Shown: piece by piece, positions 1 to 64,000 of the stretch
Layout of the letters: every line of letters starts with the position of its first letter
Numbering within the stretch: position 1 is the stretch's first letter
NCBI RefSeq assembly: GCF_003576245.1
Contig: NZ_QWGA01000003.1
Location: 496,001 to 560,000, forward strand
DNA length: 64,000 nucleotides
Direction of reading: 5' to 3'
Source of the DNA: Henriciella algicola
GTDB lineage: Bacteria > Pseudomonadota > Alphaproteobacteria > Caulobacterales > Hyphomonadaceae
Program-made: the position numbers and the translations under genes
Notes under the pieces: generated by a model
What the model was told of the DNA's origin: nothing
What the model saw: the letters and a program-made list of their open reading frames with translations, nothing else
Database searches by the model: none

Positions 1-999
1 AAGACAGAAATCCTGCAGCGCGGCGACTTCACCGAAGATGAGGCCAGCGCCCATGCGCGCCGATGGCTGGACCATGAGTCAAAGCTGGGCGCGAACGGGC
101 TGGACGATCTACTCAACTATATCCGCCAACTCTATTCGCGAAGCTCCAAGGGCAAGGTCACGGCGGAGTTCTCGAAAGCCGTGCTTTCCAAGGTCGATGC
201 GCGCACATTCCTGGACGAACACCTGCCGGACTATGTGAGCACCTACAACGCTATCCTGCGCGGTGAGCCGGACTATGGCGCCTTTAGTGAAGCCGTGCGC
301 AGCCCCATCAACCATCTGCGGCTGCTGGACCACCATCTCTGGCGCGTACCCGCGCTGGCCTATCTCTACCGCCAGCGCGAGAATGGCGCAGAAGCGGCAG
401 AGTTCTTCAGCCTGCTGGAGCGGTTCGGCTTTGTCATGATGCTGTACGTCACGAACAGTGACGCCCGCCGCAAGCAGTATGCGCGCCTGACCAAGGCCAT
501 CCTGGACGGGAAACCGCTTTTCCATCGCAACGGACCGCTCAATTTCTCGCGGGAGGACAAACGCCGGATCCGCGAGCGGCTAACGGGCCGGTTCGTCAAT
601 TTCATGCAGCGAAGAGCTGTCGCACTTCGCCTGAATGCCGCGCTTGAAAACGGCCAGCAGATTTCTTCGGATGAGGATGCAAGCGTCGAACACGTCTTGC
701 CGCGCATCGTACCAGAAGAGAGCCACTGGAACCGCATCTGGCCGAGCGCAGCCGTGCAGCGGGAATTGGCAGAGACGGCCGGCAATTTCGTCATCGTGCC
801 GCGCCATGTGAACAGGATCGCGGACAGGCTCGAGTTTCGCGAGAAGAAGAAGCTCTATTTCGCTGACGGCGTCAGGGTGTTCGCGCTGACAGAGGACTTG
901 CGCGGGCGAGAAACCTGGACGCCGGATGATGTGCGCGAGCGCACAGAGCAGCTTGTCGATATTCTGATGGGAGTCTGGTTTCCTGAGCCGCTCGGCTGA
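1..999 (+). CDS. DUF262/DUF1524 (GmrSD-type) nuclease, C-terminal part
   Basis: The reading frame is open from the first base, so the gene starts outside the window and only about 332 C-terminal residues are seen. The end of the visible protein matches the DUF1524 (HNH-like) nuclease domain: a VEHVLPR block is followed by a conserved W, then NFVIVPRHVNRIADR and a Lys-rich segment. The part before it is helical and resembles the region joining DUF262 to DUF1524 in GmrSD-type type IV restriction enzymes, which cut modified DNA. Which DUF262 features are present cannot be checked here. Function as phage defence is inferred from the family. The next gene lies on the other strand, so no operon partner is visible on this side. 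Confidence 0.75.
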   Translation, partial: KTEILQRGDFTEDEASAHARRWLDHESKLGANGLDDLLNYIRQLYSRSSKGKVTAEFSKAVLSKVDARTFLDEHLPDYVSTYNAILRGEPDYGAFSEAVRSPINHLRLLDHHLWRVPALAYLYRQRENGAEAAEFFSLLERFGFVMMLYVTNSDARRKQYARLTKAILDGKPLFHRNGPLNFSREDKRRIRERLTGRFVNFMQRRAVALRLNAALENGQQISSDEDASVEHVLPRIVPEESHWNRIWPSAAVQRELAETAGNFVIVPRHVNRIADRLEFREKKKLYFADGVRVFALTEDLRGRETWTPDDVRERTEQLVDILMGVWFPEPLG

Positions 1000-1014
1000 T
1001 CAGGTAAAGCGGAA

Positions 1015-1632
1015 CTAGCTCAGCGTCTCGCCAGTCGTGTCGTTCGCTGCATAGGCCGCAGCCATCTGGTCAGCAGAAATTCGCGCGCCATCGATGACAT
1101 TTGCCAGCACGCGTAGAGCCGCCTCGGTTTCGCGACGCTCCCGGCTTGCTTCGCCTTCAACCACGCCCGTCGCTTCAGCGAAGCTACGATAGCATTTCTG
1201 AGCAGTCACAAGGGCGCTTTCAAAGCTAATCAGATCTGCGCGCTGCACCTCGCCTGACTCCAGCAGGGCCGTCGCGATGAGATCAAGTTCCTGAAGGCTG
1301 CGGGCAGCTGTGGCCGCATCGGCCTCTACAGTCGCGAAAATAGCTGCAGGTTCCTCGGCCGAGGCCGCGATGGTCTGCGCATAGCTTTGCGACGTCACGT
1401 CCGCGGCAGACTGATCGGCCCCGAAGAGCATGTCAGCGAGGCCCGACAGGCCGCCTGACTGCATGACCCAACCTTCATCTGCCGCCATAGCTTCGAAGGC
1501 TTCTGCACGTTCGCGGACTTCAGATTGTTGCTCAGTCAGTTCTGTCTCGACGATTGCCTGTTTGGAGACCATCGAAACTGTGGTGCAGCCAGTCAGCGCC
1601 AGAGTTGCAAGACAGAAAAGAAGAGGTTTCAT
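1015..1632 (-). CDS. Predicted lipoprotein, unknown function
   Basis: The 205-residue product begins with a lipoprotein signal peptide: a short basic start, a hydrophobic stretch and a lipobox LTGC with Cys near residue 16. The mature part is Ala- and Glu-rich and mostly helical in appearance, with no domain I recognise. It contains one further Cys in an AQKCYRS context. It is convergent with the DUF1524 gene (15 nt apart) and divergent from the iminopeptidase gene, so the 130 bases at 1633-1761 should hold promoters for both. A periplasmic or outer-membrane location is inferred from the lipobox. Confidence 0.75.
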   Translation of the reverse strand: MKPLLFCLATLALTGCTTVSMVSKQAIVETELTEQQSEVRERAEAFEAMAADEGWVMQSGGLSGLADMLFGADQSAADVTSQSYAQTIAASAEEPAAIFATVEADAATAARSLQELDLIATALLESGEVQRADLISFESALVTAQKCYRSFAEATGVVEGEASRERRETEAALRVLANVIDGARISADQMAAAYAANDTTGETLS

Positions 1633-1761
1633 ATACTGGTACGACCCGTGCGGTCTTAATACTTTTACTGCGTTTACACATACAGGTTGGAGTTTTGACG
1701 TCCAGACCCTTATGCCAATCTAGTTCACATACAGCGGTAAGCGTTCAGACAAGGTTTATAG

Positions 1762-2718
1762 ATGCTCAAACTTTACCCACCTATTGACACTAACAGGTCA
1801 GGCCGCCTGAGGGTTTCAGACCTGCACGAGATTTATTGGGAAGAATCGGGCAACCCCGACGGTATCCCTGTCATTGGTGTGCATGGTGGCCCGGGTGGTG
1901 GCTCCAGTCCGGAGATGCGCCGCTTCTTTGATCCGAAACTCTATCGCATCATCCTGTTCGATCAGCGCGGCTGTGGCCGGTCCACGCCTCATTCGGAACT
2001 GGAAGAGAATGATACCTGGGCGCTGGTCAGTGACATGGAGCGCATCCGCGAAGCGCTTGGCGTCGATAAATGGGTGGTGTTTGGTGGCTCATGGGGCTCG
2101 ACCCTATCGCTCTCTTATGCGGTGACCCACACAGAGCGCGTGCTTGGTCTTATCCTGCGCGGTATCTTCCTCATCACCGAGGCAGAGATCCAGTGGTTCT
2201 ACCAGGATGGCGCAAGCCGCATCTTCCCGGACGCTTTCGACCGCTATGTCACCCCTATTCCTGAAGAAGAGCGCGGCGACCTGCTGACCGCTTTCCACAA
2301 ACGCCTGACCGGCAGCGACCGGCGCGCGCGCATCGAAGCGGCCAAGGCCTGGGCGTGCTGGGAAGGCGAGACGATTTCGATCAAGGGTCCGGATTCTCGC
2401 CCGGCCAAGTTTGAAGAAGACAGCTTCGCCGACGCGTTTGCACGCATTGAGTGCCACTACTTCGTCAATAAGGGCTTCTTCCCTGAGGATGGCTGGCTAT
2501 TGAAGCAGGCCAAGGAGAAGCTTGGCGGCGTGCCAGGCATCATCGTCCACGGCCGGTATGACGTTGTGACCCCGATCGGCACCGCGTGGCAGCTGACAAA
2601 AGCATGGCCTGACGCGAAGCTTCACATTGTTCCGGATGCAGGCCACTCCAGCCTTGATCCCGGTATAGTGGACCAGCTGATTACCGCGACGCGCGCTTTC
2701 GCCAAGAAGTTCAGTTAA
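1762..2718 (+). CDS. pip: Proline iminopeptidase (S33 family)
   Basis: The 318-residue length is typical of proline iminopeptidases, cytoplasmic alpha/beta hydrolases that remove N-terminal proline from peptides. The HGGPGGG oxyanion block lies at residues 41-47. The nucleophile elbow GGSWGS places the catalytic Ser at 110. The probable acid is Asp267 in HGRYD and the catalytic His is 295 in DAGHSS. The DQRGCGRSTPH block is also characteristic of the family. The gene stands alone and is followed by a strong terminator. Family identity is clear; the in vivo substrate is inferred. Confidence 0.93.
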   Translation: MLKLYPPIDTNRSGRLRVSDLHEIYWEESGNPDGIPVIGVHGGPGGGSSPEMRRFFDPKLYRIILFDQRGCGRSTPHSELEENDTWALVSDMERIREALGVDKWVVFGGSWGSTLSLSYAVTHTERVLGLILRGIFLITEAEIQWFYQDGASRIFPDAFDRYVTPIPEEERGDLLTAFHKRLTGSDRRARIEAAKAWACWEGETISIKGPDSRPAKFEEDSFADAFARIECHYFVNKGFFPEDGWLLKQAKEKLGGVPGIIVHGRYDVVTPIGTAWQLTKAWPDAKLHIVPDAGHSSLDPGIVDQLITATRAFAKKFS

Positions 2719-2742
2719 AGTCGCAGTCTACCCCAAAAGATA

Positions 2743-2773
2743 AAGGGCGCCCCATCAGGAGCGCCCTTTTTTT
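2743..2773 (+). terminator. Rho-independent terminator after pip
   Basis: An 8-bp perfect stem (AAGGGCGC / GCGCCCTT) with a 10-nt loop is followed by a run of T. It lies 25 nt after the pip stop codon and ahead of the convergent symporter gene. Confidence 0.9.
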
Positions 2774-2827
2774 GTTTGTATGGGTTCGGGCCGCGTGAGC
2801 CTGAGCTCACGCAGACCGCTTCGTCCC

Positions 2828-4315
2828 TCAGGATAGCGTTTCAGAGCCCGCGCCGGCGTCGGTCTCCGTTTCTTCTGCCGGTGGCTGAACGTCGAGTTCT
2901 TCCACCGGAGCAAGCTCATTGTTCGGGCCTAGCAGCTGGGTCATGAAGCCCGGCAGCTGCACGTTGTATTGCTGCTGGATCTTGTCGAAGAAGCCGAAGA
3001 ACAGGACGAAGCCTAGGAAGGCCGGCACGAACCAGCGCATCAGGAAGCGCCAGACATTCATCGTGAAGCCTTCGCCGATTTCGCTGGTCATCATGTCGCG
3101 TGACAGGACCCAGCCGGCGAAGATCACCGCGAGCAGACCGCCGAGCGGCAGCAGGATGTTGCCGGTCACGAAGTCCACAAAGTCGAGATATTCGAGCGAG
3201 AACACATAGGCCGCGCCGACGACGAACAGGATGAAGCCCATGCCCATCGCTGCGCCAAGACGGGTTACGCCCTGACGCTCTTCCAACCATGAGACAGACA
3301 CCTCAAGCAGGGAGATGGACGAGGTGAATGCCGCAAACAGAGCGAGCGCAAAGAACACCACTGCGATGATCGCGCCGCCCGGGATGGAGCCAAAGGCAAC
3401 TGGCATCGACACGAAGAAGAGGCTTGGGCCGCCGGCAGGGTCGAGGCCTGCAGCGAAGACAACCGGGAAGATCGCAAAGCCTGCAACAAGCGCCACCATC
3501 GTATCGGAGCCTGCGACGATACCGGATGAGCGCGGGATATTGGTCGAGCGCGAAAGATAGGCGCCATAGGTGATCATCAGGCCGACGCCGATACCGATAG
3601 AGAAGAAGGCCTGACCGATCGCTTCGAGGAAGGTGTTGAAGCCAACCTGGTCCCATTTCGGGGTCAGCAGGAATTCTGCGGCGCTGGCAGCGTCACCGGT
3701 CGCCAGACCAAAGCCCACCACCACGACAAGCATGATGAAGAAGGCCGGCATCAGGATGGTCGCCGCGCGCTCAATACCGCCTTTCACACCGCGGCCCACG
3801 ACCGCGATATTGGCGATCAGGAAGATGGCGAGCAGAAGTAGCATATACCATTTGGACACGAGCGGATGCTCGCCCTGACCAATCGTGTTGTTGAAGTTCG
3901 CGCCAGAGCTTGCCGCATCCATCCCGGTGAAATTGCCGCCAAGCGCCTGCAGCGTGAAAGCCATGAGCCAGGCGGAAATGACGACGTAGAAGCTGAGAAT
4001 GAAGGTGGCTGTGATCGTACCGACCCAGCCAACAATGCCCCAGTTCAGGGATTTTGATTCTGCGCGAGCCAGCGACTGGACGCCTTCAATGGCCGACATG
4101 CCGGATTTCCGGCCCATCGAATATTCCGCCATCAGAAGCGGAAGACCCACAAAGGCAACGCAGAGCAGGTAGATGATGATGAAGGCACCGCCCCCATTTT
4201 CACCTGCGGTATATGGAAACCGCCAGAAATTACCGAGACCTACCGATGAGCCGACGGCGGCCATGATGAAGCCGAATTTCGACCCCCATGTCTCAGTTTT
4301 GCGGCCAATTTCCAT
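2828..4315 (-). CDS. Sodium-dependent symporter, NSS/SNF family
   Basis: The 495-residue polytopic membrane protein matches the neurotransmitter:sodium symporter family, which imports amino acids or amines with Na+. The N-terminal WGSKFGFIMAAVGSSVGLGN block and the WRFPY motif form the family signature around TM1. About eleven to twelve hydrophobic segments follow. The last 25 residues are acidic and Pro/Glu-rich, a likely cytoplasmic tail. The start is supported by a GGGGAG ribosome site about six bases upstream. The substrate cannot be told from sequence. It lies just downstream of the rod operon, with an 81-nt gap from rodA. Confidence 0.93.
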   Translation of the reverse strand: MEIGRKTETWGSKFGFIMAAVGSSVGLGNFWRFPYTAGENGGGAFIIIYLLCVAFVGLPLLMAEYSMGRKSGMSAIEGVQSLARAESKSLNWGIVGWVGTITATFILSFYVVISAWLMAFTLQALGGNFTGMDAASSGANFNNTIGQGEHPLVSKWYMLLLLAIFLIANIAVVGRGVKGGIERAATILMPAFFIMLVVVVGFGLATGDAASAAEFLLTPKWDQVGFNTFLEAIGQAFFSIGIGVGLMITYGAYLSRSTNIPRSSGIVAGSDTMVALVAGFAIFPVVFAAGLDPAGGPSLFFVSMPVAFGSIPGGAIIAVVFFALALFAAFTSSISLLEVSVSWLEERQGVTRLGAAMGMGFILFVVGAAYVFSLEYLDFVDFVTGNILLPLGGLLAVIFAGWVLSRDMMTSEIGEGFTMNVWRFLMRWFVPAFLGFVLFFGFFDKIQQQYNVQLPGFMTQLLGPNNELAPVEELDVQPPAEETETDAGAGSETLS

Positions 4316-4396
4316 TATCTGCTCCCCTCGTGAAATGAATTTTGCCGGACACTAGCTTTAGTGGGACAAAGGTCAACGCAGCTGTCCACACAGAGG

Positions 4397-5569
4397 TCAA
4401 ATCATCCCCTGCGTGCTGAGCCGCTCGTCGCGGCCAAGGTGCACGGAAAGGAGGATGCCAAAACACGCCATTGTCGTGAACATCACCGTACCACCATAGG
4501 ATACGAGCGGAAGCGGCACCCCGACAACCGGCACCAGCCCCAGCACCATCGCGACGTTGAACAGGATAAAGAAGGCGACTGTTGCGACGCAGCCAACAGC
4601 CGCGAACCGGCCAAAGATCGAGGCCGAACGTCCCGCAATCACAAGCCCCCAAGCGAGAATAACCGCCCAGAGAAGCAGAAGCCCTGTCGCGCCGAGAAAG
4701 CCGAACTCTTCTGCGATCACGGTCAGGATGAAGTCTGTGTGCTGTTCGGGGATATAGTCGAGTTGGGCCTGGGTACCTTCCATGAAGCCCCTACCCTGCC
4801 AGCCGCCAGACCCGATGGCGATTTTCGCCTGCTCGATCTGGTAGCCATCGTCGAGCGTGTTCACGGCCTGACCGGTCAACTGGGCAAGGAATGTGTTCAC
4901 GCGCTCTCGCTGATAGTCCTGCAACACGAACATGTAGATCGGCCACACACTTGCGAGGCCGGCAACGAAGACAGCAGCGATGACGCGATAGTAGAGACCC
5001 GCGAGGAAGATGAGGACGGCGCCAGATGCGATGAGCGCCAGCGTCGTCCCGAAGTCAGGTTGTTTGAAGATGAGCGCCGCCGGGACAATGATAATGAAGA
5101 GCGCCGGCAGGTGGATGAAGAACCGACCGGACTGGAAGGTAAGATTGTTATGGTAGTAGCGCGCCAGCGCGAGCGTGAGCGCAAGCTTCATGAACTCTGA
5201 CGGCTGGACGCCAATCGGGCCAAGCTGCAACCAACGCGTCGCCCCGCCCCTCGTCAGGCCGAACAGCTCCACACCGATCAGCATGGCCAATGTCACGAAA
5301 TAAGCCGGCCACGCAGCCCTGAGCCAGATGCCGATTGGCACGAGTGCGATGACAAAGAGGATGCCGAGCGAAATGGCGAAGCGCACCGCGTGACGGGCCG
5401 GAAGGCCAGCCTCTTCGGGGTTTGTGAATGTCGAGGAATAAAGCGCCGCCGTGCCGATACAGGCGACGGTGATCAACATCAGGACCAGCCCCCAAGGCAG
5501 CTCGCCCAGCGTCCCTGCAAAGGTCCGGTCTTCAAATCTAATGGCAGAGGCGCGCGCAGCTCGCGCCAT
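4397..5569 (-). CDS. rodA: Rod-shape peptidoglycan polymerase RodA
   Basis: A 390-residue SEDS-family membrane protein with about ten hydrophobic segments. RodA polymerises lipid II glycan strands in the elongasome together with PBP2. Family blocks include GATRWLQLGPIGVQPSE, where Asp or Glu residues near the periplasmic loops are important, and a C-terminal PLVSYGGT block. The start codon overlaps the mrdA stop by one base (TAATG), which implies translational coupling. It is the last gene of the mreBCD-mrdA-rodA order. RodA rather than FtsW is chosen because of this context. Confidence 0.95.
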   Translation of the reverse strand: MARAARASAIRFEDRTFAGTLGELPWGLVLMLITVACIGTAALYSSTFTNPEEAGLPARHAVRFAISLGILFVIALVPIGIWLRAAWPAYFVTLAMLIGVELFGLTRGGATRWLQLGPIGVQPSEFMKLALTLALARYYHNNLTFQSGRFFIHLPALFIIIVPAALIFKQPDFGTTLALIASGAVLIFLAGLYYRVIAAVFVAGLASVWPIYMFVLQDYQRERVNTFLAQLTGQAVNTLDDGYQIEQAKIAIGSGGWQGRGFMEGTQAQLDYIPEQHTDFILTVIAEEFGFLGATGLLLLWAVILAWGLVIAGRSASIFGRFAAVGCVATVAFFILFNVAMVLGLVPVVGVPLPLVSYGGTVMFTTMACFGILLSVHLGRDERLSTQGMI

Positions 5570-7488
5570 TATGGTGTGCCCCCGCTATTGCCGGTGCGCG
5601 GCGCAGAAGCCGTCTGCTGCCAGCGGGCGGCGGCGCGAGAGTCGCGCTTGATTGCGGTCGCGAGGATATCGCGGGCAACCGGCGCAGCGGTACTGGAGCC
5701 GCCCTCACCATGCTCGACCACGACGGAGATGGCGTACTTCGGATCGTCCGCAGGCGCATAGGCGACGAACAGTGCGTGGTCGCGAAGACGGCGGGCGATC
5801 TCCTCACCCTTGAGCACGCCCGAGCGTCGTTCGGCTTCGGAGATGCGGCGCACCTGCGCGGTACCTGTCTTGCCAGCAAGGCGCGGTCCGCCAAGGCCAA
5901 GGTCGCCTGAGCGCCACGCCGTACCGCCTGCTTCTGAGGTCACGCCGTACATGCCGTCCATCATGCGTTGCATGTGATCGGGGTCGAGCGGCTCTGCATA
6001 CGGGATCGGTTTGTCCGGGCGTGGGCCCTCGCCGATGATGTATGGCTCGATCAGCCTGCCCTTTGCCGCGATGCGCGCAGACATGAGGGCCAGCTGGAGC
6101 GGCGAGGTGGAGAGGTAGCCCTGCCCGATGCCGTAGTTCAGCGTTTCACCTTCATACCATGGCTCACCGAGGGCCGCGCGTTTCCACGCATCATCAGGCA
6201 CGGTGCCACCGCGTCCGCCCGTAAGGCCAAGATCCCAGACCTGCCCGAAGCCAAAGCGGCGCGAGACGTCAGCCAGGTGTTCGACTCCCACGCGGCGCGC
6301 AATCTCATAGAAATAGACGTCGCAACTGCCCTTCATGGCCCAGTGCATGTCGACATTGCCGTGGCCGCCGCGCTTCCAGCAGTGCCATGTACGGTTACCG
6401 AAGCGATAATAGCCATTGCAGTGGACGCGCTGATCCGGGTTGATCCCCGCTTCCAGCGCAGCCGTCGCGACGACCATCTTGAAGGTGGAGCCCGGCGGAT
6501 AGGTGCCGTCATATGCCTTGTGGTAGAGCGGTGAGCGGTCATTCTCACGCAGCTCATTGTAATCGGCATAGGAAATGCCGTTCACGAAGTCGTTCGGATC
6601 GAAGGCGGGGGTCGACACGAAGGCGAGGATTGCGCCCGTCTCAATATCCAGCACGACAGCCGCGCCGCTTTCATCACCGAAGCGATCAATGGCGGCGCGC
6701 TGGAGCTCCGCATCGATGGTGAGTCCGATGTCGCGGCCCGGGGTCGGCGCGAGGTCTTCGCTTTCCAGTTCGCGGATGACGCGGCCAGCAGCATTTGTCT
6801 CGAGACGGCGGAAGCCCGGCTCTCCGCGCAGCCATGTCTCCGCCGCACGCTCAATGCCGGAACGGCCCGTGCGCATATCCGGGTGGCGGAAGAGGCGCGC
6901 CAGCAGCGAGGCTTCTTCCGGCGATGCATTCTCTGTCAGACGTGACAGGTCGTCAGAGCTTGCCTTCGCCACATAGCCCAGCACATGCGCAAGGTCGCGG
7001 CCGCGCGGATAGGAACGCGTTGCCGCCATGTCAGCGCGAACGCCCGGCATATCAGCTGCCAGCAGCGTCATGCGGGCGAACTCTTCATAGGTGAGCTCAC
7101 TCTTGACGATGGTCGACTGGAAAGAGGCTTGGCTACGCGCCTGCTGGATCACGCGCTGGCGCTCATCCATCGGCAGATCGATATGGCGCGCAATTTCTGC
7201 GAGGGTCGCATCCATATCCGCGGTCTGCTCGCGAACAATGGAAACGCGACCTGCCTGACGATGCGAGGCAAGCGGAACACCAAAGCGGTCATAGATCGCA
7301 CCGCGGATTGGCGGCGCAAGGTCGAGCTTTACGCCATTCTCATTCGCGATTTCCTTGTAGCGCTCGCCCTCAAAGAGCTGCAGCTGGACAAGGCGGGCGA
7401 CCAGGCCAGAAAACATGACACCGCCAGCCGCACCTGTGATGATGGTGCGCCGGTTGAGCCTGGATTCGAAGTCGAGTTCACTGCTCAT
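5569..7488 (-). CDS. mrdA: Penicillin-binding protein 2 (elongation transpeptidase)
   Basis: A 639-residue class B penicillin-binding protein that cross-links peptidoglycan during side-wall growth. A single TM lies at about residues 16-36. A pedestal region follows, with the RGAIYDRFG block near 62-70. The transpeptidase domain carries SxxK as STFK (Ser334), SxN as SCD within MKGSCDVYFYEI, and KTG in AGKTGTAQV. The start overlaps the mreD stop by four bases (ATGA), and the stop overlaps rodA. The C-terminus is Gly/Ser-rich. It partners RodA in the elongasome. Confidence 0.96.
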   Translation of the reverse strand: MSSELDFESRLNRRTIITGAAGGVMFSGLVARLVQLQLFEGERYKEIANENGVKLDLAPPIRGAIYDRFGVPLASHRQAGRVSIVREQTADMDATLAEIARHIDLPMDERQRVIQQARSQASFQSTIVKSELTYEEFARMTLLAADMPGVRADMAATRSYPRGRDLAHVLGYVAKASSDDLSRLTENASPEEASLLARLFRHPDMRTGRSGIERAAETWLRGEPGFRRLETNAAGRVIRELESEDLAPTPGRDIGLTIDAELQRAAIDRFGDESGAAVVLDIETGAILAFVSTPAFDPNDFVNGISYADYNELRENDRSPLYHKAYDGTYPPGSTFKMVVATAALEAGINPDQRVHCNGYYRFGNRTWHCWKRGGHGNVDMHWAMKGSCDVYFYEIARRVGVEHLADVSRRFGFGQVWDLGLTGGRGGTVPDDAWKRAALGEPWYEGETLNYGIGQGYLSTSPLQLALMSARIAAKGRLIEPYIIGEGPRPDKPIPYAEPLDPDHMQRMMDGMYGVTSEAGGTAWRSGDLGLGGPRLAGKTGTAQVRRISEAERRSGVLKGEEIARRLRDHALFVAYAPADDPKYAISVVVEHGEGGSSTAAPVARDILATAIKRDSRAAARWQQTASAPRTGNSGGTP

Positions 7489-8051
7489 GACATGCTTCCC
7501 GCGAGTGGGCCGACCCTACGGCCAAGGTCAAAGACGGGTGCTGTAAGGATATGCAGAATATACGTGACTACAAACACATTCACCAGTGGCGACAGCTGAA
7601 CGAGGTGGTTGCCTGAGAAGCTCGCAAACAGCCAGACGAGTATGAATGAGACTGCATAAAGCACGACGGGCGCGACCGTGCTGATCAGCGGATTGCGCTC
7701 CCGGTCAAAACTGCGCGCGATGAGCGAGCTTGCGCCATAGGCGGCCAGATTGATGAAGCCGAAACAGCCAAGCGGCGCATAGGCGCTGACGTCCTGCGCC
7801 AGTCCGAAGATCACGAGCACCACCATTGGCCGGAAGCCAAGACCGCTGCGCCCCCAACCAATGGCGGCAACGAGAGAGGCGTATGGCCAGACCAGTTCGG
7901 TATCGAAGAGCGTTTTCGGAGTAAGACCGATCAGGCCGATGGCAGCGACGATGAGCGTGCCAATGAGGAAGCGGCTCGTCGGGCCGGTTTCGGCCCAGAT
8001 ACCAGCAATGGCAGAGAGACGTTCAGACTTGCGGCGTCTTGCCATTCTCAA
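7485..8051 (-). CDS. mreD: Rod shape-determining membrane protein MreD
   Basis: A 188-residue hydrophobic protein with about five to six predicted membrane spans after a basic N-terminus (MARRRKSERLS or similar, depending on start). MreD sequences are poorly conserved, so the call rests on size, membrane topology and position between mreC and mrdA. It is thought to help assemble the MreBCD scaffold that guides wall synthesis. It overlaps mreC and mrdA by four bases each. Two nearby start choices exist (residue 1 or residue 3), which make little difference. Confidence 0.9.
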   Translation of the reverse strand: MRMARRRKSERLSAIAGIWAETGPTSRFLIGTLIVAAIGLIGLTPKTLFDTELVWPYASLVAAIGWGRSGLGFRPMVVLVIFGLAQDVSAYAPLGCFGFINLAAYGASSLIARSFDRERNPLISTVAPVVLYAVSFILVWLFASFSGNHLVQLSPLVNVFVVTYILHILTAPVFDLGRRVGPLAGSMS

Positions 8052-8977
8052 CCGCCCCCCGGTGGGCCGGCGTCAGGCAGGTTCTCTGATGCAGCCGTCT
8101 CTGCGGCAGCGTCATCCGCCGCGCCCTCAACAGCCGTTTCACCTTCCTCGGGCAGCACTCCAGCTGGAAACTCTTCAGGGCGCGGGATCTGCATGCTCGG
8201 CATCAGGCGCACAAAGCCGCCGCGGCCGCGATTCATGCCGAACTCAACACGAAGCGTCCCGCCGCGTTCAACCACCTCACCGACGACGATGCCGCGCGGA
8301 AAGATTCCGCCTTCGCCAGAGGTGAGAACCCGCTCGCCCAGAATGAAGTTGCCGCGCTCTGGAAGGTCCGTCAGCGTGCCGAGGTCATCGCGGTCACCGA
8401 ACAGGATAGCGCGCATGCCGCTCGCCTCGCCCATGACAGGAACGCGCGAGTTGAAGTCCGCCACGAGCAGCACGCGGGACGACCGCTCGCCAATCTGGAC
8501 AACGCGCCCAACGAGCCCGCCCTCATTCTCTGCATAGGCGCCCGGCTCCACACCCTGTAGCGTCCCGGCATTAACAAGGATTGCCTCACGGAACGGTCCG
8601 TTCGTTTCAGAAGTGATTCTGGCCGTCACACCGCGTACGGGCGGTTCACCCATGACATTCAGCATATCCTCATAGGCTTCAAGGCGCGCGGCCATGGAAA
8701 TCGCCACGGAGCGATAGCGGGTCAGCTCGCGGACTTCTGCTTCAAGCTCACGGATACGTTCATCGCGCGCGGCCTTGCCAGAGATACGGTCCCAGAGGCC
8801 GGGACGGGCAGAGCTGGCCAGCTGATCAGCGGCGACAGTCCGCGCCGGATCAATCCAGGCGCGCAGGCGCGGAGACGTCTGGGCCAGAAGCACAGCGAAT
8901 AGCACGACAAGCCCTACGATGAGGGCGTATCGGCGTACTGGCCGGGCTTTCAGTCTTTTTCCACGCAAACGGGCCAT
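8048..8977 (-). CDS. mreC: Rod shape-determining protein MreC
   Basis: MreC is a periplasmic scaffold anchored by one TM that links MreB to PBP2. The chosen start gives 309 residues. It is preceded by AAGGGA five bases upstream, whereas an in-frame upstream ATG at 9040 would add 21 residues without a comparable site. The order is a basic cytoplasmic stub, TM at about 18-36, a coiled coil (about 60-95, ARDERIRELEAEVRELT) and the beta-barrel MreC domain with the GxxGRVVQIG-type block. The C-terminal 40 residues are acidic and Ala/Glu-rich. It lies 111 nt after mreB. Confidence 0.95.
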   Translation of the reverse strand: MARLRGKRLKARPVRRYALIVGLVVLFAVLLAQTSPRLRAWIDPARTVAADQLASSARPGLWDRISGKAARDERIRELEAEVRELTRYRSVAISMAARLEAYEDMLNVMGEPPVRGVTARITSETNGPFREAILVNAGTLQGVEPGAYAENEGGLVGRVVQIGERSSRVLLVADFNSRVPVMGEASGMRAILFGDRDDLGTLTDLPERGNFILGERVLTSGEGGIFPRGIVVGEVVERGGTLRVEFGMNRGRGGFVRLMPSMQIPRPEEFPAGVLPEEGETAVEGAADDAAAETAASENLPDAGPPGGG

Positions 8978-9088
8978 GGTTGTCCCTTGTTGCCTCCCCA
9001 CGGCAGGGCTAATCCTGAAGTGAAGCGCGAATGCGTGCAACCGGGTTTTCAGCGGCGCTGGTGTGATCGCGCCCGTTTCTCGCCGGTC

Positions 9089-10165
<1,077 letters not shown>

Positions 10166-10398
10166 TTAGCTGAAGTCGTGCGGAATTTTCTTTGCCAGCC
10201 CATAATCCCCATGCAGCCTTATTCTGCGGAAAGCAAGTGAGAGGCTGCCCGAAACAGGTACGTCTCGTACACCAAAACAGGTTCGATATTCCACAAGGTT
10301 ACAGGCCTGTAAGCGGCTGAAACATCATGGAGAAGTTTCCGTACGATCCGTACACGTTAAGGCTTGCGGCGGGAAGTTATCGCTGTCCCCACACCGCC

Positions 10399-11934
10399 TC
10401 AAGCAGCGAGGCGTTTCATGCGACGCGCCTCTAGCTTGTTCAGCGCGTGGATATAGGCCTTGGCGCTGGCAACCAGCGTATCAGGGTCAGATGCACGCCC
10501 GACAGCCATGATGCCCTCACCGTTCAGCCGGACGCTGACTTCAGCCTGAGCGTCCGTACCGCCGGTGACAGCATGCACCTGGTAGAGGTCCAGCTTGGCT
10601 TCGTGGTTCACGATCTTGCGAATAGCGTTGAAGACGGCATCGACGGGGCCGTTGCCCGTGCAGCTCGCTTCCAGAAGCTCTCCATCGACACGCAGAGACA
10701 AGTCTGCCTGTTGCGGCCCGACAGAGCCGGCAATGACGCGCAGACTATCGAAGCCGACCCGCTCCCCCATCGCCGACAACTGGTCATCGACGAGCGCCAG
10801 AATGTCATCGTCGAAGACATGCTTCTTGCGGTCCGCGAGATCCTTGAAACGGCGAAACGCCTCGTTCAAGGAATCAGGGTCGAGTTCATAGCCAAGAGAG
10901 GCGAGCTTGTCCCGGAAGGCGTTGCGGCCGGACAGCTTCCCCATCACAAGTGAGGATTTGGACACGCCAACATCCTCTGGCTTCATGATCTCATAGGTCT
11001 CAGTGTTCTTCAGCATGCCATCCTGATGGATGCCGCTTTCATGGGCGAAAGCGTTCTTACCGACGATCGCTTTATTGTACTGAACCGGAAAGCCCGTGAT
11101 CCGGCTCACCATCTGGCTGGCGCGTGCCAGACGGGTGGTGTCGATGCCCGTTTCGAACGGCAGCGTGTCGCCGCGCACCTTGAACGCCATGACGATCTCT
11201 TCGAGCGCCGCATTGCCTGCGCGCTCCCCGAGACCATTAATCGTGCACTCAATCTGTCGCGCGCCGTTCTGCGCCCCGGCAATGGAGTTCGCGACAGCAA
11301 GGCCAAGATCATTATGGCAGTGCGTCGACCAGATCACCTTGTCTGCGTTCGGGATCGTTTCCCGCAGAGCCCGGATCAGGCCGCCATATTCGTCGGGATG
11401 AGTGTAGCCGACCGTATCGGGAACGTTGATCGTCGTCGCACCGGAGGCAATGGCCGCATCGATACACTTGCAGAGAAAATCGAACTCCGTCCGGGTCGCG
11501 TCCTCAGCGGACCATTCGACGTCTTCGACCAGGTTACGGGCGTGAGCTACAGACCGGCCAACAGCCTCCAGCACAGCATTCGGCCCCATCTGAAGCTTGT
11601 GCTTCATGTGCACGGGACTGGTGGAGATGAACGTATGGATGCGCGGGCGGGCCGCGTGACGCACGGCCTCCCCGCAGCGGTCGATATCCTCCAGCTTTGA
11701 ACGCGACAGTCCGGTGATCACCGACGACTTTGACCGGCGGGCAATGTCCCGCACAGCTTCGAAGTCGCCCTGCGAGGAGGCGGGAAAGCCCGCCTCAATG
11801 ATGTCGACGCCCATCGTCTCGAGGAGGTCGGCAAGATCCAGCTTTTCATTATGCGTCATGGACGCGCCTGGCGACTGTTCGCCGTCGCGCATGGTCGTAT
11901 CGAAGATCAGAATGCGGTCTTTTTCGGTGGTCAT
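10399..11934 (-). CDS. leuA: 2-isopropylmalate synthase
   Basis: The 511-residue enzyme condenses acetyl-CoA with 2-oxoisovalerate in the first committed step of leucine synthesis. The catalytic barrel carries the RDGEQSPG metal/catalytic block (residues 17-24) and the HCHNDLGLAV metal-binding HxH motif. A C-terminal LeuA regulatory domain (after about residue 380) would give leucine feedback inhibition. Length and domain order are those of the short proteobacterial type. A leucine-rich leader ORF precedes it by 75 nt, suggesting attenuation as well as feedback control. Confidence 0.97.
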   Translation of the reverse strand: MTTEKDRILIFDTTMRDGEQSPGASMTHNEKLDLADLLETMGVDIIEAGFPASSQGDFEAVRDIARRSKSSVITGLSRSKLEDIDRCGEAVRHAARPRIHTFISTSPVHMKHKLQMGPNAVLEAVGRSVAHARNLVEDVEWSAEDATRTEFDFLCKCIDAAIASGATTINVPDTVGYTHPDEYGGLIRALRETIPNADKVIWSTHCHNDLGLAVANSIAGAQNGARQIECTINGLGERAGNAALEEIVMAFKVRGDTLPFETGIDTTRLARASQMVSRITGFPVQYNKAIVGKNAFAHESGIHQDGMLKNTETYEIMKPEDVGVSKSSLVMGKLSGRNAFRDKLASLGYELDPDSLNEAFRRFKDLADRKKHVFDDDILALVDDQLSAMGERVGFDSLRVIAGSVGPQQADLSLRVDGELLEASCTGNGPVDAVFNAIRKIVNHEAKLDLYQVHAVTGGTDAQAEVSVRLNGEGIMAVGRASDPDTLVASAKAYIHALNKLEARRMKRLAA

Positions 11935-12009
11935 GGACGGGCCTGCGGGGTCTTTTGAGATGTCAGCGAAAGGGCGTTTAAGTCGATCCCCTGACCAGGC
12001 GCCGGACCA

Positions 12010-12087
12010 TCAGCGTCCAGCGACCACCAGCCAGGGGCTGCTAAGTAGCAGGTCCGTTAGTCCCTCAAGAGGCAAATTCTTGCGCAT
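12010..12087 (-). CDS. Candidate leucine leader peptide for leuA
   Basis: A 25-codon ORF ends 75 nt before the leuA start. It begins MRKNLPLEGL and ends with LLLSSPWLVVAGR. Seven of 25 residues are Leu, with a central run of three Leu codons CTG-CTA-CTT and a fourth Leu codon CTA three codons earlier. Its ATG follows AGGT by five bases. The ORF starts eight bases after the TVP38 gene stop. Downstream RNA could pair CCCCTG inside the ORF with CAGGGG beyond it. I see no clear stem with a U-run, so the terminating structure is unproven. The leader role is inferred. Confidence 0.6.
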   Translation of the reverse strand: MRKNLPLEGLTDLLLSSPWLVVAGR

Positions 12088-12094
12088 GAGTGAC

Positions 12095-12838
12095 CTATTC
12101 CGGCTTTTCGCTTGCCCTGTCAACCGGCCTTATGGACATCGGGGAAATGATCTTGCCAGATTTCTGACGGTGCCGGACATAGAGCCAGAGGCCACCAAAT
12201 ATCAGCGCGGCCAGCACTGCAAGCGCGGCTGCAATAAGGGGTGAGCCAGTGATCGCGGACATCAGGCTCTGACCCGCAAAGGTCACCAGAAGGATCTTTG
12301 GAAGCGACCCGATCGCCATACCGCCCAGGAAGGCGAGATAGTTTGCACGCAGCGCCCCGAAGGCCATGTTGACGATCAGGAAGGGGCCCGTCGGTACGTT
12401 ACGTACGATCATGCTGGCTGCGAACGCGTTCCGGCTGACAAACTCGGCAAACCGGGCAGCGCGGCGCCCGGAGAAGCGCGCCACCGCAGCCTCACCGCTG
12501 AAGCGGCCCAGCCAGAACGTCACTGTCCCGGACACCATGGTCGCGACCCACGAATAGAGCGCGCCGTTGACCGGGCCGAAGGCGACGACTGCTGCCCCGA
12601 TCAATCCGAACTGCGGCAGGCCGACAAAAGCCGCGCCGGTGAAAAGTGCGATGACGGCCGGGAGCGCCCATGGCGTATCGGCCATTTCCTGCATCTGCGC
12701 GATGAAAGCCTCGAGTGAGCCGAGCACGCCTGCCTTGCCGAGCAGGAAAAGCGTGATCACGGCAGCGCCTAGGCCCAGGCCCAGCCAGAGTGCCTTGCGC
12801 GAACGCGCAGCGGGAATACGGTCGGTCGGGGTCGTCAT
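12095..12838 (-). CDS. TVP38/TMEM64 (VTT domain) membrane protein
   Basis: A 247-residue inner-membrane protein with a basic N-terminus, one TM near residues 18-38 and a VTT/DedA-like core. The core shows the FVGLPQFGLIGAA-type re-entrant segment, a Gly-rich FGPVNGALYSWVAT helix, and the conserved R-N-VPTGPFLIVNMAFG block seen in the TVP38 family. DedA/TVP38 relatives are linked to lipid scrambling or transport; the role here is not known. It lies between a methyltransferase-like lipoprotein gene and leuA on the same strand, so co-transcription is possible. Confidence 0.88.
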   Translation of the reverse strand: MTTPTDRIPAARSRKALWLGLGLGAAVITLFLLGKAGVLGSLEAFIAQMQEMADTPWALPAVIALFTGAAFVGLPQFGLIGAAVVAFGPVNGALYSWVATMVSGTVTFWLGRFSGEAAVARFSGRRAARFAEFVSRNAFAASMIVRNVPTGPFLIVNMAFGALRANYLAFLGGMAIGSLPKILLVTFAGQSLMSAITGSPLIAAALAVLAALIFGGLWLYVRHRQKSGKIISPMSIRPVDRASEKPE

Positions 12839-12903
12839 AACCGCCTCCCTGTCCTCCAGCGGCTGGCTGCGGTCAAGCGATCCTCACAGAACGCCCTGCA
12901 GCC

Positions 12904-13725
12904 TTATTGCGGCGCGCTCATCGGCTTTTCGAACTTCATCAGGAACTGGTCGGTGCGGCCACGTACAGACTCGTCGAACACGTTCGCATCAAGGTCGTCG
13001 CCCGGATTGTCGAGAAGGTCACTCTCGGCAACCAGAACGAAGCCAGCTTCACGGCCAAGGTCCCGTACGATCTGGGGATCGATACGGTGGGTCTCCCCGC
13101 CGATTGTCGCCGGAGCGCCTTCAGGCCCCGTATGGTCGAGAACGACGAAGCTGCCGCCCGGCTTCAGCACGCGAAAGATTTCAGGGAAGGAGTCGTCCGG
13201 ATTCGCGACGAGCGGCTCGCCATTCTCTGGCGTGTACCAGAGTTCGTGCGGCCCCTGGAACCAGGTCACAACGTCGACGCTTTCGTCGTCCAGCGGGAAG
13301 CTATCAAAGTCGGCCCGCAGGTACTCGACATTATCCAGCCCATCCATCCGGATCTCTGCCGCGTCGCCCAGAAAGCCATCAAAGGCCGCCGGGTTCTGCA
13401 TATAAAGGGTCGCATCATCATTGAGATAGCGCGACAGGATCTCGGTGAAGTAGCCGCCGCCTGCTTCAAGCTCCAGCACCGTCTCATCCGGCAGGAGACC
13501 CGCAAACTCGATCACGCCAGCGGGGCGGCGCAGCTCGTCGCGCTCAACATCGGTTTCAGGCCGCTCGCTGCTGGCAATCGCACTTTGAAGGCGCGCTGCA
13601 TCAACACTTCGCGATGTCATCATCGGCGGAAGCGGTGCTTCGGCTGGTGGAAGATCATCGCCGCTTTGCGTGGCACAGGCGCCTGCCAAAAGAAGCGCGC
13701 TCAGTCCTGTCAGACGTTTGATCAT
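12904..13725 (-). CDS. Exported methyltransferase-like lipoprotein (COG4798-like)
   Basis: The chosen start gives 273 residues and sits seven bases after AAGGAGGA; upstream in-frame ATGs lie within or before that site. The N-terminus is a lipoprotein signal with lipobox LAGAC. The mature protein has a Rossmann methyltransferase layout: VLELEAGGGYFTEIL (motif I region, with ELEAGGG where DxGxGxG is usual), an acidic DFDSFPLD block, and FPEIFRVLKPGGSFVVLDH. It resembles the predicted methyltransferases of COG4798, several of which carry signal peptides. How an exported protein would obtain SAM is unexplained, so catalysis is uncertain. Confidence 0.75.
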   Translation of the reverse strand: MIKRLTGLSALLLAGACATQSGDDLPPAEAPLPPMMTSRSVDAARLQSAIASSERPETDVERDELRRPAGVIEFAGLLPDETVLELEAGGGYFTEILSRYLNDDATLYMQNPAAFDGFLGDAAEIRMDGLDNVEYLRADFDSFPLDDESVDVVTWFQGPHELWYTPENGEPLVANPDDSFPEIFRVLKPGGSFVVLDHTGPEGAPATIGGETHRIDPQIVRDLGREAGFVLVAESDLLDNPGDDLDANVFDESVRGRTDQFLMKFEKPMSAPQ

Positions 13726-13899
13726 GCTCATGTCCTCCTTCGCAAGGCGATACATTTAAGGAGTGGGATAAGCGCTTCGCCCGGCGCAGACAATGAAAAT
13801 CCGACCTTCGGTCTCTTGCAGTTACCGACAGGAAACCGCCACAATCCTCCCGAATTGTAAGAGCATCACTAGAATAATGATCGCCAGCGAGGTCCCATC

Positions 13900-14499
13900 A
13901 TGAAAGCCAGACATCAGCTTGTTGCAGGCCTGATCAGCGCTTCCGCCCTTGCGTTCGCCCTTCCGGCGTCCGCGCAATTCGGGCCAGAGCGCATCGCCAA
14001 ACCCGATGCTGATGAGCTCTATGCCGACCGTGCCATGCAAAAGGGTTGGTACGACGATGCGCTAGAGCGCTATTCGGAAGCCTGCGAAGACAAGAGCCAG
14101 CAACGCGAAGTCTGGTCACGCAACTGCCGCAAGGCTGGCAATATCTACCGCCGCGGTCTCGGCATCACGCAGGATTATGAAGCCGCCCGCAAGCTTTATG
14201 ACACCTCCTGCTTTGATGGCCGCGATGCAGACAGCTGCCTCGAACAGGCGCATGTCAGCTTCACCGGCAATGATGGAAACGAGGATCTGGAGTACGCGCG
14301 CCGTCTTTATAAACGCGCTTGCGACCTCGGCGATCAGACCGGTTGTGGCGGCTATGGCTCCATGGTCTATCGCGGCCAGGGCGGCATCATGAACCGGGAT
14401 GAGGGCAAGGATTACATCCAGCGCGCCTGCGAAACCGGAGACACCTGGTCTTGTGAGCGTGCACGCGGCTACGGCTTTCCGGACCGGCGCGGCCTCTGA
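13900..14499 (+). CDS. Secreted Sel1-like repeat protein
   Basis: A 199-residue product with a clear signal peptide ending near residue 25 (LPASAQ). The mature part contains helical pairs of Sel1/TPR type, for example the YEAARKLYDTSCFDGRDADSC and LEYARRLYKRACDLGDQTGC stretches, with recurring Ala-Arg-x-Leu-Tyr and paired Cys. Eight or so Cys suggest disulfides in the periplasm. Sel1 proteins usually scaffold envelope complexes; a beta-lactamase HcpA-like fold is an alternative because of the Cys spacing. No neighbour points to a specific partner. Confidence 0.75.
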   Translation: MKARHQLVAGLISASALAFALPASAQFGPERIAKPDADELYADRAMQKGWYDDALERYSEACEDKSQQREVWSRNCRKAGNIYRRGLGITQDYEAARKLYDTSCFDGRDADSCLEQAHVSFTGNDGNEDLEYARRLYKRACDLGDQTGCGGYGSMVYRGQGGIMNRDEGKDYIQRACETGDTWSCERARGYGFPDRRGL

Positions 14500-14597
14500 G
14501 CCGCCCGAGCCAGAAATGTCGAACCGATCGGCAGATAGGTAAAATTTAAAACCTGCGATTACGCCAATGTTTGCTTTCGGCTGCTAGATGAGCGGCC

Positions 14598-15374
14598 ATG
14601 ACACAAGGCTATCGTCTCCTTGAAGCCGATACTGGCGCAGTCTCACGAGCTCTGATCTTCTTCGGGTTCGTGATCGCCGCCGCGCTGTCGCTGTCGGTCC
14701 TGTTTGCCGTTCTGGTCATCAACATGTTCGGCGTTCCTGCCGGAAACAATGACTTCATGCTGATGACGGTGGTGATTGCGGCTTGCGTTGCGAGCCCGAT
14801 GGCAGGTCTTGCCGCGCAGAACCAGTACCGCGTTGACCGCTATCAGACCACGCTGGAAGCGATGGCCTCGACAGACCCGTTGACCGGCTTGCTCAATCGC
14901 CGCTCCTTCAAGACGCTTGCCGAGGAAGAGCTGGCGCGTATGGAGCGTACACAGAACAGCGTATATGTCGCGCTGTTCGACCTGGACCACTTCAAAGCCG
15001 TCAACGACACGAATGGCCATGCATTCGGCGACCGCGTCCTGATTGCCATTGCCAATCTCAGCCACGCAGCCCTGCGCGGGCCATTCGACCGGCTGGGGCG
15101 CTGGGGCGGAGAGGAATTCATTATACTGCTCAGCGATGTGAATCAGCAGCAGGCCGAAGGTGTCTGCGAACGCCTTCGCAAGCGCATTGCCGGCACAGAT
15201 CTGAGCTTCAATGGCAAGACGACGCGCGTTTCCGCGAGCTTCGGCCTCGCGAAACTGCGTCCCGAAGACGGGCTCGCCGCCTGTATCGATAAGGCTGACG
15301 GCTTCCTTTATGAGGCCAAGAATGGCGGGCGAAACTGCGTGCGCAGTGAACCGAAGATCCGCAGCGCCGCGTAA
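14598..15374 (+). CDS. Membrane diguanylate cyclase (GGEEF)
   Basis: A 258-residue protein with two TM segments (about 18-43 and 53-73) followed directly by a GGDEF domain. It should make cyclic di-GMP from GTP. The STDPLTGLLNRRSF start block is at 91-104 and the active-site loop GGEEF is at 170-174. The inhibitory I-site RxxD is not present: the Asp is at 164, but the residue three before it is Gly. No sensory domain other than the membrane hairpin is seen. A paralogue with the same layout is at 47771-48577. Confidence 0.92.
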   Translation: MTQGYRLLEADTGAVSRALIFFGFVIAAALSLSVLFAVLVINMFGVPAGNNDFMLMTVVIAACVASPMAGLAAQNQYRVDRYQTTLEAMASTDPLTGLLNRRSFKTLAEEELARMERTQNSVYVALFDLDHFKAVNDTNGHAFGDRVLIAIANLSHAALRGPFDRLGRWGGEEFIILLSDVNQQQAEGVCERLRKRIAGTDLSFNGKTTRVSASFGLAKLRPEDGLAACIDKADGFLYEAKNGGRNCVRSEPKIRSAA

Positions 15375-15443
15375 GGCGCGCACGCGGCCCCAGACCTCTA
15401 ACCTATTGAGAACCCACATCGCGGCTCATACATTGAGCGCGTG

Positions 15444-16454
15444 ATGACACCATTTTCCGTTCTCGACCTCGCCCCGATCGTTGAAGGCAGCAATCCGCAG
15501 GATGCGCTCGCTCGTGCCCGGCGCCTTGCCACGCACGCTGACCGGCTCGGCTATAACCGCTACTGGCTGGCCGAACACCACAACATGCCCGGCATTGCAA
15601 GCGCAGCGACGGCCGTGATGATCGCCCATGCGGGACAGGACACTGAGAACATTCGCCTTGGCGCGGGTGGCATCATGTTGCCTAATCACGCGCCGATCAT
15701 GGTGGCCGAGCAATTCGGGACGCTGGAAGCCATCTATCCCGGCCGCGTCGATCTTGGCCTTGGCCGTGCGCCGGGCGGCGACCAGCTTGTCTCACAGGCC
15801 CTGCGCCGCACCATGGTTGGCGGCGAGGATCGCTTTCCCAAGGAAGTCATGGAGCTGCAGGCCTTTCTCGGCCCGGTGCAGCCGGGACAGCGCGTTCAGG
15901 CCGTGCCCGGTGGCAATACGAACATTCCGCTCTGGATTCTCGGTTCGTCGACATTCGGCGCACAGCTGGCAGCCTATCTCGGCCTGCCCTACGCCTTCGC
16001 ATCTCACTTTGCCCCGCAACAGATGAAGCAGGCGATCTCGATCTACCGCGAAACGTTCCAGCCGTCGGAGCAGCTGAAGAAGCCTTATGTGATGCTCGGC
16101 TACAATATGATTGCCGCCGATAGCGACGATGAGGCTGACCGGCTTGCCTCGTCGCTGCGCCGGACATTCGTCAATCTGCGCCGGGGCACCCCGACACGCC
16201 TCGCCCCGCCTGACCCGTCCTTTGACGCTGAAATCCAGCCGCATGAACGCACCATGCTGGAGGCGACGCTTGCGTGCACCGCCATTGGCTCACCCAGGAC
16301 CGTCAGCGAAAAGGTGGAAGCGTTCCTCGCCGATACGGGTGCAGACGAGCTGATCCTGTCGGCCCATATCTTCGACGAGAAGGCGCGGCTCCGCTCATAT
16401 GAGATCGCCGCTGAAGTCCGCGAAAGCCTCAGCGCACCGAAAGCAGCCGAATAG
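15444..16454 (+). CDS. LLM-class flavin-dependent oxidoreductase
   Basis: A 336-residue luciferase-like monooxygenase fold. The family blocks are [16 protein letters not shown] near residues 40-55, a GGIMLPNH block, and LGLGRAPGG, close to the MsnO8/YhbW-type group. It is expected to use reduced flavin to oxidise an unknown small molecule. An ATG at 15444 is preferred; a GTG at 15441 would add one residue. It starts about 70 nt after the diguanylate cyclase and ends 55 nt before a DMT exporter on the same strand, which hints at a shared transcript. Confidence 0.88.
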
Positions 16455-16509
16455 GCTTCGCCAAAGATTTACTGGCGGGACAAGCGATGGCGCGTTAGAC
16501 CGCGCGCCC

Positions 16510-17430
16510 ATGCTTAGATCCCGCCTCCTTGCCATGCCTGTGCTGATTGCCGCCTTCGCGATAGCGATGGGCGCTGTCATCGATGCGCTGGTTAAAGCCG
16601 TCGCGCCCGGCGCGGGTCTGCACCACCTGCTGGCGTGGCGCTTTTGTTTCGGCGGCGTCATTGCCGGCGCGGTCTTCCTCGCCAAGAAGCGCCCTCGCCC
16701 ATCCAATGAAGCCATCCGGTTTCACACGATGCGGGGGCTGCTTCAGCTCTTCTGCGCCTTCACCTTCTTCTATGCGCTCACGCAGCTTCGCCTTGCCGAG
16801 GCAACCGCGCTTGGCTTTACAGCGGCGCTGATGGTTGCGCCGGTGGCCCGTCTGGTGATCGGCGAAAGACTTAGCGGCGTTGCCGTTCTTGCTGCGCTGA
16901 TCGGATTTGGCGGTGTGGCGCTGGCCGTCTTCGGCTCCAATCCGGAAGGGAGCGCAGCGCCCGGAGAACGCACGCTTGGCTATGTAGCACTGTTCAGCTC
17001 CACCATCGGCTATGCTTTTGTTCTGGTCTTCCTGCGGATGCGGGCACGCCATGAAGATGCGACGACGATCGCCCTCTTCACCAATATTGTGCCGGCCATC
17101 GCGCTGCTGCCAGTCACGCTTGGCCTGTTTGGCTGGCCATCGATTTCCTACATCCCCTTCTTCCTGCTGCTGGGCCTGCTGGGCTATTCGGTCTGGTATT
17201 TGATGACGCTGGCTTATGCGCAGGCCGAAGCGCAGGTGCTCGCACCGCTGGAGTATACCGCACTGGTGTGGAGCGCCCTGCTCGGGCTTTTCTTCTTTGA
17301 CGAATGGCCGGGCCCGGCGCTCTGGATTGGCGCGATCATCATCATCGGAAGCTGTCTGCTGGTCGCCTTTGAAAGCCGCTTCCGGACACGGCGCGGCGCA
17401 CGGATGCCCGCGAGCGACCTGCCCGAATGA
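16510..17430 (+). CDS. DMT-superfamily (EamA) transporter
   Basis: A 306-residue membrane protein with about ten hydrophobic segments arranged as two EamA repeats, the layout of drug/metabolite exporters such as RhaT/YdcZ relatives. Typical blocks are LLAWRFCFGGVIAG in the first repeat and a second-half VLAPLEYTALVWSALLGLFFFDEWP. The ATG at 16510 starts the hydrophobic N-terminus. A longer frame from 16399 would overlap the preceding gene and is rejected. The substrate is unknown. It is convergent with eda with no base between the two stop codons. Confidence 0.9.
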   Translation: MLRSRLLAMPVLIAAFAIAMGAVIDALVKAVAPGAGLHHLLAWRFCFGGVIAGAVFLAKKRPRPSNEAIRFHTMRGLLQLFCAFTFFYALTQLRLAEATALGFTAALMVAPVARLVIGERLSGVAVLAALIGFGGVALAVFGSNPEGSAAPGERTLGYVALFSSTIGYAFVLVFLRMRARHEDATTIALFTNIVPAIALLPVTLGLFGWPSISYIPFFLLLGLLGYSVWYLMTLAYAQAEAQVLAPLEYTALVWSALLGLFFFDEWPGPALWIGAIIIIGSCLLVAFESRFRTRRGARMPASDLPE

Positions 17431-18072
17431 TCAGGCCCGGCGGCCAAGCTTGACGGCAGCGGCAGCCTTGTCGCTGATCGCCTGCCAGTCGCCAGATGCC
17501 ATCTCATCGGCCGTCGCGATCCATGATCCGCCGACAGCGACGACGTTTGGCAGGGACAGATAATCTGCGGCGTTCTCAGGCGTCACGCCGCCCGTCGGCA
17601 TGAAATCAATGTGGGGCAGCGGAGCCGACAGCGCTTTAAGGAACTTCGCCCCGCCAGCGGCTTCTGCCGGGAAGAATTTCATTACGCCATAGCCTTCATC
17701 GAAACGGGCCATCGCCTCGCTTGCCGTTGACACGCCAGGCAGGATGACACCGTCATGATTTGAGAGCGCATCCAGAAGAAGCGGCGATGCGCCGGGCGTC
17801 ACCAGAAAGTCAGCGCCAGCCTTGAGCGAGGCATCGACATCGCCTTCAGAAATGATCGTTCCCGCCCCCACGAGCAACCTGTCATCGACATGCGACATGC
17901 GGTGGATGACTTCGAGGGCGGCGGGCGTCCGCAGCGTAATCTCAACCGAAGAGAGCCCCCCGCGAAGCAACGCTTCTGCAAGCGGCTCGGCATGGTCGGC
18001 TTCGTGGACCGTCAACACCGGGACGATGGGGGCCTTGTCTATGGCGGCGCGAAAAGCGGTCATGGTCTTCAT
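17431..18072 (-). CDS. eda: 2-keto-3-deoxy-6-phosphogluconate aldolase
   Basis: A 213-residue class I aldolase that splits KDPG into pyruvate and glyceraldehyde 3-phosphate, the last Entner-Doudoroff step. Visible blocks are SSVEITLRTPAAL with the catalytic Glu, VGAGTI, GADFLVTPG, and VMKFFPAEAAGG, where the Lys forms the Schiff base. A GGVTPENAADYL phosphate-binding block follows. Its start overlaps the glk stop by four bases, making it the last gene of zwf-edd-glk-eda. Confidence 0.96.
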   Translation of the reverse strand: MKTMTAFRAAIDKAPIVPVLTVHEADHAEPLAEALLRGGLSSVEITLRTPAALEVIHRMSHVDDRLLVGAGTIISEGDVDASLKAGADFLVTPGASPLLLDALSNHDGVILPGVSTASEAMARFDEGYGVMKFFPAEAAGGAKFLKALSAPLPHIDFMPTGGVTPENAADYLSLPNVVAVGGSWIATADEMASGDWQAISDKAAAAVKLGRRA

Positions 18073-19049
18073 GGGACGGGCACCTCGTCATATTCCAGTG
18101 CGGCCGCCCCGATGAGCGCGGCCTCCCCCGACATCAGGATGCGGATCGGGATGGGCTGCATATAATCGCTCATTGGCCCGCGTTGCAAAAACCGGTCAAT
18201 GGCTTCAGGTGCGGCAATCCAGTCGGCGAGCTCTTCTGCCACACCCCCGGTCACGACCACACCGCCTCGTGCGCCATTCATGAGCGCCGTATCGCCGAGC
18301 GCGTAGAGCGTGCCCCTCGCCCTGATCTCACACATATCGCGGCAGATCGGGTCGCCCTGCCGCGCCAGCTCTTCCACCTTTGCCGGATGGGTCTTTTCCC
18401 ACTGAACGCCGTCTATGTCGCAAAGCGCCTTGTGGACGGCGTCGAAGCCAGAGCCAGACAGGACAAGCTCCCGTGAGACATAGGCATGCGTTTCGCGCAG
18501 CTTCTCTGCCAGCGCCCACTCACGCGGGGTCGCGGGAGCAAACGCAGCATGGCCGCCCTCCCCCGTCAGCACCCTCCACCCTGTCGTGCCGACAGGTATG
18601 AGCGTTGCCATACCAAGCCCGGTTCCGGGGCCAGACACCAGAATGGGATGGCGCGCCGACGTATCGGGCTCGCCTTTGCGGACGAGGCGGAAGGCGTCGT
18701 CCGGCAGTTCCGGAATGGCCCGCGCCATGGCGGCGTAATCATTGACGAGGCGCACGGAGCTGAGGCCGCAATTCTCCTGCAGGCGCTGGGTGTCGACGAT
18801 CCAGTCGCGATTGGTGAGCTTGACGCGCCCTTTTTGCACGGGGCCAGCGAGCGCGATCAGAGCCCGCTTGGGTGCGCCCTTGCCGAGCTGGTTCAGGTAG
18901 AGGCCAAGCGCGTCGTCAAACCGCTCAAAATCATCGCCCGGCATGACGGAGACGTCAGAGACGACCGGCTTGCCCGCAAAGCCCTGACTGGCAACCGCGA
19001 ACCTGACATTTGTGCCGCCTATATCCCCGACGAGGACCGGATCAGCCAT
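18069..19049 (-). CDS. glk: Glucokinase
   Basis: A 326-residue ROK/GlcK-type kinase that makes glucose 6-phosphate. The N-terminal ATP phosphate loop GDIGGTNVRFAVA is at residues 8-20. A VNDYAAMARAIPEL block and the GPGTGLGMATLI block match bacterial Glk. The ATG at 19049 is chosen because it gives the standard N-terminus; an open frame extends upstream to 19244 but only into edd. It overlaps edd by eight bases and eda by four. Confidence 0.95.
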   Translation of the reverse strand: MADPVLVGDIGGTNVRFAVASQGFAGKPVVSDVSVMPGDDFERFDDALGLYLNQLGKGAPKRALIALAGPVQKGRVKLTNRDWIVDTQRLQENCGLSSVRLVNDYAAMARAIPELPDDAFRLVRKGEPDTSARHPILVSGPGTGLGMATLIPVGTTGWRVLTGEGGHAAFAPATPREWALAEKLRETHAYVSRELVLSGSGFDAVHKALCDIDGVQWEKTHPAKVEELARQGDPICRDMCEIRARGTLYALGDTALMNGARGGVVVTGGVAEELADWIAAPEAIDRFLQRGPMSDYMQPIPIRILMSGEAALIGAAALEYDEVPVP

Positions 19050-20886
19050 GGCTGCCACCCGGCAGCGGCAGGAAGAATTCAAACAGGCTACCGCCCGTGT
19101 CTGGCCGGCTGGCATTGTTACGGAAGGCGCCGAAAAGCTCACGCCCGAGGCCCTGACCTTGAATGTTCGGGCGGAACTGGGCGGGTTCGCGCGCTTCGAA
19201 CACGGATGGATCGCAATCGATGTCGAGTTCGCCCGTCTCCGCATCGAGCCGGATCATGTCGCCGTCCTGAACGCGGGCCAGCGGGCCGCCGCGTGCGGCC
19301 TCCGGGCTGACATGGATCGCCGCCGGGATCTTGCCGCTCGCGCCCGACATGCGCCCGTCTGTTACAAGCGCGACCCTGAAGCCCTTGTCCTGAAGCGCGC
19401 CCAGCGCGGGTGACAGGGCATGAAGCTCTGGCATGCCATTGGCGGCTGGCCCCTGAAAACGAACGACGGCGACAAAGTCCTTGTCGAGCTCGCCAGCCTT
19501 GAAGGCGTCTTTCAGGGCTTCCTGATCGTCGAAAACACGCGCAGGCGCTTCGATGATGCGCCGGTCTTCTTTGACTGAAGAAACCTTGATGACCCCGCGC
19601 CCAAGCGGGCCGTTCAGCATGCGAAGGCCACCTTCCTTCTGGAAAGGATCACTAGCGGGCCGAACGATATCGGTGTCGCCGCTGCTTTCGGGTGCATCCC
19701 GGAAAGCGACCTCGCCGTCCTTCAGCCACGGTTCCTTTGCGTGGTCTGCGATCGTGCCCATGATGCCGCGCGCCTCTCCATTGAGGAGCCCGGCGCCGAG
19801 CAATTCGCGCATGACAAAGCTCATCCCGCCTGCGGCCTGGAAATGGTTCACATCGGCAGGCCCGTTCGGATAGATGCGGCAGAGAAGCGGTGTGATCTCG
19901 CTCACATCTGCAAAGTCCTCCAGCTCGACCTGATAGCCGCTGGCGGCGGCCATGGCCGGAATGTGGAGCGCATGATTGGTGGAGCCGCCCGTCGCCATCA
20001 GGCCGACCATGGCGTTCACCCAACTGCGCGCATCGATCATCTCGCCCATTGGCGTGTAGTCGCGCTTTACCGTCAGTTCGACGACACGCTTCACCGCCGC
20101 CCGTGTCAGCGCTTCGCGCAGCGGCGTGCCGGGGTTCTCGAAAGCTGCGCCGGGAATGTGCATCCCCATGACTTCCATCAGCATCTGGTTGGAGTTCGCC
20201 GTGCCATAGAAAGTGCAGGTGCCGGGGCTGTGATAGCTTTCGGCCTCGGCCTTCAGAAGGGCATCGCGGTCGACATTGCCGAGCGCGTATTCCTGCCGGA
20301 TGCGCTGCTTTTCCGGGTTCGGCAGACCGGAAGGCATCGGCCCGCCCGGCACGAAGACATGTGGCAGCCAGCCAAAGCGGAGCGCCGCGATCATCAGGCC
20401 GGGAACGATCTTGTCGCAGATGCCGAGATGGAGTGCGCCGTCGAACATATCATGGCTGAGCGAGACGGCTGAGGCGAGCGCGATCACATCGCGCGAAAAA
20501 AGCGACAGCTCCATACCCTGCTGGCCCTGCGTGACCCCATCACACATGGCCGGGACACCACCTGCCACCTGCGCGGTGGCGTTCACCTTGCGCGCGGCAT
20601 CGCGGATGATCTTTGGATAGTCCTCATAGGGCGCATGCGCCGAGAGCATGTCATTATAGGCGGTGATGACGCCAATATTCGGCCAGTTCGCACCCAGAAG
20701 CTGGGTCTTGTCCATGACGGCGCAGCCTGCCGAGGCGTGGGCGAGGTTGCCGTCAGCCAGCTTCTGGCGAGCAAAGCCGTCAGGCTTGCGGCCGCGGATC
20801 AGCTCCAGATAGGTCGCACGCGTTTCCGAGGACCGTTTCTCGATCCGCTCTGTCACTTCCTGAATTTTGGGATGCAGGGATGTCAT
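19042..20886 (-). CDS. edd: 6-phosphogluconate dehydratase
   Basis: A 614-residue IlvD/Edd family iron-sulfur dehydratase that converts 6-phosphogluconate to KDPG. Family hallmarks include a conserved C in [39 protein letters not shown], and [14 protein letters not shown]. The Cys residues probably ligate a 4Fe-4S cluster. The ATG at 20886 overlaps the zwf stop (ATGA); a longer frame inside zwf is ignored. The length of about 610 residues fits Edd rather than the shorter IlvD. Confidence 0.96.
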
Positions 20887-22352
20887 TTGCCGTTGCTCCA
20901 CCAGTCTCGCCCGTCCTGGCGCAGCAGCATTCGCGCCTCCACGGGTCCGTCTTCCAGTCCGGCCGCATAGGTATGGATCGGCGTATTGGCCGCCGCCCAG
21001 CCTTCGAGCAGGCCATCGACCCACTCCCAGGCTTCCTCGACTTCCTCGCGCCGCATGAAGAGGGCGAGATTTCCGCGAACCACATCCATGAGCAGGCGCT
21101 CATAGGCATCGGGATACCGCACCTGAAACGATTCCGCATAGGAGAGGTTCAACGGCAAGGACTGCACGCGCAGGCCGCCCGGGCCTGGCTCCTTGATCTG
21201 GACGTAAAGCTGCACGCCTTCATCAGGCTGCAGGCGGATGATCAGCCTGTTGGAATGGGCCTGATCCTCTCCGAACATGGCATGCGGCGCTTCGCGGAAC
21301 TGGACCATGATTTCTGAATGGCGGGACCGCATACGCTTGCCGGTACGTAGATAGAAAGGCACGCGGGCCCAGCGCCAATTGTCGACCCATGCCTTGATGG
21401 CGACGAAGGTTTCGGTCTTGCTGTCACCTTCATCGAGCTCTTCGAGATAGCCCTTGACCTTCTCGCCATCGACCGTGCCGGGCCCATATTGCGCCCTCAC
21501 CGTGTCCTCACCAACGCACTTGGCCACCATCGGGCGGAGGGCGTTGAGCACCTTGATCTTTTCGGTGCGGATTTCGTCGGCCTCGATGGAATTTGGCGGC
21601 TCCATCGCGATCAGGCACAGAAGCTGAAGCAGGTGGTTCTGAAGCATGTCCCGGACGGCGCCAGCGCTGTCATAATAGCCAGCGCGTTCGCCGACGCCGA
21701 CATCTTCTGAGACCGTGATCTGGATATGATCAATGGCGGTTCGGTTCCAGAGCGGTTCGAACAGCGTGTTGCCAAAGCGCAGGACGAGCAGATTCTGCAC
21801 TGTCTCTTTCCCGAGATAGTGGTCGATGCGGTAGATGTGGTCCTCGGCAAACACCGCCCCTACACCGCTATTGATCGCTTTTGCGGACTCCAGATCCGTG
21901 CCGATCGGCTTTTCCAGAACGACGCGCGCATCGCCCCCAGCGAGGCCCGCAGCGCCAATCGCTTCACAGATCGGCACATAGATTTTCGGGGTCACCGCCA
22001 GATAAAAAATGGCGGGCCGATCATCGCCGCCGAGGCGCTCTTTCAGGCCGGACCAGTCCGCATCGGGGTCGGTCGCGTCCATCGTTGCAAAGGAGAGCAG
22101 CTTCTCGAACTTCGCCCAGCAATCCTTTTCGATGCTGTCCTTTGTGTGCGCCTCGCAGGCTTCAAAGGCGAAAGCGCGGAAGTCCTCGTCTGACATTTCC
22201 GTCCGCGAGACGCCGACAATACGGGAGTCCTCGGGGATCTGCCCATCGGCATAGCGGTGATAGAGCGCAGGCAGTAGCTTGCGCTGGCTAAGATCGCCCG
22301 TGCCTCCGAAAATGACGAGGTCGAACGTCCCGACAGGAATAAATTTGGCCAT
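20883..22352 (-). CDS. zwf: Glucose-6-phosphate 1-dehydrogenase
   Basis: A 489-residue enzyme oxidising glucose 6-phosphate to 6-phosphogluconolactone. The nucleotide loop IFGGTGDLSQRKLLPALY is at about 14-31. The substrate signature RIDHYLGKETVQNLLVLRFGN contains the catalytic His and Lys. It is first in the zwf-edd-glk-eda operon. No 6-phosphogluconolactonase gene lies between zwf and edd, where pgl is found in Caulobacter. Confidence 0.97.
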   Translation of the reverse strand: MAKFIPVGTFDLVIFGGTGDLSQRKLLPALYHRYADGQIPEDSRIVGVSRTEMSDEDFRAFAFEACEAHTKDSIEKDCWAKFEKLLSFATMDATDPDADWSGLKERLGGDDRPAIFYLAVTPKIYVPICEAIGAAGLAGGDARVVLEKPIGTDLESAKAINSGVGAVFAEDHIYRIDHYLGKETVQNLLVLRFGNTLFEPLWNRTAIDHIQITVSEDVGVGERAGYYDSAGAVRDMLQNHLLQLLCLIAMEPPNSIEADEIRTEKIKVLNALRPMVAKCVGEDTVRAQYGPGTVDGEKVKGYLEELDEGDSKTETFVAIKAWVDNWRWARVPFYLRTGKRMRSRHSEIMVQFREAPHAMFGEDQAHSNRLIIRLQPDEGVQLYVQIKEPGPGGLRVQSLPLNLSYAESFQVRYPDAYERLLMDVVRGNLALFMRREEVEEAWEWVDGLLEGWAAANTPIHTYAAGLEDGPVEARMLLRQDGRDWWSNGK

Positions 22353-22481
22353 GTCGAAAAGGACTTAGGAAGGCCAGCGCCCCTGTCAAAGGAAGACCCG
22401 CAAGAAAGGGCGTTTATCGCCCCGGATGGCCATCATCACACCAGAGAGCACGTGGCGCGCACAATAGGGCAGCGCCCTGCC

Positions 22482-22904
22482 CTAGCAGCTCGAGGAGACG
22501 CGCTCTGCCGTCGCGGTCAGCATAACCGGCACGTTCTCGCTTGCCGTTCCCGTCCAACCGGTCGCGTTCAGCACGGCCGTGTCAGCGCCAACCTGAAGTC
22601 GGCCTTCCAGCTCTCCGTCAGGGCCGCCAGCGCACTGCAGGGTGAAGTCATAGCCACTGGGCGTCAGCTCGCTATCGGTGATGCGGCAACGTGAATTGAT
22701 GTCGTTGAAGAGCTGGTCGAAGGAGCTTTGCGACATGTCCGGACCAACACAATACTGGCCGCGGTCGCCTGCCGGTATCGGCCCGATCATGTAGCGCGCC
22801 TGATAGGACCAGAGACCTTCAGCCACATTGGACTGGGCAAAGGCCGGGGGCGTCGCCGCAGCAGCAATTGAGGCAAGCGCCAGGAGGGACATACGAAGGG
22901 TCAT
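22482..22904 (-). CDS. Periplasmic DUF3617-family protein
   Basis: A 140-residue secreted protein with a signal peptide ending near residue 23 (PAFAQ). The mature part has the DUF3617 pattern: an early GLW, a CVGP-type Cys followed by paired Cys (NSRCRI, LQCAGG) and a final Cys at the C-terminus. The family has no known activity. It lies on the strand of zwf, 129 nt upstream of it, and could share its promoter, though the gap is large. Confidence 0.75.
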   Translation of the reverse strand: MTLRMSLLALASIAAAATPPAFAQSNVAEGLWSYQARYMIGPIPAGDRGQYCVGPDMSQSSFDQLFNDINSRCRITDSELTPSGYDFTLQCAGGPDGELEGRLQVGADTAVLNATGWTGTASENVPVMLTATAERVSSSC

Positions 22905-22992
22905 GGAAGCCTTTCAGCAGCGGCGGATTTCTACGCGCTGAAGATGCGCCTGCCCGCGATGGGCGGCAAGATAAAGTGATTTAATCTGGTGT

Positions 22993-23262
22993 TCAGCCAA
23001 CATTCAGGGCTGGCTCGAAGCCGAGAACAAAGTCGATGACTTTCGCCGCTGGCATCTCACACGGCTTCAGCCGGGGCTCACCTGCGACGCGGTAAAGATT
23101 GAAGCTGACATGGTCGTCGCCGCCAAGCGCTTCGCCGTAGAGTTTCACACGCCTGCCGTCTGCAGACCGCTCGACCGTGATACCCCAACTGCCCCCGCAA
23201 TAACTGCCACGGCTATAGCCAGTGGGCAGTTTTGCGAGGGCAATCAGGAATTGCTCATCCAA
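22993..23262 (-). CDS. Conserved-looking small protein after ilvC
   Basis: An 89-residue ORF starts two bases after the ilvC stop with TTG; the only nearby ATG is out of frame and hits a stop. The sequence is non-random in look: SYCGGSWGITVERSADG, then DDHVSFNLYRV and LKPCEMPAAKVIDFVLG. I recall similar SFNLYR...LKPCEMP sequences in other alphaproteobacteria but no function. The position suggests translational coupling with ilvC. No signal peptide or TM segment is seen. Confidence 0.65.
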   Translation of the reverse strand: MDEQFLIALAKLPTGYSRGSYCGGSWGITVERSADGRRVKLYGEALGGDDHVSFNLYRVAGEPRLKPCEMPAAKVIDFVLGFEPALNVG

Positions 23263-23264
23263 GC

Positions 23265-24290
<1,026 letters not shown>

Positions 24291-24329
24291 TTACTCCTTG
24301 GGTGTCTCTGGGATTTCGTTTGTTTCGCT

Positions 24330-24881
24330 TTAGCCGGCATCCTTGCCGCGGCGGATGGAGAGGACGCCTGTGCGGCTCACTTCGACGAGGCCGAGTGGCT
24401 CCATCAGTTCGCAGAACTGGTCGATCTTTTCCGATGCACCGGTGATCTCGAAAATGAAGCTCTCATTTGTCGTATCGATGACGCGCGCGCGGAAGATTTC
24501 GGCGATGCGCAGCGCCTCGACGCGGGGGTCGCCCTGGCCTGCAACTTTCACGAGCGCAAGCTCGCGCTCGATGCCGCGTTTGGATTTGGTGATGTCGATC
24601 ACCGCCGCCACAGGCACGAGCCGCAGGAGCTGTGCCTCGATCTGTTCGAGCATGTGCGCGGTGCCGGTCGTCACGATGGTAATGCGGGAGCGGTGCTTGC
24701 CGCGGTCCACTTCGGCGACGGTCAGGCTTTCGATGTTATAGCCGCGCGCAGAGAACAGCCCGACGACACGGCCAAGCACGCCCGGCTCGTTGTCGACGAG
24801 GACGGCGAGCGTTCGGCGCTCCTCGACCTCTTCGGCGTGGTCCATGTCATAGGCGCTGGCGGGGATCGGTTCCTTGCTCAT
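24330..24881 (-). CDS. ilvN: Acetolactate synthase, regulatory subunit
   Basis: A 183-residue small subunit with an N-terminal ACT domain (LAVLVDNEPGVLGRVVGLFSARGYNIESLTV) and the C-terminal ALS_ss domain. It binds the branched-chain amino acids, gives feedback inhibition and activates the catalytic subunit. It is separated from ilvB by 147 bases that contain an inverted repeat element, an unusual gap in this pair. The first about 18 residues before the ACT domain are hydrophilic. Confidence 0.95.
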   Translation of the reverse strand: MSKEPIPASAYDMDHAEEVEERRTLAVLVDNEPGVLGRVVGLFSARGYNIESLTVAEVDRGKHRSRITIVTTGTAHMLEQIEAQLLRLVPVAAVIDITKSKRGIERELALVKVAGQGDPRVEALRIAEIFRARVIDTTNESFIFEITGASEKIDQFCELMEPLGLVEVSRTGVLSIRRGKDAG

Positions 24882-24915
24882 GCGCGGGCTCCTGCGGTGT
24901 CGTTCTGCGCGGCTT

Positions 24916-24999
24916 CATCCTTCGACAGGCTCAGGATGAGGTGGCGTATAGCTGCCGTGTCAGCAAAGAGAAACCTCATGCTGAGCTTGTCGAAGCATG
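24916..24999. repeat. Intergenic inverted repeat (TTCGACAGGCTCAGGATGAG family), copy 1
   Basis: Two 26-nt arms at 24916-24941 and 24974-24999 are inverse complements with three mismatches. The core TTCGACAGGCTCAGGATGAG recurs at 40973-41044 and 63227-63354. It sits between ilvB and ilvN, so it would be transcribed as a long hairpin within the operon. Confidence 0.85.
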
Positions 25000-25028
25000 T
25001 GCAACCGGATGCTAAAATCTTCATCGCC

Positions 25029-26816
25029 TCAAACCATCTTCCGGCCGGCTTCGTCGATCTCATCGCCGGAGATCTTGCCGAGGATCATTTCATTGTGCGG
25101 CGCGCCCGACGGGATCATGGGCAGGCAGTTTTCCGCCTTCTCCACCATGCAATCAAAGATCACCGGCCCGTCATGGTCGATCATTTCCATGATCTTCGCA
25201 TCGAGCTCTGCTGGGTCGTCACACCGGATACCGTGCGCGCCGTAGGCTTCGGCCAGTTTCACAAAGTCCGGCAGGCTTTCAGAGTATGAGTGCGAATAGC
25301 GCTCCCCATGCAGCAATTCCTGCCACTGGCGCACCATGCCCATCCATTCATTGTTGAGGATGAAGACCTTGATCGGCAGCTTGTGCTGCACAGCGGTCGA
25401 AACCTCCTGCATCACCATCTGGACCGAGGCTTCGCCCGCAATATCGATGACGAGGCTATCGCGGTGCGCCGCCTGGATGCCCACGGCCGCTGGCAGGCCA
25501 TAGCCCATCGTGCCGAGGCCACCTGACGTCATCCAGCGGTTCGGCTCCTCGAAATGATAGTGCTGGGCGGCCCACATCTGGTGCTGGCCAACTTCGGTCG
25601 AGATATAGGTGTCGCGGTCCTTGGTGAGCTCATACAGCCGCTCGACTGCATATTGCGGGCGGATCGCGCCATCATTTTCCGGATAGGCAAAACAGTCCAC
25701 CGCGCGCCATTTTTCGATCTGCTCTTTCCAGTCGGAGAGGTCAGGCTTTGGCAGACGGCGGGCCTTCCAGCCCTCGAGCAGCGCTTTCAGCGCCGCCTTA
25801 CTGTCTGCGATGATCGGCACATCCACGCGGATGATCTTGTTGATCGAGGACGGGTCGATGTCGATGTGGACCTTTCTGGAGCCTGGCGAGAAGGCCGAAA
25901 TCTTGCCGGTCACCCGGTCATCGAACCGCGCACCGACGCAGATCATCAGATCGCAGTCATGCATGGCATTGTTGGCCTCATAGGCGCCGTGCATTCCGAC
26001 CATGCCCAGCCAGTCCTCATGGCTCGCCGGGAACGCGCCAAGGCCCATCAGCGTGGAGGTGACCGGAAAGCCTGTTGCCGCCTGAAGCTCTCGCAGCAGC
26101 TTTGACGCTTCGGTGCCGGAATTGATGACGCCGCCGCCGGTATACAAGACGGGCCGCCGAGCGGTCGCCATCATGTCGAGCGCGTCGCGAATGGCATGTT
26201 CGGACGGTTCGGTCTTCGGCTGGTAGGTCGGCTTGTAGACGCCTGCCTTGCCGACATAGGTGCCGGTCGCAAACTGCACATCTTTCGGAATGTCGATCAC
26301 GACAGGGCCGGGTCGGCCGGATGTGGCGATAAGAAAAGCCTCATGCAGGGTGCGGGCAAGGTCATCCACATCGGTGACGAGATAGTTGTGCTTGGCGCAG
26401 CAGCGCGTAATGCCAACCGTATCGCATTCCTGGAAGGCATCCGTGCCGATGAGGTGGGTCGGCACCTGGCCCGTGATGACCACCATCGGGATGGAATCCA
26501 TCATCGCGTCGGTGATCGGCGTGACCATGTTCGTGGCGCCCGGGCCGGACGTTGCCAGCGCAACACCGCACTTGCCAGTCGAGCGGGCATAGCCTTCGGC
26601 GGCGTGGCCCGCGCCCTGCTCATGGCGCACAAGAATGTGCTGGATGGACGGCTCGGAATAAAGCGCATCGTAGATCGGCAGGACAGCACCGCCCGGATAG
26701 CCGAACATGGTGTCGACGCCCTGCTCCCGGAGCGCGGTGATCACCATTTCGGCGCCGGTCATACGCGCCCCATCAAGGGAAGACTGGGTCTGGTCGCTGA
26801 GTGTGTGCGTGTCCAT
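25029..26816 (-). CDS. ilvB: Acetolactate synthase, catalytic subunit
   Basis: A 595-residue thiamine-diphosphate enzyme forming acetolactate or acetohydroxybutyrate. Visible are GGAVLPIYDALY, the catalytic Glu in LVRHEQGAGHAAEGYAR, and the ThDP motif GDxS-like IAGEASVQMVMQE through LNNEWMGMVRQWQE. In the usual GDGSF position it reads GEAS, a common variant in large subunits. The start at 26816 is chosen: a frame extends to 26933, but the extra 39 codons run across the attenuator terminator. An AGGA lies about eight bases upstream. Confidence 0.96.
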   Translation of the reverse strand: MDTHTLSDQTQSSLDGARMTGAEMVITALREQGVDTMFGYPGGAVLPIYDALYSEPSIQHILVRHEQGAGHAAEGYARSTGKCGVALATSGPGATNMVTPITDAMMDSIPMVVITGQVPTHLIGTDAFQECDTVGITRCCAKHNYLVTDVDDLARTLHEAFLIATSGRPGPVVIDIPKDVQFATGTYVGKAGVYKPTYQPKTEPSEHAIRDALDMMATARRPVLYTGGGVINSGTEASKLLRELQAATGFPVTSTLMGLGAFPASHEDWLGMVGMHGAYEANNAMHDCDLMICVGARFDDRVTGKISAFSPGSRKVHIDIDPSSINKIIRVDVPIIADSKAALKALLEGWKARRLPKPDLSDWKEQIEKWRAVDCFAYPENDGAIRPQYAVERLYELTKDRDTYISTEVGQHQMWAAQHYHFEEPNRWMTSGGLGTMGYGLPAAVGIQAAHRDSLVIDIAGEASVQMVMQEVSTAVQHKLPIKVFILNNEWMGMVRQWQELLHGERYSHSYSESLPDFVKLAEAYGAHGIRCDDPAELDAKIMEMIDHDGPVIFDCMVEKAENCLPMIPSGAPHNEMILGKISGDEIDEAGRKMV

Positions 26817-26881
26817 ATACCTGTTCCTGTCTGCCTTTCCTGCGTTCTCTCTGGTCGATCCTACCTGCTCTGCCCGGGGCG

Positions 26882-26911
26882 CAAAAGAAAAGGGCCTCCT
26901 TGGAGACCCTT
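26882..26911 (-). terminator. Attenuator terminator upstream of ilvB
   Basis: On the minus strand AAGGGTCTCC and GGAGGCCCTT form a hairpin with one G-U pair and a small loop, followed by TTTTCTTTT. It lies between the VVVLI leader ORF and the ilvB start, the arrangement of a transcription attenuator. Confidence 0.8.
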
Positions 26912-26946
26912 CCATGCGCACCCGCGCCGACATCTGATGATGCCGG

Positions 26947-26985
26947 TCACGGGCTGATAAGTACGACGACGTCCTGATTGCGCAA
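26947..26985 (-). CDS. Branched-chain leader peptide of ilvB
   Basis: A 12-residue ORF reading MRNQDVVVLISP with a TTG start. AAGGAAA at 26991-26997 (minus strand) gives a good ribosome site about seven bases upstream. Five consecutive codons specify Val, Val, Val, Leu and Ile, the end products of the pathway. The attenuator hairpin begins 35 nt after its stop. Ribosome stalling at these codons would be expected to prevent terminator formation. Attenuation has been described for Caulobacter ilvBN; the mechanism here is inferred from layout. Confidence 0.8.
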   Translation of the reverse strand: MRNQDVVVLISP

Positions 26986-27029
26986 AACTGTTTCCTTAAA
27001 TTGGTAATGCCGCAATAACGTGCCTCAGC

Positions 27030-27959
27030 CTAGCGGTCAACCTCTCTATAGAGGGCAGAAATCACCCTAATGCGCGTCGCGATTTCCGTGGAGGGAATAC
27101 GCGGCCAGAACGGGAACTGCCGGCCGATCCAGGTGAACTGGCGCTTGGCATAACGGCGCGTATCGCGCTTTGCATTTTCAGCGGCTGTCGCAGAATCGAT
27201 TTCACCGCGAATGAAGGCTGTCAGCCAAGGCATGCCATGCGCCTTCATGGCAGGCAGCTCCGGGCTGAGGCCGAGACGGTCCAGCTCCCTCGCCTCTTCC
27301 ATGGCGCCTTCCATAAGCATGCCTTCGAACCGGCGGTCGATCCGCGCATAGAGCTTTGCGCGCGGCGGTGTCAGGGCTACGCCCAGCCACTCATCCGGGT
27401 TGAGGACGGCATTGGTCTTGTTGTTCTGAAAGCTGGTGAGCGAACGGCCCGTCGCGAGCCACACCTCATACGCGCGGGTCAGGCGCTGGCGGTCATTGTC
27501 GTCGATGCGCGTCGCCGCATCGGGGTCGACCACCTGAAGGCGAATCTTGAGACCGCGCAGCCCGTCCGTCTTGGCAATCTCCAGCACTTCATGGCGCACG
27601 TCTTCGGGAACGGGCGGAATGTCCGACAGCCCTTCAATCAGCGAAAGAAGGTACAGCCCCGTCCCGCCGACCACGACAGCCGTCTTGCCGCGTTTCTGTA
27701 TGTCTTCGATAACGGTACGCGCCTGCTCGAGCCATTCGCCGGTCGAATAACGGGTTGCCACCGGCACGTGCCCGAACAGATGATGGGGAACACCTTCCAT
27801 CTCTTCTTCTGTCGGACGCGCCGAAATCACATTCAGACGATCATAAACCTGCATCGAATCGGCATTGACGATCTCGCCATCATACTTGCGGGCAACAGCG
27901 ATGGAGAGCGCCGTTTTTCCACTTGCAGTCGGTCCATGGATCAAGATAGCGGGTTTCAT
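27030..27959 (-). CDS. miaA: tRNA dimethylallyltransferase
   Basis: A 309-residue enzyme that adds a dimethylallyl group to A37 of tRNAs reading UNN codons. The Walker A loop GPTASGKT is at residues 9-16, followed by the NADSMQVYDRLNVISARPT block. The later LxxARxYAKRQFTWIGRQ block (here ...RRYAKRQFTWIGRQF) fits MiaA. The ATG at 27959 gives the standard N-terminus; the frame extends 27 codons upstream without a match. It is divergent from serB with 51 nt between starts. Confidence 0.95.
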   Translation of the reverse strand: MKPAILIHGPTASGKTALSIAVARKYDGEIVNADSMQVYDRLNVISARPTEEEMEGVPHHLFGHVPVATRYSTGEWLEQARTVIEDIQKRGKTAVVVGGTGLYLLSLIEGLSDIPPVPEDVRHEVLEIAKTDGLRGLKIRLQVVDPDAATRIDDNDRQRLTRAYEVWLATGRSLTSFQNNKTNAVLNPDEWLGVALTPPRAKLYARIDRRFEGMLMEGAMEEARELDRLGLSPELPAMKAHGMPWLTAFIRGEIDSATAAENAKRDTRRYAKRQFTWIGRQFPFWPRIPSTEIATRIRVISALYREVDR

Positions 27960-28010
27960 GCGTTTAGACGTAAGGACTTTGGACGTGAACGTTAAGTAAG
28001 GACCGCGCCT

Positions 28011-28940
28011 ATGGACAGAAAAACCACGGATTTTAGTCATGTCGCGGTTGTTGTCGCCCGCGCCGACAAGAGCTTGCAGCAGATTGGCGACAGGCTGGAA
28101 AAGGCGTTGGCAGCGGCTGATCAGGGCGAAAAGGCACCCGTCCGCATGCTGAGCGGTGAAGGCGAATTTACAGCGGTCGAGCAGGCAGGAAATTTCGCAG
28201 ACGCGCAGAAAGTGCGCGACGCGTTGGAGGTCGCCTTCAAGGGCGACGCCGATATCTGCGTCTCGAGCACGAAAGAACGGCGCAAAAAGCTGCTGATCTG
28301 CGACATGGACTCAACCATCATCCAGCAGGAATGCCTCGATGAGCTGGCAGACTTTGCCGGCCTGAAGGCAGAGATTTCAGCGATCACCGAGCGGGCCATG
28401 CGCGGCGAGCTTGAGTTCGAAGGCGCACTGCGTGAACGCGTCGGCAAGCTGGCCGGGCTCGACCTGTCGAAGCTGGACCAATGCTACCGTGAGCGCATCA
28501 CGCTGATGCCGGGTGCGAAGACACTGGTGGCGACCATGAAAGCCGATGGCGCGCACGCCATGCTCGTCTCTGGTGGCTTCACCTACTTCACCTCGCGTAT
28601 CGGCGAGGCTGCCGGTTTCGATACACATCGCGGCAACACGCTGCTCGATGATGGCAATGCGCTGACCGGCAATGTTGCCGAGCCGATCCTTGGGCGTGAG
28701 GCAAAGCTCGCCGCGCTGAATGAGCAGGCCGCCGCACTGGACCTTTCGGTGTCTGACGCGCTTGCCATGGGTGATGGCGCGAATGACCTCGCCATGATTG
28801 AGGCTGCAGGCCTCGGCATAGCCTATCGCGCAAAGCCGGTGGTCGCCGCCGCCTCAGATTGCAGCATTGCCGTCACGGATCTGACCGCTGCCCTCTATTT
28901 TCAGGGCTACACCGACAGCGAGATCGTCTGGAAGCACTAG
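28011..28940 (+). CDS. serB: Phosphoserine phosphatase
   Basis: A 309-residue HAD-family enzyme for the last step of serine synthesis. Motif I is CDMDSTIIQQECLDELA near residue 101, motif II is LVSGGFTYF, and motif III/IV reads MGDGANDLAMIEAAGLGIAYRAKP. The first about 90 residues form an extra N-terminal region that may be an ACT-like regulatory part, as in other long SerB proteins. Its stop is 15 nt from the convergent pheA stop. Confidence 0.94.
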   Translation: MDRKTTDFSHVAVVVARADKSLQQIGDRLEKALAAADQGEKAPVRMLSGEGEFTAVEQAGNFADAQKVRDALEVAFKGDADICVSSTKERRKKLLICDMDSTIIQQECLDELADFAGLKAEISAITERAMRGELEFEGALRERVGKLAGLDLSKLDQCYRERITLMPGAKTLVATMKADGAHAMLVSGGFTYFTSRIGEAAGFDTHRGNTLLDDGNALTGNVAEPILGREAKLAALNEQAAALDLSVSDALAMGDGANDLAMIEAAGLGIAYRAKPVVAAASDCSIAVTDLTAALYFQGYTDSEIVWKH

Positions 28941-28955
28941 GGCGAGGCGCCGACC

Positions 28956-29807
28956 CTAGCGGTTTGCGTAGCGCGCAGCGCTGGCCGGAAACACGCCCAT
29001 GATCTTCAGCGAGGTGGAGAAGAAGCCGAGTTCTTCGAGCGCCAGTTGCACGCGGCGCTCATCGGGGTGGCCTTCAATCTCGGCATAGAACTGCGTTGCC
29101 GTGAACGAGCCATCGATCTGGTAGCTCTCAAGCTTGGTCATGTTCACACCATTGGTCGCGAACCCGCCCATCGCCTTGTAGAGCGCAGCCGGAATGTTGC
29201 GGACCTGGAAAAGGAACGATGTCACCGCATCCTCGCCAACATCCTCATGCTCCAGCGGCTCTGGCGCCATGATGACGAAGCGCGTCGTATTGTGCTCAGC
29301 GTCTTCGATGTCGCGGGCGAGAATGTTGAGGCCATAGACCTCCGCCGCAAGCTCGGGCGCGATCGCCGCCGTGGTCCGCTCACCCAGCTCCTTCACAATG
29401 CGCGCCGCGCCGGCTGTATCTGCAGCGACTATGGGTTCGATCCCGTGTTCGCGCATGAAGGCTCGGCACTGACCCAGCGCCATGATGTGGGAATGCGCCT
29501 GCTTCACCTCTGACAGCTCCACACCTGGCAGAGCCATAAGCTGGAACCGGATGGGCATGAAATGCTCGGCAATGATATGCAGCGTCGTGCCCGGCAGCAG
29601 GTGGTGAATGTCACCGACCCGCCCGGCAATCGTGTTCTCGACCGGGATCATGGCGAGGTCGGCGTCACCGCGCTCGACCAGCGACAGCACGTCCTCAAAG
29701 GTCTTGCAGGCCACCGGCTCCATGCCGGGATAGGTTTCGTTGCAAGCGATGTGGGAGTTTGCGCCCGGTTCGCCCTGATAGGCTATTCGCCCTTGCCGCG
29801 TGTCCAT
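28956..29807 (-). CDS. pheA: Prephenate dehydratase
   Basis: A 283-residue monofunctional enzyme converting prephenate to phenylpyruvate. The catalytic domain has IAYQGEPGANSHIA at the start, the VENTIAGRVGDIHHLL block and a TTR motif (NTTRFVIM). A C-terminal ACT domain with the ESYQIDGSF phenylalanine-binding motif follows. No chorismate mutase domain is fused. The upstream region shows no Phe-rich leader peptide. Confidence 0.95.
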   Translation of the reverse strand: MDTRQGRIAYQGEPGANSHIACNETYPGMEPVACKTFEDVLSLVERGDADLAMIPVENTIAGRVGDIHHLLPGTTLHIIAEHFMPIRFQLMALPGVELSEVKQAHSHIMALGQCRAFMREHGIEPIVAADTAGAARIVKELGERTTAAIAPELAAEVYGLNILARDIEDAEHNTTRFVIMAPEPLEHEDVGEDAVTSFLFQVRNIPAALYKAMGGFATNGVNMTKLESYQIDGSFTATQFYAEIEGHPDERRVQLALEELGFFSTSLKIMGVFPASAARYANR

Positions 29808-30043
29808 TGCCTGTTCCTCGTCCAGATTCCCAACTCTTGTCAGAAAGAGCGGCCTGCCATGCGGGAGGCGCAGGCAATTTGCAAGTCCTGCCGCGTGGCG
29901 ACCTGGCCGGCTGGCAGAGTACCTGCGCCTATTCGCCGCTGTATTTACCTACGCATCCCGCAACACATCCCGTTATATTGCCAGCGACTCGATAGCGTGC
30001 CAGAAGGCGCGCAAAGACTGGCAAAGATACAAGGACGATCCCG

Positions 30044-30862
30044 ATGGGCGATCTCTTCTGGAACAAGGTATTTGGTGCACTTCTCGCTGTTGTGCTCGTC
30101 GTGATGGGCCTGCAGACGCTGTCCGGCATGGTCTTCTCGTCTGGTGAAGGCGGCCATCATGGCGAAGAAGAACACAGCCTGAATGAATGGGCGCAAAGCC
30201 GTTTTGCCTACTATACCGAAATCGCCGAAACCGGCGGCGCTGGCGCGGCTGAGGAGGAAGTTTATGACCTCGGCGCCCTTCTCGCCGCGGCTGACCCAGC
30301 TTCCGGTGAGCGTGCATTCAAGGCAAAGTGCTCGACCTGTCACACGATCGATCAGGGCGGCGCTAACGGCACCGGCCCCAACCTTCACGGCGTTATCGGC
30401 GCAAGCCACGCCCACGTCGCGAGCTTTGGATACTCTTCCGCGATGCAAGCCACGTCGGGCGAAGTCTGGAACTATGAGAATATCGACTCATGGCTCGAGA
30501 ACCCGTCCTCTTATATCCGTGGCACCTCGATGGCCTTCGCAGGTCTTCGCCGTGACGATGAGCGCGCTGACGTGATCGCCTACCTTGCACAGAACACCCC
30601 GGGCGCCCCGGCATTCCCGGAGCCACTTCCTGAAGAGGAAGAAGGCGCTGAAGGTGAAGCACCTGCAGAGGGCGAAACTACAGACGGCGAAGCGGTTGAC
30701 GCAACTCTGGACGCTGAGACGGTCGAAGACGCACCGACTGAAGCCACCGGCGAGATTGAGACCCAGGACGTCGTTGACGACCAGGACTCCGAAGCTGAAG
30801 GCAATGTCAGCGAAGTCGAGCTGGCACCGGAAGGCGACGTCGAGGGCGAAACCGAAGAGTAG
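30044..30862 (+). CDS. Membrane-anchored cytochrome c with long acidic tail
   Basis: A 272-residue protein with an uncleaved N-terminal TM (about residues 9-31), a linker and one class I cytochrome c domain. The haem motif CSTCH is at 96-100 and the likely distal Met is 163 in GTSMAFAGL. This matches CycM/c552-type electron carriers between the bc1 complex and oxidases. The 80 or so residues after 190 are nearly all Glu, Asp, Ala, Gly and Thr, far longer and more acidic than usual tails. Such a tail could dock with a basic partner or bind metal; that is inference. Confidence 0.88.
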   Translation: MGDLFWNKVFGALLAVVLVVMGLQTLSGMVFSSGEGGHHGEEEHSLNEWAQSRFAYYTEIAETGGAGAAEEEVYDLGALLAAADPASGERAFKAKCSTCHTIDQGGANGTGPNLHGVIGASHAHVASFGYSSAMQATSGEVWNYENIDSWLENPSSYIRGTSMAFAGLRRDDERADVIAYLAQNTPGAPAFPEPLPEEEEGAEGEAPAEGETTDGEAVDATLDAETVEDAPTEATGEIETQDVVDDQDSEAEGNVSEVELAPEGDVEGETEE

Positions 30863-30873
30863 GCTCTACAAGC

Positions 30874-31725
30874 CTACTTGGCCGTCAGCCAGTCTGGCGT
30901 CCGCTCTCTCTCTTTGGAAATATCGATACGGCGGGCTCCTTTGGGCTCGCCGTATTCTTTTGCGATCCGGGGAATGGCCATCAAGAGAGGCTCTTTCGCC
31001 ACCGCCATGTGATGGCCGTTCGCGTGCAGCAACGTCTTGTCGTCAAGCATGATGCCGACATGCCCCTTCCAGAACACAAGATCGTTGCGCTTGAGAGCGC
31101 CCGGCGCGTTCCAGTCGGCAACGGCCTCACCGCTCCAGGCGAACTGCATGTCGCTGTCGCGCGGCAGGGTCACACCGCAAGCATGGAAGGCCGCCCGCGT
31201 CAGACCGGTACAATCAAGTCCAAGGCTCTCACACCCGCCCCAGAGATAAGGCGTGTGAAGATAGCGAAGCGCAATATCCGCTGGGTCATCAAGATAGGTT
31301 CCCAAAGGTTGCACGTGCCCTGCCGTCAGCCAACCGCCTCTGGACGTCTTGAAAAACCCGTTTTCCTCGCCGGTAACTGTAACGGCACTCCCCATGGAGA
31401 TCAGCCCGAATGGCGCCGACTTCAGATGAGGCTGCGAGTATGCATAGGTGCGCAAGGCGCTGACGCGGTGGGTCGGCTCTGACACGGGCGCGGACAACGC
31501 ATCCATGAGCGTCCAGCCAACATAGCGATCGCGCTCCATCTGGACGAGGCCGAACTCACCGCTCTCGTTGAACACGGTCATGGTCTCGCCATGCAGCGCT
31601 TGCGTCACCATCTCGGCGTCTGGCCGCGGAGCATCGCGCAGCGCCGCGACACCCGCCGACACCTGCATGCGCAGGCCTCGGCCGCGTCGCGGCGGCGTCA
31701 ATCTTGGATCAGAAAAATCAGGCAC
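30874..31725 (-). CDS. NlpC/P60 cell-wall peptidase with SH3 domains
   Basis: A 283-residue protein with two SH3-like segments (about 20-70 and 85-140) and an NlpC/P60 domain. The catalytic Cys is in LGLDCTGLTRAAF, the His is in GHVGIML, and the third polar residue lies in HANGHH. This architecture is that of gamma-D-glutamyl-meso-diaminopimelate peptidases such as YkfC. No signal peptide is seen, so it may act on recycled muropeptides in the cytoplasm. It lies 13 nt after a MarR-like gene and is convergent with the cytochrome gene. Confidence 0.9.
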   Translation of the reverse strand: MPDFSDPRLTPPRRGRGLRMQVSAGVAALRDAPRPDAEMVTQALHGETMTVFNESGEFGLVQMERDRYVGWTLMDALSAPVSEPTHRVSALRTYAYSQPHLKSAPFGLISMGSAVTVTGEENGFFKTSRGGWLTAGHVQPLGTYLDDPADIALRYLHTPYLWGGCESLGLDCTGLTRAAFHACGVTLPRDSDMQFAWSGEAVADWNAPGALKRNDLVFWKGHVGIMLDDKTLLHANGHHMAVAKEPLLMAIPRIAKEYGEPKGARRIDISKERERTPDWLTAK

Positions 31726-31738
31726 AGCGCCACCTCAA

Positions 31739-32128
31739 TCAGGCCGCGACATCCTTGTCCAGTGGTTTAGCACCAGCTGGCGACTTGCGCTCTTCACCGG
31801 CCTCCGCAGCGATGACAAGTTCGGCAAAATCACGAAGCCAGGTCATGCCATCGACGGTGCGTTCAATGATGACGCTGCGAAGGTCATGATCATCGCGGCG
31901 CCGGCGTACAAAGCCCAGCTTCTCAAGGGCATCGACCGCCCGGGTGACGGCGGGTTTGGCCAATTCAAGGTCCGTCGCAAGACCGCGGATCGTATGCGGT
32001 CCGGCTGAGAGTGCGACAGTCATAAGGATGGCCTGCTGGCGTGCGGTCAGGTCGCCGTCAGAGGTGCGGACATAGGAGGACAACGCACGGCGCCACAGAT
32101 TGAGGGCTTCTCTTTCGCTCATCGCCAT
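31739..32128 (-). CDS. MarR-family winged-helix regulator
   Basis: A 129-residue protein with a winged helix: LTARQQAILMTVAL, TIRGLATDLELAKPAVTRAVDALEKLGFVRRRRDDHDLRS. The recognition helix and the Asp-Asp-x-Asp-x-Arg wing are typical of MarR proteins. The C-terminal tail is short and charged. It sits between degP and the NlpC/P60 gene on the same strand and may regulate that peptidase or itself. The ligand is unknown. Confidence 0.85.
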   Translation of the reverse strand: MAMSEREALNLWRRALSSYVRTSDGDLTARQQAILMTVALSAGPHTIRGLATDLELAKPAVTRAVDALEKLGFVRRRRDDHDLRSVIIERTVDGMTWLRDFAELVIAAEAGEERKSPAGAKPLDKDVAA

Positions 32129-32232
32129 GCAGTAACGCTCCTGACCAACTGATCGACACCCCCTCCAACTCCATAGGAGTGTGATTTGCGGGCGCCGTAA
32201 AGCAAGGTGACCGCGATAGTCGCGAACGCGTC

Positions 32233-33699
32233 TTAACGTTCTGTGTCGATGGTGAAGAACATGTTCTGACCAGACCGGTTTACGCGCAGAAGCAATGGCG
32301 CACCGGGCGGCGCATTGGCAGGCGACAGCGCGTCATATGCGTCCTCAAGGTCAGCAACGCGCTTGAAGCCCATCTCCGTGATGACGTCGCCCTTGCGCAG
32401 TTTGCCAAAGCTTGGCCCGTTGGCCGCAACAGAGTTTACCAGAACACCATCAACGCCGCGTGCGATGCCATAGCGGCGCCGTGCATCGTCATCGACGTTC
32501 TTCAACTCGGCACCAATCGGGTTCTGCGCCAGCGCATTCTCCGGCAGTGGCTCGCGCGTCTCGGACTCATTATTGGAGGCAAGCTCGCCGACTTCGAACG
32601 TCACGGTGCGACGCTTTCTGTCGCGGATCAGATCTACGCGCACACGTTTTCCGATCTCGGTCTCAGCCACGATGCGCGTGAGACCGCGCACATTCTCGAT
32701 CATCTTGCCATCAAAGGTGAGAAGCAGATCACCGACTTCAAAATCGGCTGACCCGGCCGGCCCTTCATCATCAATGTTTGTGATGATCACGCCATCCGCG
32801 CCGTCGAGGCCATAAGCGTCCGCAAGGCCTTCATCGATACCTTGCACGTTCACACCGAACCAGCCGCGACGCGGCTTCCCATACTCGATGATCTGCGCAG
32901 AGACCTGCTCGACCAGATTGGCGGGGATAGAGAAACCGAGACCAACCGACCCGCCGGTTGGCGAAATGATGGCGGTATTCACGCCTACGACTTCACCGTT
33001 CAGATTGAAGAGCGGACCGCCCGAATTGCCGCGGTTGATGGCAGCATCGGTCTGGATGAAATCGTCATAGCGACCCGACTGGATGTCGCGGTTGCGCGCC
33101 GAGATGATGCCGGCCGACACCGAGCCACCAAAGCCAAACGGGTTACCGATGGCCATGACCCAGTCGCCGACTTCTGCTGCGTCGCTGTCGGCAAACTCAA
33201 CGAAGGGCAGCGGCGCATCGCTCTCGACTTTGAGGACAGCGATATCTGTCTCGACATCGGTGCCTATCAGCTCTGCCTGCAGCGTGCGGCCAGAGGCGAA
33301 GATAACGTTGATCTCGTCGGCATTCTCGATGACGTGATTATTGGTGATGATGACACCATCAGCCGACACGACAAAACCGGACCCAAGCGAGCCTTCGCGC
33401 CGGAAGCCTTCAGGGTCACGGCCAAAGAACTCGTTGAACCGCTCGAGCGGAGATCCGTCCGGGAATTCCGGCATGCCATTTGGCGCGACGGTCTGGCTTG
33501 TCGTGATATTGACGACCGATGGCATCAGGCGGCGCGCAAGCGCCGAGAAAGAGTCCGGCGCGCGCTGCTGGTCGATGACGCTGACAGTGTCGGAGAGAGA
33601 GCCACGATCCCCGCCTTGCGATCGCTGCGCACCTGCTGGACCCGCCAGCAAGGCTGCGCCAGCAAGCCCGACAAGGGCCGACATCGCAAAACGTCTCAT
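32233..33699 (-). CDS. degP: DegP/HtrA-type periplasmic serine protease
   Basis: A 488-residue envelope quality-control protease-chaperone. The start at 33699 follows GGAG by eight bases and opens a signal peptide ending near PAGAQ. In this numbering the triad is His122 (ITNNHVIEN), Asp152 (TDIAVLKV) and Ser226 (GNSGGPLF). Two PDZ domains follow, the first near 270-360 and the second near 390-480. It lies downstream of hflK-hflC-DUF2065, a common alphaproteobacterial order that puts membrane and periplasmic proteolysis control together. Confidence 0.94.
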   Translation of the reverse strand: MRRFAMSALVGLAGAALLAGPAGAQRSQGGDRGSLSDTVSVIDQQRAPDSFSALARRLMPSVVNITTSQTVAPNGMPEFPDGSPLERFNEFFGRDPEGFRREGSLGSGFVVSADGVIITNNHVIENADEINVIFASGRTLQAELIGTDVETDIAVLKVESDAPLPFVEFADSDAAEVGDWVMAIGNPFGFGGSVSAGIISARNRDIQSGRYDDFIQTDAAINRGNSGGPLFNLNGEVVGVNTAIISPTGGSVGLGFSIPANLVEQVSAQIIEYGKPRRGWFGVNVQGIDEGLADAYGLDGADGVIITNIDDEGPAGSADFEVGDLLLTFDGKMIENVRGLTRIVAETEIGKRVRVDLIRDRKRRTVTFEVGELASNNESETREPLPENALAQNPIGAELKNVDDDARRRYGIARGVDGVLVNSVAANGPSFGKLRKGDVITEMGFKRVADLEDAYDALSPANAPPGAPLLLRVNRSGQNMFFTIDTER

Positions 33700-33771
33700 A
33701 CTCTGTACTCCATCACACACGCATTCTTGTTATTTCTGAACTATGGCCGTTCGCAGGCAGAACGCAACGCG

Positions 33772-33969
33772 TCATCCAAACCGCACCGCGCAATAGAACA
33801 GGATCAGGCCCAGTATCGCAGACCAGATGCCGCCGCTGCGAACCGCGTCCAGCGGCAAGGCCGACAGCCAGGCTGCCATCCGCCGCATCGTCTCTGGCGC
33901 TGCGGCATAGAGAATGCCCTCCAGCGCGAACCATAACCCCACCGCAGCAATAAGGACCTGCCAACTCAT
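33772..33969 (-). CDS. DUF2065 small membrane protein
   Basis: A 65-residue protein with two hydrophobic segments around a Pro/Glu turn (MSWQVLIAAVGLWFALEG then AAPETMRRMAAWLSALP and a second span). This is the DUF2065 pattern, also seen as YjeT next to hflKC in Escherichia coli. It lies 39 nt after hflC and 72 nt before degP. Its role is unknown; the conserved neighbourhood suggests a link with HflKC. Confidence 0.88.
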   Translation of the reverse strand: MSWQVLIAAVGLWFALEGILYAAAPETMRRMAAWLSALPLDAVRSGGIWSAILGLILFYCAVRFG

Positions 33970-34008
33970 GGCAGGTCCCGTTGATATGCTGACGGACAGG
34001 CGAGCGCG

Positions 34009-34905
34009 TTAGCGGCGTGAGCCGCTCTGGCGGGCCTGGTCGATGAAGTCATTACAAAGTCCAAGCTGGTTTGGTCCGACGACGATGCGGGTGCCTTCGG
34101 TGAAGGCCTGCTCACAGGCGATCAGAGAGCGGTAGAAGCGGAAGAATTCTGCGTCACGCTCATAGGCGTTGGCGTAGATTTCGTTCCGGCGGGCATCGCC
34201 CTCACCGCGGATTTCTTCAGCCTGCTGGCGCGCTTCTGCCAGAAGCACTGTACGCTCACGTTCCGCTGTCGCGCGGACAAGCTGTGCACGTTCGTCACCT
34301 TGTGCGCGGATCTCTTCAGCTTCCTGGCCACGTGTCGCCTCCATGCGCTGGAAGACGCGTTCGGACACATCGTCAGGCAGGTCAGCGCGGCGAATTCGGA
34401 CATCGATGATTTCGATGCCCCGGCCGGCGATGTTGCCCGCAAGGCTCTGGCGGATCTCATCCATCAGCTCAGAGCGTTGACCAGAAATGATTTCCTCCGG
34501 CAGGCGCGACGCCAGCGCGTTACGGATTGCCGCATTGGTGAAGTTGCTGAGCTGGCTGCGCGCATCGCGTTCATTGTTGAGGCGCTGATAGAAAGCCAGC
34601 GGATCAGAAATCTGCCAGCGCACAAACGCATCAACGATGAGCTGCTCCTGGTTCGACGCATATGCCTCGATACCTTCGACATTGAGGCCGAGATTGCGGC
34701 GGTCGTACATGACGACATTCTGCAGCAACGGAATTTTCAGCTTGAGGCCCGCCTCATCAGAGCCAGGCTCATTATAGGCTTCAACGGCGCGGCCAACCTG
34801 CAGGAGAAGCGCCTGCTTGCGCTGGTCGACGATGAAGAAGGAATTGAACAGGACAATTGCTGCCAGGACGGCCGCGACGATCCCGAGGATACCGATCGAT
34901 TTCAT
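34009..34905 (-). CDS. hflC: FtsH modulator HflC
   Basis: A 298-residue SPFH/prohibitin-domain membrane protein that, with HflK, encloses and modulates the FtsH protease. An N-terminal TM (about 6-26) is followed by FIVDQRKQALLLQVGR and the SPFH core. A long charged coiled coil (EATRGQEAEEIRAQGDERAQLV, here in part) precedes the C-terminus. It starts three bases after the hflK stop. The stop-proximal residues are basic. Confidence 0.94.
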   Translation of the reverse strand: MKSIGILGIVAAVLAAIVLFNSFFIVDQRKQALLLQVGRAVEAYNEPGSDEAGLKLKIPLLQNVVMYDRRNLGLNVEGIEAYASNQEQLIVDAFVRWQISDPLAFYQRLNNERDARSQLSNFTNAAIRNALASRLPEEIISGQRSELMDEIRQSLAGNIAGRGIEIIDVRIRRADLPDDVSERVFQRMEATRGQEAEEIRAQGDERAQLVRATAERERTVLLAEARQQAEEIRGEGDARRNEIYANAYERDAEFFRFYRSLIACEQAFTEGTRIVVGPNQLGLCNDFIDQARQSGSRR

Positions 34906-34908
34906 GGC

Positions 34909-36051
34909 CTAGTTCTCCGAATTTCTGCGATTGACGCTGTCGAGCGGCAGATAAGGCACTGCACCAGCGTCATTATCGAGGATGAGCTTGTCGCTGCGAT
35001 TGAGAACGCGCTCCATCGTTTCAAGATACATGCGCTCGCGGGTCACCTGCGGCGCCTGCTGATACTCTGTCAGGATCTGCGTGAAGCGATTGGCCTGACC
35101 GGTCGCGTCCGCAATCACCTGGTCACGATAGGCTTCGGCGTCCTGCAGGATCTGTTGGGCTTCACCACGTGCACGCGGAATGATGTCGTTCGCATAGCGG
35201 TTGGCGTCCTGCACGGCGCGCTCTGCGTCCTGACCGGCATTGACCACGTCAATAAACGCAGCCCGCACTTCGGCCGGAGCCTGCGCTTCCTGAATCTCAA
35301 CGTTCAGGATCTGCGCACCGGCGCGGTAGTCCTGAAGCAGCGCCTGAAGCTGGTCGCGCACCTGCGTCTGCAGCTCATTACGGCCCGTCGTGATGACATC
35401 GTCGAGGTTCGACTTGCCGACCACTTCGCGCATGACGCTTTCCGCGGCGGCTTTCACAAGCTCTTCGCCGTTTTCGACGTTCAGGATGAAGTTTTCCGGA
35501 TCTTCCTGATCGTAATACCAGAAGACGCGGTACTGGACTTCGACGATGTTCTCGTCGCCGGTCAGCATGAGGCTCTCGTCTTCATTGGCACCGATCTGGG
35601 TGACCTGCTGTTGCTGCGACGGCATGATTTCATGCGTCTCGATCGGCGTTGGCAGGTGAACGTGGAGGCCCGGACCGAAATTCTTCTGCCACTGGCCAAA
35701 ACGGAAGACAGCAGCCGTCTCGCCTTCGTCTACGACAACGACGCCGGAGAAGAGCCAGGCCAGAAGCGCGACAAAACCAAGGACGAGGAAACCAAACGGG
35801 CCGAAACTCTGACCGCCGCCGCGACGTCCACCGCCGCCATTGCCACCGCGTCCGCGGCGGAACCGTTCCTGCATGCGGCGCATTTGTTCTTCCAGGTCGG
35901 GGCGATTGTTACCGCCGCCGCCTCCAGACCCGTTGCCACCGCCAGAACCGCCGGGGCGGGACCAGGGCGAATCAGACTTCTTGCCCTGGGAACCCCATGG
36001 GCTGTTGCCTTTGGACGAACCCTCTCCGTCCTTATTATCATTCCAGGGCAT
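34909..36051 (-). CDS. hflK: FtsH modulator HflK
   Basis: A 380-residue SPFH-domain partner of HflC. The first about 90 residues are Gly-, Asn- and Arg-rich and disordered in look, as usual for HflK. A TM segment (FGFLVLGFVALLAWLFSGVVVV) follows, then the EGETAAVFRFGQW SPFH start and a QEAQAPAEVRAAFIDVVNA block with an Ala-rich coiled coil. It is the first gene of the minus-strand block and is divergent from mrp, so its promoter lies in 36052-36141. Confidence 0.94.
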   Translation of the reverse strand: MPWNDNKDGEGSSKGNSPWGSQGKKSDSPWSRPGGSGGGNGSGGGGGNNRPDLEEQMRRMQERFRRGRGGNGGGGRRGGGQSFGPFGFLVLGFVALLAWLFSGVVVVDEGETAAVFRFGQWQKNFGPGLHVHLPTPIETHEIMPSQQQQVTQIGANEDESLMLTGDENIVEVQYRVFWYYDQEDPENFILNVENGEELVKAAAESVMREVVGKSNLDDVITTGRNELQTQVRDQLQALLQDYRAGAQILNVEIQEAQAPAEVRAAFIDVVNAGQDAERAVQDANRYANDIIPRARGEAQQILQDAEAYRDQVIADATGQANRFTQILTEYQQAPQVTRERMYLETMERVLNRSDKLILDNDAGAVPYLPLDSVNRRNSEN

Positions 36052-36141
36052 CGCCCCTCCTTCACGACTGTCCGTCTATGGCCATATAGGCGTTGAGAGA
36101 ATATGTGCACCCCAGATCGCGTGCATCAAGGAGTAGCCCGC

Positions 36142-37344
36142 ATGTTTCGGCGTAAACAGCGACAATCTGGCAGTCTCGAAGAGCGAGTCCGCGCTGCCCT
36201 CGGCACGCCGGAATGGCTTCAGGGCGTCCGGGTACAGGATGGTGGGCGTGTAACCCTGATCCTCGAAGGCGACCCCGGCGACCTTGAGAGCTCCGAAGCG
36301 CGCCGTATCGAGGCAGAGGCCCGCGCCATGAATGTGGCTGATGTCACCGAAGTCCGCGCCATGCTGACGGCGGAACGCCCGGCCGGCAGCGCGCCGCAAG
36401 CAGCTGCGCCTGCCGCGCATGCTCACCCCTCCCCGACGCAAAGCGCTCCCAAGCCCGGTCAGCGCCGGGTGTCGAAAGGTGCTCGCCTGTCTGATGAAGC
36501 GATCACTCAGGGACAGCCCGGCCAGTCGACAACGGACCGCATCCCCGGCATTTCTCGCATTCTCGTCGTAGCGAGTGCCAAGGGCGGCGTTGGCAAATCC
36601 ACAGTGGCGGTGAACCTTGCCGCCGCCTTCGCAAAGCTCGGCCTCAAGACCGGCCTGCTCGACGCCGATATCTACGGGCCGAGCGCGCCGACCATGCTCG
36701 GCACTGGCGATGCTTCGCCTGAGACGGACGCAGCAGGCAAGCTCATCCCGGTTGAGGCGCATGGCATCCATTCGCTCTCCATCGGCTATCTCTCAGACCC
36801 GGACGCCCCGATGATCTGGCGCGGCCCAATCGTGATGTCGGCCATTACGCAAATGCTGAACGATGCGGCCTGGGGCACACCAAGGGACCCGCTCGATCTC
36901 CTCATCATCGACACCCCACCCGGCACCGGCGACGCGCAGCTTGCCATCGCCCAGAAAGTGCCCGTCACAGCGGCCGTGCTCGTCACCACGCCGCAGGAAG
37001 TCGCCCTAGCCGATGTTCGCCGGGGCGCGGCCATGTTCGCCAAGACGGCAGTACCCGTCCTTGGCGTCGTCGAGACGATGAGCTGGTTCGAAGACCCTGC
37101 AGGCAATCGTCACCACATCATGGGCGAAGGCGGCGGCAAGACAATCGCCGACGCGCTCGGCCTGCCGCTGCTTGGGCAGCTGCCCATCCTCAACGAAATT
37201 CGCGAAGGCGGCGATAGCGGCAAACCAGCCGCAACGGGTGACGGCCCGTCAGCGAAACTTTTTCACGAGCTGTCGCGGTCTGTCGCGCTCAACCTGGACA
37301 ATCTCCAGACAAAAGCCCCGCCGAAAATCATCTTTGAGGACTGA
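36142..37344 (+). CDS. mrp: Mrp/ApbC iron-sulfur cluster carrier ATPase
   Basis: A 400-residue protein with an N-terminal DUF59-like region (about 10-75), an Ala/Pro-rich linker (80-130) and an NBP35-type P-loop ATPase. The deviant Walker A is SAKGGVGKS at about 145-153, followed by LLDADIYGPSAPTMLG. The C-terminal CxxC of Escherichia coli Mrp is replaced (FEDPAGNRHHIMGEGG), as in other alphaproteobacterial Mrp proteins I know. The start at 36142 follows AAGGAG by eight bases; an upstream ATG at 36103 is less likely. Confidence 0.93.
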   Translation: MFRRKQRQSGSLEERVRAALGTPEWLQGVRVQDGGRVTLILEGDPGDLESSEARRIEAEARAMNVADVTEVRAMLTAERPAGSAPQAAAPAAHAHPSPTQSAPKPGQRRVSKGARLSDEAITQGQPGQSTTDRIPGISRILVVASAKGGVGKSTVAVNLAAAFAKLGLKTGLLDADIYGPSAPTMLGTGDASPETDAAGKLIPVEAHGIHSLSIGYLSDPDAPMIWRGPIVMSAITQMLNDAAWGTPRDPLDLLIIDTPPGTGDAQLAIAQKVPVTAAVLVTTPQEVALADVRRGAAMFAKTAVPVLGVVETMSWFEDPAGNRHHIMGEGGGKTIADALGLPLLGQLPILNEIREGGDSGKPAATGDGPSAKLFHELSRSVALNLDNLQTKAPPKIIFED

Positions 37345-37350
37345 CTAGTC

Positions 37351-37695
37351 GTGCCGAAGGATATTCTGTACCTGCTCACACCTGGCGAGGATCCAGCCTA
37401 TCCCGGTGAGACTTTCTATTGCCCGCCATGCGCAATGGTTGAAGGCGTACTCGCATCCTTCCCGGAGCTTGCTGCAAAGCTGGATGTACGGCGGGTCGAC
37501 TGGCCGCGTCCCCGCAAGGACGTGGTGGCCGTCGTCGGAGAAGAGAACCAGTCGCTTCCCATGCTTTTGCTTGAGGAAGGAACGTCTTCACCGCACCAGA
37601 CCGGGACTTATCAGGGCCGCGCATTCATCAATGTTCGCGATGACATTCTGGCTGCGCTCTCTGACCGGCATGGATTCCCGCGGGCGCATCCATAG
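37351..37695 (+). CDS. DUF3088-family protein
   Basis: A 114-residue protein starting with GTG six bases after the mrp stop. The pattern YLLTPGEDPAYPGETFYCPPCAMVEGVL at the N-terminus, RVDWPRPRKDVVAVVGEENQSLPMLLL in the middle and a FINVRDDILAALSDRHGFPRAHP end matches DUF3088. The CPPC-type Cys pair and layout suggest a thioredoxin-like fold. The function is unknown; coupling to mrp is suggestive of thiol or metal chemistry. Confidence 0.85.
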   Translation: MPKDILYLLTPGEDPAYPGETFYCPPCAMVEGVLASFPELAAKLDVRRVDWPRPRKDVVAVVGEENQSLPMLLLEEGTSSPHQTGTYQGRAFINVRDDILAALSDRHGFPRAHP

Positions 37696-37698
37696 GCC

Positions 37699-38607
37699 TC
37701 AAGCGTTGAAGTTCAGCTTCAGCCCCGCCTCTGGCCAGCGACACTTGATCAGCTGCCCGGTGCCTGAAAGCGTGATGTAGGCATCTCTCATGTCTTCCCC
37801 GCCAAAGGCGATGTTCGTGACAAACGGGTCTGGGAAGGCAATGTGAGAATGATTGCCGTCTGGCTTCACTGTCGTGATGCCCCCCTGCAAAATGGTCGCG
37901 ACGCAGACATTGCCAGCGGCCGAGATGGCGAGGCTGTCAAAGTAGCGAAGGTCCGGCATGCCAGCGACGACCCGCCCCTTCGAAAACGGCGTCGCCTGTT
38001 TCGCAACGCCCGGGCTCTCAAGGTCATAGGCCCAGACACGCGCTGACATCGTGTCAGCGAAGTAAACTGTCTGCTCATCGGGTGAGAGGCCAATACCGTT
38101 GGGCGAGATGTGGTTGTAGTCTAGCTCCTGAACCTTATCGGACCCGGAAGCGAGGAAATAGAGCCCGCCCGTATCGCGGTGGGTCGGATATGATTTGCCG
38201 AGGTCGGTGAAATAGAGATTGCCCGCCTTGTCGATGACGAGATCGTTCGGCCCCTTGAGCGGGCGACCTTCGCATTCGGTTGCAACGACCTCGACCTTGC
38301 CGGTCTCAAGAGCGATGCGCTCGATCCGGCCGCCAGAATAGTCCGGCGGACAATGACCCGGGATCAGCAGCCCGTCGCGCTCATGATAGATGAAGCCGCC
38401 ATTATTCGTGCACCAGAGCTTGCCATCAGGCCCGATCGCGAGGCCGTTCGGCCCGCCCCCCGGCTCTGCGACGGTCTCTCTCTTACCGTCTGGCCAGCAG
38501 CGCGTGATCTGTTTGCTCTCGATCTCGACGACGATAACCGAGCCGTCAGACATCACGACCGGGCCTTCCGGAAACCGGAGTCCCTCTGCGATCACTTCAT
38601 ATTCCAT
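37699..38607 (-). CDS. SMP-30/gluconolactonase family protein
   Basis: A 302-residue beta-propeller of the SMP-30/LRE family. The metal-site motifs are LRFPEGPVVMSDGSVIVVEIE near the start with the first Glu ligand, a GPNGLAIGPDGKLWCTNNGG block, a GPNDLVIDKAGNLYFTD block with Asn and Asp ligands, and SPNGIGLSPDEQTVYFADT. Family members hydrolyse lactones. The zwf-edd operon here lacks a pgl gene, but this protein is of a different family and far away, so any link is speculative. It is convergent with the DUF3088 gene, three nt apart. Confidence 0.88.
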   Translation of the reverse strand: MEYEVIAEGLRFPEGPVVMSDGSVIVVEIESKQITRCWPDGKRETVAEPGGGPNGLAIGPDGKLWCTNNGGFIYHERDGLLIPGHCPPDYSGGRIERIALETGKVEVVATECEGRPLKGPNDLVIDKAGNLYFTDLGKSYPTHRDTGGLYFLASGSDKVQELDYNHISPNGIGLSPDEQTVYFADTMSARVWAYDLESPGVAKQATPFSKGRVVAGMPDLRYFDSLAISAAGNVCVATILQGGITTVKPDGNHSHIAFPDPFVTNIAFGGEDMRDAYITLSGTGQLIKCRWPEAGLKLNFNA

Positions 38608-38712
38608 GGCGCTTCTCCCGTATCTTGTCTCTTCGTCAGACAGTGCCGGGGGGCGCCGAACGCTGCAAGCGGACTCGTCGCGGAAGTTCGGATTTTCAGC
38701 TAGGGCCCGCGC

Positions 38713-39264
38713 CTACTTGCCTCGGCGGACCACTTCGTCAGCCGCACGCTCATAGATGCGGTGTGTGAAAGCATACTGGTTGCGATCATCAGCCGGGAAA
38801 GCGGTCTCGCTGACCGCAGTGAAATTGCTGATCCCGTCCGCTGAAAAGAAAACATCGCCATCGACGTCAGCGTCGACCTCGGTGATGTAGAGCCTGTCTG
38901 CCAGAGGCATGGCTTTTTCAAACAAGCTTTGCCCGCCGATCACAAAAACCTCGTCCACACCGGCCTTTTGCGCCATCGCACGCGCTGCAGCGGTTGCAGC
39001 ATTCATGTTGGAATAGACCCGGGCTTCAGGCGCCGCATAGTCCCAGTGACGCGTCAGGACGATGTTCTGACGTCCGGGCAGCGGTTTGCGCGGCAGACTT
39101 TCCCACGTCTTGCGGCCCATTATGATTGGCTTGCCGAGCGTGACCTTCTTGAAAAGCTGAAGATCGTCGGGCAGCGACCATGGAAGTGTCCCATCCTTGC
39201 CGATGGCGCCTTTTCGGTCACGCGCCACGATCAAGGCAAGCTTCACATTCTGTGAGATGGGCAT
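38713..39264 (-). CDS. folA: Dihydrofolate reductase
   Basis: A 183-residue enzyme that regenerates tetrahydrofolate using NADPH. The motifs are LIVARDRKGAIGKDGTLPWSLPDDLQLFK (substrate and Trp-Ser loop), IIMGRKTWESLP and VFVIGGQSLF. It is needed alongside thyA, which lies about 1.8 kb away on the same strand with an SDR and a transporter gene of the other strand between them, an interrupted thyA-folA pair. Confidence 0.95.
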   Translation of the reverse strand: MPISQNVKLALIVARDRKGAIGKDGTLPWSLPDDLQLFKKVTLGKPIIMGRKTWESLPRKPLPGRQNIVLTRHWDYAAPEARVYSNMNAATAAARAMAQKAGVDEVFVIGGQSLFEKAMPLADRLYITEVDADVDGDVFFSADGISNFTAVSETAFPADDRNQYAFTHRIYERAADEVVRRGK

Positions 39265-39347
39265 AAGTTACCTCTCAAAAGCTGGCGTGTCTTGCGACGC
39301 CTCTGCGCACCGGCGGGCCGTCATTACGCGGACTCGATAAACCTTCA

Positions 39348-40091
39348 ATGCCGGCCCTGCTCAAGGAGCTGCTGTTTTTCATGATGACTTTCTGGGACGG
39401 CATCGTCGCGGCACTGACCAATTCGCAACCGTCATTACTATTTCCGGTTTTTCTCGGCCTCGTTCTGACATCTGCAGTGATCTGGCTCGCGAATGGCCGC
39501 TTCTGGGCGTTTGTGTACTTTGCGACGATTCCGTTCCTGAACTGGTCCTTTGGCATGGTCGACAGCATCACGATTGCGACGCCGGGCGAAACCTTCGCGC
39601 GGGGCATAGAGCTTCATCCTCTGACTGTGGTCACCGGCCTCGTCTTCGTTTTCCGAGATTTCGTCCAGCGCCGCATGGGCCACAAGGTTCTTATCGTGAT
39701 GGCGCTCGCCATCGCCTGGTCATTCTTCTATGCGTGGCCCGTGATCGCGCTCGCCTCGGGCATCGCTTTTGCAATATCCGAAATCACTGACTGGCTGATC
39801 TTCACCTTCACGAAGTATCGCCTGTCGACCCGGATCCTTGTCTCCAGCGCAGTGGCGGCGCCAGTCGATACGACCATCTTCCTTTATGGCGCAGACCTTG
39901 CCCGCCAGATGCAGCTCGGCGATGAGCCCGGCAATATGCTCCATCTCGCCAACTGGATCGTCTTCATCATCGGCAAGATGTCCGGCGCGGCCGTCATCTC
40001 CTACTATATCCGCCAGCGTGAGAAGCAGGGCCTGATCGACCCGTATGACGATGACGGTTTCACACCAGAGAGCAAGCCTGCCGGGGCCTGA
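39348..40091 (+). CDS. VUT-family (YhhQ-like) transporter
   Basis: A 247-residue membrane protein with about six hydrophobic segments. The pattern GLVFVFRDFVQRRMG, then SGIAFAISEITDWLIFTFTKYRLSTRILVSS and AAPVDTTIFLYG is that of the VUT family, which includes YhhQ, a queuosine-precursor importer. The substrate here is inferred from the family only. The start is uncertain: ATG at 39348 or an in-frame ATG at 39381. The C-terminal tail is acidic and cytoplasmic. Confidence 0.85.
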   Translation: MPALLKELLFFMMTFWDGIVAALTNSQPSLLFPVFLGLVLTSAVIWLANGRFWAFVYFATIPFLNWSFGMVDSITIATPGETFARGIELHPLTVVTGLVFVFRDFVQRRMGHKVLIVMALAIAWSFFYAWPVIALASGIAFAISEITDWLIFTFTKYRLSTRILVSSAVAAPVDTTIFLYGADLARQMQLGDEPGNMLHLANWIVFIIGKMSGAAVISYYIRQREKQGLIDPYDDDGFTPESKPAGA

Positions 40092-40166
40092 CCTCACGAC
40101 AGTGTTTTCACCGCCTTCTGCTTCGTTATGGTTTGATCAGAACAGTCAGACCAAAGGGAGGTCCTC

Positions 40167-40952
40167 ATGAAACTTGGCAGCAACACACCCGCAGTGGTGA
40201 CCGGCGGCGCATCCGGCCTGGGACGCGCAACCGCAGAGGCGCTCGCCGCGCAAGGCGTGAAAGTCGCCATCTTCGACATTCAGGAAGAAAAAGGCGAGGA
40301 AGTCGCCAAAGCCATTGGCGGTATCTTCTGCAATGTGAACATCCTGGACGAAGCCTCCTGCGAGGCCGGCTTTGCGAAGGCACGCGAGGCGCACGGCCAG
40401 GAGCGGATCACCGTTCATTGCGCCATGACCTCTGGCAGGGGCAAGACGCTGGCCTTCGACAAGGAGACAATGAAGTACAAGCGCACGCCGACCGACCAGT
40501 ATGACCGCGGCGCGCAGGGTATTCTCGTCTCATCCTATCGCATTGCATCCATGTCTGCTGAAGGCATGGCCAATGCCGAGCCGCTCAATGATGATGGCGA
40601 GCGCGGCTCGATCACGCTGACGGCCTCGGTTGCCGCCCAGGACGCGCAGATCGGCCAGGTCATCTATGGCTCTTGTAAAGCTGGCGTGAACGGTCTCGTC
40701 CTGCCAATGGCGCGCGACATGATGGATGCAGGCGTGCGCGTGAACTCGATCATGCCGGGCATCTTCGCGACGCCGCTGATGCTGGGCGCACCGGACAAGG
40801 TGCTGAACAGCCTCGCCGCCTCCGTGCCGTTCCCGAAACGCCTCGGCAATCCGGACGAGTTCGGCTCTCTCGCGGTCGAGATCGCCCGCAACACCTATCT
40901 CAACGGCCATAATTTCCGTCTCGACGGCGCAATCCGCATGGCGCCGAGATAA
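40167..40952 (+). CDS. Short-chain dehydrogenase with divergent NAG motif
   Basis: A 261-residue SDR close to HSD10/FadB2-like 3-hydroxyacyl-CoA dehydrogenases. The cofactor loop VTGGASGLGRATAEAL is at about 11-26. The YxxxK catalytic pair is in YGSCKAG, and the motif SIMPGIFATPLM follows. The usual NNAG or NCAG after beta-4 reads HCAMTSGRG, so the structural Asn is missing. The start has AAGGGAGG about eight bases upstream. Substrate is unknown; a fatty-acid or steroid alcohol is likely from the subfamily. Confidence 0.88.
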   Translation: MKLGSNTPAVVTGGASGLGRATAEALAAQGVKVAIFDIQEEKGEEVAKAIGGIFCNVNILDEASCEAGFAKAREAHGQERITVHCAMTSGRGKTLAFDKETMKYKRTPTDQYDRGAQGILVSSYRIASMSAEGMANAEPLNDDGERGSITLTASVAAQDAQIGQVIYGSCKAGVNGLVLPMARDMMDAGVRVNSIMPGIFATPLMLGAPDKVLNSLAASVPFPKRLGNPDEFGSLAVEIARNTYLNGHNFRLDGAIRMAPR

Positions 40953-40972
40953 GTTCTGAACCGCTTTACGCC

Positions 40973-41044
40973 CTCGTCCTTCGACTTCGCTCAGGATGAG
41001 GGCGTTCATCAGCACGCTCATCCTGAGCGAAGTCGAAGGACGAG
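40973..41044. repeat. Perfect 28-bp inverted repeat, copy 2
   Basis: Arms at 40973-41000 and 41017-41044 are exact inverse complements with a 16-nt spacer. Each arm contains CTTCGACTTCGCTCAGGATGAG, related to copies near ilvN and at 63227-63354. It lies between the convergent SDR and thyA genes and could also act as a two-way terminator, though it lacks a T-run. Confidence 0.92.
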
Positions 41045-41069
41045 CGGGCTGACGATCCCTTAAATGAAA

Positions 41070-41864
41070 TCAGACGGCGACAGGCGCCTTGATATGCTTG
41101 TGCGCCTGATAGCCCACCAGCTCGAAATCCTCATACTCCCAGCCGAACAGGTCAGTCTTGTCGGGGTTCAGGACCATCTTCGGCGGCGCATAGGGCTCTC
41201 GCGTCAGCTGCAGCTTGGCCTGCTCGATATGGTTTGAATAAAGATGCGCATCGCCAAGCGTGTGGACAAACTCACCGGCTTTGAGGCCGGTCGCGCGCGC
41301 CATCATCATGGTCAGCAGCGCATAAGAGGCGATATTGAACGGCACGCCGAGGAAGATGTCAGCCGAGCGCTGATAGAGCTGGCAGTTCAGCTTACCGTCC
41401 ATAACGTTGAACTGGAACAGGCAGTGACACGGCGGCAGTGCCATCTCGTTCACATCTGCCGGGTTCCAGGCAGACACGACCAGCCGACGTGAATTCGGGT
41501 TGGTCTTGATCTCGTTCAGCACCCATTCGATCTGGTCGATCGTCCGGCCATCAGGTGCGGCCCATGAGCGCCATTGCTTGCCATAGACGGGGCCGAGATC
41601 TCCATTCTCGTCAGCCCATTCATCCCAGATCGAGACCCCATTATCCTTGAGGTACTTGATATTGGTATCGCCCTTCAAGAACCAGAGCAGCTCAATGATG
41701 ATGGAGCGCAGATGCAGCTTCTTCGTCGTCAGCAACGGGAAACTGTTTTCCAGGTCGAAACGGAGCTGGCGCCCGAACACACCGATCGTGCCCGTGCCGG
41801 TGCGGTCACCGCGTGCGACACCGTTCTCCAGAACATCGTTAAGCAGGTCATGATACTGGCGCAT
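41070..41864 (-). CDS. thyA: Thymidylate synthase
   Basis: A 264-residue enzyme, the standard ThyA length, that methylates dUMP using methylenetetrahydrofolate. The motifs are RGDRTGTGT near the N-terminus, [20 protein letters not shown], and the catalytic Cys in the [12 protein letters not shown] segment. The C-terminal IKAPVAV matches the family. The ATG at 41864 gives MRQYHDLL; a longer frame to 41945 is unsupported. It is divergent from the tandem TadG-like genes. Confidence 0.96.
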
Positions 41865-41966
41865 GGGCGTAGCAATGACGACTCGCTCACGTGAGTCCAG
41901 AGGCCCGGCGCACTTTTCCGGCCGACCGGGCCTGCCCCACAGCACGCACCGGGCATGCGGAGGATA

Positions 41967-41981
41967 TTAACGCAACCTTAC
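41967..41981. promoter_or_regulatory. CtrA-like site TTAA-N7-TTAC
   Basis: The sequence TTAACGCAACCTTAC matches the CtrA consensus TTAA-N7-TTAA at seven of eight positions. It lies about 100 nt upstream of the first TadG-like gene. CtrA controls pilus genes in Caulobacter. One near-match can arise by chance. Confidence 0.3.
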
Positions 41982-42080
41982 TTGCCCCAGTCAAAAGAAC
42001 GAGGTCGGCGAAGCGGCATCCTAATACCCCGCTTGTAGAAGCTCTGATCGAATGAACCGCTTCTACCCGGATGAAAGCCC

Positions 42081-43532
42081 ATGCTGACCACCCGACTGAC
42101 ACATCTGCTCAAGAACAAGCGCGGCAATGTCGCAGTGATCTGGGCCTTTGCACTCCTGCCTATCCTCGCTGTTGTCGGACTGACGCTCGACACGCAGGTC
42201 ACGTCCAGCAAGAAAGGGCGGGTGCAGCACTCCCTCGACTCTGCGGTTCTGGCAGGCGCCAGAATGCTGCAGGCTTCAAACTCGACGGATGAAGGGCGCA
42301 CACACGCCGAAACCTATTTCAATTCGCTCGTTGCGAACAACGCCGGCCTGAACTGCGATCCGGTCGTTATTACCTTCCCTGCTGAAGAAGAAATCCAGGG
42401 AGACGTACGCTGCTTCCAGGACACCGCGATGAGCGGCATCGTCGGGCGCTCGCAGCTTGAGTTCAATGTGTCGTCCACCGCGACTTATGGCGTTGGCAAG
42501 CTCGACGTTGCCTTCGTCTTCGACATCTCCGGATCGATGAATTCGCATGGACGACTGGCCGCGCTGAAGCTGGCTGCAGCCGATGCGGCAACAACTCTGC
42601 TGCCGCTGCCGGGGTCCTCAAGCGATGGTGATGTGCGGATCGCAATGGTCGCCTATAACGGCATGATCGACGCGGGTCAGTACTTTGAAGAAGTGACCGG
42701 CCTTACCAAGAATCGTACCTACACCGCCACTTACACCGGACAGACCGAGGAGTGCGAGTGGGTCTGCCGGTTCGCGATCGGCCGGTACTGCCTCAGCTGG
42801 CTGAACCAGTGCCGTAATGTCGACCGCCAGATGACAGCGACAAAATCCGTGAACTCCACCTGTGTCTACGAACGCGATGGCGATTTCCGATTTGATGATC
42901 ACCAACCGACCCAGCGGTCCACGCCTGATCTGATCGACACGCTTCCAGCCGGCCAGCGCAGGGCGACCACCGACGGCACGAACTCTGACGGATATCTCTC
43001 GACAGCTTATGCGGAGTATAATTCGTACTACAATTCGTGGAATGTGGTCGGCGACGACTGCCTGAGCGTGAAGCCGTTCGAGCTCAGCGATAATGCCACG
43101 CAGATCCAGCTCTACATCCAGAGCCTCTACGCCAATGGCGGTACAGCCGGTCATCAGGGCATTGCATGGGGCTGGTATCTGATCTCGCCGGAATGGTCAG
43201 ACGTTTTCGACAATAGCGCCGAACCGCTTTCCTATGACGAACCTGACACCACCAAGGCCATGATCATCATGACGGATGGTGAGTTCAATTCGCAGTTCTA
43301 TGGCGGACAGGGTAACTCGACCGAACAGGCCCGCGCGCTCTGCGACAGCATCAAGGAAGAAAACGTCGTAATCTTCACGATCGCCTTCCAGGCACCTCCT
43401 GCTGGTGAAGACGTCCTCAACTACTGCGCGTCGAGCGGGGAGCATGCCTTCAAGGCCTCAAATGGCGCCGAACTTCGCGCAAGCTATCAGTCGATCGCGA
43501 CCTCGATCTCGGACCTTCGCATCAAGAGCTAA
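42081..43532 (+). CDS. TadG-like protein with VWA domain (first of pair)
   Basis: A 483-residue protein with a TadE/TadG-type N-terminus: basic start, then GNVAVIWAFALLPILAVVGLTLD and the SLDSAVLAGA pattern of pseudopilin-like membrane anchors. A von Willebrand A domain follows, with the MIDAS motif DISGS at 148-152 and MTDGEFNSQ. A Cys-containing insert (about 225-260, with CEWVCRF and CLSWLNQC) is absent from its neighbour. It probably sits in the periplasm on its N-terminal anchor. The function in Tad pilus or surface adhesion is inferred. Confidence 0.85.
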   Translation: MLTTRLTHLLKNKRGNVAVIWAFALLPILAVVGLTLDTQVTSSKKGRVQHSLDSAVLAGARMLQASNSTDEGRTHAETYFNSLVANNAGLNCDPVVITFPAEEEIQGDVRCFQDTAMSGIVGRSQLEFNVSSTATYGVGKLDVAFVFDISGSMNSHGRLAALKLAAADAATTLLPLPGSSSDGDVRIAMVAYNGMIDAGQYFEEVTGLTKNRTYTATYTGQTEECEWVCRFAIGRYCLSWLNQCRNVDRQMTATKSVNSTCVYERDGDFRFDDHQPTQRSTPDLIDTLPAGQRRATTDGTNSDGYLSTAYAEYNSYYNSWNVVGDDCLSVKPFELSDNATQIQLYIQSLYANGGTAGHQGIAWGWYLISPEWSDVFDNSAEPLSYDEPDTTKAMIIMTDGEFNSQFYGGQGNSTEQARALCDSIKEENVVIFTIAFQAPPAGEDVLNYCASSGEHAFKASNGAELRASYQSIATSISDLRIKS

Positions 43533-43630
43533 CACCAGGACGCAAGGTTAATCGCGGCCTGCCGGGCGGGTTTCAATTTCCAGATGTAATTGAAGCCTCC
43601 CGAAAGCCCTGCTGGTCCAGACTCATTTCC

Positions 43631-44893
43631 ATGTGCGGCAAGATCTGGAACCCCAGCTTCAAGCGAAACAGCGATGGTCAGATGGCCATCCTGTTTGCGC
43701 TATCGCTGTTCCCGATCGCGCTGATCGCGGGCTTCGCTGTCGACTTCCAGGTGCTGACAACGAACAAGTCAAAGGCGCAAAGCAGCATCGATTCCGCTGT
43801 CATTGCAGGCACCCGCGCCTATCAGGACGGCGCAACGAAGCTTGAGGTGCAGCAGACCGTACGCACCTATTTCACCGCGCTGATTTCCAATGGCCCCTTC
43901 CCGCTGACCTGCACCCTCCCGGCCGTCGTCATCGACGATACCGATGTGGAGGCGACCACCAGCTGCACCATGGACACATTCCTCGCCAAGATTGCCGACA
44001 TCGACACATTCGAGTTCGACGTTGAAACGGCGACGACCTATGGCATCGGCAAGGTCGACGTGTCCTTCGTATTCGATGTCTCAGGCTCGATGGACGGACA
44101 GCGCATTGCCGACCTCAAAATCGCTGCGCGCGACGCCGTCGACACATTGCTCGTCGAAGACCCCAAGCCCGGCCACGAAGATGACATCCGCATATCCATG
44201 GTCGCCTATAATGGCGCCTTCAATGCGGGCGATTATTTTGAAGCGGCAACGGGCAGCTCCAGCTCCCAGAGCGTGAATTATTACTACAATGGGCGCTGGT
44301 ACACTTATTACTACTACTCAACCTGTGTGTTTGAGCGTGAAGGCAGCCAGGCCTTTACAGATGCGGCACCCGGCCCCGGTCAGTACATCGTGAAGGCGGA
44401 TGTCTATCGCCGCGACGATTGCGGCGACGCGGAGCCGCTTGCCCTGACAAGTTCGCGCCAGCCTCTCTATGACTACATCACCGCGCTCGGCGCTGAAGGG
44501 AATACAGCGGGCCATCTCGGCGTCGCCTGGGGCTGGTACATGATTTCACCAGCGTGGAGCGCGGTCTTCCCCGAAAGCGCCGCCCCCCTCGCCTATGATG
44601 AGCCAGACAGCGCCAAAGCCCTTATCCTGATGACAGATGGGGCCTTCAACACGGTCGGTGACAGCTCGAATGGTAACTCCACCTGGCAGGCCAAACAGCT
44701 CTGCGATCAGGCCAAGGCCGCCGGCATCCGCATCTATTCAGTGGCTTTCCAGGCCCCCGAGGCAGGCCGCGAAGTGCTTCAATATTGCTCCAGCGGCTCG
44801 GAATTTTTCTTCCGGCCAGAGAACGGTCAACAGCTTCAGGATGCCTACCAGTCCATCGCGAGTTCAATTTCTGACCTGCGGATCACACTCTGA
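43631..44893 (+). CDS. TadG-like protein with VWA domain (second of pair)
   Basis: A 420-residue paralogue of the gene before it. The anchor reads GQMAILFALSLFPIALIAGFAVD, followed by SSIDSAVIAGTRAYQ. The VWA MIDAS motif DVSGS is at 149-153 and LMTDGAFN later. The middle insert is shorter and Tyr-rich (NYYYNGRW, TYYYYSTC) where the first gene has its Cys insert. Both end in nearly the same block (AYQSIASSISDLRI-type). The gap is 98 nt, so the two arose by tandem duplication and may be co-transcribed. No other tad gene is in the window. Confidence 0.85.
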   Translation: MCGKIWNPSFKRNSDGQMAILFALSLFPIALIAGFAVDFQVLTTNKSKAQSSIDSAVIAGTRAYQDGATKLEVQQTVRTYFTALISNGPFPLTCTLPAVVIDDTDVEATTSCTMDTFLAKIADIDTFEFDVETATTYGIGKVDVSFVFDVSGSMDGQRIADLKIAARDAVDTLLVEDPKPGHEDDIRISMVAYNGAFNAGDYFEAATGSSSSQSVNYYYNGRWYTYYYYSTCVFEREGSQAFTDAAPGPGQYIVKADVYRRDDCGDAEPLALTSSRQPLYDYITALGAEGNTAGHLGVAWGWYMISPAWSAVFPESAAPLAYDEPDSAKALILMTDGAFNTVGDSSNGNSTWQAKQLCDQAKAAGIRIYSVAFQAPEAGREVLQYCSSGSEFFFRPENGQQLQDAYQSIASSISDLRITL

Positions 44894-44937
44894 CCCCTTT
44901 CATCGGTGCGATGTGCGGCCTATATTCAACTCGTTCC

Positions 44938-45261
44938 TTCGGGGACTATGGCGATAAACGCGCGTGCAATAAGCGGTTCGGACCCGGGGGCGGTACCCGG
45001 CGCCTCCACCAAATTCCCTTCCTTCAGCGGGACGGCTTTGGGGGCGAAACAGGATCGACGGACGTGTAAAGACGATGCCTTCGCCCGGATGAGCTCCGTT
45101 AGAAGCTCACTCAACAATAGTTGCAAATGACAACTTTGCTGAAGGCGAACTGCTCGCAGCCTAGTCTGCGCTCGGTTTACCGAACTTAACTCCTAGGGCT
45201 TCAGCGCCTTAGGCGGGGCCCGGAGGCGCCTGGCAACAGAAGCCTCCACCTCATCCCCGAA
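44938..45261 (+). ncRNA. ssrA: tmRNA, circularly permuted two-piece gene
   Basis: The acceptor piece comes first, ending CCACCA at 45011 after GGTTCGGACCC and GGTACCCGG segments. A short spacer follows. The coding piece starts at 45040 with GGGGGCGAAACAGGATCGACG, whose first seven bases pair with CGCCTCC at the acceptor 3' end, with a G3-U70 type wobble as in tRNA-Ala. The tag ORF lies inside. Precursor ends pair: TTCGGGGA at 44938-44945 with TCCCCGAA at 45254-45261. This permuted layout is typical of alphaproteobacteria. Exact mature ends are estimates. tmRNA rescues stalled ribosomes. Confidence 0.92.
45123..45164 (+). other. tmRNA tag reading frame
   Basis: The resume codon GCA opens the tag ANDNFAEGELLAA followed by TAG. 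The start ANDNFAE and the small C-terminal LLAA-type end match proteolysis tags recognised by ClpXP. The tag would be delivered with help of the nearby SspB. Confidence 0.93.
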
Positions 45262-45335
45262 AATGCATCCAGTCCCCATATTTGGAACGAGAGCCTGCCA
45301 AGCCGCGTTTGCCTCTCATCTAAAGGAGAGAACAG

Positions 45336-45536
45336 ATGTCTTCATTCGCGATTTATACTATCGGTTTCATCATCTTTCTGGGCGGGCTGATCTGGGCTGC
45401 AGTTGCCCTTGGCGTGCCCGGTCAATGGGTTGCCATCGGCGCAGTCATTCTCGGCGGTCTCGGCCTGATCACCGCCGTTACCAATACGCGCCGCAAGGAC
45501 GAAACGCCCGCCACCGAAGGCAAACCGAGCGGTTAA
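45336..45536 (+). CDS. Small two-span membrane protein
   Basis: A 66-residue protein with AAAGGAG about seven bases before the ATG. Two hydrophobic segments (about 5-27 and 29-48) are separated by a Gly-Pro-Gly-Gln turn. A polar C-terminal tail of 18 residues follows. I do not recognise a family. It lies between ssrA and sspB and is probably transcribed from its own or the ssrA promoter. Confidence 0.75.
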   Translation: MSSFAIYTIGFIIFLGGLIWAAVALGVPGQWVAIGAVILGGLGLITAVTNTRRKDETPATEGKPSG

Positions 45537-45702
45537 TACTGCCGCGCTTGCCGGTTCAACACATCACATACTGCCTCGTTTGTGACGCAATCGTCATCGA
45601 GAGTATGGGCGAAACGCTGCTTTGCGCTTCGCCTCATGGATGAAGCATGTTGAACCGGCGGCTGTTCCCGGTACAACCGGGACCTCTCGGGAGGATTATT
45701 CG

Positions 45703-46203
45703 ATGACGGACTATATCGGCTATGAAGCACTGACCCAGGCTGCCATGCGCGGCGTGGTACGTGAAACACTTCGTCAGACGGCCGCAAACGGCGCCGCTCC
45801 CGGTGAGCACCACTTCTACATTACCTTCCGCACGAAAGCGCCCGGCGTGAAGATGGCCGACCATCTCATCGAACGTTTTCCCGATGAGATGACCATTGTC
45901 ATTCAGCACCAGTTCTGGGATCTGGAAGTGCATGATGGCCACTTTGAGCTGATCCTGAAATTCAGCGGTGTGCCACAGCACCTCTCCATCCCTTATGCGG
46001 CAATGACGCGCTTCGTTGATCCAGCCGTGAACTTTGGCCTGTCCTTCGAGAAAGAGATGACCAAGGGCGAACCTGAGATCATCAGCCCGGCCAGTGAAGC
46101 TTCTGTCGAGGCAGAAGAAGAGGCGCCGAAACCGGCGCCGAAAGCATCTGGTGACGCGAACGGCTCAACGGTCGTAAGCATCGACGCTTTCCGCCGGAAA
46201 TAG
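45703..46203 (+). CDS. sspB: ClpXP adaptor SspB (alphaproteobacterial type)
   Basis: A 166-residue adaptor that binds tmRNA-tagged proteins and tethers them to ClpXP. The core HHFYITFRTKAPGVKMADHLIERFPDEMTIVIQHQ region is the alpha-SspB fold, here given only in part. A disordered acidic linker precedes the C-terminal VVSIDAFRRK, the expected ClpX-binding tail. The start at 45703 follows GGGAGGA; a longer frame from 45622 lacks a match. Its closeness to ssrA places tag source and tag reader together. Confidence 0.9.
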   Translation: MTDYIGYEALTQAAMRGVVRETLRQTAANGAAPGEHHFYITFRTKAPGVKMADHLIERFPDEMTIVIQHQFWDLEVHDGHFELILKFSGVPQHLSIPYAAMTRFVDPAVNFGLSFEKEMTKGEPEIISPASEASVEAEEEAPKPAPKASGDANGSTVVSIDAFRRK

Positions 46204-46206
46204 ATT

Positions 46207-46662
46207 TTGTCCGAACAGACTGAAAAGCCGCGCCTCAGCGACGCCGACATGCTGGCGCGCTTCCGCAGTTCGAAGAAGCGCCCTGCCTGCTCCGACACGC
46301 TCGGCATGGATCTCGCTGAGGTCCATCAGGATGAGATGCGGGTGGTGGTCAATTTCACTGCAGACAAAAGCTTTGCCAACCCGACAGGCGCTATCCAGGG
46401 CGGCTTCATCGCGGCCATGCTGGACGAGGCGATTTCGACCAACATTATCATAGCCTCCAATGTCACGATGACGGCGCCGACGCTTGAAATGAAGGTGTCG
46501 TATCTCGCCCCGTTATTTGTTGGCCCGGCAAAGGTAGAGGCGAAGATACTCAAATTCGGCAAGTCGGTCTGCTTCTCCGAAGCCAGCTGCTTTGACCCGG
46601 ATGGAAAGCTTGTGGCGACCGCAACGGCGACCGCTTCGCCCCGGCCGTTCAAGCGGTTCTGA
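46207..46662 (+). CDS. PaaI-family hotdog thioesterase
   Basis: A 151-residue hotdog-fold protein. The NPTGAIQGGFIAAMLDEAIS block carries the catalytic loop with conserved Asn and acidic residues, followed by a TLEMKVSYLAPLFVGPAKVEAKI segment. This suits acyl-CoA thioesterases such as PaaI. It begins with TTG three bases after the sspB stop; a downstream ATG at 46249 is an alternative. It probably follows sspB in one transcript. The natural substrate is unknown. Confidence 0.85.
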   Translation: MSEQTEKPRLSDADMLARFRSSKKRPACSDTLGMDLAEVHQDEMRVVVNFTADKSFANPTGAIQGGFIAAMLDEAISTNIIIASNVTMTAPTLEMKVSYLAPLFVGPAKVEAKILKFGKSVCFSEASCFDPDGKLVATATATASPRPFKRF

Positions 46663-46812
46663 TTCTCCGTCTCGCACCGATAAGACCCCTCTATAATTTA
46701 ACTTGAATATTTCCACGCTGCGGGCATCTACAGCGTTGCGCGACGCCAGCGCGGGCAAAACCCTGATTCCGTTTCCGGGCGGCGACCCGGCCTTTCAGGA
46801 GCTTGCCAGTCC

Positions 46813-47262
46813 ATGATGCTGGTCCCCTGCTATCTTGCTGCCTCTGACATCGAAGGCCTCGGCGTCTTTTCTCGTGAGCCAATTAAGCGTGGCCAACTCA
46901 TCTGGCGTTTCGATCCACGCGTCGACCGGATGATCTCGCTCGACAGCTTCAGCGACGCCGATGAGCGGCTTTCGGATTTTCTGAAGCGCTATACTTACAT
47001 CCCGCCCTACGACCGTCAGGTCTGCATTCTGGACGGCGATGAAGGCCGCTACATGAACCATAGCGAGCAGCCAAACACCGACTTCTCCTCGATCGACGCT
47101 GGCTATGCCCTCTTCGACATCCCCGCTGGTGTGGAGCTTACCTGCGACTATCGCGAGTTCGACACGACGGCAGAGAACATGATGGCTTCGATCAGCCCGC
47201 TTGGACGCCAGCTTCCGGCTGACTTCCTGATGGCCGTCGATACGGCGAAAGCTGCGAATTAG
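46813..47262 (+). CDS. SET-domain protein
   Basis: A 149-residue protein that is almost entirely a SET domain, the lysine methyltransferase fold. Visible are the EGLGVFSREPIKRGQLIWRFD N-terminal block (first 40 residues), YMNHSEQPNT carrying the NH-motif for SAM binding, and GVELTCDY with the catalytic Tyr. Two ATGs overlap at the start (46813 and 46816). Bacterial stand-alone SET proteins may modify ribosomal or other proteins. The target here is unknown. Confidence 0.88.
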   Translation: MMLVPCYLAASDIEGLGVFSREPIKRGQLIWRFDPRVDRMISLDSFSDADERLSDFLKRYTYIPPYDRQVCILDGDEGRYMNHSEQPNTDFSSIDAGYALFDIPAGVELTCDYREFDTTAENMMASISPLGRQLPADFLMAVDTAKAAN

Positions 47263-47292
47263 GACCGATCAGGGGCCGCTAGGCGCGGCCCC

Positions 47293-47649
47293 TCAATCCA
47301 TCGCCTCAACACGCATATATATGCCTTCCCGCTCGCCCACCCGACGCTCGACAAGAAGGCGCGCAACCTGATGGTCATCTGCAAAGGCGTTGCCTGACAC
47401 GCTGTCGAGCAGCGCCTTTGCCAGATTGTCGAGGTCCATCCAGGGCGGGTCGCCTGTATATTCCATGACGATATGGACCGCGTAATCACCATGCCCCGGG
47501 CGAAGCCGGGTGAAGTCCTTGCGAAAGAACTCCTTCAGTAGCGGCTTGTAGTATTTCGCCTGCGTTGTCAGGCCGAAGCAGCGCACCTCGAGCGCGCCCT
47601 CATCAGTGATGCGCGCGCGCACTTTCCCAGACTTGATCCAGTCATCCAT
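47293..47649 (-). CDS. RusA-family Holliday-junction nuclease
   Basis: A 118-residue protein from the ATG at 47649 (AGGT nine bases upstream); a longer frame to 47742 is less likely. The core GDPPWMDLDNLAKALLDSVSG...FADDHQVARLLVERR matches RusA, with its Asp-rich metal site DLDN and the DD pair near FADD. RusA enzymes resolve Holliday junctions and are often phage-borne, but no other phage gene is visible. It is convergent with the SET gene, 30 nt apart. Confidence 0.82.
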   Translation of the reverse strand: MDDWIKSGKVRARITDEGALEVRCFGLTTQAKYYKPLLKEFFRKDFTRLRPGHGDYAVHIVMEYTGDPPWMDLDNLAKALLDSVSGNAFADDHQVARLLVERRVGEREGIYMRVEAMD

Positions 47650-47770
47650 AGGCACACACCTAGAACGGTCTTTCAGAACGGACCAGCATCTATGGTCACG
47701 CTGCCCATGATTTCGTTTTGCGCATGAAATATGAAATTTCACAGGATGGGGTCAGAGAACGTCATCCTTA

Positions 47771-48577
47771 ATGTGCGATATGCTTCACATGCGTAGATTA
47801 GCGTCTCTCCTGTCTGACTTCGTGCAAAGAAAGCCGACCCGTCTCCCCATCCTGGTCAGCGGCACGGCGATCACACTCGCAACAGTCAGCGCATCGGTCA
47901 CCGTAGCGCTTGGCCTGAACCACAATGGCGCACTGTTCATTGCCACGGTCATCTTCATCTCGTGCGCGATCGCCATTCCGGCCGGTCTCGTTCATTATTT
48001 GAGAGAGATTGAGATTGCCGCGCATCAGGAGAAGCTACAGGCGCTCGCCGCGACCGACGCCCTAACGGGGCTCATGAACCGGCGAACATTTGAGCGGGTC
48101 GCGGAAAAAGAACGCATACGCATGGGCCGAACAGGCGATGCCGCTGCGCTGGTTCTTTTCGACCTCGATCGATTCAAGTCGATCAACGACAATTACGGCC
48201 ATGCGGCAGGCGACGAGGTGCTGAAGACCGTTTCCCGACTGGCAAGCAACGTCCTGCGTCTTCCGGTCGACGCGCTTGCCCGCTGGGGCGGCGAAGAGTT
48301 TGCGATCTTGCTGACCGGCGTCAATCTCGATCAGGCCTGCAAGGTCACCGAGCGACTTCGCACCGTAATCGAAGAGGCCAGCTTCAAGACGATCGCGCCA
48401 GGATTATCTGTTTCGGCAAGCTTTGGTGTGACCTCGTTCACTGCCTCTTCCTCGCTCCACAGCGCGCTCAGCGAAGCAGATCACGCCCTCTATGACGCCA
48501 AGCGGCACGGACGCAATCGCACAGTTTGCACAGGCGCGGGGGGCCGCAAAGTCATCGCTCTCGCACGTAGGGTGTGA
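47771..48577 (+). CDS. Membrane diguanylate cyclase (GGEEF), second
   Basis: A 268-residue protein with two TM segments (about 26-47 and 54-76), a short helix and a GGDEF domain. ATDALTGLMNRRTF is at 94-107 and GGEEF at 173-177. The I-site is absent: the residue three before Asp167 is Leu. It has the same layout as the protein at 14598-15374 and should make cyclic di-GMP. The ATG at 47771 is one of three in the first seven codons (residues 1, 4 and 7), so the precise start is uncertain. Confidence 0.9.
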   Translation: MCDMLHMRRLASLLSDFVQRKPTRLPILVSGTAITLATVSASVTVALGLNHNGALFIATVIFISCAIAIPAGLVHYLREIEIAAHQEKLQALAATDALTGLMNRRTFERVAEKERIRMGRTGDAAALVLFDLDRFKSINDNYGHAAGDEVLKTVSRLASNVLRLPVDALARWGGEEFAILLTGVNLDQACKVTERLRTVIEEASFKTIAPGLSVSASFGVTSFTASSSLHSALSEADHALYDAKRHGRNRTVCTGAGGRKVIALARRV

Positions 48578-48701
48578 CGGCTCACGTGACCTGAAAACCA
48601 CAATGAGGTGTTCTGAGTCTTATTCGTCCTGACCGTCGCACGCTTGTTGCAAAGCACAAATAGGAGGCTCGCCAGCAGAAAACTGCATTGCGGAGCCTCC
48701 C

Positions 48702-50990
48702 ATGAAAAACTTCCTCCTCACCACGACAACGCTTGCCCTCGCCGCGTCTTTCGCTGCCCCTGCCCTCGCGCAGGAAACGAGCGAAGATGAACTGCGCCAG
48801 ACGACAGTGACCGTTACCGTCCAGAAGCGCGCTGAGAACCTGCGCGACGTGCCGGTCGCGGTGTCCGCTGTCGATAGCGAACTTCTCGACGATCTCGGCC
48901 TCGATGAATTCTCGGACGTCGCCCGCTTCGTGCCGGGCTTCGAGGTTCAGGAGCAGAGCCCGAACAATCCGGGTTTTGTGATCCGCGGCATCACCTCCGA
49001 TAGCGGCGAATCGAATATCGAGCCGCGAATCGCGATCTTCCAGGACGGTGTTTCAATCTCCCGCTCGCGCGGCTCTGTCGTTGAGCTCTTCGATCTTGAG
49101 CGCGTCGAAGTTGCCAAAGGTCCGCAGCCGACCCTGTTCGGGCGCGGCGCGCTCATCGGCGGCGTGAACGTCATTCAGGCCAAGCCGGAATTTGAGTTCT
49201 CCGGTCAGGCCACCGCCGGTATCGGCAACTATGATGAGGTCTATCTCGACGGCTACGTCACTGGCCCGATCGTCGAAGACACGCTTGCCTTCCGCATCGC
49301 AGGCCGCCTTCGTGAGCGCGATGGCTATGTCGAAAGCGTCAATCCGGACGAGGAAGACTTCAACAGCCAGGACATGTCGGCCGTGCGCGCCTCGCTCGCC
49401 TTCACGCCGACCGCAGACCTGCGCTTTGACCTCATCGCAAACTATCAGGAAGACAGCCCATCGGGCACCAGCTTTAAATCCATGGCTTTCCTGCCAGAGC
49501 CAAACGGCTCAGCCGCGCCATGGGACCCGGCCAACCTCAACACCTTTGGCAACTTCCTCGGTGGCAAGCCGCTTGGCCTTGAGCGCGAGGTAACCAACGT
49601 CACGCTCCTCGGCGACTGGCAGGTTTCCGACTACATCACGCTGTCCTCGATCACCGGCTACCGCGAGTTCGACAGCCTCGAAGTGTTCGATCCGGACGGT
49701 TTCGGTCTCGACCTCCTCATCTTCGGCGAGGACGCGTCGGGCGAACAGTTCAGCCAGGAATTGCGCGCAAACTATGATGCTGGCGGCCGGGTTCGCGGCT
49801 TTATCGGCGCAAGCTATTTCGATGAGAGCGGCAAGCAGAATGTCCCGCTCACTTTTGACGAGCGTGCCGTTCAGGCCCTTCTTGGCGGCTTCCTGACCCC
49901 GCCAAATGCGCCGCCGGCAAGCGCCTTTCCGGGCATCAATCTGACTGTCTTCCAGCAGTCTGGTGGCACCGTCGTCGTACCCCTGAAGCCGATTCATAAT
50001 GAGCGCTTCGTCAATGATGGTGAAACGCAGGCCTTCGAAGTCTTTACGGACGCCACATTTGATGTGACCGACCGCCTGCAGCTCACCGGCGGTCTTCGCT
50101 ACACCACCGAAGACAAGGAAAGCGGCTTGCTCGTCGAGCTGCTGAACGGCCCAAGCGCGCTGACCGGTGCTGGTCTCTTCGTCCAGCCATCGGGTGGCCG
50201 CATCGCCCGCAGCGAAACTTTCGATGACCTCACCTGGCGCGCCGCGGCGAAGTTCGAACTGACCGACTCGGTCAACCTCTTCGCCAACTATGCCCGTGGC
50301 CGCCGCCCGGAAGTCATCACGGCTTCAGCATCTGCACCAGCAGCAGGCTTTGCCATCCTCGATGCAGAGATCGTCGACGCCTATGAAGTCGGCGCAAAAA
50401 GCTCGCTTCTCGGTGGTGACCTCAGCCTCGAAGCTTCGGCCTTCTACTATGAATACAACAACTTCCAGTCGACGCAGATCAACGCACAGGGGCTGATCGA
50501 GCCTATCAATGCTGGCGATGCGACGGCTGAAGGCTTTGAGGCGCAGGCCAACTGGTACCTCTCCGACGCGCTCAACATCATCGCGAGCTATGGCTATAAC
50601 TATGCCCGCTTCGACGATGAGCCGGGCGCCCCGTTCGGCGGTAACAAACTGCGTCTCTCGCCAGACCACAAGGCCAGCCTCGCGGCCCGTATCTTCCTGA
50701 TGGATGCGGGCTTCGGCACGCTCAGCCTCGTACCAAGCTACACCTGGCAGTCGCAGGTCTATTTCGACAACACAGAGCGCGAGCTGATCAGCCAGGAAGC
50801 CTATGGCCTCGTCAATCTCAACGTCCAGCTCGACCTTGAGAACGGCTTCGGCGTCGAGGCGTACGTCAACAACCTCACCGGCGAAGACTATATCATCGAT
50901 GCAGGCAATACCGGCGATGGCTTCGGCATCCCGACCTTCATCGCAGGCACGCCAACCTTTTACGGCGCACGCATCCGCAAGTCTTTCTAG
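48702..50990 (+). CDS. TonB-dependent outer-membrane receptor
   Basis: A 762-residue protein with a signal peptide ending near residue 24 (APALAQ), an N-terminal VTVQKRAENLRDVPVAVS segment and a plug domain (about 50-160, with RGITSDSGESNIEPRI). The rest is a 22-strand barrel ending in the aromatic KSF. This NxxDVPVxV pattern is typical of Caulobacter/Sphingomonad receptors for iron chelates or plant-type substrates. The ligand is not evident, as no transporter or enzyme gene lies beside it. Confidence 0.92.
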   Translation: MKNFLLTTTTLALAASFAAPALAQETSEDELRQTTVTVTVQKRAENLRDVPVAVSAVDSELLDDLGLDEFSDVARFVPGFEVQEQSPNNPGFVIRGITSDSGESNIEPRIAIFQDGVSISRSRGSVVELFDLERVEVAKGPQPTLFGRGALIGGVNVIQAKPEFEFSGQATAGIGNYDEVYLDGYVTGPIVEDTLAFRIAGRLRERDGYVESVNPDEEDFNSQDMSAVRASLAFTPTADLRFDLIANYQEDSPSGTSFKSMAFLPEPNGSAAPWDPANLNTFGNFLGGKPLGLEREVTNVTLLGDWQVSDYITLSSITGYREFDSLEVFDPDGFGLDLLIFGEDASGEQFSQELRANYDAGGRVRGFIGASYFDESGKQNVPLTFDERAVQALLGGFLTPPNAPPASAFPGINLTVFQQSGGTVVVPLKPIHNERFVNDGETQAFEVFTDATFDVTDRLQLTGGLRYTTEDKESGLLVELLNGPSALTGAGLFVQPSGGRIARSETFDDLTWRAAAKFELTDSVNLFANYARGRRPEVITASASAPAAGFAILDAEIVDAYEVGAKSSLLGGDLSLEASAFYYEYNNFQSTQINAQGLIEPINAGDATAEGFEAQANWYLSDALNIIASYGYNYARFDDEPGAPFGGNKLRLSPDHKASLAARIFLMDAGFGTLSLVPSYTWQSQVYFDNTERELISQEAYGLVNLNVQLDLENGFGVEAYVNNLTGEDYIIDAGNTGDGFGIPTFIAGTPTFYGARIRKSF

Positions 50991-51012
50991 GCTTCGGGCT
51001 CAGAGAATCATT

Positions 51013-51046
51013 AAAGGGCGCGTCGAAAGGCGCGCCCTTTTCCTTT
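51013..51046 (+). terminator. Rho-independent terminator after the TonB receptor
   Basis: A perfect 10-bp stem AAAGGGCGCG / CGCGCCCTTT with an 8-nt loop is followed by TCCTTT. It lies 22 nt after the receptor stop and close to the convergent hemH stop. Confidence 0.88.
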
Positions 51047-51051
51047 GCGCG

Positions 51052-52098
51052 CTAGATCCAGCCAGCGAGCTCCCGCTCCGCCAGCGTCTCAAGCAGGTCA
51101 ATCGCCCGCTCTGAGTCGTTGAGGCACGGCGCCACCGAGAAATGCGTCCCGCCCGCTTCCATGAAGCTGTCGCGGCCTTCCATGGCGATCTCTTCGAGCG
51201 TCTCAAGACAATCGGAAATAAAGGCTGGCGACACCGCCACCACCTTCTTAACGCCCTGCTCCGGCAGCGCTTCCAACGTCTTGTCAGTATAGGGCTGCAG
51301 CCACTCGGTCGGCCCGAACCGGCTCTGGAAAGTGGTCATCGCAAACCCGTCCGCCCAACCAAGCTTCTCGGCCACCAGACGCGTCGTCTTGTGACAGTGG
51401 CAGTGATACGGGTCGCCCTTCTCGAAATAGGCCTTCGGAATGCCGTGATAGCTCATCAGCACACGGTCCGGCTCGAAATCGAGGCCTTCAATATGTTCTG
51501 AAATCGATGCTGCCAGCGCCTCGATATAGGCGGGGTGATCATGGAAAGGCGCGGCCGTGCGCACGGCCGGCTGCCAGCGCATGTCTTTCAGCGCATCAAA
51601 GCTGCGGTCATAGACACTGGCCGACGTCGTCGCAGAGTACTGCGGATAGAGCGCCATCACCGCAATCCGGTCACAGCCCTTTGCCTTCATGTCAGCGATT
51701 TTCGAAGCGATCGACGGATTGCCATAGGTCATCGCAAAATCGACAATCAATCGCTCACTGCCAATCCGCGCATTCAACTTCCCGGCCTGCCGCTTGGTGT
51801 AGACCAGCAGCGGAGAGCCCTCATCGGTCCAGATTTTCTTGTACGCCTCACCGGACTTCTTTGGCCGGAAGGTCAGGATTGGCCCCTGAAGGATCGGCTG
51901 CCAGATCAGCGGGCTCACTTCGATCACCCGCCGGTCAGACAGAAATTCAGACAGGTATCGGCGCATCGACTTGTAGTCGGTGCCATCAGGCGTGCCGAGA
52001 TTGACCAGCAGCAAGCCAGTCTTGCCCTGCGTCACGCTCGGATGCCCCTCCGGCGCGTGCGGCGGCTTGCCTGCAAGCAATGTGTCTGTCTCAGCCAT
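51052..52098 (-). CDS. hemH: Ferrochelatase
   Basis: A 348-residue enzyme that inserts Fe2+ into protoporphyrin IX to form haem. The N-terminal LLVNLGTPDGTDYKSMRRYLSEFLSD block, the VLMSYHGIP segment with the catalytic His, and the YHCHCHKTTRLVAEKLG region fit HemH. The YHCHC region has several His and Cys residues. It is convergent with the TonB receptor and divergent from fumC. Confidence 0.94.
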   Translation of the reverse strand: MAETDTLLAGKPPHAPEGHPSVTQGKTGLLLVNLGTPDGTDYKSMRRYLSEFLSDRRVIEVSPLIWQPILQGPILTFRPKKSGEAYKKIWTDEGSPLLVYTKRQAGKLNARIGSERLIVDFAMTYGNPSIASKIADMKAKGCDRIAVMALYPQYSATTSASVYDRSFDALKDMRWQPAVRTAAPFHDHPAYIEALAASISEHIEGLDFEPDRVLMSYHGIPKAYFEKGDPYHCHCHKTTRLVAEKLGWADGFAMTTFQSRFGPTEWLQPYTDKTLEALPEQGVKKVVAVSPAFISDCLETLEEIAMEGRDSFMEAGGTHFSVAPCLNDSERAIDLLETLAERELAGWI

Positions 52099-52266
52099 CG
52101 GATACCCCTCCGCGTCTCATGGCATCATAGATAGGGCAGCAGGCCGGGCGACAAGTCCACGCACTGCGACATGCGCGCGCAAACGCGCTTTTGCGCTGGC
52201 GCGCCGCCATGCTAAAGCGCCCGGGACCTTACAGATTCAACCGACACACGAACAGGAGCCGACCCG

Positions 52267-53676
52267 ATGGGCATCTTTGGCGACAAGCAGCCGAAACCAC
52301 GTACTGAAAGCGACACGATGGGACCTGTCGAAGTCCCGGGCGACAAGTATTGGGGCGCGCAGGCAGAACGCAGCCTCGGCAACTTCAAGATCGGTTGGGA
52401 AAAGCAGCCTGCTCCGATCGTCCGTGCGCTCGGCATCGTGAAGAAGGCCGCCGCCGAAACCAATATGGCACTCGGCAAGCTGGACGAGAAACTGGGCAAG
52501 GCCATCGTTGAGGCCGCCGACGAAGTCATCGAAGGCAAGCTCGATGAGCATTTCCCGCTCGTCGTCTGGCAGACCGGGTCGGGCACCCAGTCCAACATGA
52601 ACGCCAATGAAGTCATCTCGAACCGTGCAATCGAAATCCTCGGCGGAGAGATGGGCTCCAAGTCGCCCGTCCACCCGAACGATCACTGCAATATGTCGCA
52701 GTCCTCGAACGACACCTTCCCGACCGCCATGCACATTGCCTGCGCCGAGGAAGTCACCCACCGCCTCATCCCGGCGCTACAACAGCTTCACAATGCGTTG
52801 AACGACAAGGCAAAGGCCTGGGCCGACATCATCAAGATCGGCCGCACCCACACCCAGGACGCGACCCCGGTCACGCTCGGCCAGGAATTCTCCGGCTACG
52901 CACAGCAGCTCGCCAATGGCATCGAGCGCATCGAGATGACGCTGCCTAAGCTGATGGAGCTTGCGCAGGGCGGCACCGCTGTCGGCACAGGTCTCGCCTC
53001 CCCCAAAGGCTTTGACACAATGGTCGCCGACAAGATCGCACAGATCACCGGCCTCAATTTCCGCACCGCGCCGAACAAGTTCGAAGCGCTCGCGGCCCAT
53101 GACGCAATGGTCTTCACACATGGCGCGATCAGCACGGTCGCCATGTCCTGCTTCAAGATCGCCAATGACATCCGCTTCCTCGGCTCTGGCCCACGCTCCG
53201 GCCTTGGTGAGCTTGCCCTGCCAGAGAATGAGCCGGGCAGCTCCATCATGCCGGGCAAGGTCAACCCGACCCAGTGCGAAGCCCTCACCCAGGTTTGCGC
53301 CCATATCCACGGCAACAATGCTGCCATCGGCTTTGCCGGCAGCCAGGGCCATTTTGAGCTCAACGTCTTCAACCCGATGATGGCCTACAACTTCCTCCAG
53401 TCGGTTCGCCTTCTGGCAGACGCGGCCGTGTCCTTCACCGAGAACTGCGTCGTCGGCATCGAGCCACGCCTCGACAATATCGAGCGCGGCCTGAAAAATT
53501 CACTGATGCTGGTGACCCCGCTCAAGGAAAAGTACGGCTATGACCGCGCCGCGGCGATCGCGAAGAACGCCCACAAGAATGGCACGACGCTCAAGGAAGA
53601 AGCCATCAAGGACGGCATCCCCGAAGACGACTTCGACGCCATCGTCGACCCATCCAAGATGATCTCGCCGGGGTGA
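52267..53676 (+). CDS. fumC: Class II fumarate hydratase
   Basis: A 469-residue TCA-cycle enzyme interconverting fumarate and malate without an iron-sulfur cluster. The motifs are [18 protein letters not shown], the [21 protein letters not shown] block, and the catalytic-loop signature [21 protein letters not shown] lies eight bases before the ATG. Its stop is only 36 nt from the antitoxin start codon. Confidence 0.97.
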
Positions 53677-53686
53677 TTGCTGTTAC

Positions 53687-53733
53687 ACGCCATGTAAGCT
53701 AAGCTACATCGCATGGAGCTTCTTACATGGCGT
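53687..53733. promoter_or_regulatory. Inverted-repeat operator over the antitoxin start
   Basis: Two perfect 12-bp arms, ACGCCATGTAAG at 53687-53698 and CTTACATGGCGT at 53722-53733, flank a 23-nt spacer containing the antitoxin ATG. A further half-site-like CTACAT lies at 53704-53709. This is what an autoregulating antitoxin would bind. Confidence 0.75.
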
Positions 53734-54153
53734 ACTGCAGCGGGACTGACGCAGCGCGAATTGGCCGCTGCAGTCGGCGTGAGCGCAATCCAGATATCCA
53801 GGCTGGAACGACGGTCGAGTTCTCCATCTGTGGAAACAGCGCGGCGGATAGAAGTCGTAACGGAGGGCGAGGTAACGGCCGCCGAACTTCTCGGTATTAA
53901 CGCAGCTGGCGAACGCCGCGGAGTCATGGAGGAGTCGAAGCGTTTCGACTTTGGGGCATCTGACGATGCCCTACTCGAAGAAGCCGCATCATACGGCCTC
54001 GATGCCGGAGAAATCGCGCGTGCAGCTGTAGAGCGCGCTGTAAAAACCGAGCGCATGAAACGCTTCTCGGAAGAAAATCGCGAAGCCATCGAGAGCTGGA
54101 ACGAGCACTACAAGAAGCACGGCCTCTGGAACGAAAAGTACCGGCTTTTCTGA
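53713..54153 (+). CDS. Hybrid antitoxin: XRE helix-turn-helix plus CcdA-like domain
   Basis: A 146-residue protein. Residues 1-62 form an XRE/Cro-type helix-turn-helix (GLTQRELAAAVGVSAIQISRLERR). Residues 75-146 match a full CcdA-like antitoxin, ending ENREAIESWNEHYKKHGL and a terminal KYRLF, as in alphaproteobacterial CcdA. CcdA normally binds DNA through its own ribbon-helix-helix, so this protein may carry two DNA-binding modules. It would neutralise the toxin encoded next and repress the operon. The toxin start overlaps its stop by one base. Confidence 0.85.
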   Translation: MELLTWRTAAGLTQRELAAAVGVSAIQISRLERRSSSPSVETARRIEVVTEGEVTAAELLGINAAGERRGVMEESKRFDFGASDDALLEEAASYGLDAGEIARAAVERAVKTERMKRFSEENREAIESWNEHYKKHGLWNEKYRLF

Positions 54154-54455
54154 TGGATGAACGCTTCGCAGTTCACGAGATCAGTGACGATCCGGAGCAG
54201 TTGATCGTACTTCTCCAATACCCTCGTGTGGACACTGGACCAGCGGTCCTCGTTGCGCCCCTTCTCGCTGACAAAATCCTGCGACCGATCCCACCCGTCA
54301 CGATTGATGTAGTCGTCCGGGATAAGTCTTTCATATTGGCGACACACCAGCTTTCGGCATTTCCAAAGCAGCTCATCGGCAGGCGCGTCGGGTCTCTTAT
54401 CGATCACGAATACGACATTCAGCGGGCCCTCTCCCGGCTCTTCTCGGGCAACTGA
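54153..54455 (+). CDS. CcdB-like toxin
   Basis: A 100-residue protein matching CcdB, which poisons DNA gyrase. Visible features are the early strand MDERFAVHEI, LIVLLQYPR, a VLVAPLLADK strand, LATHQLSAFPKQLIGRRVGSL and the C-terminal AL-x-x-LFSGN, which resembles the gyrase-contacting end of CcdB. Overlap with the antitoxin stop (TGATG) implies coupled translation. Gyrase as target is inferred from the family. Confidence 0.85.
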   Translation: MDERFAVHEISDDPEQLIVLLQYPRVDTGPAVLVAPLLADKILRPIPPVTIDVVVRDKSFILATHQLSAFPKQLIGRRVGSLIDHEYDIQRALSRLFSGN

Positions 54456-54526
54456 CGCCCACTGCTCTTGCCAGCGCCGCACGCCTCCTCCAAACCGCAG
54501 GAAGCAAACGAAGCGGAGGACACGCC

Positions 54527-55336
54527 ATGAGCAATGATTTCAGCAATCTCTTCTCGGTGAAGGGCAAGACAGTGGTCATCACGGGTGGATCGCGCGGCAT
54601 CGGTGAGATGCTTGCGGCGGGCTATCTCGCCAATGGCGCCAAGGTCATCATCTCCTCGCGCAAGGCCGATGCCTGCGAAGAAACTGTAAAGCGCCTGAAA
54701 GACCAGTATGGCGGCGAGATCTACGCCATCCCGTCCGATGTCGGCCAGATGGTCGGCATCCAGCACCTCGCTGACGAGATCGCCAAGCGCGAAGACAAGG
54801 TCGACGTCCTCATCAACAATGCAGGCGTTGCCTGGGGCGCGAAGTTCGAGGACTTTCCAGAGAGCGGCTGGGACAAGGTTATGGACGTGAATGTGAAGGG
54901 CATCTTCTTCCTCACGCAAAAGCTGGCACCGCTTCTGAGAAAGTCCGCCAGCGCCGAAGACCCGGCGCGGGTCATCAACATCGCCTCCATTGATGGCATG
55001 CACACCTCGCCGATGAGCGGCTATGCCTATGGCACGTCCAAAGCTGCCGTCATCCACCTCACCCGCTTCATGGGCGCGGCCCACGCCGGTGAGCATATCC
55101 TCGTCAACGGCATCGCACCTGGCCCATTCCCGACATGGATGCTCTCCACCGGTGTCGGCTATGGCGGTGAGACTGAAGGCGTCGACTGGCAGGCCATTGG
55201 CGACCGTAACCCATCCGGCCGTGTCGGCACGCCGCAGGACATTGCAGGCCTTGCCATGTTCCTCTCCTCACGCGCGGGCGCCTATATCTCAGGTCACACC
55301 ATCCCATGCGACGGCGGCATCGTCTCGTCGAGCTAG
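54527..55336 (+). CDS. Short-chain dehydrogenase/reductase
   Basis: A 269-residue classical SDR. The cofactor loop ITGGSRGIGEMLAAGYL is at about 18-34, the NNAG motif is intact in LINNAGVAWG, and the catalytic YGTSKAA follows ASIDG. A GIAPGPFPT block is present. GGAGG sits upstream of the ATG. The protein resembles acetoacetyl-CoA-reductase and RhlG-like SDRs; the substrate is unknown. It is 72 nt after the toxin gene. Confidence 0.9.
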   Translation: MSNDFSNLFSVKGKTVVITGGSRGIGEMLAAGYLANGAKVIISSRKADACEETVKRLKDQYGGEIYAIPSDVGQMVGIQHLADEIAKREDKVDVLINNAGVAWGAKFEDFPESGWDKVMDVNVKGIFFLTQKLAPLLRKSASAEDPARVINIASIDGMHTSPMSGYAYGTSKAAVIHLTRFMGAAHAGEHILVNGIAPGPFPTWMLSTGVGYGGETEGVDWQAIGDRNPSGRVGTPQDIAGLAMFLSSRAGAYISGHTIPCDGGIVSSS

Positions 55337-55446
55337 CCGGCACGCAGCACCAAAGTCAGCTCCGATGACGGCCTGCATGTTGCGCCGCAATATAAAGACC
55401 GTCATACGGACGCCTGACGTTAAACGCCAACAGACTGAGCCAGCCC

Positions 55447-57087
55447 GTGACCAGCAAATCCCCATTCGCTGCTTTCGCAGATCGCCTCGGCGCGCAGAAT
55501 TTTTCTCAGGAAAACCTCGCCAAGTTCACGCCGAACCGGATCAAGATTGAGCTTCTTTCAGGCCTGACCGTAGCTCTCGCTCTGGTACCGGAAGCCGTCG
55601 CCTTCGCTTTTGTCGCTGGCGTGCATCCGCTCGTCGGCCTCTATGCCGCTTTCATTGTCGGCCTCATCACGGCCTGCATTGGCGGACGGCCGGGCATGAT
55701 CTCGGGCGCGACTGGCGCGCTTGCTGTTGTGATGGTCGCCCTCGTCGCCCAGCACGGCGTGGAATATCTCTTCGCCACGGTCGTGCTGATGGGTATCCTC
55801 CAGCTTGGCGCAGGCATCTTCAAACTCGGCAAATTCATCCGGCTGGTGCCCCATCCTGTAATGCTCGGTTTCGTGAATGGCCTCGCCATCGTGATCTTCC
55901 TTGCCCAGCTGACCCAGTTTCAGGTGCCCGGCACGGCTGAAGTTTCCGGTCATGGCATGGCTGGCGGAGAATGGATGAGCGGCTGGCCGCTGGCGCTCAT
56001 GCTGATCCTCGTTGGCGTTACGATGGCAATAATCTGGGGCCTGCCCAAGTTCACCAAGGTCATCCCGGCTCCGCTCGCCGGCATCGGCATTGTCGCCGCC
56101 ATCGTTATCGTCTTCGGTCTCGACGTGCCGCGCGTCGGCGATATGGCCTCGATCGAGGGCGGCCTGCCTGCCTTCCACATACCAGCTGTGCCGCTGAACC
56201 TCGAAACGCTCGAAATCATCCTGCCCTATGCGGTGATCCTTGCCGCCATCGGCCTCATCGAGAGCCTGCTGACGCTCAACCTCGTCGGTGAAATGACCAA
56301 TAAGCGTGGCGGCGCGAGCCAGGAATGTGTCGCGCAAGGCGCGGCCAACCTCGTCACCGGTTTTTTCGGCGGCATGGGCGGCTGCGCCATGATCGGCCAG
56401 TCAATGATCAATGTGAAGTCCGGCGGTCGCACGCGCCTTTCGGGCATTTCTGCCGCGCTCTTCCTGCTGGCCTTTATTCTTGTCGGTTCCAGCCTGATTG
56501 AGCAGATCCCGCTGGCCGCGCTGGTCGGCGTGATGTTCATGGTCGTAATCGGCACCTTTGCCTGGAACAGCCTTCGCATCATGACCCGCATCCCGCTGAC
56601 CGATGCGCTCGTCATCGTGCTCGTTACCACCGTCACCGTTTTCTATGACCTCGCCACGGCCGTGGTCGTCGGCGTGATCGTTTCCGCGCTTGCCTACGCG
56701 TGGAACAATGCCCGCCGCATCCGCATCATTGAGCGCGACTCAGTGCGCACGCCTGGCGCTCACGTCTATGAAATCGAAGGTCCGCTCTTCTTCGGCTCGA
56801 CCGATGGCTTTGCTGAGCTCTTCCACCCGGAAACCGACCCGGACGTCGTCATCGTCGACTTCATGCGGTCGCGCGTCGTGGACCAGTCTGCCCTGCAGGC
56901 CATCGAAGACCTCGCCGCCAAGTATGAAGCTCACGGCAAGACGCTCCGCCTGCGCCACCTCTCGCGCGATTGCCACAAGCTGCTGAAACGCGCCGGACAG
57001 CTCATGGTCGATAGCGATGATGACCCGGACTATGCCGTCGCCGTGGATTATTCTGTTCGCACCGGCGCCTTCGGCGGCGGGCACTAG
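55447..57087 (+). CDS. SulP-family anion transporter with STAS domain
   Basis: A 546-residue membrane protein with an N-terminal LLSGLTVALALVPEAVAFAFVAGV signature, about eleven to twelve membrane segments, and a C-terminal STAS domain (after about 440, with DVVIVDFMRSRVVDQSALQAIEDL). SulP proteins carry sulfate, bicarbonate or other anions. It starts with GTG; no good alternative ATG is near. The specific anion is not evident. Confidence 0.92.
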   Translation: MTSKSPFAAFADRLGAQNFSQENLAKFTPNRIKIELLSGLTVALALVPEAVAFAFVAGVHPLVGLYAAFIVGLITACIGGRPGMISGATGALAVVMVALVAQHGVEYLFATVVLMGILQLGAGIFKLGKFIRLVPHPVMLGFVNGLAIVIFLAQLTQFQVPGTAEVSGHGMAGGEWMSGWPLALMLILVGVTMAIIWGLPKFTKVIPAPLAGIGIVAAIVIVFGLDVPRVGDMASIEGGLPAFHIPAVPLNLETLEIILPYAVILAAIGLIESLLTLNLVGEMTNKRGGASQECVAQGAANLVTGFFGGMGGCAMIGQSMINVKSGGRTRLSGISAALFLLAFILVGSSLIEQIPLAALVGVMFMVVIGTFAWNSLRIMTRIPLTDALVIVLVTTVTVFYDLATAVVVGVIVSALAYAWNNARRIRIIERDSVRTPGAHVYEIEGPLFFGSTDGFAELFHPETDPDVVIVDFMRSRVVDQSALQAIEDLAAKYEAHGKTLRLRHLSRDCHKLLKRAGQLMVDSDDDPDYAVAVDYSVRTGAFGGGH

Positions 57088-57170
57088 GCTGTATCGGCCT
57101 CATTCCCCCTCGCGCGAACGGGCGGGGGACTTTTCCCCTGAGACCTGAATTTACTTTGGGTTTCGCGCCC

Positions 57171-57206
57171 CTAACCCTTAAGCAGGTAGCCACGCGCCGG
57201 GGTTAG
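57171..57206 (+). repeat. Hairpin upstream of the membrane cold-shock-like gene
   Basis: CTAACCC at 57171-57177 and GGGTTAG at 57200-57206 form a 7-bp inverted repeat with a 22-nt loop. It ends one base before a G-rich ribosome-binding run (57208-57213) and 12 nt before the start codon. It may influence translation initiation. Confidence 0.45.
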
Positions 57207-57218
57207 CGGGGGGCATGC

Positions 57219-58373
57219 GTGAACGATTTCATGCAGCAGATGTTGAATGTGATCAGCTCGCTCGCCGGGCAGGTCAGCCGTCTCATTGAGGCTTACCCAT
57301 CGGCTGCCGCCTATCTCGGCGGCGCTACGCTCGTCATCGTCGCAGGCTTTATTGCCACGATCTATGTCAGGCGCTGGCAAGAGCGGACCCGCCCGGCCCG
57401 GATCGCCGCGCTGCAGGCGGACTATGACGCCAAGCGTAAGATCCACGACTGCCCTCAGTTGCATGCCTCCCTGCTTGACCAGAAGTTCGCGGCCTTCTCG
57501 CTCTTCTCAATCCTGGCCAGCGCACTTGGCTGGCTACGGACGTATGGCCCCCTCCAGGGCATCGCGCTGTTCGGCGTTACATTCGAGGATATGGCGCTCG
57601 CGGGTGCGATCATTTTCGCGCTCATCGCCCTCGCCGCCCTCCTCCATCGATGGCTCTGGACACGCACCTTCGCCAATTGGGACCAGTGGGAAGAGCGTCG
57701 CCGCGCCGAAATCGTCCGCCTGCAGGAAAAGACACTCAGCAAGCGTCGCCGCCTGAATGTCAGCAACAAGAGCGACGCCCAGCTGGATGTTGACGCCGAA
57801 GAGGCCGTGTCCCCCGCCACCAGTGACAGGTTCAGCTCCTTCCTCAGCCCGCCGCGCAAGGAGATGCCGACCGTCCTCGCAAAGGGCATACGCGATGGTC
57901 GCAAACAGCGCGCCTGGCAGATCGGCACCGTACAGAACGCGATCAATGACCGGTTTGGCTTCATTGATGAGCGGGTCGCAAACGCCTCAACCAATCTCAG
58001 TGAGCTGGGTGAGCGCTTCTATTTCAACCGGGTGAGCCTCTGCAGCGAAGGCTTCCCGGACACTGGCGACGACGTCCTATTCATGACGTCTAACAAGAAA
58101 ACGGCCGCGAATGGCGACCGCGAACCGGCCTACCTCGTCTGCGCCCGCGAAAAGCCCTGCCAGGGTTTCGTGCGCCGGGTGCTGTCGCGCCGTGCCTGCC
58201 TGGTCGAAATCGTGGATGGGTATGAGAACTATACCTCTGTCCTCGCCGTGCTCGACAACTCCCTGCTCGAGGACGGGACACGCCTCAAAGGCGGCGAACG
58301 CGTTGAGGGGATCGTGACCCACAACAATATCGGGGTGATGCTCAAAAAGCTGAAACTGGTAAGCCCGGCCTGA
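57219..58373 (+). CDS. Membrane protein with cold-shock-like C-terminal domain
   Basis: A 384-residue protein starting with GTG. Hydrophobic segments are at about 33-50, 93-108 and 125-146, with a charged, possibly coiled-coil region (about 155-180) and a linker. Residues 235-308 resemble a cold-shock/OB domain: GTVQNAINDRFGFID, then RFYFNRVSL, GDDVLFM and EPAYLVC. Residues 313-384 could be a second OB-like unit. No exact family is recognised. RNA or DNA binding at the membrane is inferred from the pattern and is unproven. The gene follows SulP by 131 nt. Confidence 0.7.
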   Translation: MNDFMQQMLNVISSLAGQVSRLIEAYPSAAAYLGGATLVIVAGFIATIYVRRWQERTRPARIAALQADYDAKRKIHDCPQLHASLLDQKFAAFSLFSILASALGWLRTYGPLQGIALFGVTFEDMALAGAIIFALIALAALLHRWLWTRTFANWDQWEERRRAEIVRLQEKTLSKRRRLNVSNKSDAQLDVDAEEAVSPATSDRFSSFLSPPRKEMPTVLAKGIRDGRKQRAWQIGTVQNAINDRFGFIDERVANASTNLSELGERFYFNRVSLCSEGFPDTGDDVLFMTSNKKTAANGDREPAYLVCAREKPCQGFVRRVLSRRACLVEIVDGYENYTSVLAVLDNSLLEDGTRLKGGERVEGIVTHNNIGVMLKKLKLVSPA

Positions 58374-58450
58374 CATCTTGGGCGTGCCCCGCGCGATGGG
58401 ATATGCTGGACTGGACTTCAATCCGAATCACGAAGAAGGCACGCCTGACC

Positions 58451-58747
58451 ATGTCGAAAGCTCCTGTCGGCTCCAAAGCCAACCCGTCCGAATTTGACGT
58501 CCTGTCCAAGCTTGGTGAGGACGAGCCCTACTTCGTGATCCGTGCCCACGACCCGCTGTCTTCCGCTCTGGTCGAACTGCACGCCTATATTGGCGCAGGC
58601 CAGGCGGGCGCCGCGCACAACAAGCTCGCAGAGATCATGGCCCTCACCTCGGCCCGCGCGCCGCGCCCGGCGTCGAGCCCGAAATATCGCGAAACTTTTG
58701 CCATCTCGCTGGCCATGGAACAGTGGCGCGACCAACACCAGGACTAG
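58451..58747 (+). CDS. Small conserved-looking protein, unknown
   Basis: A 98-residue protein from the ATG at 58451, which removes 16 basic residues of a longer frame. The stretch GEDEPYFVIRAHDPLSSALVELHAYIGAG resembles short proteins with an 'EP-x-FvlRA-x-D' motif that I have seen in bacteria and phages, but I cannot name the family. No TM or signal peptide is seen. Its stop is four bases before the GNAT start, so the two are probably translated together. Confidence 0.65.
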   Translation: MSKAPVGSKANPSEFDVLSKLGEDEPYFVIRAHDPLSSALVELHAYIGAGQAGAAHNKLAEIMALTSARAPRPASSPKYRETFAISLAMEQWRDQHQD

Positions 58748-58751
58748 TCCG

Positions 58752-59351
58752 GTGCAGCTACCGCAGGCACCCTACTCCAACGACTACGTCCGGCTCGTCC
58801 CGTTCGATCTTGATGTGCATGCGAGCCAGCTGCGTGACATGGCAGAGCGCTCCGGTGAGCGCCTCGCCACCTGGCCTTTCTACAACCCGCCGGGCGACTG
58901 GATCACGCCCTGGACGAAGACGATCCGCCAGCGCACTGAGGCGGGCACGCTGAGGCCGTTTGCGGTCCTCATGCCCGACGGACGCTTCGCCGGGATGACG
59001 GCCTACCTCAACCCGAATGCGGACTGGCGCAATGTCGAGGTCGGCATGACGATCTACGCGCCAGAGTTCCAGGGCGGCGTCGTCAATCCTGCCTGCAAGC
59101 GGCTTCTGCTCGCCAATGCCTTCGACGCTGGCGCGATCCGCGTCTACTTCCATGTCGATGAGCGCAATACGCGCTCGCGCCGCGCCGTGCTGAAGCTGGG
59201 TGCCACGCAGGAAGGGGTCCTCCGTCACAACCGCATCCTGCCAGATGGCTTCCTGCGCAATACCGTCGTCTTCTCGATCCTTGCAGAGGAATGGCCAGCC
59301 GTGCGGGAAAGGCTCGACGCGCGGCTCGCAAATGGAGGCAAGGCGCCATGA
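58752..59351 (+). CDS. GNAT N-acetyltransferase (RimJ/RimL type)
   Basis: A 199-residue acetyltransferase starting with GTG. It has the GNAT order: a strand-rich first half, NVEVGMTIYAPEFQGG...NPACKRLLLANAF (acetyl-CoA binding region), and DERNTRSRRAVLKLGATQEGVLR near the end. The NTRSRRAVLKLGA block is typical of protein N-alpha or aminoglycoside acetyltransferases of the RimJ/RimL group. The substrate is unknown. It overlaps the DUF4169 gene by four bases. Confidence 0.87.
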   Translation: MQLPQAPYSNDYVRLVPFDLDVHASQLRDMAERSGERLATWPFYNPPGDWITPWTKTIRQRTEAGTLRPFAVLMPDGRFAGMTAYLNPNADWRNVEVGMTIYAPEFQGGVVNPACKRLLLANAFDAGAIRVYFHVDERNTRSRRAVLKLGATQEGVLRHNRILPDGFLRNTVVFSILAEEWPAVRERLDARLANGGKAP

Positions 59352-59524
59352 CGACACCGATCAATCTCAACAAGGCCCGCAAGCAGAAACAACGTGCCGA
59401 GGCGGAGAAGAAAGCCGCTGAGAACCGCGTGAAGTTCGGCCGCACCAAGGCTGAGAAAACGGCTCAAAAATCAGAGAAAGAGCGCGCTAGTAAGGGCCTC
59501 GACGGCGCGAAGCGGGAACAGTAG
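59348..59524 (+). CDS. DUF4169-family small basic protein
   Basis: A 58-residue protein reading MTTPINLNKARKQKQRAEAE at the start, then AENRVKFGRTKAEK. This is the DUF4169 pattern: an INLNxxRK N-terminus and an FGRTKAEK core in a Lys/Ala/Glu-rich helix. The function is unknown. In other alphaproteobacteria it often lies near fumC, as it does here at some distance. It overlaps the GNAT stop (ATGA). Confidence 0.88.
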   Translation: MTTPINLNKARKQKQRAEAEKKAAENRVKFGRTKAEKTAQKSEKERASKGLDGAKREQ

Positions 59525-59579
59525 CGGTCAAACCGGCGTTCAATTCTGGTCGTTAACTTCCAGAAAGGAATTCACGCCC

Positions 59580-59666
59580 ATGTCCCGCATCCTGCTTACC
59601 ACCAGCGTCGTCTCGGTCAGCTTTTTGCTGGCAACCATGATCGGCTTCCTGATGGGCGCCGCCTGA
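59580..59666 (+). CDS. Tiny single-span membrane protein
   Basis: A 28-residue ORF with AAAGGA about ten bases upstream. A polar start MSRIL is followed by one hydrophobic helix (about residues 5-26) with a Ser/Thr-rich centre and small residues GAA at the end. It fits the size of single-span small proteins that bind larger membrane proteins. Nothing similar is known to me. Confidence 0.45.
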   Translation: MSRILLTTSVVSVSFLLATMIGFLMGAA

Positions 59667-59682
59667 ACGACGCCCACCCCAC

Positions 59683-60702
59683 CTAGTTGATGGCGGGCGC
59701 ATAGCCCGTCAACCGGTCCAGCACCTGCAGCCCATTGCGATAGGCCGACAGGCGCGACAGGGACTCATTGTACTGGCGGTCCACCGGCATGCCTGAGGCG
59801 CGCGCCTGCTGCGCAGCTTCCGCATAAAGCGCATGCGCCTCATCGAAATTTGCCGCAGATTCGTAACAGGCCGCAAGATTGTGCGTCACCGCAGGCGCCG
59901 AAGGGTATTGCGCATGCAGGTCCTGCCAGACAGCGCAGGACGCGTCGGGTGAACGGTTCCCCGCATCGACGGCCGTTTCAAAGCGCGGATCAGCCGCAAC
60001 GACCGGGTCCATTGCATCTTTCACGAACACAGCCCGCATGACCGCATTGCGCGGCGCAATCTCATTCCTGATATCGCCCAGCGTCGTCACCAGCGCGTCC
60101 CGCACCAGTCCCGGAGGCGGCTGCATGCCTGCCGACATCCCGTAGGTCCAGCCGCCGCCATAGCCACGGCGGCCACGCCGCCCGACAATGTAGACTTCCT
60201 CGCAGCTCTCTGCCGATGAGCTTCCGAAGAACGTATCCTGATAGATCATGCGCCCGGTGCCATACTCGATCAGACGCGGCCGCACCGACACGTTCACCGT
60301 CTCGCGCAGGCAGACTTTCTCGACTTCGGCCCGGCGCTCACAGTCGAACGGGCCATCCCACTCGACGCATTCGGTCTCGCGCGTTGAATATTCTTCAGCG
60401 TCATAGCCATCGATATTGATGCTGCCTTCATAGATGCCGGCGCGCTGACCTTCGGGAACGTAACCGTCGCCATAGCGCGCAATGCTGAACCAGGGCATGC
60501 CGTCAAAAGTCGCGCTGGCCAGCATGGCCTCGAACTCATCAGCATACCAGTTACCAGCAGGGCCATTGAACCGGCCGACATCTACGGTCCGCGTCTCTAC
60601 CGCTTCAGTGTTCGGGGGCACCAGCCGCGCCGAATAGTCGATGCCTGGCGTTGCGCACGCCGCAAGTCCTGCAACAGCTATCAAACTATATGCTAATTTC
60701 AT
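59683..60702 (-). CDS. Predicted lipoprotein with C-terminal TPR-like region
   Basis: A 339-residue protein with lipobox LAAC near residue 16. The middle carries charged segments, paired Cys (ETECVEWDGPFDCERR) and a Gly/Arg-rich run GRRGRRGYGGG at about 175-185. The C-terminal 80 residues are helical and TPR-like (NLAACYESAANFDEAHALYAEA). I do not recognise the family. It is divergent from the OYE gene. Confidence 0.75.
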   Translation of the reverse strand: MKLAYSLIAVAGLAACATPGIDYSARLVPPNTEAVETRTVDVGRFNGPAGNWYADEFEAMLASATFDGMPWFSIARYGDGYVPEGQRAGIYEGSINIDGYDAEEYSTRETECVEWDGPFDCERRAEVEKVCLRETVNVSVRPRLIEYGTGRMIYQDTFFGSSSAESCEEVYIVGRRGRRGYGGGWTYGMSAGMQPPPGLVRDALVTTLGDIRNEIAPRNAVMRAVFVKDAMDPVVAADPRFETAVDAGNRSPDASCAVWQDLHAQYPSAPAVTHNLAACYESAANFDEAHALYAEAAQQARASGMPVDRQYNESLSRLSAYRNGLQVLDRLTGYAPAIN

Positions 60703-60854
60703 TTCACGCCCCCCTTTGATCTGTCGAGACTGGCATCAGTGTTCGCAATCATCAAGTGAACTGACCCTGAATACTTTCTCAATAAGAAAAATATTGAACC
60801 TCCCCCCCTCATACGCCATCTGCCAGACCAGACGTTTGCAATGGGAGTATCCGC

Positions 60855-61967
60855 ATGTCCTCAGCCGCCGCCCTGTTTGAACCCTTCAAGCTGAAATCGC
60901 TTGAGCTCGACAACCGGATCGTCATGGCGCCCATGACCCGCGGCTTCAGCCCGGATGGTGTGCCGACCGATGATGTCGCTGCTTACTATGCACGCCGCGC
61001 CGCAGCTGATGTTGGCCTTATCCTGTCCGAAGGCACGCTAGTACGCCGCAAGGGCGCATCCGACAATCCGAACTACCCCCTCTTCCACACGGATGCAGCT
61101 CTTTCTGGCTGGCAGAAAGTCATCGACGCTGTCCACGCCGAAGGCGGCAAGATGGGCCCGCAGATCTGGCACCAGGGCCTCCTGCGCAAGTCCGGCACCG
61201 GCCACTATCCTGACGCCCCATCCGACAGCCCGTCCGGCGTCACCCACAAGGGCAAGCAGATCTTCGACGAGCCATCCGATGAGGAAGTCGCCGACATGGT
61301 GGCCGCCTATGCCGATGCCGCGAAAAGCGCAAAGGACCTCGGCTTCGACACGCTCGAAATCCACGGCGCCCACGGCTACCTCATCGACCAGTTCTTCTGG
61401 GACGTGATGAACAAGCGTGAGGACAAGTATGGCGGCGGTCTGCCGGAACGCGCCCGCTTTGCCGGTGAGATCATCTCTGAAATCCGCAAGGCCGTCGGCC
61501 CCGATATGCCGATCATCCTGCGCTTCTCGCAATGGAAACAGCAGGACTACGCCGCCCGCCTCGCTGAGACCCCGCAGGAGTTTGAAGCCTTCCTGAAAGT
61601 CTTCGTCGATGCTGGCGTCGATATCCTCCACGCCAGCCAGCGCCGTTTCTGGGAAGCAGAATTTCCTGAAGTCGATGGTGAGAATGGCCTCAACACCGCA
61701 GGCTGGGCGAAGAAGCTCACCGGCCTTCCAACCATCACGGTTGGCTCTGTCGGACTGTCGTCAGAGTTCACCGGCGCGATGCGCGGCGAAGGCTCCAAGA
61801 CCCGCCCGATCACCGATGTCGTTGAGCGCCTTGAAAAGGGTGAGTTTGACCTCGTCGCCGTTGGCCGCGCCCTGCTGCAGGACCCGGAATGGGCCACCAA
61901 GGTGAAGGACGGCCGCACCGAAGAACTGGCAGACTATGACGCCAAGGCGATGGCGACGCTCTACTAG
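60855..61967 (+). CDS. Old yellow enzyme (NADH:flavin oxidoreductase)
   Basis: A 370-residue FMN-dependent ene-reductase of the OYE family. The motifs are LDNRIVMAPMTRGFS near the N-terminus, QIWHQGLL, the TLEIHGAHGYLIDQFFWDVMNKREDKYGG segment with the HGAH pair, and VGRALLQDPEWATKV. The His/His pair (rather than His/Asn) is suitable for binding carbonyl substrates. Its role is reduction of an activated alkene, with the natural substrate unknown. Confidence 0.94.
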   Translation: MSSAAALFEPFKLKSLELDNRIVMAPMTRGFSPDGVPTDDVAAYYARRAAADVGLILSEGTLVRRKGASDNPNYPLFHTDAALSGWQKVIDAVHAEGGKMGPQIWHQGLLRKSGTGHYPDAPSDSPSGVTHKGKQIFDEPSDEEVADMVAAYADAAKSAKDLGFDTLEIHGAHGYLIDQFFWDVMNKREDKYGGGLPERARFAGEIISEIRKAVGPDMPIILRFSQWKQQDYAARLAETPQEFEAFLKVFVDAGVDILHASQRRFWEAEFPEVDGENGLNTAGWAKKLTGLPTITVGSVGLSSEFTGAMRGEGSKTRPITDVVERLEKGEFDLVAVGRALLQDPEWATKVKDGRTEELADYDAKAMATLY

Positions 61968-61993
61968 GCGTGCCGCAACCCCGAATGCAGAAA

Positions 61994-62028
61994 GGGCGGA
62001 CCTCGTGAAAGGTCCGCCCCTTTTTTTA
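61994..62028 (+). terminator. Rho-independent terminator after the OYE gene
   Basis: A perfect 10-bp stem (GGGCGGACCT / AGGTCCGCCC) with a 6-nt loop is followed by CTTTTTTT. It lies 26 nt after the OYE stop and just before the convergent YqaE gene. Confidence 0.94.
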
Positions 62029-62048
62029 TTGCGTCAGCTGGCGCCTGA

Positions 62049-62222
62049 TCAGACCGGCTGGGCCTCGCCCTTGGCGTTGACCCACAGGGCGTGGATCACG
62101 GCTGGCAGCCAGAAGAAGAAGCACAGCACGATATTGATAAGGAGCTGCGCTCCGACACCTGCCTTGAGGAAGACAGCGACGGGCGGGAGGATGACAGACA
62201 AGATGATCTGTAGAAGTGACAT
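62049..62222 (-). CDS. YqaE/Pmp3-family small membrane protein
   Basis: A 57-residue protein with two hydrophobic helices. The pattern MSLLQIILSVILPPVAVFLKAG and then LLINIVLCFFFWLPAVIHALWV is that of the YqaE/Pmp3 family, which affects membrane potential or stress response. The ATG at 62222 gives the usual N-terminus; an earlier in-frame ATG at 62246 would add eight residues. The ribosome site is weak. Confidence 0.92.
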   Translation of the reverse strand: MSLLQIILSVILPPVAVFLKAGVGAQLLINIVLCFFFWLPAVIHALWVNAKGEAQPV

Positions 62223-62393
62223 CGATAATTCTTTCGTTTTGTACATGTTTGCAACGCGCCGCCTCCCGGAGCCGTTCCGAAGCCGAACCATTTTCCGGCT
62301 CCACCCGTTGAAGACCCACACCTAAAAAATTCGCGTGACTACCCCAGCGGCAGACCCCTCACCCTGACAGAAAAAGAAATCAGGGAGACCGCC

Positions 62394-63206
62394 ATGAATT
62401 ACGAACAGATCAAGGTAGAGACGCGCGGCAATATTTGCCTCATCACCCTCAACCGCCCCGACAAGCTGAACGCCTGGACCCCGGACATGAGCCGTGAGCT
62501 TGGCAAGGCGATCACCGCTGCGAACGAGGATGAAGACATCGGCGCCATCGTCATGACCGGCGAAGGACGCGGCTTCTGCGCCGGCGCGGACATGTCCTAC
62601 TTCCAGAACAATATCGATGCCTCAGAGACCAAGGCGCACAAGCGCGATGGCGGGATCGACTGGATCTCTCTGATCCGCTCATCCAAACCCTGCATCGCCG
62701 CCGTCAACGGCCCGGCCTTCGGTATCGGCGTCACGCAGATCCTGCCCTTCGACATGATCGTCGCCTCGACCATCTCGAAGTTCGGCCTCGTCTTCGTACG
62801 CGTCGGCATCGTGCCGGAACTCGCGAGCTCGCATTTCCTCGTCCAGCGCGTCGGCTGGGGCAAGGCACATGACCTCCTGCTTACCGCGCGGCCCGTATCA
62901 GGCGCTGAGGCCGTTGAGCTTGGCCTCGCTGACCGCCTCTCAGAACCTGAAACCCTGCTCGACGACGCGCTCGAACTTGCCGGCCTGATGGCCGCCAATC
63001 CATCGCCCATGCTGCGCATGACCAAACAGCTTCTCAGCGCCAATAGCTGCGACACCGACACGGCCCGCATCCAGGCGCGCGAACATGAAAGTCTGGAGGT
63101 CTGCTACACCCTGCCAGAACACAAAGAAGCCGTCGCCGCCTTCGCCGAAAAACGCGCCCCAGACTTCAAGGCGGCACGCCACAAGGCACAGGCGAAGATT
63201 GACTGA
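62394..63206 (+). CDS. Enoyl-CoA hydratase/isomerase family protein
   Basis: A 270-residue crotonase-fold protein. LITLNRPDKLNAWTPDM is typical, GEGRGFCAGADMS forms the first oxyanion hole (residues about 57-70), and NGPAFGIGVTQILPFDMIVAS the second. The two Glu residues used by true hydratases cannot be placed with certainty, so it could be an isomerase or other crotonase. GGGAGA lies before the ATG. Confidence 0.9.
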   Translation: MNYEQIKVETRGNICLITLNRPDKLNAWTPDMSRELGKAITAANEDEDIGAIVMTGEGRGFCAGADMSYFQNNIDASETKAHKRDGGIDWISLIRSSKPCIAAVNGPAFGIGVTQILPFDMIVASTISKFGLVFVRVGIVPELASSHFLVQRVGWGKAHDLLLTARPVSGAEAVELGLADRLSEPETLLDDALELAGLMAANPSPMLRMTKQLLSANSCDTDTARIQAREHESLEVCYTLPEHKEAVAAFAEKRAPDFKAARHKAQAKID

Positions 63207-63226
63207 GCAGGTTCTCAGGTCTTCAA

Positions 63227-63354
63227 GCCCGCATGGTGAGCGAAGTCGAACCACGCGGGCGTCGCACCACAACGCTTCATCCTTCGACAGGCTCAGGATG
63301 AGGTCACTGCTGCAGCCGCATCCCCCAAGGACCTCACCCTGAGCCTGTCGAAGG
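63227..63354. repeat. Inverted repeats of the CTTCGACAGGCTCAGGATGAG family, copy 3
   Basis: Two units are adjacent. The first pairs GCCCGCATGGT with ACCACGCGGGC (63227-63260, one mismatch). The second pairs 63281-63305 with 63330-63354 (25 nt, one mismatch). Cores match the copies at 24916-24999 and 40973-41044. They sit between convergent enoyl-CoA hydratase and DUF4287 genes. Confidence 0.85.
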
Positions 63355-63380
63355 GCGAGGTCGCTCAAGCGACATGCGCA

Positions 63381-63932
63381 CTAAGCCCGCTCGTATGCCG
63401 CTTTCATCCAGGCCTTGAGCTCGTCATCGACCTCTTCGACCGCCTGGATCTTCATCTTGTGGGTGCACATGCTGCCCGGCTTCTCTTCGGCGAGGCGAAG
63501 CGTGCCGTCCTCACCTTTCAAGTTCAGGCCAAGGTCCACACGTGACTTGGTTGCCGGGGTGACGACCGCGAAGTTCTTTGAGCGGCGAAACGCGACGGAC
63601 GTTTTCTTCGGCGAGATCTCAACATCATCGCCCAGCGTCTTCGCATAGGCTTCCAGCGCATCGTAGATCGGCCGAAGGCTCTCCTTGCCTTCATACTGAC
63701 CCGAAAGCATGTCGCCTTCATCAGCCTCAAATCGGCCCTTTGCGGCCTGACAGACCATATTGGCGTGGCCGTGCCCGAAGCCGTGCTTTTCCTTCAGCAT
63801 CTTGACCTGATCGCCATGCTTTTCGAGCCCGCTCGACTGGACGACTTTCACCCAGTGCGCCAGCGGTTTGCCGGTCTTGGCCTCCATGCCGGCGATATGA
63901 GCCGCGAGCATTTCGTCCTGAGATTTTGCCAT
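63381..63932 (-). CDS. DUF4287/DUF5655 protein
   Basis: A 183-residue protein from the ATG at 63932, with GGGGGAG about ten bases upstream. The N-terminal AAHIAGMEAKTGKPLAHWVKVVQSSGLEKHGDQVKMLKEKHGFGHGHANMV fits DUF4287 (first 55 residues). The C-terminal half (AYAKTLGDDVEISPKKTSVAFRRSKNFAVVTP) fits DUF5655. The function is unknown; such proteins are widespread and may bind small ligands or DNA. A frame extending to 63986 is less likely. Confidence 0.88.
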   Translation of the reverse strand: MAKSQDEMLAAHIAGMEAKTGKPLAHWVKVVQSSGLEKHGDQVKMLKEKHGFGHGHANMVCQAAKGRFEADEGDMLSGQYEGKESLRPIYDALEAYAKTLGDDVEISPKKTSVAFRRSKNFAVVTPATKSRVDLGLNLKGEDGTLRLAEEKPGSMCTHKMKIQAVEEVDDELKAWMKAAYERA

Positions 63933-64000
63933 GATGTGCTCCCCCCACTCACAGCCTGCATGCACGTTAAGGTTATCAGACCGCATTATGGGAATCTGTC

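Follow-up and report, generated by a model that had tools for sequence, protein, structure and literature searches.

The window analysed here, 64,000 nucleotides of Henriciella algicola DNA, carries a toxin-antitoxin pair behind fumC that we consider likely to be a chromosomal ccdAB-type module whose autorepression has passed from the ribbon-helix-helix (RHH) of CcdA to exchangeable helix-turn-helix (HTH) heads. Most likely, a dimer of the head would bind a palindrome that spans the -10 element and the start codon and so shut off the promoter. The CcdA-derived tail is predicted to hold and neutralise a CcdB-family toxin, whose most likely target is DNA gyrase; by analogy with known ccdAB, toxin freed upon loss of the antitoxin would hit gyrase.

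The pair lies on the forward strand between fumC, encoding a class II fumarase (52267..53676), and a gene for an SDR-type oxidoreductase (54527..55336), and the cassette starts 36 nt past the fumC stop. The antitoxin gene comes first (53713..54153, 146 aa) and is followed by the toxin gene (54153..54455, 100 aa). Elsewhere in the window, a tmRNA gene with the tag peptide ANDNFAEGELLAA is located at 44916-45255. The sequence-only reading had placed an XRE helix-turn-helix at the antitoxin N-terminus, and Pfam bears this out: residues 6-48 match HTH_3 (PF01381, E 2.8e-11, 43.7 bits against a cut-off of 23). The HTH_3/XRE head occupies residues 1-60 (53713..53892), and the helices of a structure model put its recognition helix at about residues 25-32 (53785-53808). 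The same reading had called the next frame CcdB-like with one base of overlap. The ORF coordinates agree, and toxin residues 5-99 match CcdB (PF01845, E 2.3e-9, 37.8 bits against a cut-off of 28.6); the protein also matches CcdB chains with solved structures (E 7e-5). It scores under the NCBI CcdB equivalog cut-off (26.4 against 147 bits), which counts against our reading. The antitoxin scores under the HigA (19.1 against 47.7) and HipB (13.1 against 79) family cut-offs, and its partner is a CcdB match. Its closest protein, 95% identical, is from Henriciella marina, and NCBI names such hybrid proteins 'CcdA family antitoxin'. The structure model of the toxin had a mean pLDDT of 48.5 and was discarded.

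The C-terminal half of the antitoxin had been described as a whole CcdA-type domain. A CcdA match was indeed found at residues 85-146 (53965..54150; PF07362, E 2.6e-11), but it covers profile positions 10-71 of 71 and, because the first nine positions are unmatched, the domain is not whole. What remains comprises two helices and a tail that covaries in identity with the toxin and is thus the putative toxin-binding part. Residues 61-84 (53893..53964) form a linker at the place where the RHH strand would be expected. In the structure model of the antitoxin the head was predicted well and residues 61-84 were without structure; the model was set aside as proof of strand loss, since RHH strands pair between chains. 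A fold search with this model gave no match at E <= 0.001, and those listed were mostly HTH proteins aligned on the head.

To place the pair among its relatives, we surveyed the Hyphomonadaceae with one genome per species. A PF07362 match (E 0.001) was found in 30 of 105 genomes, one in each, and these loci comprise 21 hybrids with an N-terminal head and nine short CcdA proteins without one. An order-wide search returned some match in 384 of 398 genomes, and many among the matches listed involve the head alone. Among the matches listed, 13 extend from residue 16 or earlier to residue 132 or later, all in Hyphomonadaceae; weaker ones outside the family cover parts of both halves (for example in G250, G371 and G390). 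A scan of named genomes yielded 23 loci, namely six hybrid and four head-less loci of Hyphomonadaceae and 13 of other groups, the latter read by eye as CcdA without a visible head. The head-less locus L068, labelled Acidobacteria, is on the same contig as G071 and was counted in Hyphomonadaceae. The heads are of several kinds: XRE/HTH_3, a short type with no HTH family above cut-off (P0020, P0023 and P0030), and a third matching HTH_3 (P0031) or LacI (P0037). All eight proteins scanned for head families have a CcdA match. A search of phages returned no relatives. Plasmids gave 10 records, each matching less than 80% of the query; the two whose annotation was read are CcdA genes, 76 and 78 codons long, that have no head.

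CcdA reads DNA with the ribbon strand of its own RHH. At CcdA positions 4, 6 and 8, which face outward and which we take to be the DNA contacts, the alignment places F, F and A in the window antitoxin, and it places D, G and S at the inward positions 5, 7 and 9. The nine head-less relatives have R (eight) or S (one), N or S, and T at 4/6/8, and three hydrophobic residues at 5/7/9. The strand register was taken from the alignment of head-less L006 to CcdA (2adl), which starts at residue 2. With strand anchors that were picked by hand, a strand net charge of +2 and three inward hydrophobics were found in 9/9 head-less antitoxins and R or K at position 4 in 8/9; the corresponding counts among the 21 hybrids were one (L020), eight and five. 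The full strand signature, R or K at position 4 together with three inward hydrophobics, is present in 8/9 head-less antitoxins and in 1/21 hybrids (L022). Similarly, the PF07362 alignment starts at position 1 in all nine head-less loci and at positions 2-12 in the 21 hybrids. Judging from these comparisons, the CcdA half of the window antitoxin seems to have lost its capacity for reading DNA. The proposal that this antitoxin holds two DNA-binding modules is therefore unsupported, as its CcdA half is without the DNA-reading ribbon strand. We name the pair CcdAB-derived, rather than classical CcdA, because the strand signature is absent and profile positions 1-9 are unmatched. L022, in genome G005, is the sole hybrid with an RHH-like strand behind its HTH head, and it has a palindrome with 20-bp arms. 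Since it keeps this strand, the two-module idea could hold in L022.

A perfect 12-bp inverted repeat round the start codon, with its second arm inside the coding region, had also been pointed out and is present (left arm 53687..53698, right arm 53722..53733). Three places in the 64-kb window have perfect repeats with arms of at least 12 and a spacer of at most 40, so the one round the start codon is unusual, not unique. It is found too in the near-twin locus L024, where the operator region is identical. A second perfect inverted repeat, of 10 bp (53734-53743 / 53765-53774), is entirely within the antitoxin gene, and 7 bp of it are kept in L024. We scanned -40..+8 in all 30 loci for perfect palindromic arms of at least 7, which were present in 15/21 hybrids and 0/9 head-less loci (shuffles: mean 0.66, maximum 3/21 in 200 rounds). 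In 14 of these 15 hybrids the compact palindrome is centred between -9 and -19. The window and L024 are among the six hybrids without such arms; the longest window arms in this interval are of 5, and the 12-bp repeat was missed by the scan because its arms reach +20.

An alternative explanation is that the HTH head and an RHH both bind DNA, with the wide 12-bp repeat as a composite operator for two modules. The wide perfect repeat is real and present in L024, and an RHH-like strand survives in L022, alone among the 21 hybrids. However, the window antitoxin is without the strand signature and leaves PF07362 positions 1-9 unmatched, among the top repeats listed only those of L001 and L024 have a right arm entirely within the gene, and the operators of the relatives are mostly the compact palindromes centred at -9 to -19 (14/15). 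We therefore give this explanation little credence. For a head that binds alone as a dimer, the candidate compact operator in the window is ATGTAAGCTAAGCTACAT (53692..53709), with the arms ATGTA/TACAT. This site was chosen on its half-sites by position, not by rank. It is favoured because it covers the -10 element, is centred at -12.5 like the relatives' operators and has no second copy in the genome when up to 3 mismatches are allowed. Competing sites arise from the half-sites themselves (ATGTA at 53692, TACAT at 53705 and 53724), and a 5-bp palindrome centred at -23, the one listed for the window in the palindrome scan, rivals 53692-53709. Arms of only 5, with a competitor, count against our reading; this is its weakest part, and the exact operator is uncertain. 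Given 53692-53709 as operator, the arm inside the gene, which holds the half-site TACAT at 53724-53728, would be an accessory half-site.

The candidate operator overlaps a putative promoter. A -35-like hexamer, TTGCTG (53677..53682, + strand), is followed 17 nt behind by a -10-like hexamer, TAAGCT (53700..53705, + strand). Both are weak: the hexamers score 5.3, and a stricter promoter scan listed none for the window, which is a further point against our reading. Their position, however, is common to the relatives. Within -70..+14, the best-scoring site is a sigma-70-like pair with a -10 that begins 12-13 nt ahead of the ATG in 19/21 hybrids (all except L018 and L025) and in 0/9 head-less loci, the start codons of the latter having been picked by eye; the best promoter of head-less L009 is at -14, near the hybrid position. 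With assumed promoter weights, the mean score at the hybrid position was 7.41, compared with -0.39 for 300 base shuffles (sd 0.67, maximum 1.86). The -10-like hexamer of the window places the transcription start at about the ATG. A -10 starting 12-13 nt before the ATG suggests that the antitoxin mRNA is probably leaderless and is translated as such. Since a leaderless mRNA has no ribosome-binding site to spoil, operator DNA could enter the gene.

To examine which part of the antitoxin the operator follows, we compared 20 hybrid loci over -29..-1, an interval free of fumC sequence, with L024 dropped. Recognition-helix identity correlated with shared operator 6-mers (Mantel r 0.69, p 0.0002), in a test where locus pairs are not independent, kinship is ignored and the recognition-helix strings were picked by eye. 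The same comparison gave r 0.15 (p 0.07) for toxin identity, r 0.18 (p 0.04) for the CcdA body and r 0.12 (p 0.09) for the tail. Without the six short-head loci, the values were r 0.44 (p 0.0002) for the helix and r 0.07 (p 0.23) for the toxin. At least two operator 6-mers were shared by 17/18 pairs with a helix identity of at least 75%, compared to 28/172 other pairs; 15 of these 18 pairs fall within the short head type. Likewise, at least two were shared by 10/10 pairs with similar helices and toxins less than 50% identical (9/10 within the short head type), compared to 2/22 pairs with toxins at least 60% identical but different helices. Tail identity, in turn, correlated with toxin identity (r 0.89, p 0.0005), and head identity gave r 0.12 (p 0.08) against the toxin. 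Single pairs of loci illustrate both relationships. The toxins of L012 and L022 are 96% identical and their heads and operators differ, whereas L012 and L030 have head type and operator in common and toxins 30% identical; L014 and L021 share the XRE helix and an operator half-site, with toxins 46% identical. At the DNA level, G008 and G007 are 93% identical in fumC, 89% in the CcdA body, 97% in ccdB and 93% in the SDR gene, compared to 59% in the head and 23% in the operator, the last being a noisy measure, as operators of different heads reach 70 (G000, G013). Pairwise identity of the XRE heads is 0.10-0.17 at the DNA-facing residues 25, 26, 27 and 30, and that of the tail is 0.73 (21 rows). 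Collectively, heads and tails look as if they have been swapped independently among related bacteria at the same chromosomal spot.

These data also bear on whether the inverted repeat works as RNA, as a fumC terminator or a start-codon hairpin, instead of as an operator. The repeat is situated between fumC and the antitoxin gene, and an empty site in G014 has a terminator-like hairpin and a T run here, none being listed in the fumC-antitoxin gap of the window. Against this, the palindrome changes in step with the recognition helix from locus to locus, and a leaderless start would put most of the repeat outside the ccd transcript. We regard a role as RNA as very improbable.

The chromosomal spot is the 3' side of fumC. 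The hybrid starts 35-105 nt past fumC in 18/21 loci and 793-961 nt past it in the remaining three; 4/9 head-less loci are 32-1008 nt past fumC, and the other five are not within the stretch examined. Within Henriciella the cassette is behind fumC in 11 of 28 genomes (29 in the genus, G024 being left out; one of the two G012 fumC copies is cut off). The empty site of G014 has a FumC that is 99% identical and an SDR gene that starts 143 nt past the fumC stop, with the terminator-like hairpin between them. An attachment-site search of 25 loci revealed a clear second fumC 3' end only in L015 (83% over 90 nt), the others giving at most 36 nt. In this genome, G094, the degenerate fumC 3' copy (L015 194-283 and 1102-1190; also L224) directly precedes the cassette and follows a further open frame; DNA that entered at the fumC 3' end may have left this trace. 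In L041 (G027) and L042 (G029) a different gene is found between fumC and the SDR gene, with open frames of 153 and 119 aa that are alike.

The toxin C-terminus was compared with F-plasmid CcdB, which ends in W99, G100 and I101. W99 aligns to S98 of the window toxin, which ends G-N; the replacement of W99 by S counts against our reading. The host GyrA has Q at the residue aligned to E. coli R462. In the available text of PMC10886550, GyrA R462C protects E. coli from F-CcdB, and in that of PMC5086665 the CcdB of V. fischeri binds gyrase without the Trp99 rearrangement and with different contacts. Among the 30 ccd-bearing Hyphomonadaceae genomes, GyrA 462 and the last toxin residue agree in 29/29 with both, in three toxin-end classes that were drawn after the match was seen: P with I (8), Q with N, T or V (17), and R with F or Y (4). 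The hybrid L013 is in a P462 host and its toxin ends in I. As a control for shared ancestry, we scored 200 GyrA columns (90 variable); 462 ranked first (normalised mutual information 1.00), followed by 460 (0.92), 464 (0.72) and 379 (0.69), although patch types still partly follow clades. In 46 sequences, GyrA 450-467 is invariant except at 457, 460, 462 and 464. The 460/462/464 patch is A-Q-S (28), D/E-R-H (10) or N-P-H (8), and these types are found in ccd-free genomes too; in Henriciella, Q462 is present in 11/11 hybrid hosts and in 11/17 genomes without ccd. A docking role for 460 and 464 may be considered from their nearness to 462 rather than from a structure. In 28 genomes outside the family, 27 of them with GyrA, the match of toxin end to GyrA 462 did not hold up as a universal code. 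There, 18 R462 hosts have 15 F/Y ends, two V and one (G408) not read to its true end, and nine T462 hosts have seven F ends and two V. F-plasmid CcdB, which ends in I, is a further exception opposite E. coli R462. The covariation within the family supports gyrase as the target and is a lead for an arms race, not proof.

The same evidence bears on whether the pair is a relic, with a CcdB homologue that has ceased to poison gyrase and with regulation as its sole remaining role. The available part of PMC7905540 argues for a regulator-only role of a truncated CcdAB-like pair of Photorhabdus, which was not toxic. The replacement of W99 points the same way, as does the Q at 462 of the host GyrA, given the protection that R462C affords E. 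coli (PMC10886550). However, the window toxin is full length and kept beside a matching tail, its end tracks GyrA 462, and the V. fischeri protein can bind gyrase without the Trp99 rearrangement (PMC5086665). We consider a relic unlikely, and favour a working toxin held by the CcdA-derived tail.

The pair resembles ccdAB of the F plasmid and of chromosomes (PF07362/PF01845; 2adl, 2h3a, 2h3c) in toxin family, toxin-binding half, gene order and overlap. In contrast to ccdAB, it adds an HTH head, loses the RHH strand signature, and has a compact candidate palindrome over a leaderless-type promoter and another toxin C-terminus. In paaR2-paaA2-parE2, as described in the text available for PMC8630535, a separate regulator represses and paaR2 mRNA was shown to be leaderless and translated as such; that system has three genes and a ParE toxin, whereas in the window pair the DNA-binding part belongs to the antitoxin polypeptide itself. 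HicB antitoxins, as far as PMC2701414 is available, likewise combine one neutralising domain with alternative DNA-binding domains, RHH or XRE-type HTH, in toxin and antitoxin families unrelated to those of the window pair. PMC10440598 proposes that TA permutations could arise when neutralising and DNA-binding parts are fused or exchanged, so that exchangeable antitoxin parts are, as a general idea, already in print there and in PMC2701414. That case is network-level and engineered; here natural variants and their operators are found at one chromosomal site. In the open-licence literature searched, neither an HTH-headed CcdA nor a fumC-adjacent ccd site came up, which is weak evidence of absence.

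More tentatively, it is possible that the Hyphomonadaceae ccd behind fumC exchanges two modules, head with operator and tail with toxin, and that the toxin C-terminus is matched to GyrA 460/462/464 in an arms race. If so, exchange of head and operator would let a newcomer escape the repression exerted by the resident, and natural sequences would show a chromosomal toxin and gyrase engaged in such a race. The loci form a natural series in which antitoxin DNA specificity, operator, toxin and target vary separably, mostly at one site. With such a series it becomes testable how the repressor type of a type II antitoxin can change with autoregulation kept, what drives TA modules to diversify operators, and whether host gyrases are shaped by chromosomal CcdB toxins.
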